This document shows, one piece after another, positions 1-64,000 of a stretch of 64,000 nucleotides of DNA. Each line of letters begins with the position of its first letter. Position 1 is the stretch's first letter. The notes beneath the pieces were generated by a model, which saw only the letters and a program-made list of their open reading frames with translations, had not been told where the DNA came from and did not search any database. A program made the translations under genes and the position numbers. Origin of the DNA: Hydrogenothermus marinus (lineage in GTDB: Bacteria > Aquificota > Aquificia > Aquificales > Hydrogenothermaceae); assembly GCF_003688665.1 (NCBI RefSeq), contig NZ_REFO01000010.1:62001-126000 (forward strand), written 5' to 3'.

Positions 1-1
1 T

Positions 2-709
2 CCTGCTTTTGCATTTTTTTCTACACTCTCAGCAATGATTTTCTGGCTTGTTTATGTACTTCCTAAGATAATAGAAGCATTTAAAACTATGAATATAGAG
101 CTACCTTGGACAACAAGAATGGTAATGGCAATTTCAGAATTTACCCAAAACTATTTTTTTCAAATGTTAGGATTTTTAGTTTTAGCTATTATAATAATCT
201 TATTCTTAAGAAGAAAATTTTTTAAATTTAAATATCAATCAGATAAGGTTTTATTAAAACTTCCTATTATTGGTATTATTCTTAAAAATTTTAATTATGC
301 ATTTTTTGCAGAATATATGAGATTAATGATTTCTGCTGGACTTCCTTTATATCAAGCTTTAAATATTATGGAAAAGGCAATGAATAATAGTTTATTTAAA
401 GTAGCAATTAGAAATGTAAGAGAAGAGATAGAGATGGGAGAAAGTTTATCTAAGGCTTTAAAGAAGCAAAATCTATTTTCATCTCTTATTATAAGAATGA
501 TATCTGTGGGGGAACAAACAGGAGGTTTAGATACTCAGCTTTCATATATAGCAGATTATTATTACAAAAAAGTAGATTATATTACTCAAAATATAGCTAA
601 AATGATAGAACCTATAGTAATTGGTATAGTTGGTGGGTTTATGGCATTAATAATGATTTCATTAATGGGACCTATTTATACATTAATATCTCAAATTGGA
701 AAAATGTGA
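2..709 (+). CDS. Type IV pilus / type II secretion inner-membrane platform protein (PilC/GspF family), 5'-truncated by window edge
   Basis: The frame is open from the first bases of the window, so the gene begins upstream; what remains is about 235 C-terminal residues. It has a hydrophobic segment near residues 40-60 (after the first Met at base 35), a cytoplasmic stretch with the GspF-type pattern FFAEYMRLMISAGLPL, and a C-terminal hydrophobic hairpin around IEPIVIGIVGGFMALIMI. This is the second half of the duplicated GspF domain. Family members sit in the inner membrane and connect the assembly ATPase to pilin or pseudopilin polymerisation. The upstream neighbours that would separate PilC from GspF lie outside the window, so I give no symbol. 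A short inverted repeat (712-733) follows the stop. Confidence 0.85.
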   Translation, partial: PAFAFFSTLSAMIFWLVYVLPKIIEAFKTMNIELPWTTRMVMAISEFTQNYFFQMLGFLVLAIIIILFLRRKFFKFKYQSDKVLLKLPIIGIILKNFNYAFFAEYMRLMISAGLPLYQALNIMEKAMNNSLFKVAIRNVREEIEMGESLSKALKKQNLFSSLIIRMISVGEQTGGLDTQLSYIADYYYKKVDYITQNIAKMIEPIVIGIVGGFMALIMISLMGPIYTLISQIGKM

Positions 710-776
710 AAAAGATTATATATTTCTAATCTTGAACTATTGTAAAATACTTTAAAATTTCAACATGAGGTAAAAA

Positions 777-1457
777 ATGAGTTTTGATTTTATGCAACTT
801 ATATTTATGCTTCCTGCTTTACTTTTAGCTGTAATTATGCATGAAATAGGACATGGATATATTGCTTATAAACTTGGTGATAATACTGCTAAAATTGCTG
901 GAAGATTAACTTTTAATCCAATTCCACATATAGATCCAATAGGTTCAATACTTGTTCCTGCTATATTACTTTTATTTAAATCTCCTGTTTTATTTGGTTG
1001 GGCAAAACCGGTTCCTATAAATCCATTAAATTTTAAAAAATTAGGTTATAAAAAAGGAATGGCTTTAACTGCTATAGCTGGTCCAAGTATTAATCTTCTT
1101 TTAGCTTTTATTTTTGGAATTTTATATCAAATATTTAATTCTCAGCAATTCCTTGCTTTTATAATATCAATTTTTGGAATAGGATTTGTCAAATCTGTAA
1201 TACTTCCTCTTGTAATATTTTTTAAATATAGTGTAATGATAAATGTAATTCTTGCAATATTTAATATTATTCCTATTCCACCTTTAGATGGTGGTAGAGT
1301 AATAATGAGTTTAGCATCTCCTTCTTTAGAAAGAAAGTTAGAAAGTTTAGAGCAATATGGATTTATAATTATTGTAATATTACTTTTTACAGGTATTTTA
1401 AATTATGTAATACTACCACCTTATAAATTTTTAACATCTTTATTCTTAGGTAGTTAA
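777..1457 (+). CDS. Site-2 protease family intramembrane zinc metalloprotease (M50)
   Basis: 226 residues with several hydrophobic segments. The zinc-binding HEIGH motif is at residues 22-26 inside the first membrane segment, and the third zinc ligand is expected in NIIPIPPLDGGRV near residues 160-173, the LDGG motif of the M50B group. There is no PDZ domain, so it resembles the small YwhC-like branch rather than RseP. Family members cleave membrane-embedded substrates; the substrate here is unknown. A purine-rich ribosome site (tgagg) lies just before the ATG. The next gene starts 10 bases downstream on the same strand, so the two are probably co-transcribed. Confidence 0.85.
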   Translation: MSFDFMQLIFMLPALLLAVIMHEIGHGYIAYKLGDNTAKIAGRLTFNPIPHIDPIGSILVPAILLLFKSPVLFGWAKPVPINPLNFKKLGYKKGMALTAIAGPSINLLLAFIFGILYQIFNSQQFLAFIISIFGIGFVKSVILPLVIFFKYSVMINVILAIFNIIPIPPLDGGRVIMSLASPSLERKLESLEQYGFIIIVILLFTGILNYVILPPYKFLTSLFLGS

Positions 1458-1467
1458 GGAGAGAATT

Positions 1468-2499
1468 ATGAAAGCAGCATACTATGAAAAACATGGGAAT
1501 TATGAAAATATAGTTATAGGAGAAAGACCAAAACCAAAAATAAAAGCAGATGAAGTTTTAGTAAAAGTAAAAACATTTTCTTTAAATCATCTTGATATAT
1601 GGGTAATGGAAGGTAAATATCCTGTTGAAATTCCTATGCCTCATATATTTGCATCAGATGCTTCAGGAATTGTTGAAAATGTAGGAGAAGCAGTAAAAAA
1701 TGTAAAAGTAGGTGATGAAGTAATTGTTTATCCAGGGCTTTCATGTGGTTATTGTGAAAAATGCTTAGCAGGGAAAGACAATGAGTGTAGTAATTTTTCT
1801 GTACTTGGAGTTTTAACAGATGGTGTTTCTGCAGAATATGTAAAAGTTCCTGCTATAAATGTTTTTAAGAAGCCAGAAAATTTATCCTTTGAGGAAGCAT
1901 CTACAATAGGTATTACCTATACAACAATGTGGCATTCTATAGTTACAAGAGGAAAAATTAAAGCAGGAGAGATAGTTTTTATTCATGGTGGTGGTTCTGG
2001 TGTTGGAACTGCTGGTATTCAAATTGCAAAGCTTTATAATGCTACAGTTATTACATCAGTAGGAGATGATTGGAAGATTGAAAAAGCAAAGCAAATAGGA
2101 GCAGATTTTGTAATTAATTATAAAAAAGAGGATTTTGTAGAGAAAGTAAAACAAATTACAGATGGAAAATTATGTGATATTGTTGTTGATCATATAGGAG
2201 AAGCTACTTTTAATAAATCTATACAGATAGCAAAAAAAGGTGGAAAAGTTATTACCTTTGGAACAACAACAGGAGCAGAGCCAACAATAAATTTAAGAAC
2301 TATTTTCGGTAAAAACTTAGATATATCTGGAGTTTATATGGGAACTAAAGGAGAAGTTGCCAATTATTTAAAATTTTTTAAAGAAGGGAAATTAAAACCA
2401 GTAATAGATTCTGTATTTGATTTTAAAGATGTTAAAAAAGCTTATGAAAAATTATTAAGTAGACAATTTTTTGGGAAAATAGTTGTTAAGGTTAATTAA
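1468..2499 (+). CDS. Zinc-binding alcohol dehydrogenase / quinone oxidoreductase family protein (MDR superfamily)
   Basis: 343 residues, the usual MDR length. The N-terminal GroES-like domain carries the structural-zinc cysteines in CGYCEKCLAGKDNEC (about residues 92-106), and the nucleotide-binding domain begins at HGGGSGVGTAGIQIAK near residue 168. The catalytic zinc position usually held by Cys is Asn-His-Leu-Asp here (SLNHLDIW), the pattern of quinone-oxidoreductase-like members, so a true alcohol dehydrogenase function is uncertain. It would be a cytosolic NAD(P)H-dependent oxidoreductase; the substrate cannot be read from sequence. Its stop shares one base with the start of the following ABC ATPase gene (TAATG), which implies translational coupling. 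Confidence 0.85.
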   Translation: MKAAYYEKHGNYENIVIGERPKPKIKADEVLVKVKTFSLNHLDIWVMEGKYPVEIPMPHIFASDASGIVENVGEAVKNVKVGDEVIVYPGLSCGYCEKCLAGKDNECSNFSVLGVLTDGVSAEYVKVPAINVFKKPENLSFEEASTIGITYTTMWHSIVTRGKIKAGEIVFIHGGGSGVGTAGIQIAKLYNATVITSVGDDWKIEKAKQIGADFVINYKKEDFVEKVKQITDGKLCDIVVDHIGEATFNKSIQIAKKGGKVITFGTTTGAEPTINLRTIFGKNLDISGVYMGTKGEVANYLKFFKEGKLKPVIDSVFDFKDVKKAYEKLLSRQFFGKIVVKVN

Positions 2500-3257
2500 T
2501 GGATTTAGCTATTGAAGTAAAAAATCTTACAGTTAAATATGGAGAAAAAGTTGTTTTGCAAGATATAAATTTGAAAATTAAAAAAGGAGAAATTGTTGCT
2601 ATTGTTGGTCCAAATGGTAGTGGGAAAACAACTCTTTTAAAGACTATACTTGGATTTATAAAGCCTGTAATTGGAGAAGTAAAAATACTTGGAATGCCAA
2701 ACAAAAAGGCAGTTAAAACAGGCAAAATAGGATATCTACCTCAAAAATCACCAGTAAAAAACTCTTTTCTATCTGCTTTAGATGTTGTTTTATTTGGGCT
2801 TATAAACTCTAAACTTTCAAAAAAAGAGAAAATAGAGAAAGCTTTAGAAACTTTAAAATTAGTTGGAATGGAAGATTTTGCAAATTATCCATATAGTAGT
2901 TTATCAGGTGGACAACAACAAAGGGTTTCTATTGGAAGAGTTATAATATCAAATCCTGAAATAGTTTTTTTAGATGAACCTTCTACTGGAATAGATGTTG
3001 TAGCTCAAGAAAGTTTTTATGATTTTATGAAAAAGTTAAGAGATGAAAAAGGAATGACTATAGTTATGGTTTCTCACGATATAGGGGTAATAGGAAGTTT
3101 TGTTGATAAGGTGGTAGGTCTTAATAGGTATCTTCATTATTTAGGGGATATTAAAGGATTTTTAAATAAAGATGTTTTAGCAAAGCTTTATGGTTCAGAA
3201 GTTAAATTGCTTATTCATTCTCCAGAATGTATTACTTGTGATAAGATACAAATATAA
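2499..3257 (+). CDS. znuC: Metal ABC transporter ATP-binding protein (ZnuC/MntB-like)
   Basis: 252 residues with all ABC ATPase motifs: Walker A GPNGSGKTT near residues 38-46, signature LSGGQQQR near 136, Walker B IVFLDEPS and the switch His in VSHD. The subfamily call (zinc/manganese uptake rather than another ABC class) rests on similarity of the early region and on the ABC-3 permease gene 224 bases downstream. The C-terminus carries a Cys pair (SPECITCD) that could touch metal. No periplasmic metal-binding subunit (ZnuA) is present here, so it must be encoded elsewhere. The exact metal is inference. Confidence 0.8.
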   Translation: MDLAIEVKNLTVKYGEKVVLQDINLKIKKGEIVAIVGPNGSGKTTLLKTILGFIKPVIGEVKILGMPNKKAVKTGKIGYLPQKSPVKNSFLSALDVVLFGLINSKLSKKEKIEKALETLKLVGMEDFANYPYSSLSGGQQQRVSIGRVIISNPEIVFLDEPSTGIDVVAQESFYDFMKKLRDEKGMTIVMVSHDIGVIGSFVDKVVGLNRYLHYLGDIKGFLNKDVLAKLYGSEVKLLIHSPECITCDKIQI

Positions 3258-3272
3258 TTAATCTGTGTAATC

Positions 3273-3472
3273 ATGGATAAAGACCAGCAAGAAATAGAGC
3301 TTAAAAAGTTAGAGATAGAAAAAGCTAAAGTTTTAGAAGGCCAGTTTAGAGTTGGTAGTTATGAATAGTTCAAATATTAGGAATAATGCTTGGTTTAATT
3401 ATATTAATAGGATTTGGCTATATGGCTTGGATAAGCTATAAAACAGATAAAGAAATGGAAAGTAAAAAATAA
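3273..3472 (+). pseudogene. Small ORF pair, possibly one frameshifted small membrane protein, between znuC and znuB
   Basis: Two short frames lie in the 224-base gap between the ATPase and permease genes. The first (3273-3368) encodes a 31-residue charged helix starting MDKDQQEIELKKLEIEKAK and ending GSYE-stop. The second, shifted by -1 (open from 3365, first ATG 3386, stop 3472), encodes a hydrophobic stretch LGLIILIGFGYMAWISY followed by a charged tail KTDKEMESKK. Joined near 3363 they would make one tail-type membrane peptide of about 67 residues. I do not recognise the family. It may be a true frameshift, a sequencing error or two micro-genes. Confidence 0.4.
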
Positions 3473-3481
3473 GAGACTTTA

Positions 3482-4291
3482 ATGATTGAAATTTTACAAA
3501 TTCCTTTTATGCAAAATGCTTTAATAGGTGGAATTATATTAGCTATACTTCTTTCAGTAATTTCTTTATTTATAAATGCTAAAAACTGGTCTTTTATATC
3601 TGTTGGTATATCTCATGCAACCTTTGGTGGCCTTGCAATAGGTTTTTATTTAGGTATAAACCCTACTTTAGTTGGTGGTTTGTTTGCTGTTATTGTAGGT
3701 CTTTTAATTGGGTATATTAGTAAGCATGGTAAAATTCATGAAGATATATCCATAGGAATTCTTTTCTCTTTCTCTATGGCTTTTGGTGTTTTAATAATGT
3801 CTAAATCTCCTAATTACAATACTGATTTATTTACATTTTTATTTGGAAATATTTTAACTATTACAGATTTAGATATTAAGATTTTAATAGGTTTTACTAT
3901 TTTTTCTCTTGGATTTATTTATATTTTTTTTCAGAAAATATTATATTGCTGTTTTGATGAAGATGTAGCTTATACTTCAGGTATAAATACTTCCTTTTTT
4001 TATTATAGTCTTATAACTATTATATCTATAGCTACTGTTTTATCTGTAAAGCTTGTTGGTGTTATACTTGCATCTGCTATGATGATACTTCCTGCAACTT
4101 TTGCTAATCAGTTTTTTTGGCATTATAAAAAGATTTTATTTTTTTCTATATTATTTAGCGTTTTTATTGTTGTGATTGGGATTTTTATATCCTATTATTT
4201 TGACTTTCCTGCAGGTACATTTATTGTATTTTTATACACTTTAATATTTGGAATAGTTATTTTAATCAAAAGGATTTTTAAATTCAGCTAA
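3482..4291 (+). CDS. znuB: Metal ABC transporter permease (ZnuB/ABC-3 family)
   Basis: 269 residues, almost entirely hydrophobic with about eight predicted membrane segments. The ABC-3 pattern is visible: an early ISHATFGGLAIGFYLG segment, a cytoplasmic GINTSFFYY coupling region, and a later SVKLVGVILASAMMILPA segment. It would form the membrane channel of the zinc- or manganese-type importer whose ATPase is encoded just upstream. The last 30 bases of the gene overlap the 3' end of the convergent thioredoxin-domain gene. The metal specificity cannot be decided here. Confidence 0.85.
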   Translation: MIEILQIPFMQNALIGGIILAILLSVISLFINAKNWSFISVGISHATFGGLAIGFYLGINPTLVGGLFAVIVGLLIGYISKHGKIHEDISIGILFSFSMAFGVLIMSKSPNYNTDLFTFLFGNILTITDLDIKILIGFTIFSLGFIYIFFQKILYCCFDEDVAYTSGINTSFFYYSLITIISIATVLSVKLVGVILASAMMILPATFANQFFWHYKKILFFSILFSVFIVVIGIFISYYFDFPAGTFIVFLYTLIFGIVILIKRIFKFS

Positions 4292-6079
4292 ATTTTTATA
4301 GATTTTAAATACTTTTTCTCTTAGAGCATCTACATTATTTAGTTTTTCAAAGCACATAGAGATATTACATAGATATATAACTGTTTTATTTTCTGGTTTA
4401 TATCCTAAATTCTTCAGAAGAATTTTATCATTTTTATCTACAAACTGAGTAAATACATAATAAGGAAAAACTTTAAATGATTTGTTTATGAATTTATCTT
4501 TATCTTTTTTTAATCCTATAATATGTATTACTGCAGGTTTATAAATAAAAATAAAATAAGCTAAAGCTGTATCTATACTTGCTCTTGCTGGTAGCTTTTT
4601 TGTTAACTGTTTTGCTTTTTGGAAATACTTTTCATCTCCGGTAAAAGCTGAAAGAATATAAAGCTGTTTTATAAGTCTAGAATTTACTGCAAAAATGTCA
4701 TCTATAAATGAGATATTCTTAATATTTAAACCTATATCTTTTAAATCTGTATATATTCCAAGCTGTTTTGAGTAGTAATTTTTTAATATAATTTCTGCTA
4801 AAGCTTTAGCTTTTTCTAAATAATATTTATTTCCTGTTATTTGATATAGATTTAAAAGGGCTTCTAAAAAATAAACCTGAGTATTTAGATAATACTCATT
4901 TAGATCTTTAGAATGTATTATTCCTTTTTCTTTCCAAGCTTGATTTATTATATTTTTTGTAAGGTTTTCTGCAATTTTTAAATCTTCTTTAGAGTTATTA
5001 TAAACATAAGAATATGCTAAAGCTGAAACCATTAAAGCATTATTGGCAAAATATATATCTTTTTCTATTCTTGGGCTATATCCTACTTTTTTTTCTATTT
5101 CTTCTCTTTCTTTTTTACTTTTTATAAAGTAGTCTTCTCCTGAAACTAAAAGAGTATCATTTTTATCAACTATATCTGCTCCTTGAGAATTATAGAAAAA
5201 GCCTGTTTTTTTATCATAAAGTTTATTTTTAGCAAATTTTAAAATTAGATTTGCAAATTTTAAATAATCTTTATTTTGAAATAATGAATATCCGTTAAAA
5301 TACATTACTGAAAGCTCTGCTTGGTCTCTTAAAAGCTTTTCATAATGGAAATTTGTCCAGTATTCATTAGTGCTATATCTATAGCTTCCTCCTTCTATTT
5401 TATCTATTAGATTTGAGTATGCATAAAGGGTTTTTTCTGCAAGTTTTTTAGCATTATCATCAGAATAAAATATATAATAGAGCATTAAAAAATATGGAAC
5501 CTGTCTTATTGGAAATTTTGGTGCTCCTAATAATCCTCCATACTTTTTGTCATATCTTAATTTTATATATCTATAAATTTTTTTTATATAAACTGGGCTT
5601 ATCTGTTTTTCTTTTAAATTTTTTTGAAAAATTCTATATTTAAGTTCTTGATGGAATTTTACTCTTTCCACTTGACTTTCTATATCTTTTGGCGACATCT
5701 TTGCAAAATATAGTAAAAGCTTTTTCATATCTTCAGGTGCAACATATATAGCTCCAAATACTATATTGCCATTTTTATCAAGTATTAAAGTAGATGGAAG
5801 ACCTCCTTGATTATATTTTTTATTTATATCTGGTCTTTTTTCTGCATCTACTCTAACAGGAATATAATATTTATTTATTAACTCAATAACTTCTTTATCT
5901 CTATATGTTGTATTTTCTATTACATTACACCAATGGCACCATTTTGCATAGATATCCATCAGAATAAGCTTGTTTTCTTTTTTTGCTTTTTTTAATCCTT
6001 CTTCAAAAGATAGCCACTTAATTTCTGATGCAAAAGAAATATTTATTATTAATAGAAAAAGAAGGAATCTTAACTTCAT
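4262..6079 (-). CDS. Exported thioredoxin-domain protein with six-hairpin glycosidase-like domain (DUF255 / YyaL-like)
   Basis: 605 residues. An N-terminal signal peptide (about residues 1-17, hydrophobic core LRFLLFLLIINISFA) is followed by a thioredoxin-like DUF255 domain with redox motif WCHWC (Cys48 and Cys51) and the cis-Pro region GGLPSTLIL. The remaining roughly 450 residues are the helical (alpha/alpha) half typical of YyaL/SPATA20-like proteins. Cytosolic YyaL proteins usually lack a signal peptide, so export to the periplasm is the notable point. The gene is last in the phoH-ybeY operon; its ATG overlaps the ybeY stop (ATGA). A disulfide-related periplasmic role is inference. Confidence 0.8.
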   Translation of the reverse strand: MKLRFLLFLLIINISFASEIKWLSFEEGLKKAKKENKLILMDIYAKWCHWCNVIENTTYRDKEVIELINKYYIPVRVDAEKRPDINKKYNQGGLPSTLILDKNGNIVFGAIYVAPEDMKKLLLYFAKMSPKDIESQVERVKFHQELKYRIFQKNLKEKQISPVYIKKIYRYIKLRYDKKYGGLLGAPKFPIRQVPYFLMLYYIFYSDDNAKKLAEKTLYAYSNLIDKIEGGSYRYSTNEYWTNFHYEKLLRDQAELSVMYFNGYSLFQNKDYLKFANLILKFAKNKLYDKKTGFFYNSQGADIVDKNDTLLVSGEDYFIKSKKEREEIEKKVGYSPRIEKDIYFANNALMVSALAYSYVYNNSKEDLKIAENLTKNIINQAWKEKGIIHSKDLNEYYLNTQVYFLEALLNLYQITGNKYYLEKAKALAEIILKNYYSKQLGIYTDLKDIGLNIKNISFIDDIFAVNSRLIKQLYILSAFTGDEKYFQKAKQLTKKLPARASIDTALAYFIFIYKPAVIHIIGLKKDKDKFINKSFKVFPYYVFTQFVDKNDKILLKNLGYKPENKTVIYLCNISMCFEKLNNVDALREKVFKIYKNLAEFKNPFD

Positions 6080-6522
6080 TTTATTTCCTTTGCTACTTTT
6101 TCAAAAATTTTATCTTGTAAATCAAACATTATTTTTGCATCTTCTTCTGATGTTTCATGGTCATATCCAAGAAGATGAAGTATGCCATGGGTCAAAAGCC
6201 TTAAAACTTCTTCTTTATATGTAAAATCAATCTCTTCTGCCTGTTTCTTTGCAAAAGGTAATGATATAACTATATCTCCTAATATTCTATATCTATATGC
6301 TGGCGGTTTTTCATCTATTGGAAATGATAAAACATCTGTTGGTTTATCTTTGTTTCTCCATTGTTTGTTTAGCTCTTGGATAGTTTTATTATCTGTTAAT
6401 GTTATTCCGATTTCTACTTTATCAAGGTTTAATTCGTTTAGAATTTTATTTGTAATATCTTTTATAAAAGCTTTTGTAATATATCTATCATAAATCTGTT
6501 TATCAATTATTATTTTGTTCAT
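6076..6522 (-). CDS. ybeY: Endoribonuclease YbeY (16S rRNA maturation and ribosome quality control)
   Basis: 148 residues, normal for the family. The zinc-binding signature is complete: HGILHLLGYDHE with His112, His116 and His122. The upstream block NKQWRNKDKPTDVLSFPID is also typical. YbeY is a single-strand-specific RNase involved in 3' processing of 16S rRNA. The start lies inside the end of phoH (20-base overlap) and is preceded by an aggaac ribosome site. The phoH-ybeY pairing is widely conserved in bacteria, which supports both calls. Confidence 0.93.
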   Translation of the reverse strand: MNKIIIDKQIYDRYITKAFIKDITNKILNELNLDKVEIGITLTDNKTIQELNKQWRNKDKPTDVLSFPIDEKPPAYRYRILGDIVISLPFAKKQAEEIDFTYKEEVLRLLTHGILHLLGYDHETSEEDAKIMFDLQDKIFEKVAKEIK

Positions 6523-7474
6523 TTTGTTCCTGATATTTATCGTAAGCTTGTATTATTCTTTGAACAACTGGATGTCTTACTACATCTTTTTCTGTAAATT
6601 TTACAAATCCAATTCCTTCTATATCTTTTAAAACTTTCATAGCTTCAACAAGTCCAGAACTTGAAACTTTTGGAAGATCTATCTGGGTAATATCTCCTGT
6701 AATTACTGCTTTTGAACCAAAACCAATTCTTGTTAAAAACATTTTCATCTGTTCTCTTGTTGTGTTTTGAGCTTCATCAAGGATAATGAAAGCATCATTT
6801 AAGGTTCTTCCTCTCATAAATGCAAGAGGTGCAACTTCTATTATATTTTTTTCTATCATATCATTTACTTTTGCTGAATCTACCATATCATAAAGGGCAT
6901 CATATAAAGGTCTTAAATATGGGTCAACTTTTTCTGTTAAACTACCTGGCAAAAATCCAAGTTTTTCACCTGCTTCTACTGCAGGTCTTGTTAATATAAT
7001 TCTATTTACTTTTTGTTGTTTTAAATATGAAACTGCAACTGCCATTGCTAAATAAGTTTTACCTGTCCCTGCTGGTCCAATTCCAAAAGTAATATCATTT
7101 TTATTTATAGTTTCTACATACATTTTTTGGGTAGGTGTTTTTGGCATTATAGGTTTTCTTCTGTGGCTATATAATATAGCTTTTCCATCAAATAAAGGCT
7201 CTGAGTTTTGCTCAAGCTGTAATTTATATCCAAGTGCCATATTTTTTACATCATTAGAAGATAAAAAATGTCCTTTTTGATAATAAGTAGATAATTTTTC
7301 CATAAATTCTTCAAACTTATCTAATCCTTCTTCATCACCTTCTGCTATTATAGATGTTCCTCTTGAGAAAACTTTTATATTGAATATGTCTGCAAAATAT
7401 TTTAGATTTTCATCTTTTTTACCAACAACACTAAAAAAGGCATCTCTTGGTATTTCTATCTCTAATTTTAAAAT
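6503..7474 (-). CDS. phoH: PhoH-like ATPase (YbeZ type), starting at an ATT codon
   Basis: From an ATT at 7474 the protein is 323 residues, the usual PhoH length; from the first in-frame ATG (7303) it would be 266 and would lose the conserved N-terminal KH-like region. That region is visible as FFSVVGKKDENLKYFADIF, followed by FSRGTSIIAEG. Between the in-frame TAA upstream and 7303 there is no ATG, GTG or TTG. An AGGAGGT site at 7483-7489 lies 8 bases before the ATT, ideal spacing. Walker A is GPAGTGKT (about residues 133-140) and Walker B is AFIILDEAQN. PhoH is a cytosolic ATPase linked to RNA metabolism together with YbeY. Confidence 0.85.
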   Translation of the reverse strand: MLKLEIEIPRDAFFSVVGKKDENLKYFADIFNIKVFSRGTSIIAEGDEEGLDKFEEFMEKLSTYYQKGHFLSSNDVKNMALGYKLQLEQNSEPLFDGKAILYSHRRKPIMPKTPTQKMYVETINKNDITFGIGPAGTGKTYLAMAVAVSYLKQQKVNRIILTRPAVEAGEKLGFLPGSLTEKVDPYLRPLYDALYDMVDSAKVNDMIEKNIIEVAPLAFMRGRTLNDAFIILDEAQNTTREQMKMFLTRIGFGSKAVITGDITQIDLPKVSSSGLVEAMKVLKDIEGIGFVKFTEKDVVRHPVVQRIIQAYDKYQEQNEQNNN

Positions 7475-7618
7475 CTTTTTAAACCTCCTAATAAATTATA
7501 TTTTAGTGATAATTTATACATTTTTATATTTTTTCAAGTTTGTATTTTTAAGAAATGTTATAATTAGTATAAAAATTTTACTATATAAAACATATAAATT
7601 TACAAGGAATCATCATTT

Positions 7619-9145
7619 ATGATGAAAAAAATTAAATATTTAGTTTTTAGCATTTTTTTTATATTAAATACAGCTTTTGCAGATGAAGATTTAAATAATA
7701 TATCTTTTTTAGTAAAATTTGCAGTTGAAAATTCTCCGGTTGTTCAAAATTTTTATTCTAAGGGTAAATTAAATATTCATCTTACATTACCAGAGAAGTT
7801 AGAAACAAAAAATAGAATATATCTCCTCAAAAGAAATAAATATGCTATAGAAAAGTATCTTGATAGAGGTAGAGAATATATTCCTATAATAAAATCTATA
7901 TTTAATAAACATGGACTTCCTGATGATCTTGTTTTCTTACCTATTATAGAAAGTCATTTTAATATTAAAGCTAAATCTCCTGCAGGGGCAGCAGGTTTAT
8001 GGCAGTTTATGCCTCAAACAGCTAGAATGTATGGATTAAAAATAAATAAATGGATAGATGAAAGATATGATCTTATAAAATCTACGGAAGCAGCTGCTTA
8101 TTATTTAAAAGATTTATATAGTATTTTTAATGATTGGGGACTTGCTCTTGCAAGTTATAATTCAGGAGAAGGTAATATAATAAGAAAAATTAATAAATAT
8201 GGTGGTATAAATTTCTGGGATATTCGTAATTATCTATCACCAGAAACAAGAAATTATGTTCCAAGCTTTTTAGCAACATTAACTGTTGTAAAAGAGATTT
8301 TGAAAAATAATGAAAATCAAAAAATAAATTTTGATGTTATACAAGTTGATAAGCCAATTTCTTTAGATTTAATCTCAACTTTATTGAAAGTTCCTTACTC
8401 AAAACTAAAAGATTTAAATCCTCATCTTTTAAAAGGAAAAACTCCACCTGATGATGGAGTTTACAATATATATCTTCCAAAAGGATATGGAAATACTTTA
8501 AAGGTAGTTTTAGAAGATATACAACTTGATAAATATAAAGCTTTAAAAGAATATAAAGTAAAAAGAGGAGATACCTTAGGTAAAATAGCTAAAAAATTTA
8601 AAACTACTATTTCTTATTTAAAGAAAATAAACCATCTTAAAAATGATTATGTTATTGCTAATACTTATATAAAAGTTCCAACAACTATAGAAGCATATCC
8701 TTTATATTCTTATTCAGTAGTTGATACAACAGAAGATATCCAATATACAGAAAAAGGAATTATTTATAAAGTAAAAAGAGGAGATACCTTAGGTAAAATA
8801 GCAAGAAAATTTAGAGTTAGTGTTAGTAGTTTAAAAAAATGGAATCATATAAAAAGCTATATATTACCAAATCAAAAAATTGTTATTTATAAAAAAGTTT
8901 TTAATAAAAATTTACAAAGAAAGGCTATGCTACATAGAGTTTCATATCTAAAAAAGAAAGTTAAAAAAAGAAAACCTAAATTTAAATACATTTTTTATAA
9001 AGTAAAGAAAGGAGATAGCTTAGGGAAAATAGCTAAAAAGTTTAAAGTAAGAATTTCAGATATAAAAAAATGGAATAAATTATCATCAAATATAATAAGA
9101 GTAAATGAAAGACTTACAATAATAAAAAGGGTTATAGAAAGATGA
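7619..9145 (+). CDS. Membrane-associated lytic murein transglycosylase D-like protein with three LysM repeats
   Basis: 508 residues. A signal peptide (residues 1 to about 21, ending NTAFA) precedes a lytic transglycosylase (SLT) domain with catalytic Glu111 in ESHFNIKAKSPAG and the downstream motifs GLWQFMPQTA and ALASYNSGEGN. Three LysM peptidoglycan-binding repeats follow, each beginning YKVKRGDTLGKIAKKF or a close variant (near residues 312, 390 and 458). It cleaves glycan strands in the periplasm. There is no lipobox, so it is likely soluble or anchored only through LysM. Two adjacent ATGs (7619 and 7622) can serve as start; the aagga ribosome site is weak. It overlaps the next gene by 4 bases. 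Confidence 0.9.
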   Translation: MMKKIKYLVFSIFFILNTAFADEDLNNISFLVKFAVENSPVVQNFYSKGKLNIHLTLPEKLETKNRIYLLKRNKYAIEKYLDRGREYIPIIKSIFNKHGLPDDLVFLPIIESHFNIKAKSPAGAAGLWQFMPQTARMYGLKINKWIDERYDLIKSTEAAAYYLKDLYSIFNDWGLALASYNSGEGNIIRKINKYGGINFWDIRNYLSPETRNYVPSFLATLTVVKEILKNNENQKINFDVIQVDKPISLDLISTLLKVPYSKLKDLNPHLLKGKTPPDDGVYNIYLPKGYGNTLKVVLEDIQLDKYKALKEYKVKRGDTLGKIAKKFKTTISYLKKINHLKNDYVIANTYIKVPTTIEAYPLYSYSVVDTTEDIQYTEKGIIYKVKRGDTLGKIARKFRVSVSSLKKWNHIKSYILPNQKIVIYKKVFNKNLQRKAMLHRVSYLKKKVKKRKPKFKYIFYKVKKGDSLGKIAKKFKVRISDIKKWNKLSSNIIRVNERLTIIKRVIER

Positions 9146-9639
9146 AAAAAAGATGGAGTAATTTAGTATCTCCTCATAAAGTTCATCAAACATTAGGAAA
9201 TACATTAGAATTTTTTGAAGACCTTATAATTCTTGCCTTAACCTTAGTTATATTTTATGTAAGTATTGTAGCTATCTTTGATATTATTTCTTTAATTATG
9301 TATAAAGAAGCAAAATTTATGGATATAATTCCTAAATTTTTATATCTATTTATTTTAACAGAGCTTTTTAGATTATTAATTATTTATCTAAAAGAAAGAA
9401 TAGTTGATACCTCTTTAATTGTTAAAACCACTTTAATAGCAGTTTTAAGGGAGATAATTATAAAAGCCCCTTATTTTAAATTTCAGGATTATATAGGTGC
9501 ATCTATCTTGATTTTAGTTTTAGGACTTTTATATTATGTGCCAAAATATGTTTTTAAAAAGGAGTTTTATATAAAAAGAAGTAAACAGGTAAAATCAGTA
9601 AAGAAAGTTGATGAGTTTGACAAATCTACAAATTTCTAA
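9142..9639 (+). CDS. PsiE-like membrane protein
   Basis: 165 residues with four predicted membrane segments. The order of segments and the central motif LFILTELFRLLIIYLKERIVDTSLIVKTTLIAVLREII (positions about 70-108, written here only as TELFRLLIIYL and TLIAVLREII) match the phosphate-starvation-inducible PsiE family. The family function is unknown; the name comes from phosphate control in E. coli, which need not apply here. The ATG overlaps the stop of the transglycosylase gene (ATGA), and the last 29 bases overlap the start of mfd, so all three are likely one transcript. Confidence 0.7.
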   Translation: MKKRWSNLVSPHKVHQTLGNTLEFFEDLIILALTLVIFYVSIVAIFDIISLIMYKEAKFMDIIPKFLYLFILTELFRLLIIYLKERIVDTSLIVKTTLIAVLREIIIKAPYFKFQDYIGASILILVLGLLYYVPKYVFKKEFYIKRSKQVKSVKKVDEFDKSTNF

Positions 9640-12379
9640 CAGTTCATATTTAGAATATAAATTAGCAAAAGATTTTAATAAGGCTTTAATCTTTATAGAT
9701 TCAGAAAAAAGAGCCTTAGAAATAGAAAAAAATCTAAATGCTTTTTTAAATTATTTTAATAAAAATATTCCAGTCCTATATATTCCATCAAATACAGAAA
9801 TTCATGATACTTTAGCTCAATTTAAAAGAAACTATGCTATATATTTATCTAAAAAAAATAAAGATTCATTTTTTATACTGACTAAAGAATCTGAAAATAT
9901 AAAAGTGGCTAAAAATAAAGATTTTATTCATTTAAAAGAAGGAAAAGAGATAAATTTTGATAATCTTGTAAAAAGATTAATAGAGTTTGGATATATAAAA
10001 GAAGAAAAAGTTGAAAATGAAGGTGAGTTTTCATTTAAAGGTGGAATATTAAGAATAAATATTCCATTTATTGGTGTATTTGATATTGATTTTTTTGGAG
10101 ACCAGATAGAAGGAATTTATCAAATCTCAAAGCTTTTAACAAAGAAAAAAATACAAAACATAGATATTTTTCCTCTTTATGATTTTCCAGTATATTATAA
10201 TGAGTTTTTTGATTTAGATTTTAAAAAGGAAGAAGCTACAAATTTTTTAGAATTTTTTAAAGATTTTAAAATAATAGAAGAAAACAATTTTGTTATTGAT
10301 GAAGAAGCTATTTCAAACTCTCATATAAAGGGATTTGAAGTTGTAAAACTTCCTATTACAAAACCTCTATTTTTAAAAATAGAAAGAAAATCATTTATAC
10401 CCAAAGATTACAAATCAAAAACAGAAATAGATATAAAGCCATTAGAAGAAGGTGATTATATCATCCATGAAGATTATGGAATTGGAATTTTTAGAGGAAT
10501 TGAAACAAAAACAATAAGAGGAAAAGATTATGATTTTATGGTATTAGAGTATGCAGATGGAGAAAAGATTAATGTTTCATATCTACATTTTGATAAAATC
10601 CATAAATATGATCTAAATATTCCTATAAAACTGGATAAAATAGGTGGAACTTCTTGGAGAAACTTAAAGAAAAAAGTAAGAAAATCCGTAGAAAAAATAG
10701 CAAAAGAACTTATAAAGTTATATAAAGAAAGAGAGTCAACAACAAGAAAGCCATATAACTTTGATAAAGAGCTTTTAAGATATATTCAAGAAACATTTCC
10801 TTTTTTAGAAACCCCTGACCAGTTGAAAGCTATAAAAGATATAGAAAATGATTTTAAATCTGATAAACCTACAGAAAGGTTAATCTGTGGAGATGTAGGT
10901 TTTGGGAAAACAGAGGTTGCTATAAGAGCCGCTTATATATCAGCTACAAACAATAGACAAACTCTTATTTTAGTGCCAACTACAGTTTTGGCTTTACAAC
11001 ATTATAAAAAATTTAAAGAAAGACTTGAGCCACTTGGTATAAAAGTAGAAAATCTTTCAAGATTGAAATCAAAAAAAGAAACAGAAAAAATCCTAACAGA
11101 ACTGCAAGAAGGAAAAATAGATATATTAGTAGGAACTCACAAGGTATTAAGTGATAAAGTTAAATTTAAAAATCTTGGACTTCTTATTATAGATGAAGAA
11201 CATAGATTTGGAGTAAGAGCAAAAGAAAAAATAAAACAGATAAAAAAGGATATAGATACAATCTATCTTACAGCAACACCAATACCAAGAACATTAAATA
11301 TGGCACTTTCAGGATTAAAAAAAATGTCAGTTATAAATACACCACCAGAAGGAAGAGTTGAAACTAAAACATATGTTGTTAAATACAATGAAGATATTAT
11401 AAAACAGGCTATCCAAAGGGAAATAAATAGAAATGGACAGGTTTTTTATTTACATAATAGAGTAGAAACAATAGAAGAAAAAACAAATCAGTTAAAGCAG
11501 TTATTTCCAAACCTGAAAATAGATTTTATTCATGGAAAAATGAAACCTTCTCAAATAGAAAAGAAAATAATGGAATTTACAGATAAAAAGCTAAACATTT
11601 TAGTTTCAACATCAATAATAGAAACAGGTATAGATATACCAACAGCAAACACTTTAATAATAGAAAGAGCAGATCTTTTTGGACTTGCACAGCTTTACCA
11701 TTTAAGAGGAAGAGTCGGAAGAGGAAATATTCAAGCATACTGCTATCTACTTTTACCTGAAGATAGAAATATTACAGAAAATGCAGAAAAAAGGCTTTCT
11801 ACTATTTTAAAACTTACAAGACCTGGTTCAGGTTTAAAGGTTGCAATAGAAGATATGAAAATAAGAGGAGCAGGGAATATTTTAGGAGTAGAACAAAGTG
11901 GAAATATTAAAGCAGTTGGATTTGATTTTTATGTAAAACTTTTAAAAGAAAGTATAGAAAAAGAGCAAGGTAAAGCTTTTGAAACAAAAATAGAAACAGA
12001 TATAGAAGGATATATACCAAAAACATTTATAGAAAATCCTCAAGAAAGAATGAATATTTATCTTTCTTTTTCTAAAGCATTAGACTCAGAAGAAATAGAA
12101 GAACTTGAAGAGTATCTATCAGAATTTTATAAAGATATACCTTCTGCTTTAAAAGTATATATATCTTTAGAAAAGATAAAAAAAGAAGCAACAAATCTTG
12201 GAATTGAAAAAATAAGTATAAAAAATAAATATTGTGAAATAAATTTTGGAAAACTTAGTCCTGAGAAAACAGTAAAACTTATAGAAAAAACAAAACCTGA
12301 ATATATCACCTCAAACAGCATAAAATTTAGATATAAAAATTTAGAGCATATATATAAAATTTTAAAAATGATAAAATAA
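9611..12379 (+). CDS. mfd: Transcription-repair coupling factor Mfd
   Basis: 922 residues from the ATG at 9611; a TTG one codon earlier is less likely. Visible parts in order: a shortened UvrB-like N-terminal region, the CarD-like RNA polymerase interaction domain (LEEGDYIIHEDYGIGIFRG, near residue 278), a superfamily 2 translocase with Walker A GDVGFGKTE near 425 and Walker B LLIIDEEHRFG near 527, motif VI region QLYHLRGRVGR, and the TRCF C-terminal domain. E. coli Mfd is about 1150 residues, so this is a short form, reduced mainly at the N-terminus. It displaces stalled RNA polymerase and recruits UvrA. Confidence 0.95.
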   Translation: MSLTNLQISNSSYLEYKLAKDFNKALIFIDSEKRALEIEKNLNAFLNYFNKNIPVLYIPSNTEIHDTLAQFKRNYAIYLSKKNKDSFFILTKESENIKVAKNKDFIHLKEGKEINFDNLVKRLIEFGYIKEEKVENEGEFSFKGGILRINIPFIGVFDIDFFGDQIEGIYQISKLLTKKKIQNIDIFPLYDFPVYYNEFFDLDFKKEEATNFLEFFKDFKIIEENNFVIDEEAISNSHIKGFEVVKLPITKPLFLKIERKSFIPKDYKSKTEIDIKPLEEGDYIIHEDYGIGIFRGIETKTIRGKDYDFMVLEYADGEKINVSYLHFDKIHKYDLNIPIKLDKIGGTSWRNLKKKVRKSVEKIAKELIKLYKERESTTRKPYNFDKELLRYIQETFPFLETPDQLKAIKDIENDFKSDKPTERLICGDVGFGKTEVAIRAAYISATNNRQTLILVPTTVLALQHYKKFKERLEPLGIKVENLSRLKSKKETEKILTELQEGKIDILVGTHKVLSDKVKFKNLGLLIIDEEHRFGVRAKEKIKQIKKDIDTIYLTATPIPRTLNMALSGLKKMSVINTPPEGRVETKTYVVKYNEDIIKQAIQREINRNGQVFYLHNRVETIEEKTNQLKQLFPNLKIDFIHGKMKPSQIEKKIMEFTDKKLNILVSTSIIETGIDIPTANTLIIERADLFGLAQLYHLRGRVGRGNIQAYCYLLLPEDRNITENAEKRLSTILKLTRPGSGLKVAIEDMKIRGAGNILGVEQSGNIKAVGFDFYVKLLKESIEKEQGKAFETKIETDIEGYIPKTFIENPQERMNIYLSFSKALDSEEIEELEEYLSEFYKDIPSALKVYISLEKIKKEATNLGIEKISIKNKYCEINFGKLSPEKTVKLIEKTKPEYITSNSIKFRYKNLEHIYKILKMIK

Positions 12380-12406
12380 AAAAAATGTTTTCCAATGAGG
12401 TAAAAC

Positions 12407-12607
12407 TTGAAAATAAAAGTTAGAAATTTAGATACAGGGAAAAGAAGATGTAGAATATGTGGATATATATATGATCCAGAAAAAGGAGATGAAATTCATA
12501 ATATATCACCGGGAATATCATTTGAAGAACTTCCAGATAACTGGAGATGTCCTGTTTGTAAATACTCTAAATCTTTCTTTAGAATAATCTATAATGAGCA
12601 GATTTAA
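12407..12607 (+). CDS. Rubredoxin-like protein
   Basis: 66 residues with the two rubredoxin iron ligand pairs CRICGY and CPVCK, and the usual intervening [18 protein letters not shown] longer N-terminal arm ([13 protein letters not shown]) precedes the fold. The start is a TTG at 12407 with a tgagg site 6-7 bases upstream; no ATG is available before the first Cys pair. It would be a small cytosolic one-electron carrier; the partner is unknown. Its last 14 bases overlap the glycosyltransferase gene. Confidence 0.85.
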
Positions 12608-14111
12608 AATAGCTTTAGTTTTAATCTTTTTACTTTCAGCAATATCTTTTTTTGCAAATATATGGGGAATATCTATTTATAGTCTTGATGAAGCAAAAAA
12701 CTCTGTTTGTGCAAGAGAAATGCTTGAAAGAAATGATTTTATAGTTCCAACTTTTAATTATGAGCTTAGAACAGATAAACCACCAATGCATTACTACTTT
12801 ATGATTTTTGCCTATAAGCTATTTGGATTTAATGAATTTTCAGCAAGATTTTTTTCAGCAGTTTTTGGTATTTTAACAGTTATTGCTACTTTCTTATTTG
12901 CAAGAAGATATTACAATCTCAAAGTTGCGATCTTTTCAGCTATAGTATTAATTGCATCTTTACATCTTTCTATCCAGTTTCATATGGCAGTGCCAGACCC
13001 TTATTTAATATTTTTTATAAATGCATCTTTATTTTCCTTTTATATTTTTCACAAAGAAAAAAAGCAGACATTTTTATGGCTTTTTTATATTTTTATGGCT
13101 TTTGGAGTTTTAACAAAAGGACCTGTAGCAGTTGTTTTACCATCTTTTATAGTTCTTTTATTTTTAGCTTATAAACATGAGCTTAAAGAGATATTTAAGT
13201 TAAAAATTATTCAAGGAATAATTTTAATATTAGCTATTTCGCTACCTTGGTATATAGCAGTAGGATTAAAAACAGATTGGATATGGATTAAGGAGTTTAT
13301 TTTTAAACATAATATCCATAGATTCTCAGATAGTATGGAAGGACATGGTGGAATATTTTTAATAACCTTTTTATATGTCTTTTTAGGACTTTTACCTTTT
13401 TCTGTATTTATTTTACAAGCTATAAGTAAAGCTTGGAAAGAAAAATTTAAGGATATTAATATATTTTTACTTATATTTGCATCTGTTTATATAATATTTT
13501 TCGCTATATCTAAAACAAAACTACCAAACTATACAGTTCCATCATATCCACCGCTTGCTATTTTAATAGGTTCTTTTTTATTAAGTTCAGTTTATAGAAA
13601 AAATTTAAAGATAAGTTTATTGATATATATATTTTTGACAATTCTATTAGCGCTACTATCTTATTTTGGATTGAAAACAGAAGTTGAAGATTTAGCATAT
13701 TTAGGATTTAGTTTCTTATTTTTAACAATAGCTGGCTTGTTAGCTTTATTTTTTATAAAAAAAGATTTGATTAAATCATATTTAGTTTTATTTAGTTTTT
13801 CTTATGCTTTTGTTTTGGCTTTTTTTTATCTTATCTATCCACCAATTGATAAACAAAATCCTGTTATGCAATTACTTCCTTTAATTGAAGATAAATCAAA
13901 GGTTTATTATTATAAAAGTTTTAATCCTGCTTTTGCTTTTTATATAAAAACACCAATAAAGCCTATAAAACAGATAAAAAAAGGTAATTATTACATTATT
14001 ACAAGAAAAAAATATCTAAAAGAACTGAGTAAATATAAAAATCTAAAAGTTTTAGGAATAAAAAAAGATTTATTTGAAAAAAGATACTCAGTTTTAATTA
14101 AAGCAAATTAA
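12594..14111 (+). CDS. ArnT/PMT-like membrane glycosyltransferase (GT-C fold)
   Basis: 505 residues with about 11-12 hydrophobic segments. The first periplasmic loop has the family signature: the acidic [16 protein letters not shown], then [11 protein letters not shown], and later a [10 protein letters not shown] segment. This is the ArnT / dolichyl-phosphate-mannose mannosyltransferase group, which moves sugars from polyprenyl phosphate to lipid A or protein on the outer face of the inner membrane. The acceptor cannot be inferred. A related gene lies at the end of the window (62738 onward). No clear terminator follows; the next 266 bases hold a transposase scar and a promoter. Confidence 0.8.
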
Positions 14112-14185
14112 ATTTGACCTATTCATATTCTGAATATACAGATATTAAATTAAAAGAATGATTAATTAAAAATATTTTTAAGTAT

Positions 14186-14296
14186 TTAAATATCATCAAA
14201 ACTAAATCCTGTTCCATCTGCTATAAGATAAGAAACTTTTTTCTTTATCTTTTTTATTATGATTATTGCTGTTTTGTGTATTAATTTTAGAACAGC
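14186..14296 (-). pseudogene. Transposase gene fragment (DDE type, central part)
   Basis: A 37-codon frame on the minus strand, bounded by stops, reads AVLKLIHKTAIIII, then a basic stretch, then SYLIADGTGFSFDDI-stop. ADGTGFSF is the first catalytic-Asp block of IS4/IS5-like transposases. The flanks in this 266-base gap are AT-rich and show no other gene. The AVLK start and the 14 bases coding it (TTTTAGAACAGCTT on the plus strand) recur at the second transposase remnant near 48837-48850, so both scars probably derive from one insertion sequence family. Confidence 0.5.
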
Positions 14297-14321
14297 TTAA
14301 TAAGAAGTTGATGTATTTTTT

Positions 14322-14351
14322 TTGAAAATATTATATAAATTTGTATATGAT
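14322..14351 (+). promoter_or_regulatory. Sigma-70-like promoter before ispE
   Basis: TTGAAA (14322-14327) and TATGAT (14346-14351) are separated by 18 bases, giving a predicted start near 14358, about 20 bases before the ispE coding start. It probably drives ispE and the tRNA-Gln/prs genes that follow. Called by eye only; the region is AT-rich so chance matches are possible. Confidence 0.45.
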
Positions 14352-14377
14352 AAAATAAAAATTAAGTTATCTAAAAA

Positions 14378-15217
14378 ATGAAAATGGAAAAAATGGAAAT
14401 ATTATTATCACCAGCTAAAATTAATTTGGGCTTATGGATTACGGAAAAAAGACCTGATGGTTATCATAATATATATACTTATATGCATAAAGTTAGCCTT
14501 TATGATAGGATTTTTGTAAAACCATCACCTATCTTGAAAGTAAGTAGTTCAAATCCTTCTGTACCAGAAGGTAAAGAAAATATAGTTTATAAAGCTGTAA
14601 AAGAGTTTGAAAATTATACAGGATTAGAAGTTAATTTAGAGATATTTATAGAGAAAAATATTCCTGTAGGTGCAGGTCTTGGAGGAGGAAGTTCCAATGC
14701 TGCTACTATTTTAAAATATATTAATGATAAGTTTGGAAAACCTCTTTCTGAAGAAGAATTAATAAAATTAGGAGCAAGTATTGGCTCTGATATACCTTTC
14801 TTCTTTAAAGAAGGACTTGTTAAAGTTACAGGGAAAGGTGATATATTAGAAGATACAGATATAAAATATGAAAATCCTGTTTTTATTATCTATCCAAATA
14901 TACCTTCAGATACTAAAGATATATATTCAAAAGTAGATTATAAAATGTTGACAAAACTTGAAGATTTGGCTAAAATAGATAGCCTGATATTTGATGTGAA
15001 TAAGTTAGTAGAAAATATAGAGAATACTTTAGGGATTATAGCTAAGGAGCATATAGGTACTATAAGAGAAGTTTTAAACACTGTTGAGTATTTAGGATAT
15101 ATAGGTAATATAACTGGAAGCGGAAGTGCAGTTTATGTAATTGGTGAACCTGGTAACGAGGTTGATATAATCTGTAAAGCTAAGAATTGGAAGCTGTTCA
15201 AAGTTAAGTTCATTTAA
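14378..15217 (+). CDS. ispE: 4-diphosphocytidyl-2-C-methyl-D-erythritol kinase IspE
   Basis: 279 residues (or 274 from the ATG at 14393, which gives the usual MEILLSPAKINLGL start). It has the substrate-binding SPAKINLGLWI block, the GHMP kinase glycine loop PVGAGLGGGSSNAA near residue 95, and the C-terminal TGSGSAVYVIG motif. It phosphorylates CDP-methylerythritol in the MEP isoprenoid pathway; ispD of the same pathway lies at 45572-46249. No strong ribosome site marks the start, so three nearby ATGs (14378, 14384, 14393) remain possible. tRNA-Gln follows after three bases. Confidence 0.93.
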   Translation: MKMEKMEILLSPAKINLGLWITEKRPDGYHNIYTYMHKVSLYDRIFVKPSPILKVSSSNPSVPEGKENIVYKAVKEFENYTGLEVNLEIFIEKNIPVGAGLGGGSSNAATILKYINDKFGKPLSEEELIKLGASIGSDIPFFFKEGLVKVTGKGDILEDTDIKYENPVFIIYPNIPSDTKDIYSKVDYKMLTKLEDLAKIDSLIFDVNKLVENIENTLGIIAKEHIGTIREVLNTVEYLGYIGNITGSGSAVYVIGEPGNEVDIICKAKNWKLFKVKFI

Positions 15218-15220
15218 TGC

Positions 15221-15296
15221 TGGGGAGTAGTTCAGCCGGCAGAACACCAGATTTTGGATCTGGGTGTCGCAGGTTCGAGTCCTGCCTCCCCAGCCA
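15221..15296 (+). tRNA. tRNA-Gln (anticodon TTG), CCA encoded
   Basis: A complete cloverleaf: acceptor TGGGGAG with CTCCCCA, D stem GTTC/GAAC, anticodon stem CCAGA/TCTGG with loop TTTTGGA giving anticodon TTG, T stem GCAGG/CCTGC with loop TTCGAGT, discriminator G and encoded CCA at 15294-15296. It lies 3 bases after ispE and 33 bases before prs, so it is likely processed from a mixed transcript. Confidence 0.97.
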
Positions 15297-15329
15297 TTAA
15301 CTTCCTTAAATAATGGAGGAATTAATACA

Positions 15330-16265
15330 TTGAGTAAACATTTAAAATTAATCTCTGGAAATGCTAATCCAGAATTTGCTAAGGAAGTTGCTGGTTATTT
15401 ACATGTACCATTAGTTGATGCATTAGTTTCAAGATTTAGTGATGGTGAAATAAGAGTTCAGATAAAGGAAAATGTTAGAGGTGCTGATATATTTGTTATA
15501 CAGCCTTTAGTTCCTCCAATCAATGATCATATAATGGAATTGCTACTTCTATTAGATGCTTTGAAAAGAAGTTCTACACATAGAATTACAGCTGTAATAC
15601 CTTATTTTGCTTATGCAAGACAAGATAGAAAAGATAAACCAAGAGTTCCAATATCAGCAAAACTTTTAGCTGATATAATTCAAAAAGCTGGTGCTGAAAG
15701 AGTTTTAACAGTAGATCTTCATTCAGCTCAAATTCAAGGTTTTTTTGATTGCCCTGTAGATAATTTATATGCTTTGCCTGTAATTCTTGATTATTTAAAA
15801 AATAAAGAGATAGAGAATGCAGTGGTAGTATCACCAGATGCAGGTGGAGTTGAAAGAGCAAGACTTCTTGCAAATAAATTAGGAGTAGGTCTTGCAATTA
15901 TATATAAGAAAAGACCTGAACCTAATGTTGTTGAAACATTAGATGTTATAGGGGATATAGAAGGAAAAAATGCAATAATAATAGATGATATTATAGATAC
16001 TGCAGGAACTATAGTTGCAGCTTCAAATATGCTTCTTGAAAAAGGTGCAAAATCAGTTATAGCTGCTTGTACTCATCCAGTATTTTCAGGACCTGCTGTA
16101 GAAAGATTAAAAAATTCTGCTATAGATGAAGTTATTGCAACTAACACTATTCCAGTTGAAGGAAAAGAATTTGATAAGTTAACTATTTTATCTGTTGCTG
16201 AGCTTGTAGGTGAAGCTATTAAAAGAATAAATATAGAAAGTTCTGTTAGTTCATTGTTTGTATAA
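15330..16265 (+). CDS. prs: Ribose-phosphate pyrophosphokinase
   Basis: 311 residues from a TTG at 15330 (MSKHLKLISGNANPEFA), preceded by GGAGGA 9 bases upstream. This gives exactly the family length; a longer frame from 15264 runs through the tRNA and is not real. The PRPP-binding and catalytic features are present: FSDGEIRVQI, the YARQDRKDKPR flexible loop, VVSPDAGGVERAR and IIDDIIDTAGTI. It makes PRPP from ribose 5-phosphate and ATP, feeding purine, pyrimidine, His and Trp synthesis. The rplY-pth pair follows on the same strand, a common bacterial gene order. Confidence 0.95.
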   Translation: MSKHLKLISGNANPEFAKEVAGYLHVPLVDALVSRFSDGEIRVQIKENVRGADIFVIQPLVPPINDHIMELLLLLDALKRSSTHRITAVIPYFAYARQDRKDKPRVPISAKLLADIIQKAGAERVLTVDLHSAQIQGFFDCPVDNLYALPVILDYLKNKEIENAVVVSPDAGGVERARLLANKLGVGLAIIYKKRPEPNVVETLDVIGDIEGKNAIIIDDIIDTAGTIVAASNMLLEKGAKSVIAACTHPVFSGPAVERLKNSAIDEVIATNTIPVEGKEFDKLTILSVAELVGEAIKRINIESSVSSLFV

Positions 16266-16280
16266 AAAGGAGGTTAATAA

Positions 16281-16886
16281 ATGGTTCAAAGAATAGAGTG
16301 GAAAGCACTAAAAAGAGAAATTGGAAAAAAAAGTGAAGTAAAACAATTTAGAAAAAAAGGATATATCCCTGTAGAAATTTATGGTAAAGGCCATGAAAAT
16401 GCACATGCTTATATTTATTGGAAAGATCTTGCAGATAGGCCACATGGAACATTTTTAATTGATTTAAATATTGAAGGAGAAGAAGAACCAAGAGTTTGTA
16501 TATTAAAAGATATACAATACAACTATCTTGGCGATACTCCTATACATGTAGATCTATATGAAGTTACTTTTGGAGTTGAGCTTGATGTAGAAGTACCTAT
16601 TGAGCTTGTTGGAAAACCAAAAGGATTAGAAAAAGGTGGTTTATTAGAGCAACATTTACATACTTTAACAGTTAGAACTGTACCAAGAAAGATACCTGAA
16701 AAAATAGAAGTTGACGTATCTAATTTAGATATAGATGATGTTTTACACGTAGCAGATATTAAAATTGAAGAAGGTATAAAAATAATGAATACTCCTGATG
16801 AAGTTGTTGCTGTTGTAATCTTACCTGAAGAAGAAGTAGAAACTGAAGAAATTACAGAAGAAGTGGTGGAAGAAACTAACGAATAA
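16281..16886 (+). CDS. rplY: 50S ribosomal protein L25 (general stress protein Ctc type)
   Basis: 201 residues: an N-terminal L25 5S-rRNA-binding domain (GKKSEVKQFRKKGYIPVEIYG) and the C-terminal TL5/Ctc beta domain ending in a run of acidic residues (EEEVETEEITEEVVEE). The long form matches Ctc/TL5 rather than the 94-residue E. coli L25. A strong aggagg site precedes the ATG. Pth begins 5 bases after the stop. Confidence 0.92.
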   Translation: MVQRIEWKALKREIGKKSEVKQFRKKGYIPVEIYGKGHENAHAYIYWKDLADRPHGTFLIDLNIEGEEEPRVCILKDIQYNYLGDTPIHVDLYEVTFGVELDVEVPIELVGKPKGLEKGGLLEQHLHTLTVRTVPRKIPEKIEVDVSNLDIDDVLHVADIKIEEGIKIMNTPDEVVAVVILPEEEVETEEITEEVVEETNE

Positions 16887-16890
16887 TTAA

Positions 16891-17460
16891 ATGATAAAAG
16901 CTATTATTGGATTAGGAAATCCTGGCAAACAATACAAAAATACCCGCCACAATGTCGGCTTTATGGTAGTTGACATTGTGGCTTTTTTACTTAAATGCCC
17001 TAAAAAAGAAAAAGAATGCTGTTTTTCTAAAATTATAGAATGCAAAGAACATGATGTTTTACTTGTAAAACCCCAAACTTTTATGAATAATAGTGGAATA
17101 GCAGTTAAAAATTTATTAGAAGATTATAATTTAACTCCTCAAGAGATTTTAGTTGTATATGATGATTTAGATCTACCTCTTGGTAGTATAAGACTTAGAA
17201 AATCAGGCTCAAGTGGTGGCCATAGAGGAGTAAAATCAATTATAGAAAATATAAAAACAGAAAATTTTCCAAGATTAAAGATTGGTATAGGAAGACCTCA
17301 GCATAAAAGTCAAGTTGCTGATTATGTTTTATCACCATTTAATAAAGATGAAAAATTGTTAGTTGAAAAAGTAATTAATGAAGCAGGAAAATGTTTATTA
17401 AATGTGCTAAAATATGGTGTTGACAAATCTTTAGATAGTTGCAATAAAAAGTTAATTTAA
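16891..17460 (+). CDS. pth: Peptidyl-tRNA hydrolase
   Basis: 189 residues with the signature GLGNPGKQYKNTRHNVGF at the N-terminus (catalytic His in RHNVGF), VYDDLDLPLGSIRLR with the conserved Asp, and SGGHRGVKSI. It frees tRNA from prematurely released peptidyl-tRNA. It is co-transcribed with prs and rplY. The local sequence near 16940-16960 is richer in C and G than neighbouring genes, but the protein is complete. Confidence 0.95.
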   Translation: MIKAIIGLGNPGKQYKNTRHNVGFMVVDIVAFLLKCPKKEKECCFSKIIECKEHDVLLVKPQTFMNNSGIAVKNLLEDYNLTPQEILVVYDDLDLPLGSIRLRKSGSSGGHRGVKSIIENIKTENFPRLKIGIGRPQHKSQVADYVLSPFNKDEKLLVEKVINEAGKCLLNVLKYGVDKSLDSCNKKLI

Positions 17461-17466
17461 TCCTTG

Positions 17467-17504
17467 CTTTCAGCTTTTAGCTGAAGGCTGATTTAAAATC
17501 AACC
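17467..17504 (+). promoter_or_regulatory. Hairpin leader upstream of rpsF, candidate control element or attenuator
   Basis: Two adjacent inverted repeats fill the gap between pth and rpsF: a perfect TTCAGCT/AGCTGAA stem with a 3-base loop (17469-17485, extendable by two pairs), and GGCTGAT/ATCAACC with one mismatch (17486-17504) just before the AGGAGG ribosome site. They share two G residues at the junction when the first is extended. Many bacteria autoregulate rpsF operons through an S6:S18-binding leader, but I cannot see the CCGAA-type loop known for that motif. Confidence 0.35.
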
Positions 17505-17520
17505 AAAAGGAGGAATGTGC

Positions 17521-17835
17521 ATGAGGTATTATGAGCTTGTATTTGCTGTCAAACCAACTCTTACCGAAGAGGAACTAAAAAAAGTTCTTGAAGGTGTAAA
17601 AAATCTTATAACTTCAAATGAAGGGGAAATTTACAAAGAAGAAGACTGGGGAAGAAAAGAGCTTGCTTATCCTATAGAAAACTTTAGGAATGCTAATTAC
17701 TACATTATTAATTACAAAACAGAAAATACACAATTACCAGTTAAGTTAGAAGGAAATCTTAGAATTAATGAAAATATCATTAGATTTTTAAACTTTAAGA
17801 TTAAACCTCCTAAGGAGGAGCAAACTGCTGCTTAA
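17521..17835 (+). CDS. rpsF: 30S ribosomal protein S6
   Basis: 104 residues beginning MRYYELVFAVKP, with the expected GRKELAYPIENFRNANYY and NENIIRFLNFK blocks. The ATG at 17521 is preferred over the one at 17515 because the AGGAGG site at 17508-17513 is 7 bases away from the former and only 1 from the latter. S6 binds the 16S central domain with S18, which is encoded two genes downstream. The rpsF-ssb-rpsR-rplI order is the classic bacterial cluster. Confidence 0.95.
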   Translation: MRYYELVFAVKPTLTEEELKKVLEGVKNLITSNEGEIYKEEDWGRKELAYPIENFRNANYYIINYKTENTQLPVKLEGNLRINENIIRFLNFKIKPPKEEQTAA

Positions 17836-17854
17836 GCAGTAAAGGAGTATAAAA

Positions 17855-18274
17855 ATGCTTAATAAAGTATTTTTAATTGGAAGATTAACAAGAGATCCAG
17901 AAATAAGGTTCTTACCTTCAGGTTCACAGGTTACTGCATTTTCTATAGCAGTTAATAGAAATTATAAAGTTAATGATCAATGGAAAGAAGAAACATCATT
18001 TTTTGATATTGAAACATTTGGAGCTCTTGCAGAGAGAATTGGAAAACAGTTATCAAAAGGGACACAGGTATTAATTGAAGGACAATTAAAGCAAGATAGA
18101 TGGGAAACATCTGGTGGTGAAAAAAGAAGTAAAATTAAGATTGTAGCTACTAAAATTAATTTGTTGAATGTACCAGCTGGTGAGCAAACTTCATCAGCAC
18201 CTAAAAAAGAAGAGCCTATGAACTTACCAGAAGATATTGAAGATATATCTTCTGATGAAGATGTACCATTTTAA
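17855..18274 (+). CDS. ssb: Single-stranded DNA-binding protein
   Basis: 139 residues: an OB fold starting MLNKVFLIGRLTRDPEIRF, then a short linker and the acidic C-terminal tip DEDVPF that recruits repair and replication proteins. Length is typical for thermophile SSB. It sits between rpsF and rpsR as in most bacteria, 19 bases after rpsF. Confidence 0.95.
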   Translation: MLNKVFLIGRLTRDPEIRFLPSGSQVTAFSIAVNRNYKVNDQWKEETSFFDIETFGALAERIGKQLSKGTQVLIEGQLKQDRWETSGGEKRSKIKIVATKINLLNVPAGEQTSSAPKKEEPMNLPEDIEDISSDEDVPF

Positions 18275-18293
18275 ACAAAGGAGGTAAATTAAA

Positions 18294-18533
18294 TTGGCAA
18301 ATAATCCACAACAAAAACCATTTTTCCAAAAAAGAAAAAAATATTGTAAGTTTTGTGCAGAAGGAATAGAACCTGATTATAAAAATGTTGATATATTAAA
18401 AGAGTTCATATCAGAGAGAGGAAAAATAGTACCAAGTAGAATATCTGGAACTTGTGGAAAACATCAAAGAAAGCTTGCAGTTGCTATAAAAAGAGCAAGA
18501 CAACTTGCTTTACTACCATATGTAATAATGTGA
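18294..18533 (+). CDS. rpsR: 30S ribosomal protein S18
   Basis: 79 residues starting at TTG (18294) behind an aaggaggt site. The core [27 protein letters not shown]-like [15 protein letters not shown] and [14 protein letters not shown] segments are all present. It keeps the CxxC and a third Cys (TCGKHQ), as in zinc-binding forms of S18. No ATG lies at a sensible distance, so the TTG start is well supported. Confidence 0.94.
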
Positions 18534-18549
18534 TTAGGAGGTTTTATAT

Positions 18550-19002
18550 ATGAAGGTAATTCTTGTTAAAGATGTTGAAGGTTGGGGTACATTAGGAGAT
18601 ATTATTGATGTTAAACCTGGATTTGCAAGAAACTATTTAATTCCAAAAGGCTTTGCATATCCTGCAACAGAAGGATATGTAAAACATGTACAAGATATTT
18701 TAAATCAAAAAGCAAGAAAGCTTGAAAAACAAAAACAAGAAGCAGAAAAAATAGCACAGCAAATAGATGGACTTGAGCTTGATATTCCAAGACCTGTTGG
18801 GCCTACTGGTAAGATGTATGGTTCAGTATCTTCTGCAGATATTGTAGAAGCAATAAAAGAAAAGACAGGATTGGAAATAGATAAGAAAAAAATAATGCTT
18901 AGAAATCCTATAAGAGACCTTGGAGCTTATAATATAACTATAAGACTTCATCCAGAAGTTTCAGCAAAAATCAAAATAAATATCATCCCAGAAGAACAAT
19001 AA
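18550..19002 (+). CDS. rplI: 50S ribosomal protein L9
   Basis: 150 residues with the N-terminal KVILVKDVEGWGTLGDI and VKPGFARNYLIPKG blocks, a long charged connecting helix, and the C-terminal RNA-binding domain (GKMYGSVSSADIVEAI). Its ATG follows a taggaggt ribosome site. It is the last gene of the rpsF cluster and is followed directly by a strong terminator. Confidence 0.95.
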   Translation: MKVILVKDVEGWGTLGDIIDVKPGFARNYLIPKGFAYPATEGYVKHVQDILNQKARKLEKQKQEAEKIAQQIDGLELDIPRPVGPTGKMYGSVSSADIVEAIKEKTGLEIDKKKIMLRNPIRDLGAYNITIRLHPEVSAKIKINIIPEEQ

Positions 19003-19005
19003 AAT

Positions 19006-19032
19006 AGGTGCCTTAATTGGCACCTTTTCTTT
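19006..19032 (+). terminator. Rho-independent terminator after rplI
   Basis: Perfect 7-base stem AGGTGCC/GGCACCT (19006-19012 and 19019-19025) with loop TTAATT, followed by a T-rich tract (19025-19032). It begins 4 bases after the rplI stop and ends the ispE/prs-to-rplI gene run. Confidence 0.9.
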
Positions 19033-19194
19033 AAAAATTTTTCCTGTTAGAGTTTGATTATTTATAGAAATCCATAGACATTCCACTTCAGATATTTAGA
19101 CGGATCTTAATTAAATTTACACTGCTAAAAACTTATAGAGCTTATTTTTATGCTAAAATCAAGTAGTTATTAATATATTCACTAGGTTTTTAGT

Positions 19195-19881
19195 ATGAAA
19201 AAATTTTTCATTATACTTTTAATTCCATTATTTGCATTTGCTACAGAAAAAAAAGAAATAGATTTTAAATTTAATAAAAAAATTCTTTATATAGGTGCAG
19301 GCTTAACTTTGCTTTCATTTGCTATAGATAATGATATAAAAGAATTTACTCAGAAAAATAAATCAGATTTTTTAGATAAAACAACAAATATTTTTAATGA
19401 AGCAGGTTCCGGATATGCTATTGCAATTCCAATATCAACTTATGCTTTAGGATATTATTTGAAAGATCAAAAACTTGCCAAAGCTTCAAGAGTAGCTATT
19501 GCCTCAGCACTTGTATCTGCATCAATTGTTTTCCCTATAAAATATATAACTCATAGAAAAAGGCCTGATGACTCAGACCATTACTCTTTTCCCTCAGGAC
19601 ATACTGCTTTTGCATTTGCAATTTTTGGAAGTTATGCAAAATATTATAATGAAGGTATTACGCCTTATATTCTTTATTCTATACCTGTTTTAACTGGTTT
19701 TAGCCGTATTTATAAAAATAAACATTATCTTTCAGATGTTGTTGCAGGTGGTGTAATAGGTTTATCAAGTGTATATATAGGACAATGGCTTGAAAAGAAT
19801 TTAAGTTTAAGATGGGGAGTTTTTGGATCAGTAAAAATTTCAAAAAAAGAAGTTTTAGTTGGTTTAAAATATAAACTATAA
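19195..19881 (+). CDS. PAP2-family membrane phosphatase
   Basis: 228 residues with a signal-like N-terminus (KFFIILLIPLFAFA) and several hydrophobic segments. The three acid-phosphatase motifs are present: KRPDDSD-type motif 1 (HRKRPDDSDHY), PSGHTAFAF motif 2 with the catalytic-site His, and motif 3 SRIYKNKHYLSDVVAG with nucleophile His and Asp. Enzymes of this family dephosphorylate undecaprenyl pyrophosphate, phosphatidate or lipid A at the outer side of the membrane; which one is unclear. The M16-like gene follows after 11 bases. Confidence 0.85.
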   Translation: MKKFFIILLIPLFAFATEKKEIDFKFNKKILYIGAGLTLLSFAIDNDIKEFTQKNKSDFLDKTTNIFNEAGSGYAIAIPISTYALGYYLKDQKLAKASRVAIASALVSASIVFPIKYITHRKRPDDSDHYSFPSGHTAFAFAIFGSYAKYYNEGITPYILYSIPVLTGFSRIYKNKHYLSDVVAGGVIGLSSVYIGQWLEKNLSLRWGVFGSVKISKKEVLVGLKYKL

Positions 19882-19892
19882 GAGGGTTTAAG

Positions 19893-21167
19893 ATGATAAG
19901 AATAATTATTGCTTTAATTTTCATTTTTAATATAGCATTTGCAGGAGGAAACAAAGTGATTAAACATATATTACCAAATGGAGCTACCATCCTTTATAAA
20001 CAAACCAAAGGTAAAGGAATAATATCAGGAGTTTTATTTATAAAAGGAGGTAGCATAGAAGACCCTGAAGGCAAAAAAGGACTTACACATATTCTAATGA
20101 GAATGCTTTTAAAAGAAAGTAAAAATCATTCAGGATTTGAAATAAATAAAGTTTTTGAAGATAGTGGTGGTGGAATAAGTAGCTCTACAGCTGAAGAGTT
20201 TTCTACAATAGAGTTTTCAGTAAAAGTAGAAGATTTTAAAAAAGGAATGAAAGTTTTAAAGGATATTCTTTATAATCCTACTTTTCCAGAAGATAAACTA
20301 AAACAAGAAATAGAAAATACTATCGCCCAGATAAAAGCAAAAAAAGAAGAAGGCTTTTCTTATGCTTTTGAAAAATTAAGAGAAGAGGTTTATAAAGGAA
20401 GCCCTTACCAGTATTCACCTCTTGGGAAAATTGAGGATTTAAAAACAATTACAAAAAAGGATTTAAAAAACAGATTAAAACAGTTATTAAATGGACATAG
20501 AATTGTTTTTTCTATTGTTGGAGATATGCCATATGAAAAAGCAGAAAAATATATTAAAAATGTATTAAAAGATCTTGATAATAAAGATTATCAATTTCCA
20601 AAATATTCACTAGAAATAAAAGGAGAAAAAACAAAAGAATTTAAAAGAGAAGGAGCCCAATCAACTATTTTAGTAGCATATAATGCACCAAGAGCTAAAG
20701 AAAAATATTATTTTGCAATGAAAGTATTAAATGCTATTCTTGGAAATGGATTTACATCAAGATTATTCCAACAACTTAGAGAAAAAAGAGGGCTTGCTTA
20801 TGCAGTTGGAACTGTATATCCAACAAGAATTAATATTGGAAACCTTATAGCTTATATATCATCAGCACCGCAAAAAACAGAAGACTCTTTAAATGGAATT
20901 AGAGAAGTATTTAAATCTGTAAAAAATGGAATTTCAAAAGAAGAGATAAATATTGCAAAAGAAAAAATAATCGGACATTATCTTTTAGATTTACAAACAA
21001 GGGAAAAACAAGCATATTATATAGGATGGTTTGAAACTATCGGATTTGGCTACAAAATGTATAAAGATTATATAAATAATATTCAAAAAGTTTCTGAAAA
21101 AGATATATTAGAAGCTTATAAAAAATATATTCCAAAAGGAAATATAGCAGTTGTAATAAAACCTTAA
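19893..21167 (+). CDS. Exported M16-family peptidase-like protein with degenerate zinc motif
   Basis: 424 residues with a signal peptide (IIIALIFIFNIAFA). The M16 fold is clear from the C-terminal half GFTSRLFQQLREKRGLAYAVGT, the Arg/Tyr-containing region used for substrate binding. However, the N-terminal zinc motif HxxEH is replaced by HILMR (in GLTHILMRMLLKES), so the catalytic Glu and second His are missing. It should not be an active protease alone. Non-catalytic M16 subunits usually pair with an active one, and no active partner lies next to it in this window. It is grouped with the PAP2 and speE genes by short gaps. Confidence 0.85.
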   Translation: MIRIIIALIFIFNIAFAGGNKVIKHILPNGATILYKQTKGKGIISGVLFIKGGSIEDPEGKKGLTHILMRMLLKESKNHSGFEINKVFEDSGGGISSSTAEEFSTIEFSVKVEDFKKGMKVLKDILYNPTFPEDKLKQEIENTIAQIKAKKEEGFSYAFEKLREEVYKGSPYQYSPLGKIEDLKTITKKDLKNRLKQLLNGHRIVFSIVGDMPYEKAEKYIKNVLKDLDNKDYQFPKYSLEIKGEKTKEFKREGAQSTILVAYNAPRAKEKYYFAMKVLNAILGNGFTSRLFQQLREKRGLAYAVGTVYPTRINIGNLIAYISSAPQKTEDSLNGIREVFKSVKNGISKEEINIAKEKIIGHYLLDLQTREKQAYYIGWFETIGFGYKMYKDYINNIQKVSEKDILEAYKKYIPKGNIAVVIKP

Positions 21168-21179
21168 ATGGAGGATTAA

Positions 21180-22016
21180 ATGATTTGGTTTACAGAATAT
21201 CAAACAGAAAATGTAGGTTTAACTTTAAAAGTAAGACAGCTAAAAAATGTTCATTCAAAATACCAAAATATTTATCTTTTTGAAAATCAAGATTTTGGGA
21301 AAGTATTAGTATTAGATGGAGCTATCCAAACAACAGAAAAAGATGAGTTTATGTATCATGAAATGCTTGTACATCCTGCTTTAGTAAAGCATAAAAACCC
21401 TGAAAAAGTTTTAGTCATAGGAGGTGGAGATGGAGGAAGTGTAAGAGAGATATTGAAACATCCTTCTATAAAGCAGGTTGATCTTTGTGAGATTGATGAA
21501 GAAGTGATACTTATTTCTGAAAAGAACCTTCCAAATATTTCAGGAAAATTAAGAGATGATAAAGTGAAAATATATATAGAAGATGGTAACGAGTTTTTAA
21601 ATGAGCGAAAAAATTACTATGATGTGATAATAATGGATTCTTCTGATCCAATAGGACCTGCAGAAGTTTTATTTAAAAGCAGTTTTTATGACAAAGTAAA
21701 AGAAGCATTAAAAGAAGATGGAATAATGGTAGCTCAAACAGAAAGTCCTTTCTTGCAAGAAAAGTTTTTTAAGAATGCAGTTAAAGAGATAAAAAAATCC
21801 TTTAAGTATTTTGGTGTTTATACAGGATTTGTACCCTCATATCCGGCAGGAATGTGGAGCTATACGATGGCATCAGATAATATAAATATTTTGGAAGATG
21901 ATGAAGGTTATAAAAAATTAAAAAATATAAAAACAAAATATATAAATGAGGATATTTATAAATCTTTATTTAAAGCAGTTCCTCAGTTTATAAAAGATAT
22001 GATAGAGGAGCAATAA
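21180..22016 (+). CDS. speE: Polyamine aminopropyltransferase (spermidine synthase)
   Basis: 278 residues. The family features are LVLDGAIQTTEKDEFMYHEM, the nucleotide-binding VIGGGDGGSVREI, and the catalytic Asp block MDSSDPIGPAEVLF. It transfers aminopropyl groups from decarboxylated S-adenosylmethionine to putrescine or related amines. Thermophiles use these enzymes for longer polyamines as well, so the product may not be only spermidine. No speD is present in the window. A ggagg site lies just before the ATG. Confidence 0.92.
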   Translation: MIWFTEYQTENVGLTLKVRQLKNVHSKYQNIYLFENQDFGKVLVLDGAIQTTEKDEFMYHEMLVHPALVKHKNPEKVLVIGGGDGGSVREILKHPSIKQVDLCEIDEEVILISEKNLPNISGKLRDDKVKIYIEDGNEFLNERKNYYDVIIMDSSDPIGPAEVLFKSSFYDKVKEALKEDGIMVAQTESPFLQEKFFKNAVKEIKKSFKYFGVYTGFVPSYPAGMWSYTMASDNINILEDDEGYKKLKNIKTKYINEDIYKSLFKAVPQFIKDMIEEQ

Positions 22017-22156
22017 AAATTTTAAAAAGTTGAAGGTTTAAATATGATAAAAAAATAATGCAGTTTGATTAGAAATATTTGATTAGAGTAAAAGGGAAAA
22101 TATAAATCTACCTTTTGAAATAAATTTAGTTAAAACTTCATAGAAGAGGTATAAAA

Positions 22157-22483
22157 ATGGCAGAAAATTTATCTGTTTTAGTTGAGTTTTCAATGTTTCC
22201 AACAGATGTTGGAGAAAGTAAAAGCCAATATGTAAGTAAAATTATAGATATGATAGAAAAAGAAGGAATAAATTATAAACTTACAGCTATGTCAACAATC
22301 TTTGAAGTTGATAGTATGGAAAAGGCTACAGAGATCTTAGCAAAAGCTTATAAAGAGTTAGAACCTTATGCAAATAGAGTTTATGCAGTTGCAAAATTTG
22401 ATATAAGAAAAGGAAGAAAGGATAGACTTACAGGGAAAATAAAATCTGTAGAAGAAAAGTTAGGTAGAGAAGTAAATAAGTAA
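22157..22483 (+). CDS. MTH1187/YqgV-family thiamine-binding protein (DUF77)
   Basis: 108 residues matching the small ferredoxin-like MTH1187 family: SVLVEFSMFPTDVGESKSQYV at the start and TAMSTIFEVDSMEKATEIL in the middle. Family members form tetramers that bind thiamine-like ligands in the cytosol; the role in the cell is not well known. It stands alone with a 140-base upstream gap that includes a 10-base direct repeat (22064-22087) and a 231-base downstream gap. Confidence 0.85.
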   Translation: MAENLSVLVEFSMFPTDVGESKSQYVSKIIDMIEKEGINYKLTAMSTIFEVDSMEKATEILAKAYKELEPYANRVYAVAKFDIRKGRKDRLTGKIKSVEEKLGREVNK

Positions 22484-22714
22484 TATTTTAATTTATCCAT
22501 TATTAACATTGTTTTAAGAATAATAGCTTTTTATCGTTATTCTTGAATAAATTTTGAGTTTTTTTCAAGCCTTCTATATTTAATTGCTTTTTTTCTATAG
22601 TCTTTTTTAGAAATAGTTATATCTTTTAAGGTATCCACACCTTATGTTAAAATCTTTTAAATTAAAAAGAAATTATATATAGAAAATTAAATAAAGGAAA
22701 AACAAGTAAAGGTA
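22484..22714. other. Non-coding gap before rad50, with one inverted repeat
   Basis: 231 AT-rich bases. The only clear structure is a perfect 8-base inverted repeat AAGAATAA/TTATTCTT (22516-22523 and 22537-22544) with a 13-base T-rich loop, which could end the transcript of the DUF77 gene although no strong T tract follows. A 33-codon basic frame from a GTG at 22638 to 22537 on the minus strand is open, but I see no ribosome site or family for it. No tRNA or known riboswitch is apparent. Confidence 0.4.
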
Positions 22715-25393
22715 ATGATTTTAAAATCAATAAATATAAAAAATTTTTTAGCACATGAAGATACAAAAATAAATTTTGCTGAAGAAGGTATAACTGCAAT
22801 AGTTGGAGATAATGGAGCAGGCAAAACTTCTATCTTAGAGGCTATATACTTTGCTTTATATGGAAACTCTTCTAAAGGAAAGATATCAGAACTTGTACAA
22901 TGGGGAAAAAGACAAGCGATTGTTGAGCTTGAATTTTTTAAAGGAAATAACCAATACAAAATCTATAGAGAAATAACTCTTACAGGGAAATCCCATAATA
23001 CTCTTTCTGCAGTTTATAAAAAAGAAAAAGGAAGCTATAGACTTTATTATCAAAAAAATATTAATAAAGAAATTCCAAAACTTACAGGAATAGCATCAAA
23101 AACATTTACAACTTCAATTCTTGTAAAACAAGGAGATATAGAAGGACTTATAGAACTAAAACCAAAAGAAAGAACAAAAGTTTTTGAAGAGCTTTTAGAT
23201 ATGAGCCTTTATCAGATTTTGTCTGATAAATATGGAGAAAAGAGAAGAAATCTTGAAACACAGATAGAAGCAATATCTAAAACATTACCAGATGAAGAAA
23301 GCTTAAAAAAAGAAATACTTAAATTACAAGAAAAAAAAGCTGAACTTGAAAAAGAAAAAATAAAAATAGAAAAAGAAAAGGCAGATATAGAAGAAAAAAT
23401 AAAAATACAAAATCAGCTTGTAGATAGCTTATTTTCTAAAAAAGAAGAAAAAGAAAAGATTTTAGCAAAAATAGATAAAAATCAAGAAAATTTAAAAATA
23501 CTAAATCAGCAAATAGAAGAAAAGAAAGAAGTATTAAAACAGATAGAAGAAAAAGAACAAATTATACCTGAACTTGAAAAGTATGTAGAGCAATTAAAAG
23601 AAAAAGAAAAGATATATAAAGCTTACTTACAATCTCAAAAACTTAAAGAAAAATTAAGCCACTTAAAGGAAAAACAATCTCAATTAGAAGAAAATTTAGA
23701 AAATATAAAAAATTTAGAAGATATTGCAAAAAATTACTTAGAAAATAAAGAAAAATTACAACATCTAAATAAAAAAATAAATGAACTTTCTCAACAAAAA
23801 GGACAGATTAAAGCACTTGAAGAAAGACTACAACAAATAAAAAATATTTTAAAAGAAACCCAAAACCAAGCTTTAGAAATAGCAAATCAGCTTACAAAAC
23901 TAAAAAGAATATTTAATACATTAAAGCTAAATCCAGAAATTGCAAAATCAATGATAAGGGATAGTGAATTCTTAATAGAAAAATACCAAAAAGAACGAGA
24001 AGATTTATTAACAGAACATAGAACCTTGAAAAATAAAATAGAAGAGATTAAACAGCAAATAAGAGATATAGAAAATCTAAAAGGTAACTGTCCAAAATGT
24101 TTAAGACCTGTAGAATCTCATTCAAAAGAAGAAATAATTAAAGATTTAATAGAAAAGGAAAAAGAGCTTGAAGAAAAGATAGAGCAAATTAAAAAACATG
24201 GAACGGAAAAAAGAAGAAAATTAGAAGAAGAGAAAAAATCCTTAGAACTTTTAAAAGAGTTTCAAAGTTTTTATGATGAGCATAAAAAAGCAAAAAAAGA
24301 AAAAGAAGATATAAATATAAAAATAAAACTTATAGAAAGAAGATTAAAAAAACTTGAAGATTTAGAAAAACAGAAAGAAGAGATAGAAAAATTTTTAAAA
24401 GAAAATGAAGAAAACTATCAAACATATATTCAAAGTAAAAAAGTAGTAAAGCAGTTATCAAATGAAAGTATAGAAAATAATATAAGACAGATAGAAAGTC
24501 AGCTAAAAGATTTAAAAATTGAAGAGATTATAGATATAAAATTATTAGAAGAAGAGATAAATCAGTTAAAACAAAAAGAGAAAGAGTATATAAAAGTAAA
24601 AGGGTTTATATCCCAAAAAGAAAAAATTCAAAGAGATTTAGAAGATTTAGAAAATAAAATCAATACTATTAATAAAAATATTCATATATTGAACCAAAAG
24701 TTAAAGGAATATGAAAATATAGAAGAAAATCTACAAAGAGAAAAACAAAAATTAGTAGAACTTGAAACTCAATCAAAACAAATACATGAAAAACTAAATC
24801 CTATCATCTTAAACCTTGGAGAAGTAGAAGGGAAAGAAAAAGTTATAAGCAAAGAAATTGAAAATTTAGAAAAAAATAAAGAAGAACTTAAGAAACTAAA
24901 AGAAAAAGCAGAAAAATATAGAAAACTTGAAATATCTCTTGGTCCAAGAGGAATACAAAAAATAATAAGAGATAAAGCATTAAAAGAACTTCCACTAAGA
25001 ACAGAGATAATTTTTAAAGCATTTGGATTTAATTTTGAAAGGATTATGTTTTCTGAGAATTTTGATATATCAATACAAGTACCAACCTATGAAAGAAAAG
25101 ATAGATTCATATCTACTGAAGCAATAAGTGGAGGCCAAAAGGTAGCATTAGGCCTTGCTTTAAGACTTGCATTAAGTCATCTTCTTGGAAATAAAAGTGA
25201 GTTTTTAATCCTTGATGAACCTACAATCCACTTAGATCAACAAAGAAGAGAAGAACTTGTAAATATACTTTTAAAACTAAAAAATAAAAAATATGTAAAA
25301 CAGCTAATAATAGTGACCCATGATAGAGAAATAGAAGATGCAGCAGATCAGATATATTATGTAGAAGAAGGAAAAGTTAGAGAGATAGCATGA
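22715..25393 (+). CDS. Rad50/SbcC-like SMC-family ATPase with zinc hook
   Basis: 892 residues: Walker A GDNGAGKTS near residue 31, two very long Glu/Lys-rich coiled-coil arms, a central zinc-hook CPKC near 458, the Q-rich signature SGGQKVALGLALRLAL near 805 and Walker B FLILDEPT. Length and the compact hook resemble archaeal Rad50 more than the longer E. coli SbcC. It would pair with a Mre11/SbcD nuclease in processing DNA ends; no such nuclease gene is in this window. Its stop overlaps the ATG of coaBC (ATGA). Confidence 0.92.
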   Translation: MILKSINIKNFLAHEDTKINFAEEGITAIVGDNGAGKTSILEAIYFALYGNSSKGKISELVQWGKRQAIVELEFFKGNNQYKIYREITLTGKSHNTLSAVYKKEKGSYRLYYQKNINKEIPKLTGIASKTFTTSILVKQGDIEGLIELKPKERTKVFEELLDMSLYQILSDKYGEKRRNLETQIEAISKTLPDEESLKKEILKLQEKKAELEKEKIKIEKEKADIEEKIKIQNQLVDSLFSKKEEKEKILAKIDKNQENLKILNQQIEEKKEVLKQIEEKEQIIPELEKYVEQLKEKEKIYKAYLQSQKLKEKLSHLKEKQSQLEENLENIKNLEDIAKNYLENKEKLQHLNKKINELSQQKGQIKALEERLQQIKNILKETQNQALEIANQLTKLKRIFNTLKLNPEIAKSMIRDSEFLIEKYQKEREDLLTEHRTLKNKIEEIKQQIRDIENLKGNCPKCLRPVESHSKEEIIKDLIEKEKELEEKIEQIKKHGTEKRRKLEEEKKSLELLKEFQSFYDEHKKAKKEKEDINIKIKLIERRLKKLEDLEKQKEEIEKFLKENEENYQTYIQSKKVVKQLSNESIENNIRQIESQLKDLKIEEIIDIKLLEEEINQLKQKEKEYIKVKGFISQKEKIQRDLEDLENKINTINKNIHILNQKLKEYENIEENLQREKQKLVELETQSKQIHEKLNPIILNLGEVEGKEKVISKEIENLEKNKEELKKLKEKAEKYRKLEISLGPRGIQKIIRDKALKELPLRTEIIFKAFGFNFERIMFSENFDISIQVPTYERKDRFISTEAISGGQKVALGLALRLALSHLLGNKSEFLILDEPTIHLDQQRREELVNILLKLKNKKYVKQLIIVTHDREIEDAADQIYYVEEGKVREIA

Positions 25394-26562
25394 TTTTAAA
25401 AGATAAAAAAATTCTTGTTGGAATAACAGGTTCTATAGCCTCATATAAAGCTTGTGATCTTATAAGACATTTACAAAAAAAAGGGGCAGAAGTTAAAGCT
25501 ATTATGACACCTTCTGCTAAGCAGTTTGTAGGAGAGTTAACTATTAAAGCTTTGACAGGGTATGAAGTATTATCAGACTGGAAAGATGGAGAAACAGGAT
25601 TGGAACATATCTATATGGCAAGATGGCCAGATAGCTTTGTAATTGCACCAGCATCAGCAAACACCTTGGCAAAATTAAGAATAGGTTTAACAGATAATTT
25701 TTTAACATCCGTAGCTTTAGCTTATGATAAACCAATAGTTATAGCCCCTGCAATGAATACTAAAATGCTACAAAATCCAGCCACCCAAGAAAATATAAAA
25801 ATATTAAAAGAAAGAGGCTATATTTTTGTAGAAACAAAAGAAGGTATCCTTGCTTGTGGTGAAGAAGGAGTAGGAAAACTTGCAGATATTGAAGATATAG
25901 AAACAGTAATATTATACTCAATAGAAGATAAACCTTTAAAAGATAAAACAGTTTTAATTAGTGCAGGAGGTACAAGAGAATATTTTGATCCTATTAGATA
26001 TATATCTAATAATTCTTCTGGACAGATGGGCTATGCCCTTGCAAAAATGGCTTACGTTCTTGGAGCTAAAAAAGTAATTTTGATCTCAGCACCAACATGT
26101 TTAAGAAAACCTTATGGAGTTGAAAAAATAGATGTAGTTTCTGCAGAAGATATGTATAAAGAAGTTATGAAATATTTACCTGAAGTAGATATTATAATAA
26201 TGAATTCTGCAGTTGCAGATTTTAAACCTAAAACATATAGTAAACAAAAACTTAAAAAAGCAAAAGAAAAGCCAATAGTTGAATTAGAATCAAATCCAGA
26301 TATTTTAAAAACTATAGGAGAAAAAAAGAGTAAAAATCAAGTTTTAATAGGTTTTGCAGCAGAAAGTGAAAATATCCTAGAAAATGCAATAGATAAATTA
26401 CAAAGAAAAAATTTAGATGTAATAGTAGCAAACAAGTTAAATGTTTTTAGTAGTAGAGAGCATACAGGAATAATAATTTTTAAAAATAGAGAAAAAATAG
26501 AAATACCACCAATGGATAAAGAATCTTCTGCTTTATTTATATTAAAAAATGTCTTTAAATAG
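25390..26562 (+). CDS. coaBC: Bifunctional phosphopantothenoylcysteine decarboxylase / phosphopantothenate-cysteine ligase
   Basis: 390 residues. The CoaC half has the flavin-binding GITGSIASYKACDLI, the APAMNTKM motif and the substrate clamp LACGEEGVGKLAD. The CoaB half starts near residue 185 with ISAGGTREYFDPIRYISN and the NSSGQMGYALAK dimer motif, and ends with NKLNVFSSREHTG. Together they make 4'-phosphopantetheine from phosphopantothenate and cysteine in coenzyme A synthesis. Translationally coupled to rad50 upstream; the KhtT-like gene begins 13 bases downstream. Confidence 0.94.
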   Translation: MILKDKKILVGITGSIASYKACDLIRHLQKKGAEVKAIMTPSAKQFVGELTIKALTGYEVLSDWKDGETGLEHIYMARWPDSFVIAPASANTLAKLRIGLTDNFLTSVALAYDKPIVIAPAMNTKMLQNPATQENIKILKERGYIFVETKEGILACGEEGVGKLADIEDIETVILYSIEDKPLKDKTVLISAGGTREYFDPIRYISNNSSGQMGYALAKMAYVLGAKKVILISAPTCLRKPYGVEKIDVVSAEDMYKEVMKYLPEVDIIIMNSAVADFKPKTYSKQKLKKAKEKPIVELESNPDILKTIGEKKSKNQVLIGFAAESENILENAIDKLQRKNLDVIVANKLNVFSSREHTGIIIFKNREKIEIPPMDKESSALFILKNVFK

Positions 26563-26575
26563 GAGGTTTGAAAAG

Positions 26576-27064
26576 ATGGAGTTTAAAGAAACAGATCTAC
26601 CAGGGATAGGAAAAAAATACTCAATAACAACTTCTAATGGAGATAAGATTGTTACAGTTATTCATCTAACAGGTAAAAGAGAAATTTTTTATTTTGAAAA
26701 AGATGATATGGAGGACCCTCTTTGTGATATTGTATTAAATGAGGAGGAAGCAACTCAACTTGGAAGTATTTTAACAGGTACGTACTTTAAACCAGAACAA
26801 GAGAAGCTACAAGAAGTATTAGTTAAGAACCTTGCTATAGAATGGGTAAAAGTTCCGTTAGATTCACCTCTTGCTAATAAAAAAATATCAGAACTTGAGA
26901 TAAGAAAAAAAACAGGAGTTACTGTAATTTCTATTATTAGAGGAGAAGAAACTATTATAAACCCACTTCCTGATGAAATTATAAAACCAAATGATACTTT
27001 GGTATTAGTTGGAACAAGAGAACAGATAGAACATTTTATTAAGGAGTTTAAAATAAATGCATAG
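26576..27064 (+). CDS. K+/H+ antiporter regulatory subunit, KhtT-like (TrkA-C domain)
   Basis: 162 residues from the ATG at 26576, 6 bases after a taggaggt site; the longer frame from 26549 starts inside coaBC and before that site. The C-terminal part (about 85-162) is an RCK_C/TrkA-C domain: VPLDSPLANKKISELEIR, TVISIIRGEETIINP, GDTLVLVGTREQIEHF-like end. The N-terminal domain matches KhtT proteins, cytosolic gates of the KhtU antiporter. The antiporter gene follows with an 8-base overlap, strongly supporting the pair. Confidence 0.85.
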   Translation: MEFKETDLPGIGKKYSITTSNGDKIVTVIHLTGKREIFYFEKDDMEDPLCDIVLNEEEATQLGSILTGTYFKPEQEKLQEVLVKNLAIEWVKVPLDSPLANKKISELEIRKKTGVTVISIIRGEETIINPLPDEIIKPNDTLVLVGTREQIEHFIKEFKINA

Positions 27065-28256
27065 TGCTTTTGGTCTTAATTTCCTTATACTATTTGGCAT
27101 TTTAATGATTTCTCTTTTTATAGGAGGAATCGTAGGTAAAGTTTTAAGACTTCCATCTATTCTATTTTTTATCCTAGTTGGAATTTTTGCAGGAAGTTTA
27201 GTACATCATGATGAAACTATAGAAAAACTTAGTGAACTTGGTATAATCTTACTTTTCTTCTATCTTGGACTTGAGTTTAATTTTGATAGAGCAATAGAAA
27301 CAGGCAAAAAAATATTACCGATAGGTACTTTGGATTTTTTATTTAATTTCGTTTTAATATTTGCTGTAATGTATCTTGTTTTTCATTTTAGTTTATATTT
27401 ATCCTTATTAGCTGGAGGTATTGCTTATGCATCGTCTTCTGCAATTACAACAAAAACTATAATAGATAATCATAGAATAGCAAACCCTGAAACAGAATTA
27501 ATATTAGGTTTAATGGTATTTGAGGATATTGTAGCACCTGTAATTCTTGCAATAATTGCTGCATTTTCAATAGGTACAAATCCTTCTTTTTTAGAAATAA
27601 ATATTATATTTTTAAAAATAGCTTTAGTTTTCGTCGGTATCTGGCTAATATCAAAATATTTAAAAGAATATATATCAAAATTGATAGAAAATATATTAGA
27701 AGATGATATTTTTATACTTTTTACTTTAGGTTTTATAGTTCTATTTGCTGGATTTACAAAAATAATAGGGCTTTCTGAGGCTTTAGGTGCATTTTTAGCA
27801 GGATTGTTAATAGCAGAAACTGGTAAAGGGGAAGAAGTAGAAAGTTTGCTTATTTCTATTAAAGAACTTGCAGTAGCAATATTCTTCATGTTTTTTGGAG
27901 CTTCTATAACTTTTTCTCTTGATATAGAAGAAAAATATATATTTGCACTTTTAGTGATAATCATTTTATCTATATTTGGAAAATTTTTAACTGGATTAAT
28001 AGGTGGTTTAATTTATGGTCTTTCCAAAAGAAGTTCAATAATAACTGGTTTTTCTATTATAAATAGAGGAGAGTTTTCTATTGTAATGGCAAAATATACA
28101 CCACCAAAACTGATTCCAGTTGTTGGTATATATGTTCTTTTTATGGCAGTTATTGGAACTATCTTTGTTCAGTTTGCAGATAAATTAGGATATTATTTAA
28201 TACCTAAGAAAAGGAAAAGGAAGAAAAAAAGAAATATAAATGAAATTTATACTTGA
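27057..28256 (+). CDS. CPA2-family K+/H+ (cation:proton) antiporter, KhtU-like
   Basis: 399 residues with about 12 membrane segments and no C-terminal Rossmann domain, as in KhtU. Typical motifs are KVLRLPSILFFILVGIFAG, LSELGIILLFFYLGLEF, and LSEALGAFLAGLLIAETG. The C-terminus is a short Lys/Arg tail. With the KhtT-like subunit it would export K+ in exchange for protons, helping control cell potassium and pH. The gene overlaps khtT by 8 bases. A second antiporter with a different type of regulator lies at 40071-42669. Confidence 0.88.
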   Translation: MHSAFGLNFLILFGILMISLFIGGIVGKVLRLPSILFFILVGIFAGSLVHHDETIEKLSELGIILLFFYLGLEFNFDRAIETGKKILPIGTLDFLFNFVLIFAVMYLVFHFSLYLSLLAGGIAYASSSAITTKTIIDNHRIANPETELILGLMVFEDIVAPVILAIIAAFSIGTNPSFLEINIIFLKIALVFVGIWLISKYLKEYISKLIENILEDDIFILFTLGFIVLFAGFTKIIGLSEALGAFLAGLLIAETGKGEEVESLLISIKELAVAIFFMFFGASITFSLDIEEKYIFALLVIIILSIFGKFLTGLIGGLIYGLSKRSSIITGFSIINRGEFSIVMAKYTPPKLIPVVGIYVLFMAVIGTIFVQFADKLGYYLIPKKRKRKKKRNINEIYT

Positions 28257-28274
28257 TTTTATAAATTTTTAAAA

Positions 28275-28303
28275 TTGCCGAAACTCTAATTATGGGTTAA
28301 AAT
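28275..28303 (+). promoter_or_regulatory. Sigma-70-like promoter before the Lpp-like lipoprotein gene
   Basis: TTGCCG (28275-28280) and TAAAAT (28298-28303) with 17 bases between, predicting a start near 28310, 35 bases before the ATG and upstream of a ggagga ribosome site. The placement and spacing are good and fit a gene expressed on its own. Confidence 0.5.
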
Positions 28304-28344
28304 TAGTATTGTAAATTAAATTTATAAAATATGGAGGAATCAAA

Positions 28345-28746
28345 ATGAAAAAGATTTTAAAATTAGGAACTATTGCAGTTTTAGCAGGTACAGTATTTAG
28401 CTCTTGTGCTACAAAAGCTTACGTTCAAGAGCAGTTAGAACCTGTAAAGCAAAAACAAGCTGAACTTGAGAAAAAACTTTCTGATGTTCAACAAGATATA
28501 GCAACTTTAAAAACTGATGTAAGTAATAACAAATCTGCAATTGATGAACTTAAAGTAGGGGATAATGAAATTAAACAAAAATTAAATGATATTGAAGCGT
28601 TAGCAAATCAAGCTTTAGACAAAGCAAATCAAGCTAATGTTAAAGCTGATAAAAATTCTGAAAGTATAGCTAATTTAGAACAAGAGCTAAAAAGAACTAA
28701 CGAAAACTTAGAAAAATTAATTCAGCAAAGATTGTTAAAAAAATAA
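28345..28746 (+). CDS. Lpp-like coiled-coil lipoprotein
   Basis: 133 residues. A lipoprotein signal peptide ends at the lipobox VFSSC (Cys20), followed by a continuous heptad-type helix with alternating Leu, Ile, Ala and charged residues (LEKKLSDVQQDIATLKTDV and similar) to a C-terminus LLKK. This layout - lipid anchor, helical rod, terminal lysines - is that of Braun's lipoprotein, but about twice its length. An L,D-transpeptidase gene is convergent immediately downstream. A link to peptidoglycan is inference. Own promoter and terminator suggest a single, strongly expressed unit. Confidence 0.75.
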   Translation: MKKILKLGTIAVLAGTVFSSCATKAYVQEQLEPVKQKQAELEKKLSDVQQDIATLKTDVSNNKSAIDELKVGDNEIKQKLNDIEALANQALDKANQANVKADKNSESIANLEQELKRTNENLEKLIQQRLLKK

Positions 28747-28749
28747 GTA

Positions 28750-30012
28750 TTAATAGAGAGGATAGCTAAATCCTCTCCTCTCTTTTTTTACAAATTTTAA
28801 GTAATTCTCATTTATTTTTTTAGCATAAATATTTAGATTTAGTTTTTCCATTTCATTTTTAGTTTTAGCATGTATTTCGATATATTTTTTATTATCTATA
28901 TAAGATGCTTTTATAAATTTTTCATAAATATAAACTTTAGTTCCCTCAGGTACTAAATCATATAATCTTTTAACATCTCTATTGTAAAGTCTTATGCATC
29001 CATGACTAACCTTTAAACCTACCCCAAAGTTTTTATTTGTACCATGAATAAGATAAGAACTATATCCTAATCTCATAGCTCTTATACCAAGAGGATTATC
29101 TGGTCCCGGTGGAACTATCTTTGGCAAGTTTGGATTTTCTTCTCTTATATTATCAGGTACATACCATGCAGGATTTTCTCTTTTTTCTGTTATTTTAAAC
29201 ATTCCTACTGGTGATTTTGCGTCATCTGTGCCAATACCTATTGGAAAAGTGATTACATATTTATCTTTATATATATAATAAAGTCTTTTTTCCGTAAGGT
29301 TTATATATATCTCATCTGATTTTGGTTTTAAAGCAGGAATTAATCTTTTCCTTGGTAAGAATATTGCCTCTCCTTTTCTAATATCAAAAGGATTTAAAAA
29401 AGGATTAGATTCCCTTAACTCATCATAACCCATATCTGTTTTGTATCCAACTTCATATAAAGTTTGATTTTCATCTGAAAAATATATTTTGTTTAATCCG
29501 ATTAATCTTGTATCATTATAAGGAAATATATTTACATAAGGGGTAAAATCTTTTAATTCATCAGGTAAATCTAATTTTTTATATTTTATATCCCATATAT
29601 ATCTAAATTTTTCTTTTATTTTTTTTGCTTTTTTCGGTTTATTTAAAAAAAGATTATATAAAAGAACAAAAACTCTTTTTTGAGTATCATCATCTAAAAA
29701 TTTCTTTCCTTTTTCTAACTCTTTCTCAACATAATGTTCCATTGCCCAGTAATTTCTTGTTCTAAAATAAGTAAAAGCAAGTAGTTCTAAAATTTTTCCT
29801 CTGTTTTTATCATTTAATGAAGCATGTTTTAGAAAATCAAGGCAGCTTTTTTCTGTAATATTGTAAAGACCTTCATTATAAGACTCAAAAGCAATTTTGA
29901 AATCTTTTAATATTCTTTTTTCAGTAATTTCAAAAGATGCTTCTTTTAATAAATCATCTACAGAAGCATAAGAAAAGCTAAATATAACTAATAAAATTAA
30001 TATTTTTCTCAT
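28750..30012 (-). CDS. L,D-transpeptidase (YkuD domain), exported
   Basis: 420 residues with a signal peptide (RKILILLVIFSFSYA). An N-terminal helical region of about 150 residues comes first, then a LysM-like segment (TDMGYDELRESNPFLNPF), then the YkuD catalytic domain near residues 225-360 with His in LIHGTNKNFGVG and nucleophile Cys in VSHGCIRLYNRDV. Such enzymes form 3-3 crosslinks in peptidoglycan or attach lipoproteins to it. The overall order matches ErfK/YbiS-type enzymes plus an extra N-terminal helical part. Convergent with the Lpp-like gene, four bases apart. Confidence 0.9.
   Translation of the reverse strand: MRKILILLVIFSFSYASVDDLLKEASFEITEKRILKDFKIAFESYNEGLYNITEKSCLDFLKHASLNDKNRGKILELLAFTYFRTRNYWAMEHYVEKELEKGKKFLDDDTQKRVFVLLYNLFLNKPKKAKKIKEKFRYIWDIKYKKLDLPDELKDFTPYVNIFPYNDTRLIGLNKIYFSDENQTLYEVGYKTDMGYDELRESNPFLNPFDIRKGEAIFLPRKRLIPALKPKSDEIYINLTEKRLYYIYKDKYVITFPIGIGTDDAKSPVGMFKITEKRENPAWYVPDNIREENPNLPKIVPPGPDNPLGIRAMRLGYSSYLIHGTNKNFGVGLKVSHGCIRLYNRDVKRLYDLVPEGTKVYIYEKFIKASYIDNKKYIEIHAKTKNEMEKLNLNIYAKKINENYLKFVKKERRGFSYPLY
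28756..28789 (+). terminator. Terminator after the lipoprotein gene, inside the end of the opposite gene
   Basis: Perfect stem GAGAGGAT/ATCCTCTC (28756-28763 and 28770-28777) with a 6-base loop, then CTCTC and a run of seven T (28783-28789). It starts 10 bases after the lipoprotein stop and lies within the last codons of the minus-strand L,D-transpeptidase gene. Confidence 0.7.
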
Positions 30013-30061
30013 TTTTACCCTTATAATAGTTTTAGTAATTATTATATAATTTTCGGTAGAT

Positions 30062-30532
30062 ATGAAGAAAATATTTTTAGGACTTGGTTCAAATATTGGA
30101 AATAAAGAAGAGAATATAAAAAAAGCAATATCTTTATTATCTGATTTTGTTTTTGATATAAAGCTTGCAAAACTTTACAAATCAAAAGCTTATGGATATG
30201 AAAATCAAGATGATTTTATAAATACTGCAATTGTTGGATATACAAATCTTCAGCCAGAAGAACTTTTAAAAAAACTAAAAGAAATAGAAGAAAAGGTTGG
30301 TAGAAAAAAAAGGTTCCATTGGGGTCCAAGAGAGATAGATATAGATATTCTTTTTTATGAAGATTTAATTTTTAAGTCTGAAAATCTTGAGATACCACAT
30401 CCAAGGATTTATGAAAGGGATTTTGTTTTAAAGCCTTTAGTAGATTTAGAACCAGATTTTATACATCCAGTTTTAAATAAATCAGTAAAACAGCTTTTAG
30501 AAGAACTTGAGGAAAAATATATTATTGAATAA
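30062..30532 (+). CDS. folK: 2-amino-4-hydroxy-6-hydroxymethyldihydropteridine pyrophosphokinase
   Basis: 156 residues with the HPPK features FLGLGSNIGNKEENI, the KSKAYGYENQDDFINTAI region, and the catalytic Asp pair in GPREIDIDILFYED. It transfers pyrophosphate from ATP to the pterin in folate synthesis. Divergent from the L,D-transpeptidase gene (49-base gap). The stop codon directly abuts the tRNA-Phe gene on the other strand. Confidence 0.94.
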   Translation: MKKIFLGLGSNIGNKEENIKKAISLLSDFVFDIKLAKLYKSKAYGYENQDDFINTAIVGYTNLQPEELLKKLKEIEEKVGRKKRFHWGPREIDIDILFYEDLIFKSENLEIPHPRIYERDFVLKPLVDLEPDFIHPVLNKSVKQLLEELEEKYIIE

Positions 30533-30608
30533 TGGTGGCCAAGGGCGGAATCGAACCGCCGACACCGCGGTTTTCAGCCGCGTGCTCTACCAACTGAGCT
30601 ACCTGGCC
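30533..30608 (-). tRNA. tRNA-Phe (anticodon GAA), CCA encoded
   Basis: Minus-strand cloverleaf: acceptor GGCCAGG with CTTGGCC, D stem GCTC/GAGC, anticodon stem CGCGG/CCGCG with loop CTGAAAA giving GAA, T stem GGCGG/CCGCC with loop TTCGATT, discriminator A and encoded CCA. It is convergent with folK with no spacing. Confidence 0.97.
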
Positions 30609-30660
30609 ACATTAGGATATATATTATATAAAGTTTATTCTATAAATGCAAGAGGTATAT

Positions 30661-31338
30661 ATGGAAATAAAGATTTTATTAATTCCTATTGTTGGAGCTT
30701 TTATAGGTTATATTACCAACTGGTTAGCTATAAAGATGCTTTTTAGACCATATAATGAAGTAAAATTTTTTGGATATACACTTCCTTTTACACCAGGTTT
30801 AATTCCAAAAGAAAGAGAAAAAATTGCAGAAAATATTGCTCAAACAGTGGCAGAACATCTTTTGCCAGAAGAAAAAATTATTCAGATGCTGGAACAGATA
30901 GGTTATAAAGAGAAAGTAAAAAAAAGAGTTGAGATTGTTATTAACCAGATTATAGATGAAATAGCAGAAGATATTAAAAAAGGTATAAAAGAAGGTATAT
31001 CCTTAGGAAAAATAAGCATAAAAGGATTTTTTGTTGCTTCTGCATTGGAAAAAGCTATAGACAAATTAATTCCTATTATAAAAGAAAAAATAAAAAAAGA
31101 TTTATATAAAAAATCCTCAGATAAGATAATAGAAAATATTGAAGAAGAAATTCCTTATATTATTTCTCAGCTTGATATAAAAGGAATAATAAAAGATACA
31201 TTAATGAATATTAATATTGAAACCTTAGAAAAGATAATTATTGGCATTTCGGAAAATCAATTAAAATATATTACATATTTAGGAGCAGTAATTGGATTTT
31301 TGATAGGTTTATTTCAAGTTCTAATTTTTCTTATATAA
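30661..31338 (+). CDS. DUF445 family membrane protein
   Basis: 225 residues from the ATG at 30661, 7 bases after an agagg site; a longer frame from 30646 starts before that site. The N-terminal membrane segment LIPIVGAFIGYITNWLAIKM followed by LFRPYNEVKFFGYTLPFTPGLIPKE is the DUF445 signature. A Lys/Glu-rich central region and a C-terminal membrane segment (LGAVIGFLIGLFQVLIFLI) follow. The family role is unknown, perhaps envelope-associated. It overlaps the convergent LptF/G gene by 18 bases. Confidence 0.82.
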   Translation: MEIKILLIPIVGAFIGYITNWLAIKMLFRPYNEVKFFGYTLPFTPGLIPKEREKIAENIAQTVAEHLLPEEKIIQMLEQIGYKEKVKKRVEIVINQIIDEIAEDIKKGIKEGISLGKISIKGFFVASALEKAIDKLIPIIKEKIKKDLYKKSSDKIIENIEEEIPYIISQLDIKGIIKDTLMNINIETLEKIIIGISENQLKYITYLGAVIGFLIGLFQVLIFLI

Positions 31339-32340
31339 ATAGTGAGATATACTAAAAAGGATGACAGTAATTATAAAAATATATAATAAAGGATTTAAGC
31401 TACCTTTTTGAATTAGTTTTATTAAATAATAATTTATAGAAATATAAATTATAAGAATAGTTAAAAATACTGCAAGTAAGAAATCTTTTTCTTTACTTAT
31501 ACTAATACCTAAGAAAAATCCAATAATTCCAAGAAAAAAGAAAGGAATTATATAACCAATTCTTTCAAATATTACAGAAATAGCTTTTAATTTTTCTTCC
31601 TTTATATTAGATTTAGTAAGAGCCAAAAGGTTTTTCAATTCAAAATCTTTAAATGAATAGCTTTTTAAATACTCAATTTCCAGATTAAATATATATTTTT
31701 CATACTTTAAAACACTAAAACCTTCCTTTGATGGAATTTGAACAATTCCATTTAAAAGAGTTAAATAATTACCATTTAATATGGCATTTTGTGCAGTTAT
31801 TAAATATCCTGTTTTTTTGTTATAAATAAGAATATCTTTCATATTATTTTTATTTTTTTTAGATATATAGATAATATAATTACCAGGAAGATTTTTAAAG
31901 TTTTTAGGTTGAATAGCATCTAAAAAATATTTTTTAACATTTACAGTAATAAATTTCGTTCTTTCTCTGTTTGCTTTTGGAACTATATAAAAGCTTACTA
32001 ATGCAGAAAACACAGCTACTAGAATAGACAAAGTAATTATTATTTTTCTAAAAAATGATTTTGAAATTCCAGAAGAATAAATAGCATATATCTCTCTATT
32101 TTCTCTTATACTTATACCTAAAAGTAAAAAAGCAATTCCAAAAGAAAACAGAAGTTGTAGTTTAAAGAAAGAAAGATTAATAAGTATTAAAGATTCTAAA
32201 AATCTAAAAATATTTATATGATAAAAAACTGAAGGTAAGCTAAGCATTTGAGAAGAAATAACAATTAGAGAAAAAATTCCATTTAGAACAAAAAAATAGA
32301 ATAAAAATCTTTTTATTAATATTTTAGTTAAAATTTTCAT
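31321..32340 (-). CDS. LptF/LptG (YjgP/YjgQ) family lipopolysaccharide export permease
   Basis: 339 residues with six membrane segments arranged 3+3 around a periplasmic domain, as in LptF and LptG. The first helices (LIKRFLFYFFVLNGIFSLIVI) and the YAIYSSGISKSFFRKI coupling region are characteristic. It would carry LPS out of the inner membrane with LptB. Only one copy is here, so I cannot assign LptF or LptG. It is transcribed after ribD, four bases away. Confidence 0.82.
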   Translation of the reverse strand: MKILTKILIKRFLFYFFVLNGIFSLIVISSQMLSLPSVFYHINIFRFLESLILINLSFFKLQLLFSFGIAFLLLGISIRENREIYAIYSSGISKSFFRKIIITLSILVAVFSALVSFYIVPKANRERTKFITVNVKKYFLDAIQPKNFKNLPGNYIIYISKKNKNNMKDILIYNKKTGYLITAQNAILNGNYLTLLNGIVQIPSKEGFSVLKYEKYIFNLEIEYLKSYSFKDFELKNLLALTKSNIKEEKLKAISVIFERIGYIIPFFFLGIIGFFLGISISKEKDFLLAVFLTILIIYISINYYLIKLIQKGSLNPLLYIFIITVILFSISHYLYKKN

Positions 32341-32344
32341 TCTT

Positions 32345-33445
32345 TTATTTTACCTTATAAAACTGAAGTAAAGTATCCTCATCTAAGCTTATTATTTTAC
32401 TTCTTTTTAAGTTTATACTATCTTTAATATCCTCTATTTTCAGCTTTCCAACAGCTGATATTCCATCTTCACCTATAATTTTTGGTGCTATAAAGACAGA
32501 AATTTTATCGTATAAGCCTTCTTTTAAGAATTGGGTAATAATATTTTGTCCACCTTCAACAAGAAGATGCATTATCTCTTCTTCATATAAAGAGTTCAAA
32601 ATATCTTTAATTGTAAAGTATCCATTATTTAAAGGTAAAATCTTAATTTTTATATTTTCTTTTTCTTGTAGCTTTTTAATTTTTTCCTTATCTGCATTTT
32701 CAGAAGTTAAAACTACGGTTTTTGCATCTTTATTAAAGATATTAAAATCTAATGGTAGTTTTAAATCTTTATCTATTAAGACTCTAATTGGTTGTTTTTC
32801 TGATTTTATATGTCTAACTGTTAAATATGGATTATCTTTTAAAGCAGTATTTGTTCCTACTAAAACTGCAGTAGCTTCATTTCTTAATTTATGAGCATAT
32901 TCTCTTGCTTTTTTCCCTGTTATCCATTTAGAACTTCCTGTAAAAGTTGCAATTTTTCCATCAATAGATTGAGCCCATTTAAGATGGATAAAAGGCCTTT
33001 TTTCTTTTATATAAACAAAAAAATCTTCATTTAAATTTTTAGCTTGCTTTTCTAAAACACCTACCTTTACTTCTATTCCTTTTTTTCTTAATATTTCTAC
33101 ACCTTTTCCTGCTACTAATGGATTAGGATCTAATGTGGCAACTACTACTCTTTTTATCTTATTTTCTATAATTGCATCTGTACAAGGAGGAGTTTTTCCA
33201 TAATGACAACAAGGTTCTAAAGTTATGTACATTGTAGAGTTTTCTATATCGTATCCTTTAGATAAAGCATCTTTTATAGCTTCTCTTTCTGCATGAGGCT
33301 TTCCTGCTTTTTCATGAAAACCTTTTCCAATTATTTTTCCATCTTTTACAATTACTGCACCAACTGTTGGATTAGGATGAGTTAAGCCTTTTCTTTTTTT
33401 TGCTTCTTCTATTGCAACTTTCATAAAACAGTTATCTTTTTTCAT
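32345..33445 (-). CDS. ribD: Riboflavin biosynthesis bifunctional deaminase/reductase
   Basis: 366 residues. The N-terminal deaminase domain shows GLTHPNPTVGAVIVKDG, zinc ligands HAERE and EPCCHYGKTPPC. The C-terminal reductase domain starts near residue 148 with RPFIHLKWAQSIDGKIA and contains LLVEGGQNIITQFL. It performs the second and third steps of riboflavin synthesis from GTP. The start ATG is preceded by an aggtg site. No other rib genes or FMN riboswitch are seen nearby. Divergent from polX (61-base gap). Confidence 0.94.
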   Translation of the reverse strand: MKKDNCFMKVAIEEAKKRKGLTHPNPTVGAVIVKDGKIIGKGFHEKAGKPHAEREAIKDALSKGYDIENSTMYITLEPCCHYGKTPPCTDAIIENKIKRVVVATLDPNPLVAGKGVEILRKKGIEVKVGVLEKQAKNLNEDFFVYIKEKRPFIHLKWAQSIDGKIATFTGSSKWITGKKAREYAHKLRNEATAVLVGTNTALKDNPYLTVRHIKSEKQPIRVLIDKDLKLPLDFNIFNKDAKTVVLTSENADKEKIKKLQEKENIKIKILPLNNGYFTIKDILNSLYEEEIMHLLVEGGQNIITQFLKEGLYDKISVFIAPKIIGEDGISAVGKLKIEDIKDSINLKRSKIISLDEDTLLQFYKVK

Positions 33446-33506
33446 TGCAACACCTGCGAAAATAGATTATTTTTATTTTTATTAATAATAAAACAGGAGT
33501 ATTCAA

Positions 33507-35273
33507 ATGTATAACATAAACAAAGACCTTGCAAATATATTTTACAAAATGGCAGCAATTTATGAGTTTTTAGATGATAATTTTAGAGCAAGAGCCTATC
33601 AAAGAGCGGCACATGTAATAGAGGATTTGCCAGATGATATTAGAAACTATATTCAAGGTGGTAAAATACAAAGATTTAGAGGAATTGGTGAAAGTATATA
33701 CGCAAAAATAAAAGAGTATATAGAAACAGGAAAAATTTCTAAATATGAAGAACTAAAGAAAAAGGTTCCAGAAGACTTTATTGAGCTTATAGATCTTCCG
33801 GGAATAGGTCCAAAATCTTTAAAAAAGATATACGAAGAACTTGGAATTAAAACAAAAGAAGAGCTTATAAAAGCTTTAGAAGATGGAAGAGTAGAAAAAT
33901 TAGAAGGATTTGGCCCTAAAAAAGTACAAAATATGTTAAAAGCATTAAAAATGTATGAAATATCAAAAAGAAGAATGCTTTTATGGCATGCTTTAGAGTT
34001 ATCTGATTATTTAGTTTCACAGCTAAAAAAATTAAAAGAAGTAAAAAAAGTAGAAGTGGCAGGAAGTATTAGAAGAAGAAAAATAACAATAGGAGATATT
34101 GATATTCTTGTAGTTGCAGAAGATAAAGATAGAAAAAAAATAATGGACTACTTTGTAAAACTTCCTGAGGTTAAGGAAGTACTTGGAAAAGGTCTGAAAA
34201 AAACAAGCGTAATTATAAAGACATCAAATGGTAGAGAAAGACAGGTTGATCTTCGTATTTTTAAAAATGAAGAATGGGGAGCCGCACTTCAATATTTCAC
34301 AGGTTCAAAACAGCATAATGTTCATCTTAGAGAGATAGCAAAAGAAAAAGGATTAAAAATTAATGAGTATGGAGTTTTTAAAGTAGATACCGGAGAAAAA
34401 ATTGCAGGAGAAACAGAAGAAGGTGTTTATAAATCTGTAGGTATGGATTTTATTCCACCAGAACTTAGAGAAGATAGGGGGGAAATAGAAGCAGCTTTAG
34501 AACATAGACTACCTAAGCTTGTAGAGTTAAAAGATATAAAAGGAGATATGCATATTCACTCAACATGGTCTGATGGATTTAACAGTATTGAAGATATAGC
34601 AAAATTTGTAAAAGAACATTATAAATATGAATATATAGTTATTACAGATCATTCTAAATCTCAAAGAGTAGCCCATGGATTAGATGAAAAAAGAATTTTA
34701 GAAGAAATTGAAGAAATAAAAAAATTAAATCAGCTTTTAGGATTTGATTTTATAAAGATAGGTAGTGAAGTAGATATACTTCTTGATGGTAGTTTAGACT
34801 TTCCAGATGAGATTTTAGCTAAATTAGACTGGGTAGTTGCTTCTATCCATTCTCATTTTAATAGAGATAATACAGATAGAATCTTAAAAGCTATGGAAAA
34901 TCCTTATGTAAATGTGATAGGTCATCCAACAGGTAGATTAATAGGAGTTAGAGAAGGATATCCAGTAGATTTAGAAGCAGTAATAAAAAAAGCAAAAGAA
35001 ACAGGAACTGCCTTAGAAATAAATTCACAACCACTTAGAATGGATATAGATGATATATGGGTTAAAAAAGCAGTAGAAGAAGGAGTAAAACTTGTAATAT
35101 CAACAGATAGTCATAATTTAGGAAGTTTTGAATATATGAAAGCAGGAGTTGCTATAGCAAGAAGAGGGTGGGCTACTAAAAAAGATATTTTAAATACTAG
35201 AAGTTGGAAAGAAGTACAAAAATTTATAAATGAAAAAAGAAAAAGAATGGGAGGAATTTTAATTGGAGCTTAA
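33507..35273 (+). CDS. polX: Family X DNA polymerase with PHP domain
   Basis: 588 residues, the standard bacterial PolX length. An N-terminal 8-kDa region and helix-hairpin-helix repeats (LIDLPGIGPKSLKKIYEELG) are followed by the polymerase palm with VAGSIRRRKITIGDIDILV, and a C-terminal PHP phosphoesterase domain from about residue 345 (GDMHIHSTWSDGFNSIED, HPTGRLIGVREGY, ISTDSHNLGSF) with the metal-binding His and Asp residues. It fills gaps and trims 3' ends in base-excision repair. A small TM protein gene begins two bases after the stop. Confidence 0.93.
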   Translation: MYNINKDLANIFYKMAAIYEFLDDNFRARAYQRAAHVIEDLPDDIRNYIQGGKIQRFRGIGESIYAKIKEYIETGKISKYEELKKKVPEDFIELIDLPGIGPKSLKKIYEELGIKTKEELIKALEDGRVEKLEGFGPKKVQNMLKALKMYEISKRRMLLWHALELSDYLVSQLKKLKEVKKVEVAGSIRRRKITIGDIDILVVAEDKDRKKIMDYFVKLPEVKEVLGKGLKKTSVIIKTSNGRERQVDLRIFKNEEWGAALQYFTGSKQHNVHLREIAKEKGLKINEYGVFKVDTGEKIAGETEEGVYKSVGMDFIPPELREDRGEIEAALEHRLPKLVELKDIKGDMHIHSTWSDGFNSIEDIAKFVKEHYKYEYIVITDHSKSQRVAHGLDEKRILEEIEEIKKLNQLLGFDFIKIGSEVDILLDGSLDFPDEILAKLDWVVASIHSHFNRDNTDRILKAMENPYVNVIGHPTGRLIGVREGYPVDLEAVIKKAKETGTALEINSQPLRMDIDDIWVKKAVEEGVKLVISTDSHNLGSFEYMKAGVAIARRGWATKKDILNTRSWKEVQKFINEKRKRMGGILIGA

Positions 35274-35275
35274 AA

Positions 35276-35671
35276 TTGGGAGTTTTAAAGGATATAGAAA
35301 CTGCTTTGTCTGTTGATGAAAAAGTTCAAAAGATTTTTTCTTATTTGGCAGAAAAAGATATTAAAGAGATAAATGAATTTTTTTATTTTTATAAAATAAG
35401 AGGGAGTATAGAAAAAGGAGTTTTAGAAATTAAGATGTATTTTCAATTTGAAAATAAATGGAGAGATATAGCTAAAGTAGATTTGGAAAAAGATGAGTTT
35501 ATAGAGCATATAGATAAAAAACTTTTTAAAACACTTTTATACAAAGAAAATAGATACATTATTGAATATGCAGATAGAGAGCTAAAAAGAATATCTAATG
35601 TAATTTTATCCTTAATAGCATTAATATTAGGAATACTTGTTGCATTAATAATTTCTCAAATTTTAAGTTAA
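35276..35671 (+). CDS. Hypothetical protein with C-terminal membrane anchor
   Basis: 131 residues starting at TTG (35276) with a ggag site about 7 bases upstream inside the end of polX. The first 100 residues are mixed charged sequence (EKDIKEINEFFYFYKIRGSI) without a motif I know. The last 25 residues form a clear membrane helix (VILSLIALILGILVALIISQIL), so it is probably a tail-anchored or C-terminally anchored protein with its bulk in the cytosol. Coupled to polX and followed by gltX; function unknown. Confidence 0.6.
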   Translation: MGVLKDIETALSVDEKVQKIFSYLAEKDIKEINEFFYFYKIRGSIEKGVLEIKMYFQFENKWRDIAKVDLEKDEFIEHIDKKLFKTLLYKENRYIIEYADRELKRISNVILSLIALILGILVALIISQILS

Positions 35672-35705
35672 AATATAAGTCTAAAACTTAAATGGAGGAA
35701 TTTTA

Positions 35706-37142
35706 TTGATAAGAGTCAGATTTGCACCAAGCCCAACAGGATATATCCATCTTGGAAATGTAAGAACAGCTTTGTTTAACTATATATTTGCAAGACACAA
35801 TAATGGAAAATTAGTACTTAGGATAGAAGATACAGACAAAGAAAGATCAAAAAAAGAGTATGAAGAAGCATTGATAGATGATTTAAAATGGCTAGGAATT
35901 ACTTGGGATGAAGGACCAGATGTCGGTGGAGATTATGGCCCATATAGACAATCAGAAAGAACAGAAATTTATAATAAATATCTTCAAAAATTAAAACAAT
36001 CTGGACATGTTTATAAATGCTATTGCACACCTGAAGAGTTAGAAGAAGAAAGAAAGAAAGCACTTGCAGAAGGAAGACCACCAAGATATAGTGGTAAATG
36101 CAGAAACTTAAGAGAAGAAGAGAGAAAAAAATTAGAAGAAGAAGGTAAAAGCTATGTCTGGAGATTTAGAGTTCCTGATGGAGAAGTAATTGCTTTTGAA
36201 GACCTAATAAAAGGAACAGTAGAAATAAATGTAAATGAGTTTGGAGATTTTGTAATTGTTCGTTCAGATGGCTCGCCTGTTTATAACTTTGTTGTAGTTA
36301 TTGATGATGCATTAATGAAGATAACCCATATAATTAGAGGAGAAGACCATCTATCAAATACACCAAAACAGATTTTAATATATAGAGCTCTTGGTTTTGA
36401 AGAACCAAAATTTGCTCATCTTCCAATAATTCTTGGAGAAGATAAAAGTAAATTATCAAAAAGACATGGCGCAGTTTCATTAAGAGCATTTAGAGATGAT
36501 GGATATGTTTCGGAAGCAATGTTTAATGGACTTGCTCTCTTAGGATGGCATCCCAAAAGAGATTCTGAAGTAATAACACCTGATGAAATCATAAAAGAAT
36601 TTGATATAAAAGATGTTCATAATGCACCTGCAGTATTTGACAGAGCAAAACTAAAATGGCTAAATGGAGTTTATATTAGAGAAATTTTAGATTTAGAAGA
36701 TTTAACAAAAAGAGCTATACCTTTCTTTGAAAACTTCGGATATAAAGCAGATTTTGAGTATTATAAAAAAGTAATGGAAGCAATAAGAGATAGTATTGAA
36801 ACTTTAATGGAGATAGGAGAAAGAGCAAAACCATTTTTTATAGATGATTTTGAATATGATGAAGATGCTAAAAAGTTTTTAGAAGATGAATCAGGATATA
36901 AAGTAGTACAAACTTTTTATGAAAAAATAAAAGACAAAGATAAAATTACTAAAGAAGATTTTAAAAAGATAACAAAAGAGATACAAAAAGAGTTGAAAGT
37001 AAAAGGGAAAGGACTTTTTATGCCAATTAGAGTTGCTCTAACAGGAAAAACCTCAGGAGTAGATGTAGCTACCTTAGTAGAAGTAATTGGAATAGAAAAA
37101 GTAAAACATAGATTAGAAAGAGCCTTAGAATATTTTGGATAA
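35706..37142 (+). CDS. gltX: Glutamyl-tRNA synthetase
   Basis: 478 residues from a TTG (35706) behind a ggagga site: MIRVRFAPSPTGYIHLGNV. It has the class I HIGH-type motif in SPTGYIHLGN, a Cys pair CYCTPEELEEERKKAL, and the KMSKS-type LGEDKSKLSKRHG. The C-terminal anticodon-binding region is complete. Many Aquificota charge tRNA-Gln with Glu first and then amidate it; I cannot tell from the sequence whether this enzyme is non-discriminating. The next gene overlaps or abuts its end. Confidence 0.95.
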   Translation: MIRVRFAPSPTGYIHLGNVRTALFNYIFARHNNGKLVLRIEDTDKERSKKEYEEALIDDLKWLGITWDEGPDVGGDYGPYRQSERTEIYNKYLQKLKQSGHVYKCYCTPEELEEERKKALAEGRPPRYSGKCRNLREEERKKLEEEGKSYVWRFRVPDGEVIAFEDLIKGTVEINVNEFGDFVIVRSDGSPVYNFVVVIDDALMKITHIIRGEDHLSNTPKQILIYRALGFEEPKFAHLPIILGEDKSKLSKRHGAVSLRAFRDDGYVSEAMFNGLALLGWHPKRDSEVITPDEIIKEFDIKDVHNAPAVFDRAKLKWLNGVYIREILDLEDLTKRAIPFFENFGYKADFEYYKKVMEAIRDSIETLMEIGERAKPFFIDDFEYDEDAKKFLEDESGYKVVQTFYEKIKDKDKITKEDFKKITKEIQKELKVKGKGLFMPIRVALTGKTSGVDVATLVEVIGIEKVKHRLERALEYFG

Positions 37143-37146
37143 AAAA

Positions 37147-37596
37147 ATGATTAGATGGATAACAGAGAATATAGGCGGTAGTAGAGCACCAGAACCTGAA
37201 GAGCTTTGCATATGGCAAAAAGAAGGAGTAAATACTGTTATAAATTTACTTAAAGGTAGTTACGGAGATTTTATAGCAGAAAAACAGAAAGAATCTGGTT
37301 TTGAGGTTATAAGAATACCTTTTAATATGTATGATCCTATTCCAGAAGAAGATTTCTTAGCAGTTTATGAATATATAGATCAACTTTTAAAACAAGGGAA
37401 AAAAGTAGTAGCCCATTGTAAATATGGGAAAGCAAGAAGTGGTACATTTTTAGCAGGATATTTAATATATAAAGGAAAAGATTACAACTCAGCAATAGAT
37501 GAAGTTTTAAAAAAAGGTTTCTTACCTCAAACTGAAAATCAGTTAAAATTTTTACAAAATCTATATAGGAAACTAAATGGATCCAAAAACTCTTAG
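37147..37596 (+). CDS. Dual-specificity / tyrosine phosphatase-like protein
   Basis: 149 residues from the ATG at 37147; a TTG at 37135 inside gltX is an alternative. The P-loop HCKYGKARSG (Cys nucleophile and Arg of the CX5R signature) is preceded by YIDQLLKQGKKVVAHC, and an upstream Asp in NMYDPIPEEDF could be the general acid. It is a small cytosolic single-domain member of the cysteine-phosphatase superfamily; the substrate may be protein, nucleotide or inositol phosphate. The following unknown gene overlaps it by 20 bases. Confidence 0.8.
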   Translation: MIRWITENIGGSRAPEPEELCIWQKEGVNTVINLLKGSYGDFIAEKQKESGFEVIRIPFNMYDPIPEEDFLAVYEYIDQLLKQGKKVVAHCKYGKARSGTFLAGYLIYKGKDYNSAIDEVLKKGFLPQTENQLKFLQNLYRKLNGSKNS

Positions 37597-37972
37597 AAAA
37601 AGCAAAATAGAGTTTATTTCTGAAGAAGGTAAAAAACTAAAAACAGAATATTTTGAGGAATTATTAAATCAAGAAAATCTAACGATAGATGAAAAATGGT
37701 TTTTAAGAGGATGCAAGCATATTACAGAAAGACATTACACAGAAGCAATAAAAAGATTCCAGCTTTCCTCATCTGAAGATGCAAAACTTTTAATATTATT
37801 ATCTGCTTTTAAAACAGGTGATAAATTTTTATTTGATGAATATTATAAAGATAATTTTTCAGATTTTGTTTATTTTACTAAGTATAAATTTTATCCCTAT
37901 TTAATAATAGAAGATAAAAAATATATTGCCGACAACAACTTATTAAAAAATTTAATCAAAATTGAAATATAA
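37577..37972 (+). CDS. Hypothetical protein
   Basis: 131 residues, soluble, no signal peptide. The central part (EKWFLRGCKHITERHYTEAIKRF) looks like a single TPR-type helix pair, in which short repeats bind protein partners, but this is weak. It overlaps the phosphatase gene by 20 bases and precedes another small unknown gene, so the three are probably one transcript with gltX. I do not recognise a family. Confidence 0.6.
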   Translation: MDPKTLRKSKIEFISEEGKKLKTEYFEELLNQENLTIDEKWFLRGCKHITERHYTEAIKRFQLSSSEDAKLLILLSAFKTGDKFLFDEYYKDNFSDFVYFTKYKFYPYLIIEDKKYIADNNLLKNLIKIEI

Positions 37973-38003
37973 TAATTAAGGTTATTATTATATGGAGCTT
38001 ATA

Positions 38004-38288
38004 ATGGAAAAAATCTTACAAAAATTAGAAAGTATAGCTTCAGAAAAAGGCTTTGAACTTTTTTTTTATAAGCCTACAGAAGAAATATGGATGACAGGAA
38101 CTTATCAAGATTTGAAATTTGATATTTATATCAAACATCAAAGAGACGGAAAGTATAAATTTATTTTTGAAATACCTTTTGATAAAAAGGTAGCTCTTTT
38201 TCTAAATGAGGAAAATCTTTTAAAAAGATTAGATCAAATATTTACTGAAAATCTTTATTTTATACAAAATCAAGTTGAAGTTTCTTAA
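38004..38288 (+). CDS. Hypothetical protein
   Basis: 94 residues from the ATG at 38004, which has a GGAG site five bases upstream; the ATG at 37992 lies before that site. Mixed alpha/beta sequence with aromatic residues (EIWMTGTYQDLKFDIYIKHQ), no signal peptide or membrane segment. It sits between an unknown gene and ychF. I do not recognise it. Confidence 0.55.
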   Translation: MEKILQKLESIASEKGFELFFYKPTEEIWMTGTYQDLKFDIYIKHQRDGKYKFIFEIPFDKKVALFLNEENLLKRLDQIFTENLYFIQNQVEVS

Positions 38289-38326
38289 ATTTTTTATAAA
38301 TTTTCAACAAAAAAATTGGAGGAAAA

Positions 38327-39439
38327 ATGAAGTTAAATATAGGTATTGTAGGACTTCCTAATGTTGGAAAATCAACAATATTTAATGCATTAACAGAAAC
38401 AGCAAAAGCAGGTGTAGCAAACTATCCATTTTGTACTATAGACCCTAATGTAGGAATAGTAGATGTTCCAGATGAAAGACTTCAAAAACTTTCAGAAATA
38501 TCAAATTCTGAAAAAATAATACCAGCTACAATTGAGTTTGTAGATATAGCAGGACTTGTAAAAGGAGCATCTAAAGGAGAAGGACTTGGAAACCAATTTT
38601 TATCTAATATAAGAAATGTGTCAGCAATAGCTCATGTTGTAAGATGTTTTGAAGACAGTGATGTTGTTCATGTTGAAGGAAGTGTAAATCCAGTTAGAGA
38701 TGCAGAAATAATAGAAACAGAATTAATACTTGCAGACCTTCAAACAGTAGAAAAAAGAATTGAAAAGGTTTTAAAACCTGCAAAATCAGGTAATAAAGAA
38801 GCAAAATTTGAATTACAAGCTTTAGAAAAAGCTAAAGATATACTTGAAAATATTCAACCTCTTAGAACAAACTTAGATAAATTTTCAGAAGAAGAAATAG
38901 AATATATGAGAAAAACAATATTCCCATTAACATTAAAACCAATAATGTATGTAGCAAATATTGGAGAGGAAGACCTTCCTGAAGGTGAAGATAATCAATA
39001 TGTAAAACAGATAAAAGAAAAAGCAGAAAAAGAAAATGCTCCTGTTGTTGTTTTATCAGGAAAAGTAGAACAAGAGCTTATAGAAATACCAAAAGAAGAA
39101 AGAAAAGAGCTGTTAGAAGCTTATGGATTAAAAGAACCCGGTTTAAATAAAATGATAAGAACAGGATATAACTTATTAGATTTAATTACTTACTTTACAA
39201 CTGGAGAAAAAGAAACACGAGCATGGACTATAAAAAAAGGAACAAAAGCACCACAAGCAGCAGGAGAAATACATTCAGATTTTGAAAGAGGTTTTATAGC
39301 TGCAGAAGTTATAAATTATGATGAGCTTATAAAATATGGTTCTATGCAAAAAGCAAAAGAGGCAGGAGCAGTAAGGATAGAAGGTAAAGACTACGTAGTT
39401 CAAGATGGAGATGTAATGCTATTTAGATTTAACGTTTAA
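38327..39439 (+). CDS. ychF: Redox-regulated ATPase YchF (OLA1 family, Obg-like)
   Basis: 370 residues: G1 GLPNVGKSTIFNAL, G3 DIAGLVKGASKGEGLGNQFL, and the altered G4 region MYVANIGEEDL, in which the usual NKxD is replaced by NxxE, the reason YchF prefers ATP. A coiled-coil and the C-terminal TGS domain (TYFTTGEKETRAWTIKKG) follow. It binds ribosomes and is involved in stress responses in E. coli. A ggagg site precedes the ATG. The 3' end overlaps the convergent exonuclease gene by four bases. Confidence 0.95.
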   Translation: MKLNIGIVGLPNVGKSTIFNALTETAKAGVANYPFCTIDPNVGIVDVPDERLQKLSEISNSEKIIPATIEFVDIAGLVKGASKGEGLGNQFLSNIRNVSAIAHVVRCFEDSDVVHVEGSVNPVRDAEIIETELILADLQTVEKRIEKVLKPAKSGNKEAKFELQALEKAKDILENIQPLRTNLDKFSEEEIEYMRKTIFPLTLKPIMYVANIGEEDLPEGEDNQYVKQIKEKAEKENAPVVVLSGKVEQELIEIPKEERKELLEAYGLKEPGLNKMIRTGYNLLDLITYFTTGEKETRAWTIKKGTKAPQAAGEIHSDFERGFIAAEVINYDELIKYGSMQKAKEAGAVRIEGKDYVVQDGDVMLFRFNV

Positions 39440-40053
39440 ACATATCTTTTTGTTTTATTTTTTTTGTTTATTTGCTTTCCTTGAGATAGCCTAATAATAT
39501 CTATAACTTTATTAATATTATAATCTTGTAGGAAGTTAAGCATTACTTGGAAAGCTTTTAATGTGGCTTCTGCATCTGACATTGCTCTATGCTTTTGGTA
39601 AAAATTTATTCCTAAATAATTAGCTAAATATTCTAAGGATTTTTTCCTTAATTCTGGAAAAATTCTTCTTGCAAGATTATCTGTACATATAGAAGGTAGT
39701 TTTAAATCTTTTTTATATAAAAATTTATGAGTTTCATTTAAAAATGAGTAATCAAACTTAATATTATGTCCTACTAAAATACTATCTTTTATAAATTTAT
39801 AAAACTCAGGATAAATATCCTCAAAATAAGGTTTATCTATTACCATACTATTTGTAATACCTGTAAGCTCTGTAATATGAGAAAATAAAAACTCTTCTTT
39901 AGGTTTTACCAATTGAGAAAATTTGCCTATTATCATTCCACCTTGATATTTTATTCCTGCAACTTCAATTACAGAATTTTCTTTTGGTGAAAATCCTGTA
40001 GTCTCAAGATCAACTATTACGAAAGTAGCTTCATTAACTGTTAAATTGTACAT
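39436..40053 (-). CDS. DnaQ-like 3'-5' exonuclease (DEDDh)
   Basis: 205 residues with the exonuclease motifs: Exo I VIVDLETTGFSPKENSVIE, Exo II LVGHNIKFDYSFL, and Exo III YQKHRAMSDAEATLKAF with the active His and Asp. It may be the proofreading epsilon subunit of DNA polymerase III or a PolC/RNase T-type nuclease; the length is a little below E. coli epsilon (243), and the polymerase-binding C-terminus is absent. An antiporter gene lies 17 bases upstream on the same strand. Confidence 0.85.
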   Translation of the reverse strand: MYNLTVNEATFVIVDLETTGFSPKENSVIEVAGIKYQGGMIIGKFSQLVKPKEEFLFSHITELTGITNSMVIDKPYFEDIYPEFYKFIKDSILVGHNIKFDYSFLNETHKFLYKKDLKLPSICTDNLARRIFPELRKKSLEYLANYLGINFYQKHRAMSDAEATLKAFQVMLNFLQDYNINKVIDIIRLSQGKQINKKNKTKRYV

Positions 40054-40070
40054 TTACTATCCTTTAAATT

Positions 40071-41243
40071 TTATTTTTGTATAAAATTTAATCTTTTTAC
40101 TAAATTTTTAAATATCCATGGAAAAATTAAACCACTAATTATAGCAGTTAATAAGATACTTGATGCTTCTTTTTGATTAATTAAATGAGTTTCATACCCT
40201 AAGGTAGCAACAGCAACAAGTAATGTTAAAGGCATAGATAAAGCAAAAGGAATAATTAATATTTCTTTAAAAGAAAATTTTGAAAAATATAGAATAATAG
40301 ACGCCATAAATCTTACAACTAACATCAAGATAGATAAAATAAAAGCATTATAAATAATATCTAATTTTAACAACTCAAGGAGATTAAACTTTAAACCAAC
40401 ATCTATAAAAAATATAGGAATTAAAAATCCATAACCAAAAGCAGATAGTTTTTCTATTATCTTTTCTTTTTCTTTTACAATTATTCCTAATAAAAGTCCA
40501 CCAAAAAAAGCTCCAATTATAGGTTCAAGGCCAAGTAATGCAGCAAGGGATACAAAGATAAACATATTTACAAAATTATATCTTACTGCAGTTTCTGTAA
40601 TATCATCATTCTCAAATAAAAATACAAATTTTTCAGGATACCACCATATTATAAGCTTAAAAATTTTTAAAAGATAATAAACAGCTAAGAAAAATAAAGA
40701 TATTTCAAAAAGCCTAAATAATGTTTGCTCAGAAAAACCAAACTCTGCAATAAGAAAAAATAAAGAAATAGCTACTAAACTAACTACTTCTCCAATACTT
40801 GCTATTATAAGAACTGATTGACCTAAATTTGAAGAGGTAAGTTCAGCATCTTTTAGTACAGGAAATAGAAGCCCAACAGCTATTATCATTAAAACTAACA
40901 AGTAAATATAAGCTAAATTAAGAGTATAAATTACTAAAAATGATATTAAGATAACTAAAATAATTACAGAAATGTATAGTAGAATTTCTTTTGTTGGTAA
41001 TTTTTTTAAAGTTTCAAATTTAATTTCTAAACCTGCTAAATACATTAATATAATAAATCCAAGTTCTCCTAAAAAATTTAAAATATCAGTTTGATGAATA
41101 ATATCCTTAAAACCTAATCCCATAAAAAGTCCAAATATTATTTCAGCTACTGGAGAAGGAAGATTTAATCTTCTGCTTATTATTGGCATAAAGAAAGCAC
41201 CAATAACAACTATAAGAATTAAAATTGCTTCAACATTATTCAT
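40071..41243 (-). CDS. CPA2-family cation:proton antiporter
   Basis: 390 residues with about 12 membrane segments. Typical parts are RRLNLPSPVAEIIFGLFMGLG, LGELGFIILMYLAGLEI and LEPIIGAFFGGLLLGIIV. No cytosolic domain is attached, so regulation likely comes from the RCK-containing protein encoded just upstream (8-base overlap). The ion could be K+ or Na+; KefB/KefC homology favours K+. This is the second antiporter of the family in the window and differs from the KhtU-like one. Confidence 0.85.
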   Translation of the reverse strand: MNNVEAILILIVVIGAFFMPIISRRLNLPSPVAEIIFGLFMGLGFKDIIHQTDILNFLGELGFIILMYLAGLEIKFETLKKLPTKEILLYISVIILVILISFLVIYTLNLAYIYLLVLMIIAVGLLFPVLKDAELTSSNLGQSVLIIASIGEVVSLVAISLFFLIAEFGFSEQTLFRLFEISLFFLAVYYLLKIFKLIIWWYPEKFVFLFENDDITETAVRYNFVNMFIFVSLAALLGLEPIIGAFFGGLLLGIIVKEKEKIIEKLSAFGYGFLIPIFFIDVGLKFNLLELLKLDIIYNAFILSILMLVVRFMASIILYFSKFSFKEILIIPFALSMPLTLLVAVATLGYETHLINQKEASSILLTAIISGLIFPWIFKNLVKRLNFIQK

Positions 41244-42669
41244 TTTTTTCCTCAGCAGGAATTATAAATGCAGAACATTTGCATTTTTTAGCTATTAAAT
41301 ATTGAGGACTTGGATTAAAAATAGAAATGTGTTGTTTTTTATATGACATAACAAGTAAATTATTATCTTCAGAAGAATTTAAGTACTCTAAACTTTTTTT
41401 CACTGGATTTCCTTCAAGGATTTTAAGGTTTAGCTTTTTTTTATGAATATTTTCAAAATCTAAAATTATATTATTAATTTCTATTAGTTTCTGTTCTTCC
41501 TCTTCAGATCTTAAAGCTTTTGGCGTTGCAACATAAAAAGAATTAATATCAACTTTTAACATCCTTGCTATATCTATGGCAATATCTAAAACAACTGCAG
41601 GATTTGGACTATTTAATAATACTTTTATTTCTTTATAAGGAAATTCACCTTTTGATATAAAAAATGGCTTTTTAGCATTCTCAAAAATGTATTTTATACT
41701 GAATTTTTCAAAAAAGGATAAATTATTATAAGGAATAACATGAAATGCAATATCCAAGTCATTATCTATTTTTATTAACTTTTTCAAACTTGATATATTA
41801 TTTTTTATTTCTGCATTTCCAAATTTTTGATAAATAAAAATTTTATCTTTATCAGAGATTTCAAAATTCTTAAAAGGATAAAGATATATTTTTTTTATCC
41901 TTGTATTAGAATATAAATACCATAATTCTTCAATATTTTTTCTAAATCTATCTGCATATACTGTAGCTACAATAGAGCCAAATTGTAAAGGAAACTCAGG
42001 AATTCCTTTTTTAAGTATATTAACTACATTTTCAAGTACTTTTGGATCTCCGATAATAACAACTTTATCTCCAACTTGTATTTTTTCATCTCCAGTTGGA
42101 ATAATTAATTCACCGTTTCTATAAATGGCAGCAACTCTCCATTTTGAAGGCTTTATATGTTTTAATTTTCTATCTGTAAAATGAGACTTACCTGATACCT
42201 CAACTTCTACTATTTCACCTTTTCCAAGACCTATATTTGTAGCTATTTTGTAATTTCTTTTTATTAAAGCCAAAATTGAATTAACTATTATTTGAGAAGG
42301 CTTGAATAGATTTATATTTTTAAAATCTTGAAAAAGTTCTTCTTTCTCTTCATCATATAAAAAGATAGTAATAGGAATTTCAATATTGAAAACTTCCCTT
42401 GCCAATCTACATGCTTCTAAAGAAACGTCTGAATCTTTAATATTAATAACTATATGTTTTACATTTTCAAAGTTTATACTTTTCCAAACAAGAACGCTAC
42501 TTGCATCACCAACTATAAATTTTGCTTCTGGATATTTTTCTTTTAAATTTTTTATTTTTTCTTCTTTAATATCAATGCCTATAATAGGCCATTCAGGATA
42601 AAGTACTTCTATTAATTTTCTGCTGAAATATCCTAATCCAAAAATTATTATTTTTTCTTTTTCTTCCAT
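41236..42669 (-). CDS. RCK (TrkA-N/TrkA-C) regulator fused to a UspA-like domain
   Basis: 477 residues from the ATG at 42669 (MEEKEKIIIFGLGYFSRK); a frame from 42717 adds 16 residues that do not fit. Domains: Rossmann RCK_N (1 to about 125) with FGLGYFS in the nucleotide loop, TrkA-C (about 150-225: GEIVEVEVSGKSHFTDRKL, GDKVVIIGDP), then about 250 residues ending in a universal-stress-protein-like half with NLLVMSYKKQHISIFN and KCKCSAFIIPA. It probably gates the antiporter encoded downstream in response to nucleotides. The RCK-USP fusion is my reading of weak similarity. Confidence 0.7.
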   Translation of the reverse strand: MEEKEKIIIFGLGYFSRKLIEVLYPEWPIIGIDIKEEKIKNLKEKYPEAKFIVGDASSVLVWKSINFENVKHIVINIKDSDVSLEACRLAREVFNIEIPITIFLYDEEKEELFQDFKNINLFKPSQIIVNSILALIKRNYKIATNIGLGKGEIVEVEVSGKSHFTDRKLKHIKPSKWRVAAIYRNGELIIPTGDEKIQVGDKVVIIGDPKVLENVVNILKKGIPEFPLQFGSIVATVYADRFRKNIEELWYLYSNTRIKKIYLYPFKNFEISDKDKIFIYQKFGNAEIKNNISSLKKLIKIDNDLDIAFHVIPYNNLSFFEKFSIKYIFENAKKPFFISKGEFPYKEIKVLLNSPNPAVVLDIAIDIARMLKVDINSFYVATPKALRSEEEEQKLIEINNIILDFENIHKKKLNLKILEGNPVKKSLEYLNSSEDNNLLVMSYKKQHISIFNPSPQYLIAKKCKCSAFIIPAEEKNE

Positions 42670-42702
42670 GATTTTAAACTGACTTTTATGTAGTAAAATA
42701 AT

Positions 42703-42716
42703 TGATAATATTATCA
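42703..42716. promoter_or_regulatory. Perfect palindrome in a divergent promoter, candidate operator
   Basis: TGATAATATTATCA is a perfect 14-base palindrome between the RCK-USP gene (minus) and the CgeB-like gene (plus), 17 bases before the latter's ATG. Its GATAAT half sites resemble Fur-family sites, but it is shorter than a full Fur box. It could repress either or both genes. Confidence 0.4.
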
Positions 42717-42732
42717 TAAATTTGGAGGAATA

Positions 42733-43962
42733 ATGAAACCAAGAATTGCCTTTATAAAAACACCTGATCCAAGAAATTTTGGTGAAGAAATAATTAATGC
42801 ATTAGAAAAATCTTTATCTGCAAAAGGATTTGAAACTATCACTTTAGAACCAACTCCTGAAAATATTCAAGAAGTTGTAGATAAGCTTTTTGAGTTTAAA
42901 CCACTTTTTACTTTTGATCTTAATTTAGATGGAGTTATATTTGCAGAAGATGAAAAAGGAACTAGAAAACCTCTTTTTGATATAGTTGGGAATATCCATG
43001 TAAGCTGGTTTTTAGAAGATCCTATGCTTCATTATATGAAGTTAAAACCTGTAATATCTTCAAATCAACTTTTATTTTTAAATGTTGATGTAGAACATGC
43101 TCAATGGCTTTCTCAGCTTGGAAAAAATGTAGCCCTTTTACCACCGGGAGTTAATCCAAGCAATATCCCACCTGCTATGGAGAAAGATTTTGATATAGCT
43201 TTTGTTGGTCCAGTAATAGATCCAGTTATTTATGAAAATACTTGGAAAGAAAGATTAGATGAAGGGCTTTTTACCTTTGCTGCAGAACTTGGAAGGCTTA
43301 TATATAGAAACCCTGAAATGCCAATAAGATTTGCATCTGGATTTTTAATATCTCAATTTAATCCACAATTTCAAGAAGTATTAACTAAATTTCAACAAGA
43401 AAAAGATGAAGAGTTTATAGCTTTACTTGCAGAAATTGGTGGATATGCAATGAACTTAAGAAGATGGCATATTCTTGATTCCGTAGATGAGTTTGAAGTA
43501 AATATTCTTGGAGAAGTAAGAGGAGAAACAAAAGAAAATATTGTTGTATATGAAGATATAACCTCTTTAAAAGATATTACAACTTTTTTAGCTAGAACTA
43601 AAATATCTTTATTAAGTCAACCTCCTTTCTTACCATCAAGCTTAGGAATTACAACTTTTTATAGTATAGCTTCTCAATCATTAACAATGGTAGAAAAAAA
43701 ATTAGCAGCAGAATCATTCTTTATTGAAAATCAAGAAATTGTTACATATCATCCAATGGATCCTATAGAAATAGAAGGAAAAATTGCTTATTATTTAGAA
43801 GATGCTCCTATAGAAAGAGAAGAAATAGCTAAAAATGGGAAAAATAAAGTATTTAACACTCATACTTTATATCAAAGGGGAGAGATTTTAGGAAATATTC
43901 TTGAAGATATAATAAAACAGGTTTCACAAGAACAAGAAAATTCAGGACAAGAAGATAATTAA
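42733..43962 (+). CDS. CgeB-like glycosyltransferase-family protein
   Basis: 409 residues, soluble. The N-terminal Rossmann-like half (RIAFIKTPDPRNFGEEI; then FDLNLDGVIF) and a central FDIAFVGPVIDP strand-loop, followed by a C-terminal segment MVEKKLAAESFFIENQEIV with YHPMDPIEIEGKIAYYLED, resemble the CgeB/DUF3880 glycosyltransferase-like group. I do not see a known catalytic residue set. A strong ggaggaa site precedes the ATG, and a clean terminator follows, so it is a single-gene unit with its own control. Function unknown; a sugar transferase is a guess from the fold. Confidence 0.55.
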   Translation: MKPRIAFIKTPDPRNFGEEIINALEKSLSAKGFETITLEPTPENIQEVVDKLFEFKPLFTFDLNLDGVIFAEDEKGTRKPLFDIVGNIHVSWFLEDPMLHYMKLKPVISSNQLLFLNVDVEHAQWLSQLGKNVALLPPGVNPSNIPPAMEKDFDIAFVGPVIDPVIYENTWKERLDEGLFTFAAELGRLIYRNPEMPIRFASGFLISQFNPQFQEVLTKFQQEKDEEFIALLAEIGGYAMNLRRWHILDSVDEFEVNILGEVRGETKENIVVYEDITSLKDITTFLARTKISLLSQPPFLPSSLGITTFYSIASQSLTMVEKKLAAESFFIENQEIVTYHPMDPIEIEGKIAYYLEDAPIEREEIAKNGKNKVFNTHTLYQRGEILGNILEDIIKQVSQEQENSGQEDN

Positions 43963-43980
43963 TAAAATTAATGAAAATGA

Positions 43981-44005
43981 AGGCTCCTTGAGGAGCCTTT
44001 TTATT
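43981..44005 (+). terminator. Rho-independent terminator after the CgeB-like gene
   Basis: Perfect 7-base stem AGGCTCC/GGAGCCT (43981-43987 and 43992-43998) with loop TTGA, then TTTTTATT. It lies 19 bases after the stop and ends at the start of the convergent nfu stop codon, so it may work for both strands. Confidence 0.88.
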
Positions 44006-44270
44006 AAAACATTGGTTGTTCTAAATTAACAGCTACAACTTCTTTAACTTCAGGAATAGCCTCTTTTAATTTCATCTCAATTCCACCTTTTAAAGTCATT
44101 AAAGACATAGCACATCCAGAACAAGCACCCATTAATCTAACATAAACAGTGCCATCTTCTCCAATATCTACAAGCTCAACATCACCACCATCAAATCTTA
44201 AAGCAGGTCTTATTTTTTCTAAAACTTCTTCAACTTTCTCTCTATCTATTTTTACAGTATTTTCTGCCAT
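44004..44270 (-). CDS. NifU-like (Nfu) iron-sulfur cluster scaffold or carrier
   Basis: 88 residues from the ATG at 44270, 8 bases after a GGAGG site; the ATG at 44285 lies in front of that site and is rejected. The Nfu domain is complete, with cluster cysteines in GACSGCAMSLMTLKGG. It is a stand-alone Nfu, which carries 4Fe-4S clusters to target enzymes. Confidence 0.92.
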   Translation of the reverse strand: MAENTVKIDREKVEEVLEKIRPALRFDGGDVELVDIGEDGTVYVRLMGACSGCAMSLMTLKGGIEMKLKEAIPEVKEVVAVNLEQPMF

Positions 44271-44392
44271 ACTTAAAACCTCCATAAATTTATTTTCATT
44301 TTAATTATATACTTTAAACTCTTAAATTTTATGATAAAAACCATAAGAAAAAAGCAACGAGAAATTTAGCATATATTAAAGTTCTAATAAGT

Positions 44393-44421
44393 TTGACAAA
44401 CTAAAAAAAGCTAAATAATAT
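44393..44421 (+). promoter_or_regulatory. Sigma-70-like promoter before ccsB
   Basis: TTGACA (44393-44398, consensus) and TAATAT (44416-44421) with a 17-base spacer. Predicted transcription start is near 44428, 28 bases before the ccsB ATG, which has a ggagg ribosome site. Confidence 0.6.
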
Positions 44422-44455
44422 AAGATACTAAGCTATTACTAACTGGAGGATTTAA

Positions 44456-45571
44456 ATGGAACAGGTATTAACATATAAAGAAAAGTCTTCTCTAACTGCT
44501 GGCCTAACATTTACTATTTTTTCTATTTTATTTATTTTAGGTTTAACGGCAGTATCTATATTATCAGGTAAGATTCATAATGTATTACTTTTTCAGATAA
44601 GCGGGATTATATATCTTGCTGCTGCAATTTTTTATATAGTTGCAGTATTTTTTAAAGGAGAAAAATTATCAAAAATAGCAACTTTAACAGCTTTCACTGC
44701 TTGGGCTATCCAGTCTGCTGGCCTTTTTGTAAGAGGAATAGAAGCATATAATCTTGGAGTATTCCATCCACCTTGGACAAATCTTTATGAATCTTTAATG
44801 TTCTTTCCTTGGCTTGCTACTACCTTATATCTGTATATTGAAAGGGAATATAAAGTAAAAGCAATAGGAGCTTTTTTCTTTCCAATAGTTGCATTTTTAA
44901 TAATATGGGCACATCAGTTTAATACTGAAATTTCACCATTAGTACCAGCCCTTAGAAGTTATTGGCTTTATATACATGTTCTTGCATCATTTGCAGGTTA
45001 TGCAGGATTTACAATAGCATTTGGAGCATCAGTTGCATTTTTAATAAGAAATAATTTTGATAAAGATATTAAAGTAGATATTAAACATATTGCAGGTTTT
45101 GTTTTTTCTTTAGCCTTATTAATTCCTTTTGGCTACTGGACATTAACAGGTGCAAAAGATTTAAAAACAATGATAATGGGAATAATATTTGTTTTACTTC
45201 TTTTAACATTTATTTACTTTGCTACTTATGTTTTAAAACCTATTGGTAAATTCTTACCTAAGAAAAGCCTATTATCAGAAATAGCATTAAAAGCAGTTGC
45301 TATATCTTTTCCAATATGGACTGCATCAATAATACTTGGTGGAGCTTGGGCAAATGAAGCTTGGGGAAGTTATTGGAGCTGGGATCCAAAAGAAAACTGG
45401 GCTTTAATTGTATGGCTTTTCTTTGCTGCATACATTCATGGTAGAACAATTGGTAAATGGAAAGATACTACAGCAAGCTGGATAGTAGTTGCTGGTTTTA
45501 TAATGCTTTTAATCTGCTATTTTGGAGTTAATCTATATTTCCCAGGACTTCATAGTTATGCAACAGAATAA
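44456..45571 (+). CDS. ccsB: Cytochrome c biogenesis protein CcsB/ResC family (heme handling)
   Basis: 371 residues with about eight membrane segments. The Trp-rich heme motif is WGSYWSWDPKENWALIVW near residue 303, and conserved His residues lie in HPPWTNLYES, YIHVLASF and the C-terminal LHSYATE. It belongs to the System II heme exporter and c-type cytochrome assembly group; the partner ResB/Ccs1 is not in this window, and naming in the family (CcsA or CcsB) varies. It has its own promoter and is convergent with ispD, whose stop directly follows its own. Confidence 0.88.
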   Translation: MEQVLTYKEKSSLTAGLTFTIFSILFILGLTAVSILSGKIHNVLLFQISGIIYLAAAIFYIVAVFFKGEKLSKIATLTAFTAWAIQSAGLFVRGIEAYNLGVFHPPWTNLYESLMFFPWLATTLYLYIEREYKVKAIGAFFFPIVAFLIIWAHQFNTEISPLVPALRSYWLYIHVLASFAGYAGFTIAFGASVAFLIRNNFDKDIKVDIKHIAGFVFSLALLIPFGYWTLTGAKDLKTMIMGIIFVLLLLTFIYFATYVLKPIGKFLPKKSLLSEIALKAVAISFPIWTASIILGGAWANEAWGSYWSWDPKENWALIVWLFFAAYIHGRTIGKWKDTTASWIVVAGFIMLLICYFGVNLYFPGLHSYATE

Positions 45572-46249
45572 TTAAAATAGGGACTTTTTTGGTCCCTTAT
45601 TTAAAAGGCATTTTGCAAGTATTAAATCTTCTTTTGTTGTAATCTTAAAGTTTAAAATAGAACCTTCATTTATAGTAATATTTCCACCTATCCTTTCAAC
45701 AAGAGAAGAATCATCTGTTCCTAAAAAATTTTCTTGTTTTGCTTTTTCATGGGCTTTTTTTAAGATATCAAATTTAAATGTTTGAGGAGTTTGAATAATA
45801 TAAAGCTCATCTCTTTTGAGAGTCTCAATAACTTTATTTTCTTTAACTTTCTTTATTGTATCTTTTGAAGGAATAGCTGTAACACTCCCATCAAATCCTT
45901 TTTTTATATTTTTTATTCCATCTAAGAACATTTTTTCTGTTGCAAAAGGCCTTGCAGTATCATGTACTATTACAATATCTGCATTACTTATTTCTTGGAG
46001 GGCATTGTAAACACTATCTTGTCTTTCTTTTCCGCCTATTACTTTTTTTATATTTTTAAATGAAAAAATCTTTATTCTTTCTATATCTTCTTCTGGTAAG
46101 ACTAATATTACATCTGTAATTTCATCTATTTTATTTATAGTATTAATAGAATACTGGAATAAAGGCTCTCCTTTTAGTTTAATAAACTGCTTTTTTTCTC
46201 CAAATCTTTTTCCTTGCCCTGCCGCAAGAAGAATAGCTACTATTTTCAT
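45572..46249 (-). CDS. ispD: 2-C-methyl-D-erythritol 4-phosphate cytidylyltransferase IspD
   Basis: 225 residues from the ATG at 46249 (MKIVAILLAAGQGKRFG), with a gagga site just upstream; the longer frame to 46351 adds 34 unrelated residues. The nucleotide-binding LLAAGQGKRFGEKKQF, IVIVHDTARPFAT and the conserved TDDSSLVERIG motifs are present. It makes CDP-methylerythritol, one step before IspE, encoded at 14378. The merA gene lies 49 bases upstream on the same strand. Confidence 0.94.
   Translation of the reverse strand: MKIVAILLAAGQGKRFGEKKQFIKLKGEPLFQYSINTINKIDEITDVILVLPEEDIERIKIFSFKNIKKVIGGKERQDSVYNALQEISNADIVIVHDTARPFATEKMFLDGIKNIKKGFDGSVTAIPSKDTIKKVKENKVIETLKRDELYIIQTPQTFKFDILKKAHEKAKQENFLGTDDSSLVERIGGNITINEGSILNFKITTKEDLILAKCLLNKGPKKSLF
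45579..45600. terminator. Short bidirectional hairpin between ccsB and ispD
   Basis: AGGGAC/GTCCCT (45579-45584 and 45592-45597) with a 7-base T-rich loop, flanked by short A and T runs. It lies after the ccsB stop and inside the last codons of ispD. Weak T tract, so efficiency is uncertain. Confidence 0.5.
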
Positions 46250-46298
46250 TTTTGATCCTCTTTTATTTTCTATAAAAATATTATAGTCAATCTTTAAG

Positions 46299-47930
46299 CT
46301 ACTGGGCACAACAAGAGAGCTTTGATATATCCTTTTTAAAACTTTGAGCACAAAGTTTTATAGATTCTGATAAAGTAGGATAAACATCAACTGCTTGTAT
46401 TATATCTTCAATAGTAAGCCCGTATTTAATTATAAATACAGCTTTATGTATAATCTCTGCAGCATGAGGACTGAGAATATGTATACCTAAAACTTTACCT
46501 GTCTTTTTATCAGCTATCATTTTTATAACTCCTTTTGTCAGAAGACTTAACGCTGCTCTTGGAACTTTAGAAAAATCAAGAACTCTAATTTCTACTTCAT
46601 ATCCCATTTCTTTAGCTTCTTTTTCTTTTAATCCTACTGAACCGATTTCAGGATCAGTAAATATTGCATGAGGAACGGATAAATATTCTACTTTATTTTT
46701 GTTTCCTAAAAGAGCATTTTCTGCTGCTATACCTCCTTCCATTGCTGCAACAGTAACAAGCATTTTCTTTCCTACACAATCTCCAGCTGCATATATATCT
46801 GAATTTGATGTTTGCATATAATCGTTAGTTTCTATAAAACCTCTTGGATTTGTATTTACTCCAACAGTTTCAAGACCTATATCCCTTGTGTTAGGTGTTC
46901 TTCCAGTAGCTACAAGGATATCTGTTCCTACTATTTTATATTTTTTGCCATTTAATTCGCATTCTAAAAATATTTCATTACCATTTTCAAATACATTTTC
47001 TATATTAACATTAGTTAGTATGTTTAAGCCTTCTTCATTAAGAATTTTATGTAATTCTTTTCTTATTTCTGGTTCTTCTACCATCGCAATTTCTGGTAAA
47101 GCTTCAACAATAGTTACTTTACTTCCCATTCTAAAGAATGCTTGTCCAAGTTCCAAACCTATAGCTCCACCGCCAATAATTATCAAATGTTTTGGTAAAT
47201 GATCTATGTTAAATATATCATCACTTGTATAGTATTTGACTTTAGAAAGATTTTTTATAGGTGGAATACCCGGTCTTGCTCCTGTTGTTATAACTGCTTT
47301 ATAAAAGCTTATTTTGTCCTTTCCTACCTGTGCTAATGTATTACCTACAAACCTTCCTCTACAATCTCTATACTCTATCTGAGGATAAGCATCAAGAATA
47401 TTCCAGTATTTTTCTTTTCTAAGTTCATTTAATAAATCTTCTTTTTCATTAATAACTTTTTTTATATCTATTTCTCCTTTTTCAAGTTTAATACCAGAAA
47501 ATGGGTTTTTTAAAGGTGTATAAAATGTATTTGCTACTTCTATAAGATATTTAGAAGGTACACATCCTCTATTAAGACAAGTTCCTCCTATTATATTATC
47601 TTCAGCCACTAAAACTTTTGCACCTAAATCGGAAGCTTTTATAGCTGCAGCAAAACCTGCAGAGCCACCTCCAAGAATAAATAAATCATAAATATCTTTT
47701 TTTGGAATATATATTTCTGGAGATTCTTTTATAACTTGAGCTCCATATCCAGCTTTTTCTACTGCTTTTATTAGTTTTTCTACTGAAACTTCTTCTTTAG
47801 TTTCTATTTCTGCAAATCCTTGAGGAAAATATACTTTAGCTTCTTTTACTTCTTTAACTGATTCTAAGGCTTTTTTAACTGTTTCAGCACAATGCTCACA
47901 AGTCATTCCTATTATTCTAAGTTTTATCAT
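46299..47930 (-). CDS. merA: Mercuric reductase MerA with N-terminal HMA domain
   Basis: 543 residues from the ATG at 47930, 10 bases after GAGGAGG; a TTG at 47948 includes that site and is rejected. The N-terminal heavy-metal domain has IGMTCEHC (Cys11, Cys14). The flavoprotein core has the redox pair in GGTCLNRGCVPSKYL, FAD and NAD loops (LFILGGGSAGFAA; LIIIGGGAIGLELG), and TAGDCVG-like YAAGDCVG. The C-terminus LSCCAQ has the vicinal Cys pair (540, 541) that hands Hg(II) to the active site, which separates MerA from other pyridine nucleotide oxidoreductases. It reduces Hg(II) to Hg(0) with NADPH. Confidence 0.93.
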   Translation of the reverse strand: MIKLRIIGMTCEHCAETVKKALESVKEVKEAKVYFPQGFAEIETKEEVSVEKLIKAVEKAGYGAQVIKESPEIYIPKKDIYDLFILGGGSAGFAAAIKASDLGAKVLVAEDNIIGGTCLNRGCVPSKYLIEVANTFYTPLKNPFSGIKLEKGEIDIKKVINEKEDLLNELRKEKYWNILDAYPQIEYRDCRGRFVGNTLAQVGKDKISFYKAVITTGARPGIPPIKNLSKVKYYTSDDIFNIDHLPKHLIIIGGGAIGLELGQAFFRMGSKVTIVEALPEIAMVEEPEIRKELHKILNEEGLNILTNVNIENVFENGNEIFLECELNGKKYKIVGTDILVATGRTPNTRDIGLETVGVNTNPRGFIETNDYMQTSNSDIYAAGDCVGKKMLVTVAAMEGGIAAENALLGNKNKVEYLSVPHAIFTDPEIGSVGLKEKEAKEMGYEVEIRVLDFSKVPRAALSLLTKGVIKMIADKKTGKVLGIHILSPHAAEIIHKAVFIIKYGLTIEDIIQAVDVYPTLSESIKLCAQSFKKDISKLSCCAQ

Positions 47931-47944
47931 AGTTTGTTTCCTCC

Positions 47945-48088
47945 TCAAAATTTAGTTTTACCTATAATCTTACCTTTATAATGTCCAGCTTTTAGTATAT
48001 TTTTAATATTGTCATCTCTTACAACTACTGCTATATGTATACATCAAGAAACAGCAAGTAAAGATACAATGGTACCTAAATCTTTAAT
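47945..48088 (-). pseudogene. 48-codon frame between csoR and merA, ATT start and in-frame TGA
   Basis: The frame starts at ATT (48088), 8 bases after GGAGG formed by the csoR 3' end. It runs KDLGTIVSLLAVS, then TGA (codon 15, 48046-48044), then CIHIAVVVRDDNIK, and ends GHYKGKIIGKTKF-stop. Its stop is part of TGAGGAGG, the merA ribosome site. So it lies exactly where a small operon gene would. The TGA directly precedes a Cys codon. It may be a decayed gene, a fragment (the end loosely resembles MDR dehydrogenase C-termini) or a selenocysteine gene. I do not recognise a family, and no convincing bacterial SECIS hairpin is visible. Confidence 0.35.
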
Positions 48089-48089
48089 T

Positions 48090-48383
48090 TTAACAACCTC
48101 CTTTTGAAAACTTTTTTACTGCTTGAAGAAAATCTTCTAAAGCTTTAATATCTCCAGCTTCTACTCTTGGTTTCACACAAAATTCTACATGTTCTTCAAG
48201 CAGTCTTTCTCCTACAGATTTAAGGGCAGATCTAATAGCAGAAATCTGAACAAGAATATCATCACAACTTCTTTTATTTTTTATCATTTTTTGAATTCCT
48301 CTAATCTGTCCTTCAATTTTTGATAAACGGGATAGTAATTCCTTCATTGCTTCATCGGAAAGATAAACATCACATTTATTCAT
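48090..48383 (-). CDS. csoR: CsoR/RcnR-family metal-sensing transcriptional repressor
   Basis: 97 residues, all-helical. Metal ligands of the Cu(I)-sensing type are present: Cys40 (RSCDDIL), His65 and Cys69 (EEHVEFC). There is also a Cys at position 4, near the fourth ligand position used by RcnR, and a terminal Cys97. Members repress by binding DNA in the metal-free state. The gene precedes merA by a 48-codon frame, so it probably controls mercury or copper response rather than a MerR-type activator. Its ribosome site (ggggg) is part of the palindromic operator at 48388-48404. Confidence 0.88.
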   Translation of the reverse strand: MNKCDVYLSDEAMKELLSRLSKIEGQIRGIQKMIKNKRSCDDILVQISAIRSALKSVGERLLEEHVEFCVKPRVEAGDIKALEDFLQAVKKFSKGGC

Positions 48384-48387
48384 ACAT

Positions 48388-48404
48388 ATACCCCCTATAG
48401 GTAT
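48388..48404. promoter_or_regulatory. Candidate CsoR operator overlapping the csoR ribosome site
   Basis: ATACC-CCCTATA-GGTAT is an inverted repeat with a G/C-tract core like known CsoR-family operators. It ends 4 bases before the csoR start codon, and its G run on the minus strand is the only ribosome site, so binding would block both transcription and translation entry. Autoregulation of csoR and the merA operon is inferred. Confidence 0.6.
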
Positions 48405-48472
48405 AATTATTTATAATTATAAATTATAGTAAGATAAATAAAACGTCAAGAATTAAATAAGGTATTCTAAAA

Positions 48473-48853
48473 TTAAGCAATCAAAAATAAAAATAAGTGA
48501 AATATTATTAAAAATAAGGCGGTAATAAAAAAGAAAAAAATAACTAAAAGATACATATTATAAATAGCAAAAACAGCTAAACCCATTTTTTCAGCTATTT
48601 CTTGATTTTTTACCCTAAAGTGGGAACCTAATTTCTGTTTTACATTACCAAATAAACTCTCTATTAAATATCTATACCTACCAAACTTATTCCAGCCTTC
48701 TTTTGATTTTTTCCTTAATGGATGTTTTACATTTATCCTAAATGTTTCTTTTACTCTAATAGCTAATTCTATTCCTGATTTTGCTATATCTTCCATTATT
48801 TTAATACTATCAAAATTTTACATCTGACTCTCTATTTTTAGAACAGCTTTAAT
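48473..48853 (-). pseudogene. Transposase remnant (C-terminal part, IS4/IS5-like DDE)
   Basis: The main frame (48796-48473, 107 residues) contains RVKETFRINVKHPLRKK and YRYLIESLFGNVKQKLGSHF, with the catalytic Glu block of DDE transposases, then an aliphatic tail. Upstream, the same frame reads IKAVLKIESQM-stop-NFDSIKIMEDIAKSG, with a TAA at 48818-48820. The first two Asp blocks are missing, so the gene is internally deleted. The AVLK piece matches the start of the scar at 14186-14296. It lies next to csoR-merA, which suggests past mobility there. Confidence 0.75.
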
Positions 48854-48958
48854 ACTTTTAAAAAAAGAAAGGTAAAAGTTGTCATAAGCTATATTTTTAT
48901 CCAATAAAATTTGTTGTATACTCTTTAAGCAAAAAACAAAATAAGTTAGGGATTAAAA

Positions 48959-49846
48959 ATGAAAAAATTTACATCTTTATTTTTGTTAATCTTAGTTATA
49001 TATAAAGTTTCTATTTCAAATGAAAACATACCATCATCAATAACTGAAAATCAGATAACAAATATAAAAGTATATACATATAAAGCTCTAAATCTTAGCT
49101 TAAATGCTTATTCAGAGCTTAAAAGTTTGAGACCAAATAAAAAAAATACACAAACGTTTTTAGAATCTGCTTTATTTTTCTTAAATGAAGCTTCTATTTA
49201 TTCTCCTTCTTATATTATTAAAAAACATATTGAAACCTTAATAAAAAGGATGAAAAATTTTCCAGATGAAAATTATAAAAAAGACTTAATTTCTTTAAAG
49301 TATGAAATTGAAAGTATTGAAGCTAATTTAACAGATTATGATAATATTAAGGAAAATATAGACAAGATATTAAACAACTACACTATATCCAAGAATAAAG
49401 AAGTGATATCTGAATTACAGAAGTTATCAGAAAATATTAATCTTCCATTAATAGATAATCCATTAAAAGATGCAAAAACTTTCCTTGCTATAGCTTACGA
49501 CAATTTGAAAGCATCTAGATTAAAAAAAGCAAAACAATCTATAGAAATAGCTTTAGACCCTATGATAAAACTTACAAGTAGAGAAAATCTATATTTAGTA
49601 AGATTTAAAAATTTAATTTATTATAGTTCTAAAGCATATTTCAATAATAATATTGAAATATCTAAGGTTTATCTACAACTAGCTAAAAACTTTCTCCAAC
49701 TTGCTTATAAAGTTTCTATAGATGAAAATAAAGATATGATAAAAGGATTTTTAAATCAGATTAATTTTATAGAAAAAAATTTCCAAAATAAGCCCCAAAT
49801 AGAAAAAGAGTTTATAATTATTGTAAGACAAATTAAAAATTTATAA
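48959..49846 (+). CDS. Hypothetical exported helical protein
   Basis: 295 residues with a signal peptide (KFTSLFLLILVIYKVSIS) and an otherwise all-helical, Lys/Asn-rich sequence without Cys. Two similar helical parts seem to occur (SALFFLNEASIYSPS and ASRLKKAKQSIEIALD with LQLAKNFLQLAYKVS), giving an internal-duplication feel like YfdX-type periplasmic proteins, but the likeness is weak. It lies between the transposase remnant and moaE; the 11-base gap to moaE suggests co-transcription. Function unknown. Confidence 0.6.
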   Translation: MKKFTSLFLLILVIYKVSISNENIPSSITENQITNIKVYTYKALNLSLNAYSELKSLRPNKKNTQTFLESALFFLNEASIYSPSYIIKKHIETLIKRMKNFPDENYKKDLISLKYEIESIEANLTDYDNIKENIDKILNNYTISKNKEVISELQKLSENINLPLIDNPLKDAKTFLAIAYDNLKASRLKKAKQSIEIALDPMIKLTSRENLYLVRFKNLIYYSSKAYFNNNIEISKVYLQLAKNFLQLAYKVSIDENKDMIKGFLNQINFIEKNFQNKPQIEKEFIIIVRQIKNL

Positions 49847-49857
49847 AGGAGTAAATA

Positions 49858-50268
49858 ATGGTTCCAGAAATATATATTGGTGAAACCTGGTATTCTTTAG
49901 AAGAAATATTTAGTTCTTATAAAGATGAAAGTTGTGGTGCAGTGGATATATTTCTTGGTATTCCAAGGTCTGCTCCAGAAGATGGAGAGGTTTTAGAACT
50001 TCATTATGAAGCTTATGAATCAATGGCTGAAAAAGTTATAAAAGAGATAATAAATGAAGCCAAAAATAAATTCGGAATTAAACATGCAGTAGTCCACCAT
50101 AGAACAGGAGTTGTACCATTGTTAGTTCCTTCTTTTTTAGTAGCTGTATGGGCAGGCCATAGACAAGAAGCATTTGCAGCTTGTAGATATATAGTTGATG
50201 AAGTAAAAGCAAGAGCTCCAATATGGAAAAAAGAAATTTTCAAAGATAAAACAGAAAGCTGGAAGTAG
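49858..50268 (+). CDS. moaE: Molybdopterin synthase catalytic subunit MoaE
   Basis: 136 residues. Family features are GAVDIFLGIPRSAPEDG, LELHYEAYESMAEKVI, HRTGVVPLLVPSFLVAVWAGHR and the catalytic Lys in VKARAPIWKKE. It transfers sulfur from MoaD to precursor Z to make molybdopterin. No moaD or other cofactor genes lie nearby, so it is a separated member of the pathway. The ATG has a ggag site. The stop abuts the convergent yicC stop. Confidence 0.92.
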   Translation: MVPEIYIGETWYSLEEIFSSYKDESCGAVDIFLGIPRSAPEDGEVLELHYEAYESMAEKVIKEIINEAKNKFGIKHAVVHHRTGVVPLLVPSFLVAVWAGHRQEAFAACRYIVDEVKARAPIWKKEIFKDKTESWK

Positions 50269-51129
50269 CTATTCTATGTTAGCTACTTGTTGGCGGATTT
50301 TTTCTATTTCTGATTTTATTTCTATAGTATATTTACTAAAATCTGGTATTTTATTTCCAAGAGTATTTATTTCTCTATGCATTTCTTGACATAGAAAGTC
50401 TAATTTTCTTCCTATTGGTTCATCAAGTTTTAAAAGTTGTCTAAATCTTTTTAAATGTGATTCAAGTCTTACAATCTCTTCTGTAATATCTAATTTTTCT
50501 GCAATTATACTTGTTTCAATAAAAGCTCTTTCTTTGTATTCTTCTTGGAGTAGTTCTTTTAATTTTTCTATCATCTTATTTTTTTGCTTTTCAATAATAT
50601 TATCCTTTTCTTGTTTTATTTTCTCAAGAAGATTTTCTATTTCATTTAATCTATTTTCAATATCTTTAACTAAATTTTCTCCTTCTTTTTTTCTTTCTTT
50701 TTTTAGTTCTTCAGATGCTTTTTCTAAGGCTTTAAAAACATTTTCTTTAAGATTTTCATCTATAGGTTCTTCTTTTTCTAAGGAAGACATTAAAGATGAA
50801 GAAATTTCATAAATTTTATCATCAGATGGATTTAAATTTATTTTTTGCATTATGTTTTTTACATAATCTACTGCTTTTTCTAATACATCTATATTTAATA
50901 TTTTTTCTGGGTTTTTATATTTAACATCAATAAAAACTTGAAAACTTCCTCTTGAAAAATAATTTTTCAGAAAATTCCTTACTTCATTTTCAATAAAAAA
51001 TAAAATATCTCTACTTCCTTTTACAGATATATCTATACCTTTGTTATTAACAGATTTTATTCTTACAAATATTTCATAATCTTCTGTTTGAATTTCTGAA
51101 AAACCTATTCCTGTCATGCTATATGGCAT
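50269..51129 (-). CDS. yicC: YicC-family endoribonuclease
   Basis: 286 residues, normal for the family. The start MPYSMTGIGFSEIQTEDYEI and the end HREINTLGNKIPDFS-type block (CQEMHREINTLGNKI) are diagnostic. YicC proteins are RNases reported to act on small RNAs and other transcripts in enteric bacteria; the role here is unknown. The ATG shares a base with the aroD stop (TAATG), so the two genes are coupled. Confidence 0.9.
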   Translation of the reverse strand: MPYSMTGIGFSEIQTEDYEIFVRIKSVNNKGIDISVKGSRDILFFIENEVRNFLKNYFSRGSFQVFIDVKYKNPEKILNIDVLEKAVDYVKNIMQKINLNPSDDKIYEISSSLMSSLEKEEPIDENLKENVFKALEKASEELKKERKKEGENLVKDIENRLNEIENLLEKIKQEKDNIIEKQKNKMIEKLKELLQEEYKERAFIETSIIAEKLDITEEIVRLESHLKRFRQLLKLDEPIGRKLDFLCQEMHREINTLGNKIPDFSKYTIEIKSEIEKIRQQVANIE

Positions 51130-51833
51130 TATTTATCTCCTTTTAGTAATCCATAAAACTCAAGTTCATCTTTTAATTTTTCTATTTCTATTTGTCCAGG
51201 TGCAAAAGCTACTCCTATATAAGAATAAGTAATTACACTACCAAAGAAAAACCCAGATACTCTTGTAATTCTTCCAAGTTCACCCATTCCAATTGCAACT
51301 ATATTTTTATCTTTATTTTTATTAGTAATACATAATATTCTTGCAACATCTTCTTTTGTTTTTACATTAAAAGCATACTTTATAATATCAGCTCCAAGTT
51401 CTAAAGCTTTATCTATTATTTTTTGAATCTCTTCTTTTGAAGGAGTTTTTTCAAAATCATGGTAAGAAACAAGAGCAAGACAATTATTCTCTTTTGCTAT
51501 TTTAATAACCTTTTCTCTTAATCCTTCTGAAGAAAGTTCTATATCTATAATATCAACCTGAGGAGCTATTTCTTTAAATATTCTTTCTCTTTCATAATCA
51601 GAAATAGGCGTTCCTCCTTCTTTTTTTGATCTTATAGTTGCAAGTACATATAGACCTAATTTTTTTATGAAGGATATTTTTTCTAAAATATAATTTATAT
51701 TTCTATCTCTAAATTGATCTATCCTAAGTTCTATTATATTTGCTCCTTTTTCCTTAGCTTTATTTACTGTTTCTTCAAAATCTTTATCATTTACAGGTAT
51801 AGCAATAAGTGGTTTTTCACCAAGTTTTAACAA
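51129..51833 (-). CDS. aroD: 3-dehydroquinate dehydratase type I
   Basis: 234 residues starting at TTG (51833), 9 bases after a GGAGG site. Type I features: IELRIDQF early, the catalytic His in LVSYHDFEKTPS, and the Schiff-base Lys in IIKYAFNVKT. The final RVSGFFFGSVITYSYIGVAFAPGQ is also typical. It carries out step three of the shikimate pathway. It is coupled to yicC downstream. Confidence 0.93.
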   Translation of the reverse strand: MLKLGEKPLIAIPVNDKDFEETVNKAKEKGANIIELRIDQFRDRNINYILEKISFIKKLGLYVLATIRSKKEGGTPISDYERERIFKEIAPQVDIIDIELSSEGLREKVIKIAKENNCLALVSYHDFEKTPSKEEIQKIIDKALELGADIIKYAFNVKTKEDVARILCITNKNKDKNIVAIGMGELGRITRVSGFFFGSVITYSYIGVAFAPGQIEIEKLKDELEFYGLLKGDK

Positions 51834-51913
51834 GTTTAAAAACCTCCATATTTGGAAAATAATTAAAATTATAATATAATAACAAACCTATTTAAAATTT
51901 GGAGGATAAGCAT

Positions 51914-52462
51914 ATGAAACTACCAGCAAAGCTGGTGGAAAGAGTATCAGATAATATTATAGATGAATTGATAGAAAATCATATAATAGAGCCAGAAAAT
52001 CCTGAAGAGTTCAAAGGGAAAGTAAAAGAAATAATAGTTCATGCTATAGAAGAAGAGAAAGAGATAGAACAAGAAGCAGAAAGATTAGTAGAAGAAAATC
52101 TTCATATAGTCCAATCAGAAGAACTAAGATATTCTACTGCTGTTAAAAAGGTTAAAGAAAAGTTAGCAGAAGAAAGAAATATACATCTTGATCCTGAAGA
52201 AAGAATGAACCAGGTAGCCCACAGAATAAAAAAACTTATTGAGACAGATGATACTGTTGAAATTTTTGAACATCCAAATAAAATTAGAAAAAGAATATTT
52301 GAAAAATTAAAACAGCTTGTTAGAGAAGAAAGAGATATAGACAGAGAAGTAAGAAGAAGAATAAAATCTTACTCAAAGAAAATATTAGAAGGAACCCCTG
52401 AATGGAAAATTCTTTACAATAGAATTTACCAAGATGAATTAATAAAAAGGGGTCTTGCTTAG
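51914..52462 (+). CDS. DUF507 family protein (two repeats)
   Basis: 182 residues from the ATG at 51914; the TTG at 51899 contains the ribosome site itself. The sequence is charged and helical, and seems to contain two DUF507 units: MKLPAKLVERVSDNIIDEL with EEEKEIEQEAERLVEEN, then HPNKIRKRIFEKLKQLVREE with ERDIDREVRRRIKSYS. The family is cytosolic and of unknown function, common in Aquificota and other deep branches. Followed by tRNA-Leu with its own promoter. Confidence 0.8.
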   Translation: MKLPAKLVERVSDNIIDELIENHIIEPENPEEFKGKVKEIIVHAIEEEKEIEQEAERLVEENLHIVQSEELRYSTAVKKVKEKLAEERNIHLDPEERMNQVAHRIKKLIETDDTVEIFEHPNKIRKRIFEKLKQLVREERDIDREVRRRIKSYSKKILEGTPEWKILYNRIYQDELIKRGLA

Positions 52463-52481
52463 CTAATTACTCCAAAAAATC

Positions 52482-52510
52482 TTGTAAAAAAATTTTTTTT
52501 GCTTTATAAT
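52482..52510 (+). promoter_or_regulatory. Sigma-70-like promoter of tRNA-Leu
   Basis: TTGTAA (52482-52487) and consensus TATAAT (52505-52510) with a 17-base spacer; predicted start near 52517, 8 bases before the mature tRNA end. Confidence 0.75.
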
Positions 52511-52524
52511 ATTGTTCCTTATAT

Positions 52525-52611
52525 GCGAGAGTGGCGGAACTGGCAGACGCGAGGGACTTAAAATCCCTTGGCCGCAAGGCCGTGGGGGTTCGATTCCCCC
52601 CTCTCGCACCA
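52525..52611 (+). tRNA. tRNA-Leu (anticodon TAA), CCA encoded
   Basis: Class II tRNA: acceptor GCGAGAG with CTCTCGC, anticodon stem AGGGA/TCCCT region with loop CTTAAAA giving TAA, long variable arm TGGCCGCAAGGCCG with a GGCC/GGCC hairpin, T stem GGGGG/CCCCC, discriminator A, encoded CCA. Confidence 0.97.
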
Positions 52612-52643
52612 CTTTAAATCTCACTTAAAAAGAGGTTCAATTA

Positions 52644-53684
52644 TTGTTTTTAGATAGATTTAAAGATTTTAAAGCATACAAAACTGAAACAACTCCTACA
52701 AAAGTAAAGCTTTCATCAAATGAAAATCCTTATGAACTACCCGGTTGGTTAAAAGAAGAAATAGCAAATGAGATAAAAAAATTATCTTTTAATAGATATC
52801 CTGATCCAACATATAAACAATTAAAAGAGATAATAGCTAATCATTATAATATAAAGCCTGAGAATATAGTTTTAGGAAATGGTTCTGATGAGCTAATAGA
52901 AATTCTTATAAAATCAGTTGGTGATATAAAAAATCCTGTAATGTATCCAGTGCCTACATTTCCTATGTATAGAGTTTATTCAGATGTTTTAAATAGACCA
53001 AAAGCTGAATTTGAGCTTGATGCAAATTTTCAATTAAGAAAAGAAAGTGTAGATAAAGCTTTAGAACAAAAACCTGATGTTGCATTTTTTGCATCTCCAA
53101 ATAATCCTACAGGAAATAGCTTTGATAAAGAATTAATAAAATATGTTGCTAAAAATAATGTTTTTACAGTAGTAGATGAAGCATATATTGATTTTTCTGA
53201 TAAAGAAGATTTTCTAAAAGAAGCATTAAGTAAAGAAAATATTATAGTAATAAGAACTTTTTCTAAAATTGGACTTGCAGGAATTAGACTTGGAGTATTA
53301 ATTGCAAATGAAGAGATAGCATCTATATTAGACAAAGTTAGATCTCCTTTTAATATTACATTACCTACAGAAGCAGTTGCAAAGGTTGTTTTAACAAAAG
53401 GAAAAGAAGTTATAAAAGAGCAAATTGAAAAAATAAAATCTGAAAGAGAAAGAGTTATTAAAGAAATATTAAAGCTAAACAATATAAAAGTTTATCCGTC
53501 TGATGCTAATTTCTTTTTAATAAAAGTAGCAGATGCTGACAAAATACATAAAAAGTTAATTGAAAAAGGTGTTCTTGTAAGAAATATGTCGTATCTTCCA
53601 AAATTAGAAGGTTGTCTTAGAGTTTCCATAGGAACTCCTGAAGAAAATAATTTCTTTTTAGAAGCCATAAAATCTATAATATGA
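52644..53684 (+). CDS. hisC: Histidinol-phosphate aminotransferase
   Basis: 346 residues from a TTG (52644) 8 bases after an agagg site. Class II HisC features: LSSNENPYELPGWL, LGNGSDELIEILIKS, FFASPNNPTGNSF, DEAYIDFS and the PLP Lys in RTFSKIGLAGIRLG. It transfers the amino group to imidazole acetol phosphate in His synthesis; relaxed members can also act on aromatic amino acids. The next gene starts within its last four bases. Confidence 0.93.
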   Translation: MFLDRFKDFKAYKTETTPTKVKLSSNENPYELPGWLKEEIANEIKKLSFNRYPDPTYKQLKEIIANHYNIKPENIVLGNGSDELIEILIKSVGDIKNPVMYPVPTFPMYRVYSDVLNRPKAEFELDANFQLRKESVDKALEQKPDVAFFASPNNPTGNSFDKELIKYVAKNNVFTVVDEAYIDFSDKEDFLKEALSKENIIVIRTFSKIGLAGIRLGVLIANEEIASILDKVRSPFNITLPTEAVAKVVLTKGKEVIKEQIEKIKSERERVIKEILKLNNIKVYPSDANFFLIKVADADKIHKKLIEKGVLVRNMSYLPKLEGCLRVSIGTPEENNFFLEAIKSII

Positions 53685-54322
53685 GGAAATTTATATTTTT
53701 TGTTTTAGTTTTTATTTCACCTTTTTGGATTCTAGGTATATCTTCAAGGTTAGTATTTAATAACTGGTTTATTGATTTTGAATATTCAAGAAAAGATTTT
53801 CCAAAAGATAGATTTGGTCTTGATAATGAATATAGAAGAAAGCTTGCAAAATTAGGTTTAAAAGCTGTTCTTTCTAAAGAAGGATTGGAAGAGTTTAAAA
53901 AAGCAAAACTTCCAGATGGAAGAAAAGCATTTAGACAGAAAGAAATAAATCATATGAAAGATGTAAACAAGTTTTTATCTATACTTTTTCCTTTAAGTTA
54001 TTTTCTTTTTATATTATGGCTATTAGGATTAATCTTTCTTAAAGATTTAAGAAAAAGCATGCTTTTATATTCAGGAATATTTTCTATTCTTTTTTTAATA
54101 TCTATTGGACTACTTTCTTTTACAGATTATAATAAGGCCTTTGAGATATTTCATAATTTCTTCTTTGGTAAAACAAGTTGGAGATTTTCAAATACAGATA
54201 CACTTCTTAGAATATATCCTATGAAATTTTGGTTTAATGGAACTGTTGCAATTGGTGTTATTTTCATTATAATATCTTCTTTAATTTTAGTTAGTGGTAA
54301 TTTTATTAAGAAAAATGATTAA
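53681..54322 (+). CDS. DUF1461 / Lit-like integral membrane protein (TIGR01906 family)
   Basis: 213 residues with four membrane segments. The family pattern is visible: KEINHMKDVNKFLSILF with a conserved His-Met-x-Asp-Val, then FEIFHNFFFGKTSWRFSNTD followed by TLLRIYPMKFWF. The same family includes Lit, the lipoprotein intramolecular transacylase of low-GC Gram-positives, which moves an acyl chain from the lipid to the N-terminus of the lipoprotein Cys. Whether this copy acts on lipoproteins is inference. It overlaps hisC by four bases and the RlmN-like gene by eight. Confidence 0.75.
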   Translation: MRKFIFFVLVFISPFWILGISSRLVFNNWFIDFEYSRKDFPKDRFGLDNEYRRKLAKLGLKAVLSKEGLEEFKKAKLPDGRKAFRQKEINHMKDVNKFLSILFPLSYFLFILWLLGLIFLKDLRKSMLLYSGIFSILFLISIGLLSFTDYNKAFEIFHNFFFGKTSWRFSNTDTLLRIYPMKFWFNGTVAIGVIFIIISSLILVSGNFIKKND

Positions 54323-55121
54323 AATTAAAGAAATTATAAATGATGATATTAACAAGCTTTTTGAACTTGAAACAGATGATAACTTCACAATAGAATCTGT
54401 TTTTTATAGAGGAAATACTCTCTGTGTATCATCACAGGTAGGATGTCCTATTAAATGCTTGTTTTGTGCATCTGGAATGAAGGGATTAATAAGAAATTTA
54501 ACTTTTGAAGAGATTATTCAGCAATATGAAAATGCAGAAAAAGAAAATATTACAAATATAACTTTTGCAGGGATTGGAGAACCTCTTTTAAACTGGGAAA
54601 ATGTCCAAAAAGCCTTTTGGTATTTTAAAGAAAAAGGATTAAAAGTAAGTTTTTACACAACAGGATTTCCTTTAAAAAATTTTAAACAGCTTTTAAATTT
54701 ACCTCATAATGGTGTAAGTTTATCATTACATGCAGTCTCTGAAGAAAATAGAAAAAAGCTTATACCAAAGAGTGCAAGTATAGATAAATTAATTTCTATT
54801 TTAAAAGAGCATACTGAAAAACTTTCAAACAGAAAGAGAAAACTTTATTCCTTAGCTTATTTATTAATTAAAGATATTAATGATTCAAAAGAAGAACTTG
54901 ATAGATTAGCAGAGATAGCAAAAGAATTGAAATTTTCAATATCCTTATTAAAGTATAATGAGATAGAAGGAATACCATATAAAACAACAACTGATGAAGA
55001 TTATGAAAAAACTTTTTTATATTTAAAAAATAAAGGACTAAAAATTACCCTTTCAAATAAATATAGAACAAGAAAGATAGGTGGCTGTGGAACATTAATG
55101 ATTAACAGGTTAAAATCATAG
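54315..55121 (+). CDS. Short RlmN/Cfr-like radical SAM RNA methyltransferase
   Basis: 268 residues from the ATG at 54315. The radical SAM cluster motif is CPIKCLFC (Cys44, Cys48, Cys51). Both extra catalytic Cys of RlmN are conserved in position: Cys37 in LCVSSQVGC and Cys258 in IGGCGTL. What is missing is the N-terminal accessory domain of about 90 residues seen in E. coli RlmN (384 residues): only about 28 residues precede the core. It may methylate A2503 of 23S rRNA or another RNA adenosine. It overlaps the Lit-like gene by eight bases, leaving no room for a longer start. Confidence 0.82.
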   Translation: MIKIKEIINDDINKLFELETDDNFTIESVFYRGNTLCVSSQVGCPIKCLFCASGMKGLIRNLTFEEIIQQYENAEKENITNITFAGIGEPLLNWENVQKAFWYFKEKGLKVSFYTTGFPLKNFKQLLNLPHNGVSLSLHAVSEENRKKLIPKSASIDKLISILKEHTEKLSNRKRKLYSLAYLLIKDINDSKEELDRLAEIAKELKFSISLLKYNEIEGIPYKTTTDEDYEKTFLYLKNKGLKITLSNKYRTRKIGGCGTLMINRLKS

Positions 55122-55208
55122 TTTTTATTTAAATTTTCTATATCTTTATTTCGATAATAACTTAAATAGGTTCTTTTATTTTTTTATAGATATTCAAGGA
55201 GAGAGTAC

Positions 55209-57176
55209 ATGAAAGAATATGATATACAGGAAAAGCTTTTAAAGGCTTCAAAATATGCAATAGCCTTAATAAATGAAAAAGGTTATTATGTAGATCAAAA
55301 TAAAATACATGAGAATCTTATAAAATATTCAATTGAAGAATTAAAAAATAAAACTCCTGAGGTATATTTAGGTAAGCAGTTTTATAAAATTATTGAGACT
55401 ATAAAAAAAGATGGATTTTTTGCAGGAGAAGTAGAATGTACTACAAAAGAGAAAAAGAGACTTAAATGTTTTCTTATAGCATTTCCTATAAAAATAAATA
55501 ATAAAACCTTTTATATTGGAATAAAAGATGAAATTTCAAATTTAAAGGAAGAACTTTTAGATATTATATTAAATAAGTCAAATATAGGTATTGCAATATA
55601 TAGAGATAAAATTTTATATGTAAATTCTTATGTTGAAAAAATTACAGGATATACAGCTAATGAATTAAAAAATATGAAAGTTTTAGATTTAATAGATGAC
55701 AAGTTCAAGGAAGAAATTAAAGAAAGAATTAAGAAAAGGTTAAAAGGAGAAAAGCTTACTTTTAGTGGTATTATAAAATTAAAAACTAAAGATGGAAAAG
55801 GAAAATGGATATATATAACTACAAATACTATACTATATGAAGGAAAATACGCAGGAATATCTACAGTTATTGATGTCACACAACAAAAACAATTAGAAGA
55901 AAAACTTTATCATATTCAAAATTATGATTCTATAACAGATTTACCTAATAAAAATCTTTTTTATGAAGAACTGAAAACATATATAAATGAAGCCAAAAGA
56001 GGAGAAAAAAAATTAGCAATTTTACTTTTAGATATATATAATTTTACAGAGATAAATGAAAGTTATGGTAGATATATTGGAGATAAATTATTAAAACAAA
56101 TAGCAAAAAGGATTCAAGAAAGTTTATTTGATAGAGATTTAGTTGCAAGATATGGCTCTGATGAATTTATAATGGCTATTAAAGATATTAAAAATATTGA
56201 AAACTTATCTATTATTTTAAATAAATTGAAAAATTCATTATTAAAACCTTTTAATATTGAAGGATTAGAAATATATCCTAATTATAATATAGGTATAACT
56301 ATATTCCCAACAGATGGTAAAACTCCTGATGACTTAATAAGACATGCAGAAATTGCTTTAAAACATGCAAAACAGAAAGGATTAAATGCTACATCTTTTT
56401 TCAATAAAAAGATAAATGAAAGTTTTAATAAAAAAGTAGAAATAATAACTCAATTAAAAAAAGCTATCCAGTTTAAAGAATTTGATGTTTATTTCCAGCC
56501 AAAAGTAGATCTTAAAACAGGTAAAATTATTGGAGCTGAAGCCCTTGCAAGATGGAAAATACCACCAACTGAGTTTATACCAATATTAGTTGAAGTAAAT
56601 TTAATGTTTGATGCTGGCTGTGCTATAACAGAGAAAGCCCTTTCCTATACTTCACAACTTTTAAAAATAAATCCTGATTTAAAAATTGCTATAAATATGT
56701 CTTTTGAACAGTTAAAATACGATACTTATCCACAAAAATTATGGGATTTAGCTGCAAAATACAATGTCCCTGCTAAAAATATTATAATTGAAATTACAGA
56801 AACAGAAACTATGAAGAATCCTGATGAGAATCTAAGAAGATTAAATGCAATGAAAGAGATGGACTTTGATATATCCATAGATGATTTTGGAACAGGATAT
56901 TCATCTTTAAAATATCTGAAATTAATTCCATGTAGTGAAATTAAAATAGATATGTCTTTTATAAGAGATATGCTTATAGATAAAAATGATGAAGAGCTTG
57001 TGAAAATTATAATAAATATAAGTAAAATTATGGGAGTAAAAACAGTAGCTGAAGGTATAGAAACAAAGGAACAGTTAGAAAAATTAAAGGAATTAGGTTG
57101 TAATTATGGGCAAGGATATTATTTTGCAAAACCTATGCCTTTTGAAGATTTTAAATCCTTTCTAAAACAAAGATAG
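55209..57176 (+). CDS. PAS-GGDEF-EAL cyclic-di-GMP signalling protein
   Basis: 655 residues, no membrane segment, so cytosolic. Two PAS-like regions (about 1-110 and 115-230, second with YVNSYVEKITGYTANEL) come before a GGDEF domain (about 235-400) whose signature reads YGSDEF instead of GGDEF, so cyclase activity is doubtful. The EAL domain (about 410-655) keeps EALARW, the IDDFGTGYSSL loop, KIDMSFI and AEGIETKEQ, so it is a likely phosphodiesterase. The bound ligand of the PAS domains is unknown. An aaggagag ribosome site precedes the ATG. The 3' end overlaps the convergent RlmD-like gene by 26 bases. Confidence 0.92.
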   Translation: MKEYDIQEKLLKASKYAIALINEKGYYVDQNKIHENLIKYSIEELKNKTPEVYLGKQFYKIIETIKKDGFFAGEVECTTKEKKRLKCFLIAFPIKINNKTFYIGIKDEISNLKEELLDIILNKSNIGIAIYRDKILYVNSYVEKITGYTANELKNMKVLDLIDDKFKEEIKERIKKRLKGEKLTFSGIIKLKTKDGKGKWIYITTNTILYEGKYAGISTVIDVTQQKQLEEKLYHIQNYDSITDLPNKNLFYEELKTYINEAKRGEKKLAILLLDIYNFTEINESYGRYIGDKLLKQIAKRIQESLFDRDLVARYGSDEFIMAIKDIKNIENLSIILNKLKNSLLKPFNIEGLEIYPNYNIGITIFPTDGKTPDDLIRHAEIALKHAKQKGLNATSFFNKKINESFNKKVEIITQLKKAIQFKEFDVYFQPKVDLKTGKIIGAEALARWKIPPTEFIPILVEVNLMFDAGCAITEKALSYTSQLLKINPDLKIAINMSFEQLKYDTYPQKLWDLAAKYNVPAKNIIIEITETETMKNPDENLRRLNAMKEMDFDISIDDFGTGYSSLKYLKLIPCSEIKIDMSFIRDMLIDKNDEELVKIIINISKIMGVKTVAEGIETKEQLEKLKELGCNYGQGYYFAKPMPFEDFKSFLKQR

Positions 57177-58386
57177 ATTCTATATGATGAGTTTGTGGAA
57201 ACATATCTATCATTTTAACTTTTTTAAGTTTAAATTTATCAGCTAAAAGATTTATATCTCTTGAAGCGGTTGCAGGATTACAAGAAACATAAACTATTTT
57301 TTCTAATTTTTTTAAATTTAAAACTTTATTTATTAAATCTTTATACAATCCAGTTCTTGGAGGATCAAAAATAAGTATTTCTGGTTGATAACCTGAAATT
57401 ATATCTAAAGCCTTACTTGCTGATGTTTCAAAAATTTTTGTGTTTTGAATGTTATTTATCTTTAAATTGTAATTTGCATCTTTAACAGCAGATTTATTTA
57501 TTTCAACTCCAAAACTTTTTTTTGATTTTTTAGCTACAGGTATTGTAAAAAGGCCAACTCCACAAAATATATCTCCAACAATTTTATTTTCTTCTATTTC
57601 TTTTAAAACTTCATTTAAAATATTTTCTATCTGAAATCTATTTACTTGAAAAAAGCTATCTAAGCTAATTCTAAAGTTATATTTACCAACTTTTTCAAAG
57701 GTGAAACTTTTGCCAAATGTTTTTATTCTTTTATTTTTTAGATAAATTCCTGCTCCATTTATAGATATAGGTAAATTTTCTTTTATAGTTTGAAAATCTA
57801 ATTCTTCAAATTCATTTAGATATATATTTAAAAGAGCCTTTTCTGTATTTGGATAAAATATATGTATCTCTTTTATATTTTTATGATTTTTTGAAAGCTT
57901 CTTTAAACTTTCTATGGCTTCATTTATTTTTAGATGAGATATTTTACAAGAATCAATGTTTATAACATCATTACTTTCTGGAGCAAAAAATCCAAACTCT
58001 CCATTATTAATTTTAAATTGAACCCTATTTCTATAATAAAAAGGATTTTCTGAAGGAATAATTTTATCTACTTTCTTTTCAATTTTCCCTAATCTAAATA
58101 ATGCTTCTTCTAAAATTTCTTTTTTTAAATCAAGTTGTTTTTCATAAGATATATGTTGAAAATCACAGCCACCACATTTAGTATAATATTCACATTCTGG
58201 ATTTACCCTATATTCACTTTTTTCTAAAATTTCTAAAGGATAACCTTCACAAAAACTTTTTTTATCTTTTTTAATATTTATTTTTACTTTTTCATTTGGT
58301 AGAACATAAGGAATAAAACAAGTTTTAGAGTTAAGTTTTCCTAAACCTTTTCCGCCATAAACTATTTTTTCTATATTGACTATCAT
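57151..58386 (-). CDS. TrmA/RlmD-family RNA (uracil-5-)-methyltransferase
   Basis: 411 residues: a short TRAM-like N-terminal domain (IEKIVYGGKGLGKL), iron-sulfur Cys residues in ECEYYTKCGGCDFQH, SAM-binding VGDIFCGVGLFTIPVA, DPPRTGLYKDLI and the catalytic Cys in VYVSCNPATASRDI. It makes 5-methyluridine in rRNA or tRNA; the target among RlmC, RlmD and TrmA types cannot be decided. Divergent from the small gene at 58442. Confidence 0.88.
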   Translation of the reverse strand: MIVNIEKIVYGGKGLGKLNSKTCFIPYVLPNEKVKINIKKDKKSFCEGYPLEILEKSEYRVNPECEYYTKCGGCDFQHISYEKQLDLKKEILEEALFRLGKIEKKVDKIIPSENPFYYRNRVQFKINNGEFGFFAPESNDVINIDSCKISHLKINEAIESLKKLSKNHKNIKEIHIFYPNTEKALLNIYLNEFEELDFQTIKENLPISINGAGIYLKNKRIKTFGKSFTFEKVGKYNFRISLDSFFQVNRFQIENILNEVLKEIEENKIVGDIFCGVGLFTIPVAKKSKKSFGVEINKSAVKDANYNLKINNIQNTKIFETSASKALDIISGYQPEILIFDPPRTGLYKDLINKVLNLKKLEKIVYVSCNPATASRDINLLADKFKLKKVKMIDMFPQTHHIESIFVLERI

Positions 58387-58441
58387 TTCTTAAATCCTTA
58401 TATTTTTTATAAACTATTATAAAGAATTATCTGGAGAAATA

Positions 58442-58741
58442 GTGGAGATAAATAAGCCAACAGATATGCTTCCGATAATGGAAAAGTATGACTTACAAGA
58501 GGGATTAGAATTATACAAGCATTCAAAAGGATATACTTTACTTGAAGTTATAGAACCAAACTTTGCTCACGATATTCTCTTTTTCTTGTTTCGAAAAATA
58601 GATAATAAAGGCAGGACTTATAAAGTATTAAGATATAAAAAAAGTACAAATGAAGTATCTGTTGTTTCTAATTTTACTGCTCTTCATCCTGATGAAATAG
58701 CTGTAAATCTACTTAACTCTTTTTCAAAACATTTAAGATAA
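58442..58741 (+). CDS. Hypothetical protein
   Basis: 99 residues starting at GTG (58442), 5 bases after a GGAG site. Mixed alpha/beta with no signal peptide, Cys or membrane segment: MEKYDLQEGLELYKHSKGY, then DILFFLFRKIDNKG. It shares a base with the DUF501 gene (TAATG), so the two are coupled and perhaps work together. I do not recognise a family. Confidence 0.6.
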   Translation: MEINKPTDMLPIMEKYDLQEGLELYKHSKGYTLLEVIEPNFAHDILFFLFRKIDNKGRTYKVLRYKKSTNEVSVVSNFTALHPDEIAVNLLNSFSKHLR

Positions 58742-59172
58742 TGATTTACGATTTAGGCTATATTATATATAGCAGAGTAAATAAGCAAAAACAGCCAAAC
58801 CCAACAAGATACTGGCTTTATGATAAAAAGTTAGATAGATTAATCTCAAAACTTGAAGAAAAGGGCGAAATAAAAAAAATATCTCAGATAATTACTGAAG
58901 ATGAAAAAATCTTTAATCAAATGTTAAATCTTCATAAAAAAGATATTGAAAATAGAAAAAGATTTGTAGCAGAGAATCCGGATTTACCTGAAGTATTTAA
59001 AAAAGCTTTACTTGATGAAACAGTTGGAATTGGTGGAATAAAAAATTATTGGGAAAAACCTTTTAAAGTTAAATGTCTTCATCTTTGGACTGCTTATCAT
59101 CTTGCCAATAAAGAGTTTGAAAACTTTATAGGTGAGTATGTTTTAGAAAAGATTAAAAATTTAAAAGATTAA
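58741..59172 (+). CDS. DUF501 family protein
   Basis: 143 residues. The DUF501 pattern is clear: TRYWLYDKKLDRLISKLEEK, then a conserved late block GIGGIKNYWEKPFKVKCLHL with the Cys-Leu-His triad of the family. Function unknown; cytosolic. The 3' end overlaps the convergent mqnA by 20 bases. Confidence 0.8.
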   Translation: MIYDLGYIIYSRVNKQKQPNPTRYWLYDKKLDRLISKLEEKGEIKKISQIITEDEKIFNQMLNLHKKDIENRKRFVAENPDLPEVFKKALLDETVGIGGIKNYWEKPFKVKCLHLWTAYHLANKEFENFIGEYVLEKIKNLKD

Positions 59173-59953
59173 ATTTAGGCTCTTTTTTTATTATTTTAAC
59201 ATCTTGAAGATATTTTGAAAAAAGTTTTAAAGACTGAATATGTTTTTCAGTCAAATTATAATCTAGATTTTTTATATATTCTGTAGCAAATTCTCTGCTA
59301 AATTTTTCTGTTTTTACAAAATTTTTTACAAAATTTGGTAGATTTTTTAAAATTTTTTCTTTAGATTCCATCAATATATTATAAAACTGTCTTAACTGTC
59401 TTTCTTTTTTATAAAAGATTTCTTTATTTAAAATCCATAAAGCAAAAACAAAAGGTAAACCTGTATTTTTATACCATATTTCTGACAAATCATATACATA
59501 TTTAAATCTATCTGAAAAAAAGATAGCATTATCACCTATTAATAAAACAGATTTCTTTTCAATATCCTGATAGTTTTCAAGTTCTTTATAAGATATTTCT
59601 TTTTTAAGAAAAATATCAAATATTATCTTTGTTAAATATCTTGATGTTTTAGATGCTTTTGATAAATAAACCTCTTTTATATCTGAAAGCTGTTTATTTG
59701 AAAAAATAGCAACTGAATGGACTTTGTTTGTAGCAGATATAGAAAGATTAGGAAGAATTAGATAATCTTGAAAATTTTCTATGTATTCAGCGGAAGAAGC
59801 AATTGCAATATCTATTTCTTTATTTCTAAGAAGTTTATTAAGCTTAACTGGAACTCCTTTATATAATTTATACTCAAATTCTGGCTTTATTCCTGCAATT
59901 TCAAAATTGAAAGGTAAAGTATTTAAAAAATCTATCCATCCTATTTTAAGCAT
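59153..59953 (-). CDS. mqnA: Chorismate dehydratase MqnA (futalosine pathway of menaquinone synthesis)
   Basis: 266 residues from the ATG at 59953 (MLKIGWIDFLNTLPFNF); the ATG at 59974 adds seven residues. The periplasmic-binding-like fold of MqnA shows in IGWIDFLNTLPF, DIAIASSAEYIEN and LLIGDNAIFFSD with LPFVFALWILNK. It removes water from chorismate in the futalosine route, used for menaquinone-type quinones in many Aquificota and Epsilonproteobacteria. It overlaps the TauE gene by eight bases. Other mqn genes are not in the window. Confidence 0.88.
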   Translation of the reverse strand: MLKIGWIDFLNTLPFNFEIAGIKPEFEYKLYKGVPVKLNKLLRNKEIDIAIASSAEYIENFQDYLILPNLSISATNKVHSVAIFSNKQLSDIKEVYLSKASKTSRYLTKIIFDIFLKKEISYKELENYQDIEKKSVLLIGDNAIFFSDRFKYVYDLSEIWYKNTGLPFVFALWILNKEIFYKKERQLRQFYNILMESKEKILKNLPNFVKNFVKTEKFSREFATEYIKNLDYNLTEKHIQSLKLFSKYLQDVKIIKKEPKFNLLNF

Positions 59954-61001
59954 TTCTCTGTTTCCTTTTTTCAAAATAAATCTCTATTAATACTTTTAGT
60001 CTATGAGTTAAGCTACTTATTATAAAACCAAAAATTAAGCTAAAAATTATCACTGATATAGCATATATATGAGGATGATGATATGCAAACTGTGCAATTT
60101 CACTATTTGTTAATAGATGATGTAAATCTGCTTTAGGTTTTGACTTTTCAAAAAATAACTGATAAAAACTCATAATAGAGACAGATAAAACTAAAATAGC
60201 CATTACAAGTTTTATTTTTTCTTTATCTATTTTTTCTCCAATTGCTGCACCAAAAACTGCTCCAAAAGAAGAACCTGCCATTAATAAAGCAGCTAAAACT
60301 ATATCAACTCCAAAATTAACTACTGCATGAAAGTATGTTAAAAATGCGGTAATAAATATCATCTGAAATAAACTCATTCCTACTGCTTTATTTACAGGAA
60401 ATCCTGCAAGATAAATTAAAGCAGGAATTACAACAAATCCACCACCAACTCCCATTACAGCTGCTAAAAATCCTGAAAATGCTCCAATCCCTGCAGGTAC
60501 TAAAACTGAGATTTCTGTAAATTGGAATTTCATTTTAAAAGGAAGATTATTTAGAAAATTCTTTAAACCTGATTTTTTCTTTTCCTCTTTTTTTCCTTTG
60601 AAAAAATCAATCAACATAGTAATACCAGTAAATCCTAAATAAAAAGTATATAAAGATAAAACAAATGTTTTAAAATATCCTGCATCTTCTAAAGCTCTTG
60701 CTAAATAAACACCAAAACCACCACCTACAAATCCAGCTAAAACCATAACCCATCCCATTTTTAAATCTATGTTTTTAAGTTTGAGATGAGCTAAAAATCC
60801 AGAAACAGTAGCACCAACCATCTGAGATACAGAAGTTCCTACAGTTACAATAGGTGGTACTCCAATTTTAATTAAAGCAGGGTTTAAAATAATTCCTCCA
60901 CCTATTCCCATTAATCCAGATAAAAATCCAACAACAATCCCAAGTAAAATAATGTAAAATATATTTATATGAATACCTGCTATAGGCAAAAATATTTCCA
61001 A
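59946..61001 (-). CDS. TauE/SafE family membrane transporter (sulfite/sulfonate export type)
   Basis: 351 residues with 8-9 membrane segments and two internal repeats of the family motif: GFLSGLMGIGGGIILNPAL near residue 22 and GAFSGFLAAVMGVGGGFVVI near 173. The family moves small sulfur compounds or organic acids across the inner membrane. In a sulfur-oxidising relative a role in exporting sulfite is attractive but not shown. It is transcribed before mqnA. Confidence 0.85.
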   Translation of the reverse strand: MEIFLPIAGIHINIFYIILLGIVVGFLSGLMGIGGGIILNPALIKIGVPPIVTVGTSVSQMVGATVSGFLAHLKLKNIDLKMGWVMVLAGFVGGGFGVYLARALEDAGYFKTFVLSLYTFYLGFTGITMLIDFFKGKKEEKKKSGLKNFLNNLPFKMKFQFTEISVLVPAGIGAFSGFLAAVMGVGGGFVVIPALIYLAGFPVNKAVGMSLFQMIFITAFLTYFHAVVNFGVDIVLAALLMAGSSFGAVFGAAIGEKIDKEKIKLVMAILVLSVSIMSFYQLFFEKSKPKADLHHLLTNSEIAQFAYHHPHIYAISVIIFSLIFGFIISSLTHRLKVLIEIYFEKRKQRNA

Positions 61002-61077
61002 ATTTGCCTCCTGTTTTTCTAAAAATTTATTAAAATATTAGAATATTTTATCAAAATATATAAGGAGGTATATCATA

Positions 61078-62232
61078 CTGGATTTAAAGAATATTCATGT
61101 TAAAAATCCAACTGATTATACAATAGGATTTATTGGTGGCGGACAACTCGCAAAAATGGCAGCGCAAGAAGGAAGAAAGTTAGGGTTTAATATTGTGGTT
61201 GTTGATCCTACAAAACACTGTCCAGCTTCGATGGTTGCAGATCATATACTAGGGAGTTTTAATAATCCTGAAAAACTGCATCAACTGGATAAAATAGCAG
61301 ATGTAATTACTTATGAAGTAGAATTTATAGATATAAATATATTAAAAAAAAGTATTGACATTTCTAAAGTATATCCATCTATAAATATATTAGAAATAAT
61401 TCAGGATAAATATAAGCAGAAAAAGTTTTTATCAAAAGCAGGAATACCTGTGCCATTTTTCAAAGAAGTAAAATCTATAAATGATATTAAACCTTTTATA
61501 CCAGTTGTGCAAAAGGTAAAAGTTGGTGGATATGATGGTAGAGGAGTTATTATTATAAAAACAGAAAAAGATTTAACAAAAGCGTTAAATAAACCTTCTT
61601 ACATTGAAGAATTTGTAGAAATAGAAAAAGAGTTGGCTGTAATTGTTGTAAGAGATATACATGGAAATATAAAAACATATCCAGTTGTAGATATGGTTTT
61701 TAATAAAGAAGGGAATTTACTTGATTATCTAATAGCTCCAGCAACTTTGGATTCAAAAATAGAAAATCAAGTAAAGGATATAGCATCTTCGGCAGTAGAA
61801 GTTTTAGATGGGATTGGTGTTTTTGGAGTTGAATTATTTTTAGATAAAAAAGGTAGAATATTATTAAATGAAATTGCTCCAAGGCTTCATAATTCTGGAC
61901 ATTATACTATTGAAGCTTGTAAAACAAGTCAGTTTGAACAACAGATAAGAATACTTTCTAATTTGCCTCTTGGATCAACTGATCAAATGATACCAGCAAT
62001 AACGATAAATTTATTAGGAGAAAATGGATTTTCCGGAAATCCAATTTATGAAGGACTAGAAAAAGTTATCAAAATAGATGGTGTATATATACATATATAT
62101 GGTAAAAGACAAATATTCCCTTTAAGAAAAATGGGTCATGTTACTGTAATAGATAAAGACATAAATAAAGCTTTAGAGAAAGCAAAATATGTAAAAGAAA
62201 ATCTAAAAGTAAAAGGAGATAGAAAATTATGA
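61078..62232 (+). CDS. purK: N5-carboxyaminoimidazole ribonucleotide synthase, with rare start codon
   Basis: 384 residues from a CTG at 61078, or 385 from ATA at 61075. The first in-frame ATG (61156) falls inside the nucleotide loop [13 protein letters not shown] and would remove it. AGGAGG (61063-61068) lies 9 bases before the CTG and 6 before the ATA; no ATG, GTG or TTG is in frame there. The ATP-grasp core ([49 protein letters not shown]) is complete. It makes N5-CAIR in purine synthesis. It overlaps purE by four bases (ATGA). Confidence 0.88.
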
Positions 62233-62741
62233 TAGGAATAATAATGGGTAGTGATTCAGATTTACCTGTAATGAAACAAGCTGCTGATATTTTAGAGCAA
62301 TTAAATATTTCTTATGAAATGACGATCGTATCAGCTCATCGAACTCCTGAAAGAATGTATGATTATGCAAAAAATGCAGAAAAAAGAGGGATTAAAGTAA
62401 TAATAGCAGGTGCAGGAGGAGCTGCTCATTTACCTGGTATGGTGGCATCTTTAACAACTATACCAGTAATAGGAGTACCTGTAAAAACATCTTCATTAAA
62501 TGGTATAGATTCGCTTCTATCTATTGTACAGATGCCAGCGGGTATACCTGTTGCGACAGTTGCAATAAATAATGCAAAAAATGCAGGACTTCTAGCAGCA
62601 TCTATAATTTCCACCTTTGATAAAGAAGTTGCAAATAGATTAAAAGAATATAGAAAAAATTTAAAAGAAATGGTCTTACAAAAAGCAGAAACATTAGAAA
62701 ATATAGGTTACAAAGAGTATTTAAAGGAAATGAATATATGA
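62229..62741 (+). CDS. purE: N5-carboxyaminoimidazole ribonucleotide mutase
   Basis: 170 residues, class I Pur[20 protein letters not shown], the catalytic His in SAHRTPERM, and [15 protein letters not shown] with [18 protein letters not shown]. It rearranges N5-CAIR, the product of PurK, to CAIR. Overlaps purK at its start and the following glycosyltransferase at its end, both by four bases. Confidence 0.95.
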
Positions 62742-64000
62742 GCAATATAGAAAAATATAAATATTCTCTTTTCATATTTGTTTTAGTTTTTACATACACA
62801 TGGAATTTTTGGATAAATGATATATGGATACCAAATGAAAGCTTTTATGCAGAAGCAGTCAGAGAGATGTTTGAATCAGGAAATTTTATTGATATTTATT
62901 ACAATTATGAGCCAAGATTTAATAAACCTCCATTAACTTACTATCTTTCTGCATTATCTTGCTTTATTTTTGGTATTTCTGAGTTTGCAATAAGACTTCC
63001 TATAGTTTTAATGGCTTTAGGTTCAGTTTTTCTTACATTTTTAATAGGTAGAAGACTTTATGGTTTTAAAGTAGGTATTATTTCCGCTTTTATAATGTCT
63101 GTTTCTTTACAGTTTATAGGAAATAGTAGATATGTATCTCCTGAAGTGCCTCTTACTTTCTTTTTTCTGCTAACTTTATACCTATTTTTAATAGGTTATA
63201 AAGAGAAAAATTTTAAATATATTTTGCTTTCTTATATATCTCTTGGATTAGTAGTTTTAACAAAAGGATTCCCTTATATATTTGTTATAGGTGCCATTGT
63301 TATTTTTTATCTTTTAATAGAAAATAATTTTAACCTTAAAAATTTCTGGAAAGATTTTTTATTTTTAAAAATATGGATAGGACTTCCTATAACTATTGCT
63401 ATAGGTTTTTGGTGGTATATATATGAATATCTAAAATTTGGAGATTCTTTTTGGAATGTTTATTATAAAGAAACATTTGGTAGAGCTTTAAATAAACCTA
63501 CCCCTTTTTTTAGTATAAAGAACTTAACTTATTATTGGATAGTTATCTTATGGGCATTTTTACCATTTTCATTGGCATTTTATTTTGCATTAATTAAATA
63601 CTTTAAACAGCTTAAAACTTTTTCATTTATTTTTGCTTGGTTTTGGATAATGATAATAATATTTACAATAGCTAAAGGAAAACTTCCAACTTATATAATC
63701 CAAGCTTTTCCTGCTATGTCTATACTGACTGCTTATTTTATTGTAAATTATAAACCTGAAAATCTGAAAAAATATCTATATTATTTATCCTTTTTAATTC
63801 CTACTTTTTTATTTATGGCAGCAATAGGATACTTAGTGTATGTTTTACATCTTGATTACTTTTATTATATTTTTGTAGTTTTCCCTCTCTTGTATATTGT
63901 TAGATATAAAGATATAGCTTTAGCTCCTTTTTTAGCATCAATTTTACTTTTTTTAATGTTTAGTATATCTGTACTTCCAAAAATAGAAAAATATAGACCT
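62738..64000 (+). CDS. ArnT/PMT-like membrane glycosyltransferase, 3'-truncated by window edge
   Basis: The frame opens at ATG 62738 (ATGA overlap with purE) and is still open at base 64000, giving 421 residues. It has the family pattern [43 protein letters not shown], and a series of hydrophobic segments, as in the gene at 12594. It would act at the inner membrane with a polyprenyl-phosphate sugar. The link with purine genes is probably just packing. Confidence 0.8.

Follow-up and report, generated by a model that had tools for sequence, protein, structure and literature searches.

Remains of merT and merP between csoR and merA of Hydrogenothermus marinus point to a recent in-operon deletion

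Comparison with related operons revealed that the short region between csoR and merA in the window (the whole 64,000-nt stretch of Hydrogenothermus marinus DNA that was analysed) is best explained as the scar of a recent deletion of the mercury-transport genes merT and merP within a csoR-merT-merP-merA operon, a reading to which we give a probability of about 95%. Both halves of the region were homologous to these genes, the operon order and spacing of relatives were found around them, the stretch between them was missing, and the genome lacked selenocysteine machinery. A merTP pseudogene should match both genes at their place in the operon and carry inactivating lesions, and the region did both. 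A recent pseudogene had been the second choice of a preliminary description of this DNA; the comparison bore it out and identifies the pseudogene as a merT-merP deletion remnant. The most likely history would be gene loss inside a working operon.

The frame between the two genes lay on the minus strand. It opened with ATT at 48088, carried TGA as codon 15 with TGT directly after it, and closed with TTT TGA ending at 47945, which gave 47 codons and a final stop with the translation IKDLGTIVSLLAVS*CIHIAVVVRDDNIKNILKAGHYKGKIIGKTKF* (asterisks, stops). No ATG, GTG or TTG was present in this frame between 48088 and 47945. The ribosome site ahead of the ATT was formed by the end of csoR (GGAGGTTGTTAA), and the closing TGA (47945-47947) overlapped the ribosome site of merA (TGAGGAGG). 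The ATT start, the TGA followed by TGT and both ribosome sites had been described correctly before, together with the view that the frame was laid out like an operon gene. The layout was indeed non-random, because the MerT match ranked first in the window and the MerP tail was found by both tblastn and a profile, but it was that of a two-gene deletion scar and not of an unknown gene. The remnant is known from the assembled sequence of one strain.

The order csoR-merT-merP-merA was intact in the genome G049 (locus L121), whose merA was the closest found (74% identity), and in five more order-level relatives (L126-L129 and L131; in L126 csoR was aligned only in part). An Aquificaceae metagenome genome (L036) kept the order but had an additional open frame (3189-3551), 120 aa long and without a Pfam match, lying between csoR and merT. 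merP was not found between merT and merA in L124, L130, L132 and L133, and merT was split by apparent frameshifts in L123 (at about 2258, next to CACCCC) and L125 (at about 2130, at an A8 run), which may be real decay, slippage or sequencing error. Measured from the csoR stop and from merA, the remnant had the same place and spacing as the corresponding genes of the relatives. A small gene similar to the frame had been proposed as something to look for; none was present in the relatives read. The merA and csoR of the window were nearer to those of G049, which belongs to another family of the order (74% and 73%), than to the same-genus G005 (merA 63%), and no csoR was found beside the merA of G005. 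This closeness suggests horizontal transfer, as far as sequence identity can indicate it. In the same-genus operon of G005, merP and merA were separated by a frame for a 147-aa protein (L067, 3474-3917) that has a zinc-binding domain of the CopZ type (PF18423).

The first 17 codons of the frame matched the beginning of MerT, and 14 recognisable merT codons were left. The merT start codon of relatives was ATG, or GTG in one, and exactly one base separated it from the csoR stop in seven of the nine relatives compared, likewise in the window. At the csoR-merT junction, the spacing in L130 (GGAGGCTGTTAAAATG) and in the window (GGAGGTTGTTAAAATT) was equal to the base. Therefore, the ATT (48086-48088, minus strand) occupies the place of the merT start codon, and the start was altered from TGTTAAAATG in a relative to TGTTAAAATT in the window. 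The merT remnant LGTIVSLLAVS*CI (48038-48079, minus strand) ran from the start of the first transmembrane segment to the Cys-Cys motif. When a matrix of 14 N-terminal columns built from the MerT N-termini of 13 relatives was applied, this 14-codon stretch ranked first among 127,918 six-frame positions of the window, with a score of 34.5 against 25.5 for the next. Against the MerT of L036 (N-terminus MKELFGSLIGTLASLFAASCCIAP, compared with IKDLGTIVSLLAVS*CI in the window), none of 20,000 shuffles was as good as the remnant. The whole-MerT profile missed the fragment because it was too short. MerT (PF02411) has three membrane segments with the Cys-Cys in the first; in the window part of the first segment was left, and the in-frame TGA (48044-48046, minus strand) aligned with the first Cys codon of the pair. 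Every relative with a readable merT start had Cys-Cys where the window had stop-Cys. A Pfam PF02411 search found no second MerT in the H. marinus genome.

Because the TGA replaced the first Cys of the MerT Cys-Cys pair, the position looked like a Sec-Cys site. The preliminary description had rightly seen a metal-site Cys pair at this TGA and had proposed that the codon is read as selenocysteine, giving a small selenoprotein with a Sec-Cys metal site beside MerA. MerT selenoproteins are known elsewhere, among them the PF02411 entry ABB16073.1 (PMC9312934, PMC13188914) and the NCBIfam family NF045683 (MerT_CopZ_Se). In both those proteins and the window, a TGA lies within MerT-like sequence, as compared at the family level; the former are reported as selenoproteins, whereas the genome of the window was without selenocysteine machinery and most of its MerT was deleted. 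SelA was absent from the H. marinus genome and from all 25 genomes of its family searched, and the same search detected it in another family of the order (six genomes). No SelB match in the genome was above the cut-off; the best (111.7 bits against a cut-off of 242) lay in an 885-codon frame whose size would be that expected of translation factor IF-2. The best SelD match was likewise below the cut-off (66.8 against 125), as was every match to tRNA-Sec in the genome. A TGA suppressor tRNA was also rejected, since all 35 tRNA places read by ARAGORN were ordinary tRNAs and none had a UCA anticodon. Genome-wide reassignment of TGA was rejected because 12 of the 57 open frames of at least 150 codons in the window end in TGA.

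No stable or SECIS-like hairpin was found after the TGA, where the minimum free energy was -3.8 kcal/mol, worse than that of shuffled sequences (mean -6.2, z = +1.23). No Rfam family scored above threshold there; a single weak match was rejected as it was below threshold and to an unrelated viral family. Thus, of the features that mark a bacterial selenoprotein, neither selA, selB, selD and tRNA-Sec above cut-off in the genome nor a SECIS hairpin just after the TGA was found. The checks proposed earlier, for selA, selB and selC and for the residue aligned with the TGA, therefore went against selenocysteine, with Cys at that position in every relative with a readable merT start. The product would also retain little of the membrane part of MerT, would be without the CxxC of MerP, and would have no usual start codon. 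On machinery, structure and relatives, selenocysteine was rejected, and we consider a selenoprotein here to be extremely improbable.

The second half of the frame was the C-terminal end of merP (IAVVVRDDNIKNILKAGHYKGKIIGKTKF; 47948-48034, minus strand) with a further in-frame loss of 18 nt. The MerP-tail residues IAVVVRDDN...KGKIIGKTKF were detected by tblastn (E = 3e-4) and with a profile of the relatives' MerP (E = 2.5e-6), where only the metal-binding domain of merA scored better. The end of MerP read NRIAVVVTEDNVKEDSVLRAISKAGNYKGKVIGKAKF in G049 and HIAVVVRDDNIKNILKAGHYKGKIIGKTKF in the window, and the residue was the same in 21 of the 28 codons compared; 29 or so recognisable merP codons were left. 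The closing TGA (47945-47947, minus strand) was the former merP stop codon overlapping the merA ribosome site, and merP of G049 ended at the same place (TTTTAGGAGG).

Codon comparison with G049 located the deletion junction at 48034-48038 (minus strand). The stretch bounded by the ATG of merT and the stop codon of merP measured 651 nt in G049 and 144 nt in the window, a net loss of 507 nt. The alignment assigned about 15 nt of this to a place near the start of merT, about 474 nt to a segment spanning the boundary of the two genes and 18 nt to the tail of merP. Relative to G049, the loss of about 474 nt took away all of MerT from residue 23 onwards and the first 56 residues of MerP, among them the GMTCxxC motif that marks MerP and the HMA family (PF00403). 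One deletion of this size would have joined the codons just after the MerT Cys-Cys motif to the last third of merP, accompanied by the two smaller losses and by further damage that would have left ATT as the start codon and TGA for Cys in the Cys-Cys pair. Microhomology between merT TGCATAGCT and merP CGCATAGCG, read from G049 as one of several diverged relatives, is a possible basis of the deletion. Among 42 codons aligned with G049, differences fell at 28 third, 9 first and 4 second positions. Such a third-position bias is typical of a gene under selection; the sequence was therefore coding until recently, and the damage is recent relative to the divergence of the operons.

All three length changes kept the reading frame, which under neutral decay would be expected about once in 27 cases, and thus the fused frame may have been translated for some time. 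In-frame losses and the ribosome sites retained on both sides are also what a new functional micro-gene would show, either as a MerT'-'MerP fusion that is still weakly translated, starting at ATT and reading through the TGA, or as a 14-residue peptide kept for translational coupling of csoR to merA. However, a third-position bias is to be expected as a legacy of the period that preceded the deletion, the frame has an internal stop and lacks a usual start and any remaining metal site, and the relatives read carry no such gene. Such a micro-gene is therefore improbable, and the deletion remnant presumably yields no functional product. The MerTP fusion transporter (NCBIfam NF033556) similarly has MerT and MerP parts in one frame, but it is a full transporter of 186 profile positions, whereas little of the membrane part of MerT, and nothing of the metal site of MerP, is left in the remnant.

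Both genes flanking the remnant were intact on the minus strand. The first gene of the operon, csoR (48093-48383, stop codon 48090-48092), encoded a metal-sensing repressor of the CsoR family (Pfam Trns_repr_metal, E = 1.7e-26) and was 73% identical to the csoR of the G049 operon. The mercuric reductase gene merA (46299-47930) had an N-terminal HMA domain and a C-terminal Cys-Cys, and scored 524 bits with TIGR02053 (cut-off 454). Since both frames were open, with ribosome sites retained, csoR and merA are probably still functional. Directly before csoR, a partly palindromic motif TATACCNNTANNNGGTAT (48388-48405, minus strand) was kept in all 11 operons compared (the window, L121, L123-L125, L127-L131 and L036), mostly just ahead of or overlapping the csoR ribosome site, and looks like a putative CsoR operator. 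The C-terminal fragment of a DDE transposase (PF01609, E = 6e-5) lay just upstream of csoR (48473-48796, minus strand).

The window thus shared with the Aquificae mer operon of G049 and L036 the gene order, intact csoR and merA, the csoR-merT spacing and a merP stop codon lying directly against the merA ribosome site, but only 14 codons of its merT and 29 of its merP could still be recognised, a TGA interrupted them and no usual start codon was present. merP and merT are placed in the earliest Aquificales operons, and their later loss has been invoked for archaeal operons (PMC3466566); the remnant is a loss of that kind inside the bacterial order itself. Recognising it disposes of an attractive but false selenoprotein candidate and illustrates that a decaying MerT in which TGA has replaced a Cys codon can pass for a Sec-Cys metal site. 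The remnant also provides a concrete case of recent merT and merP loss beside an intact merA, in which mercury would enter H. marinus without MerT and MerP and would probably still be reduced after entry.
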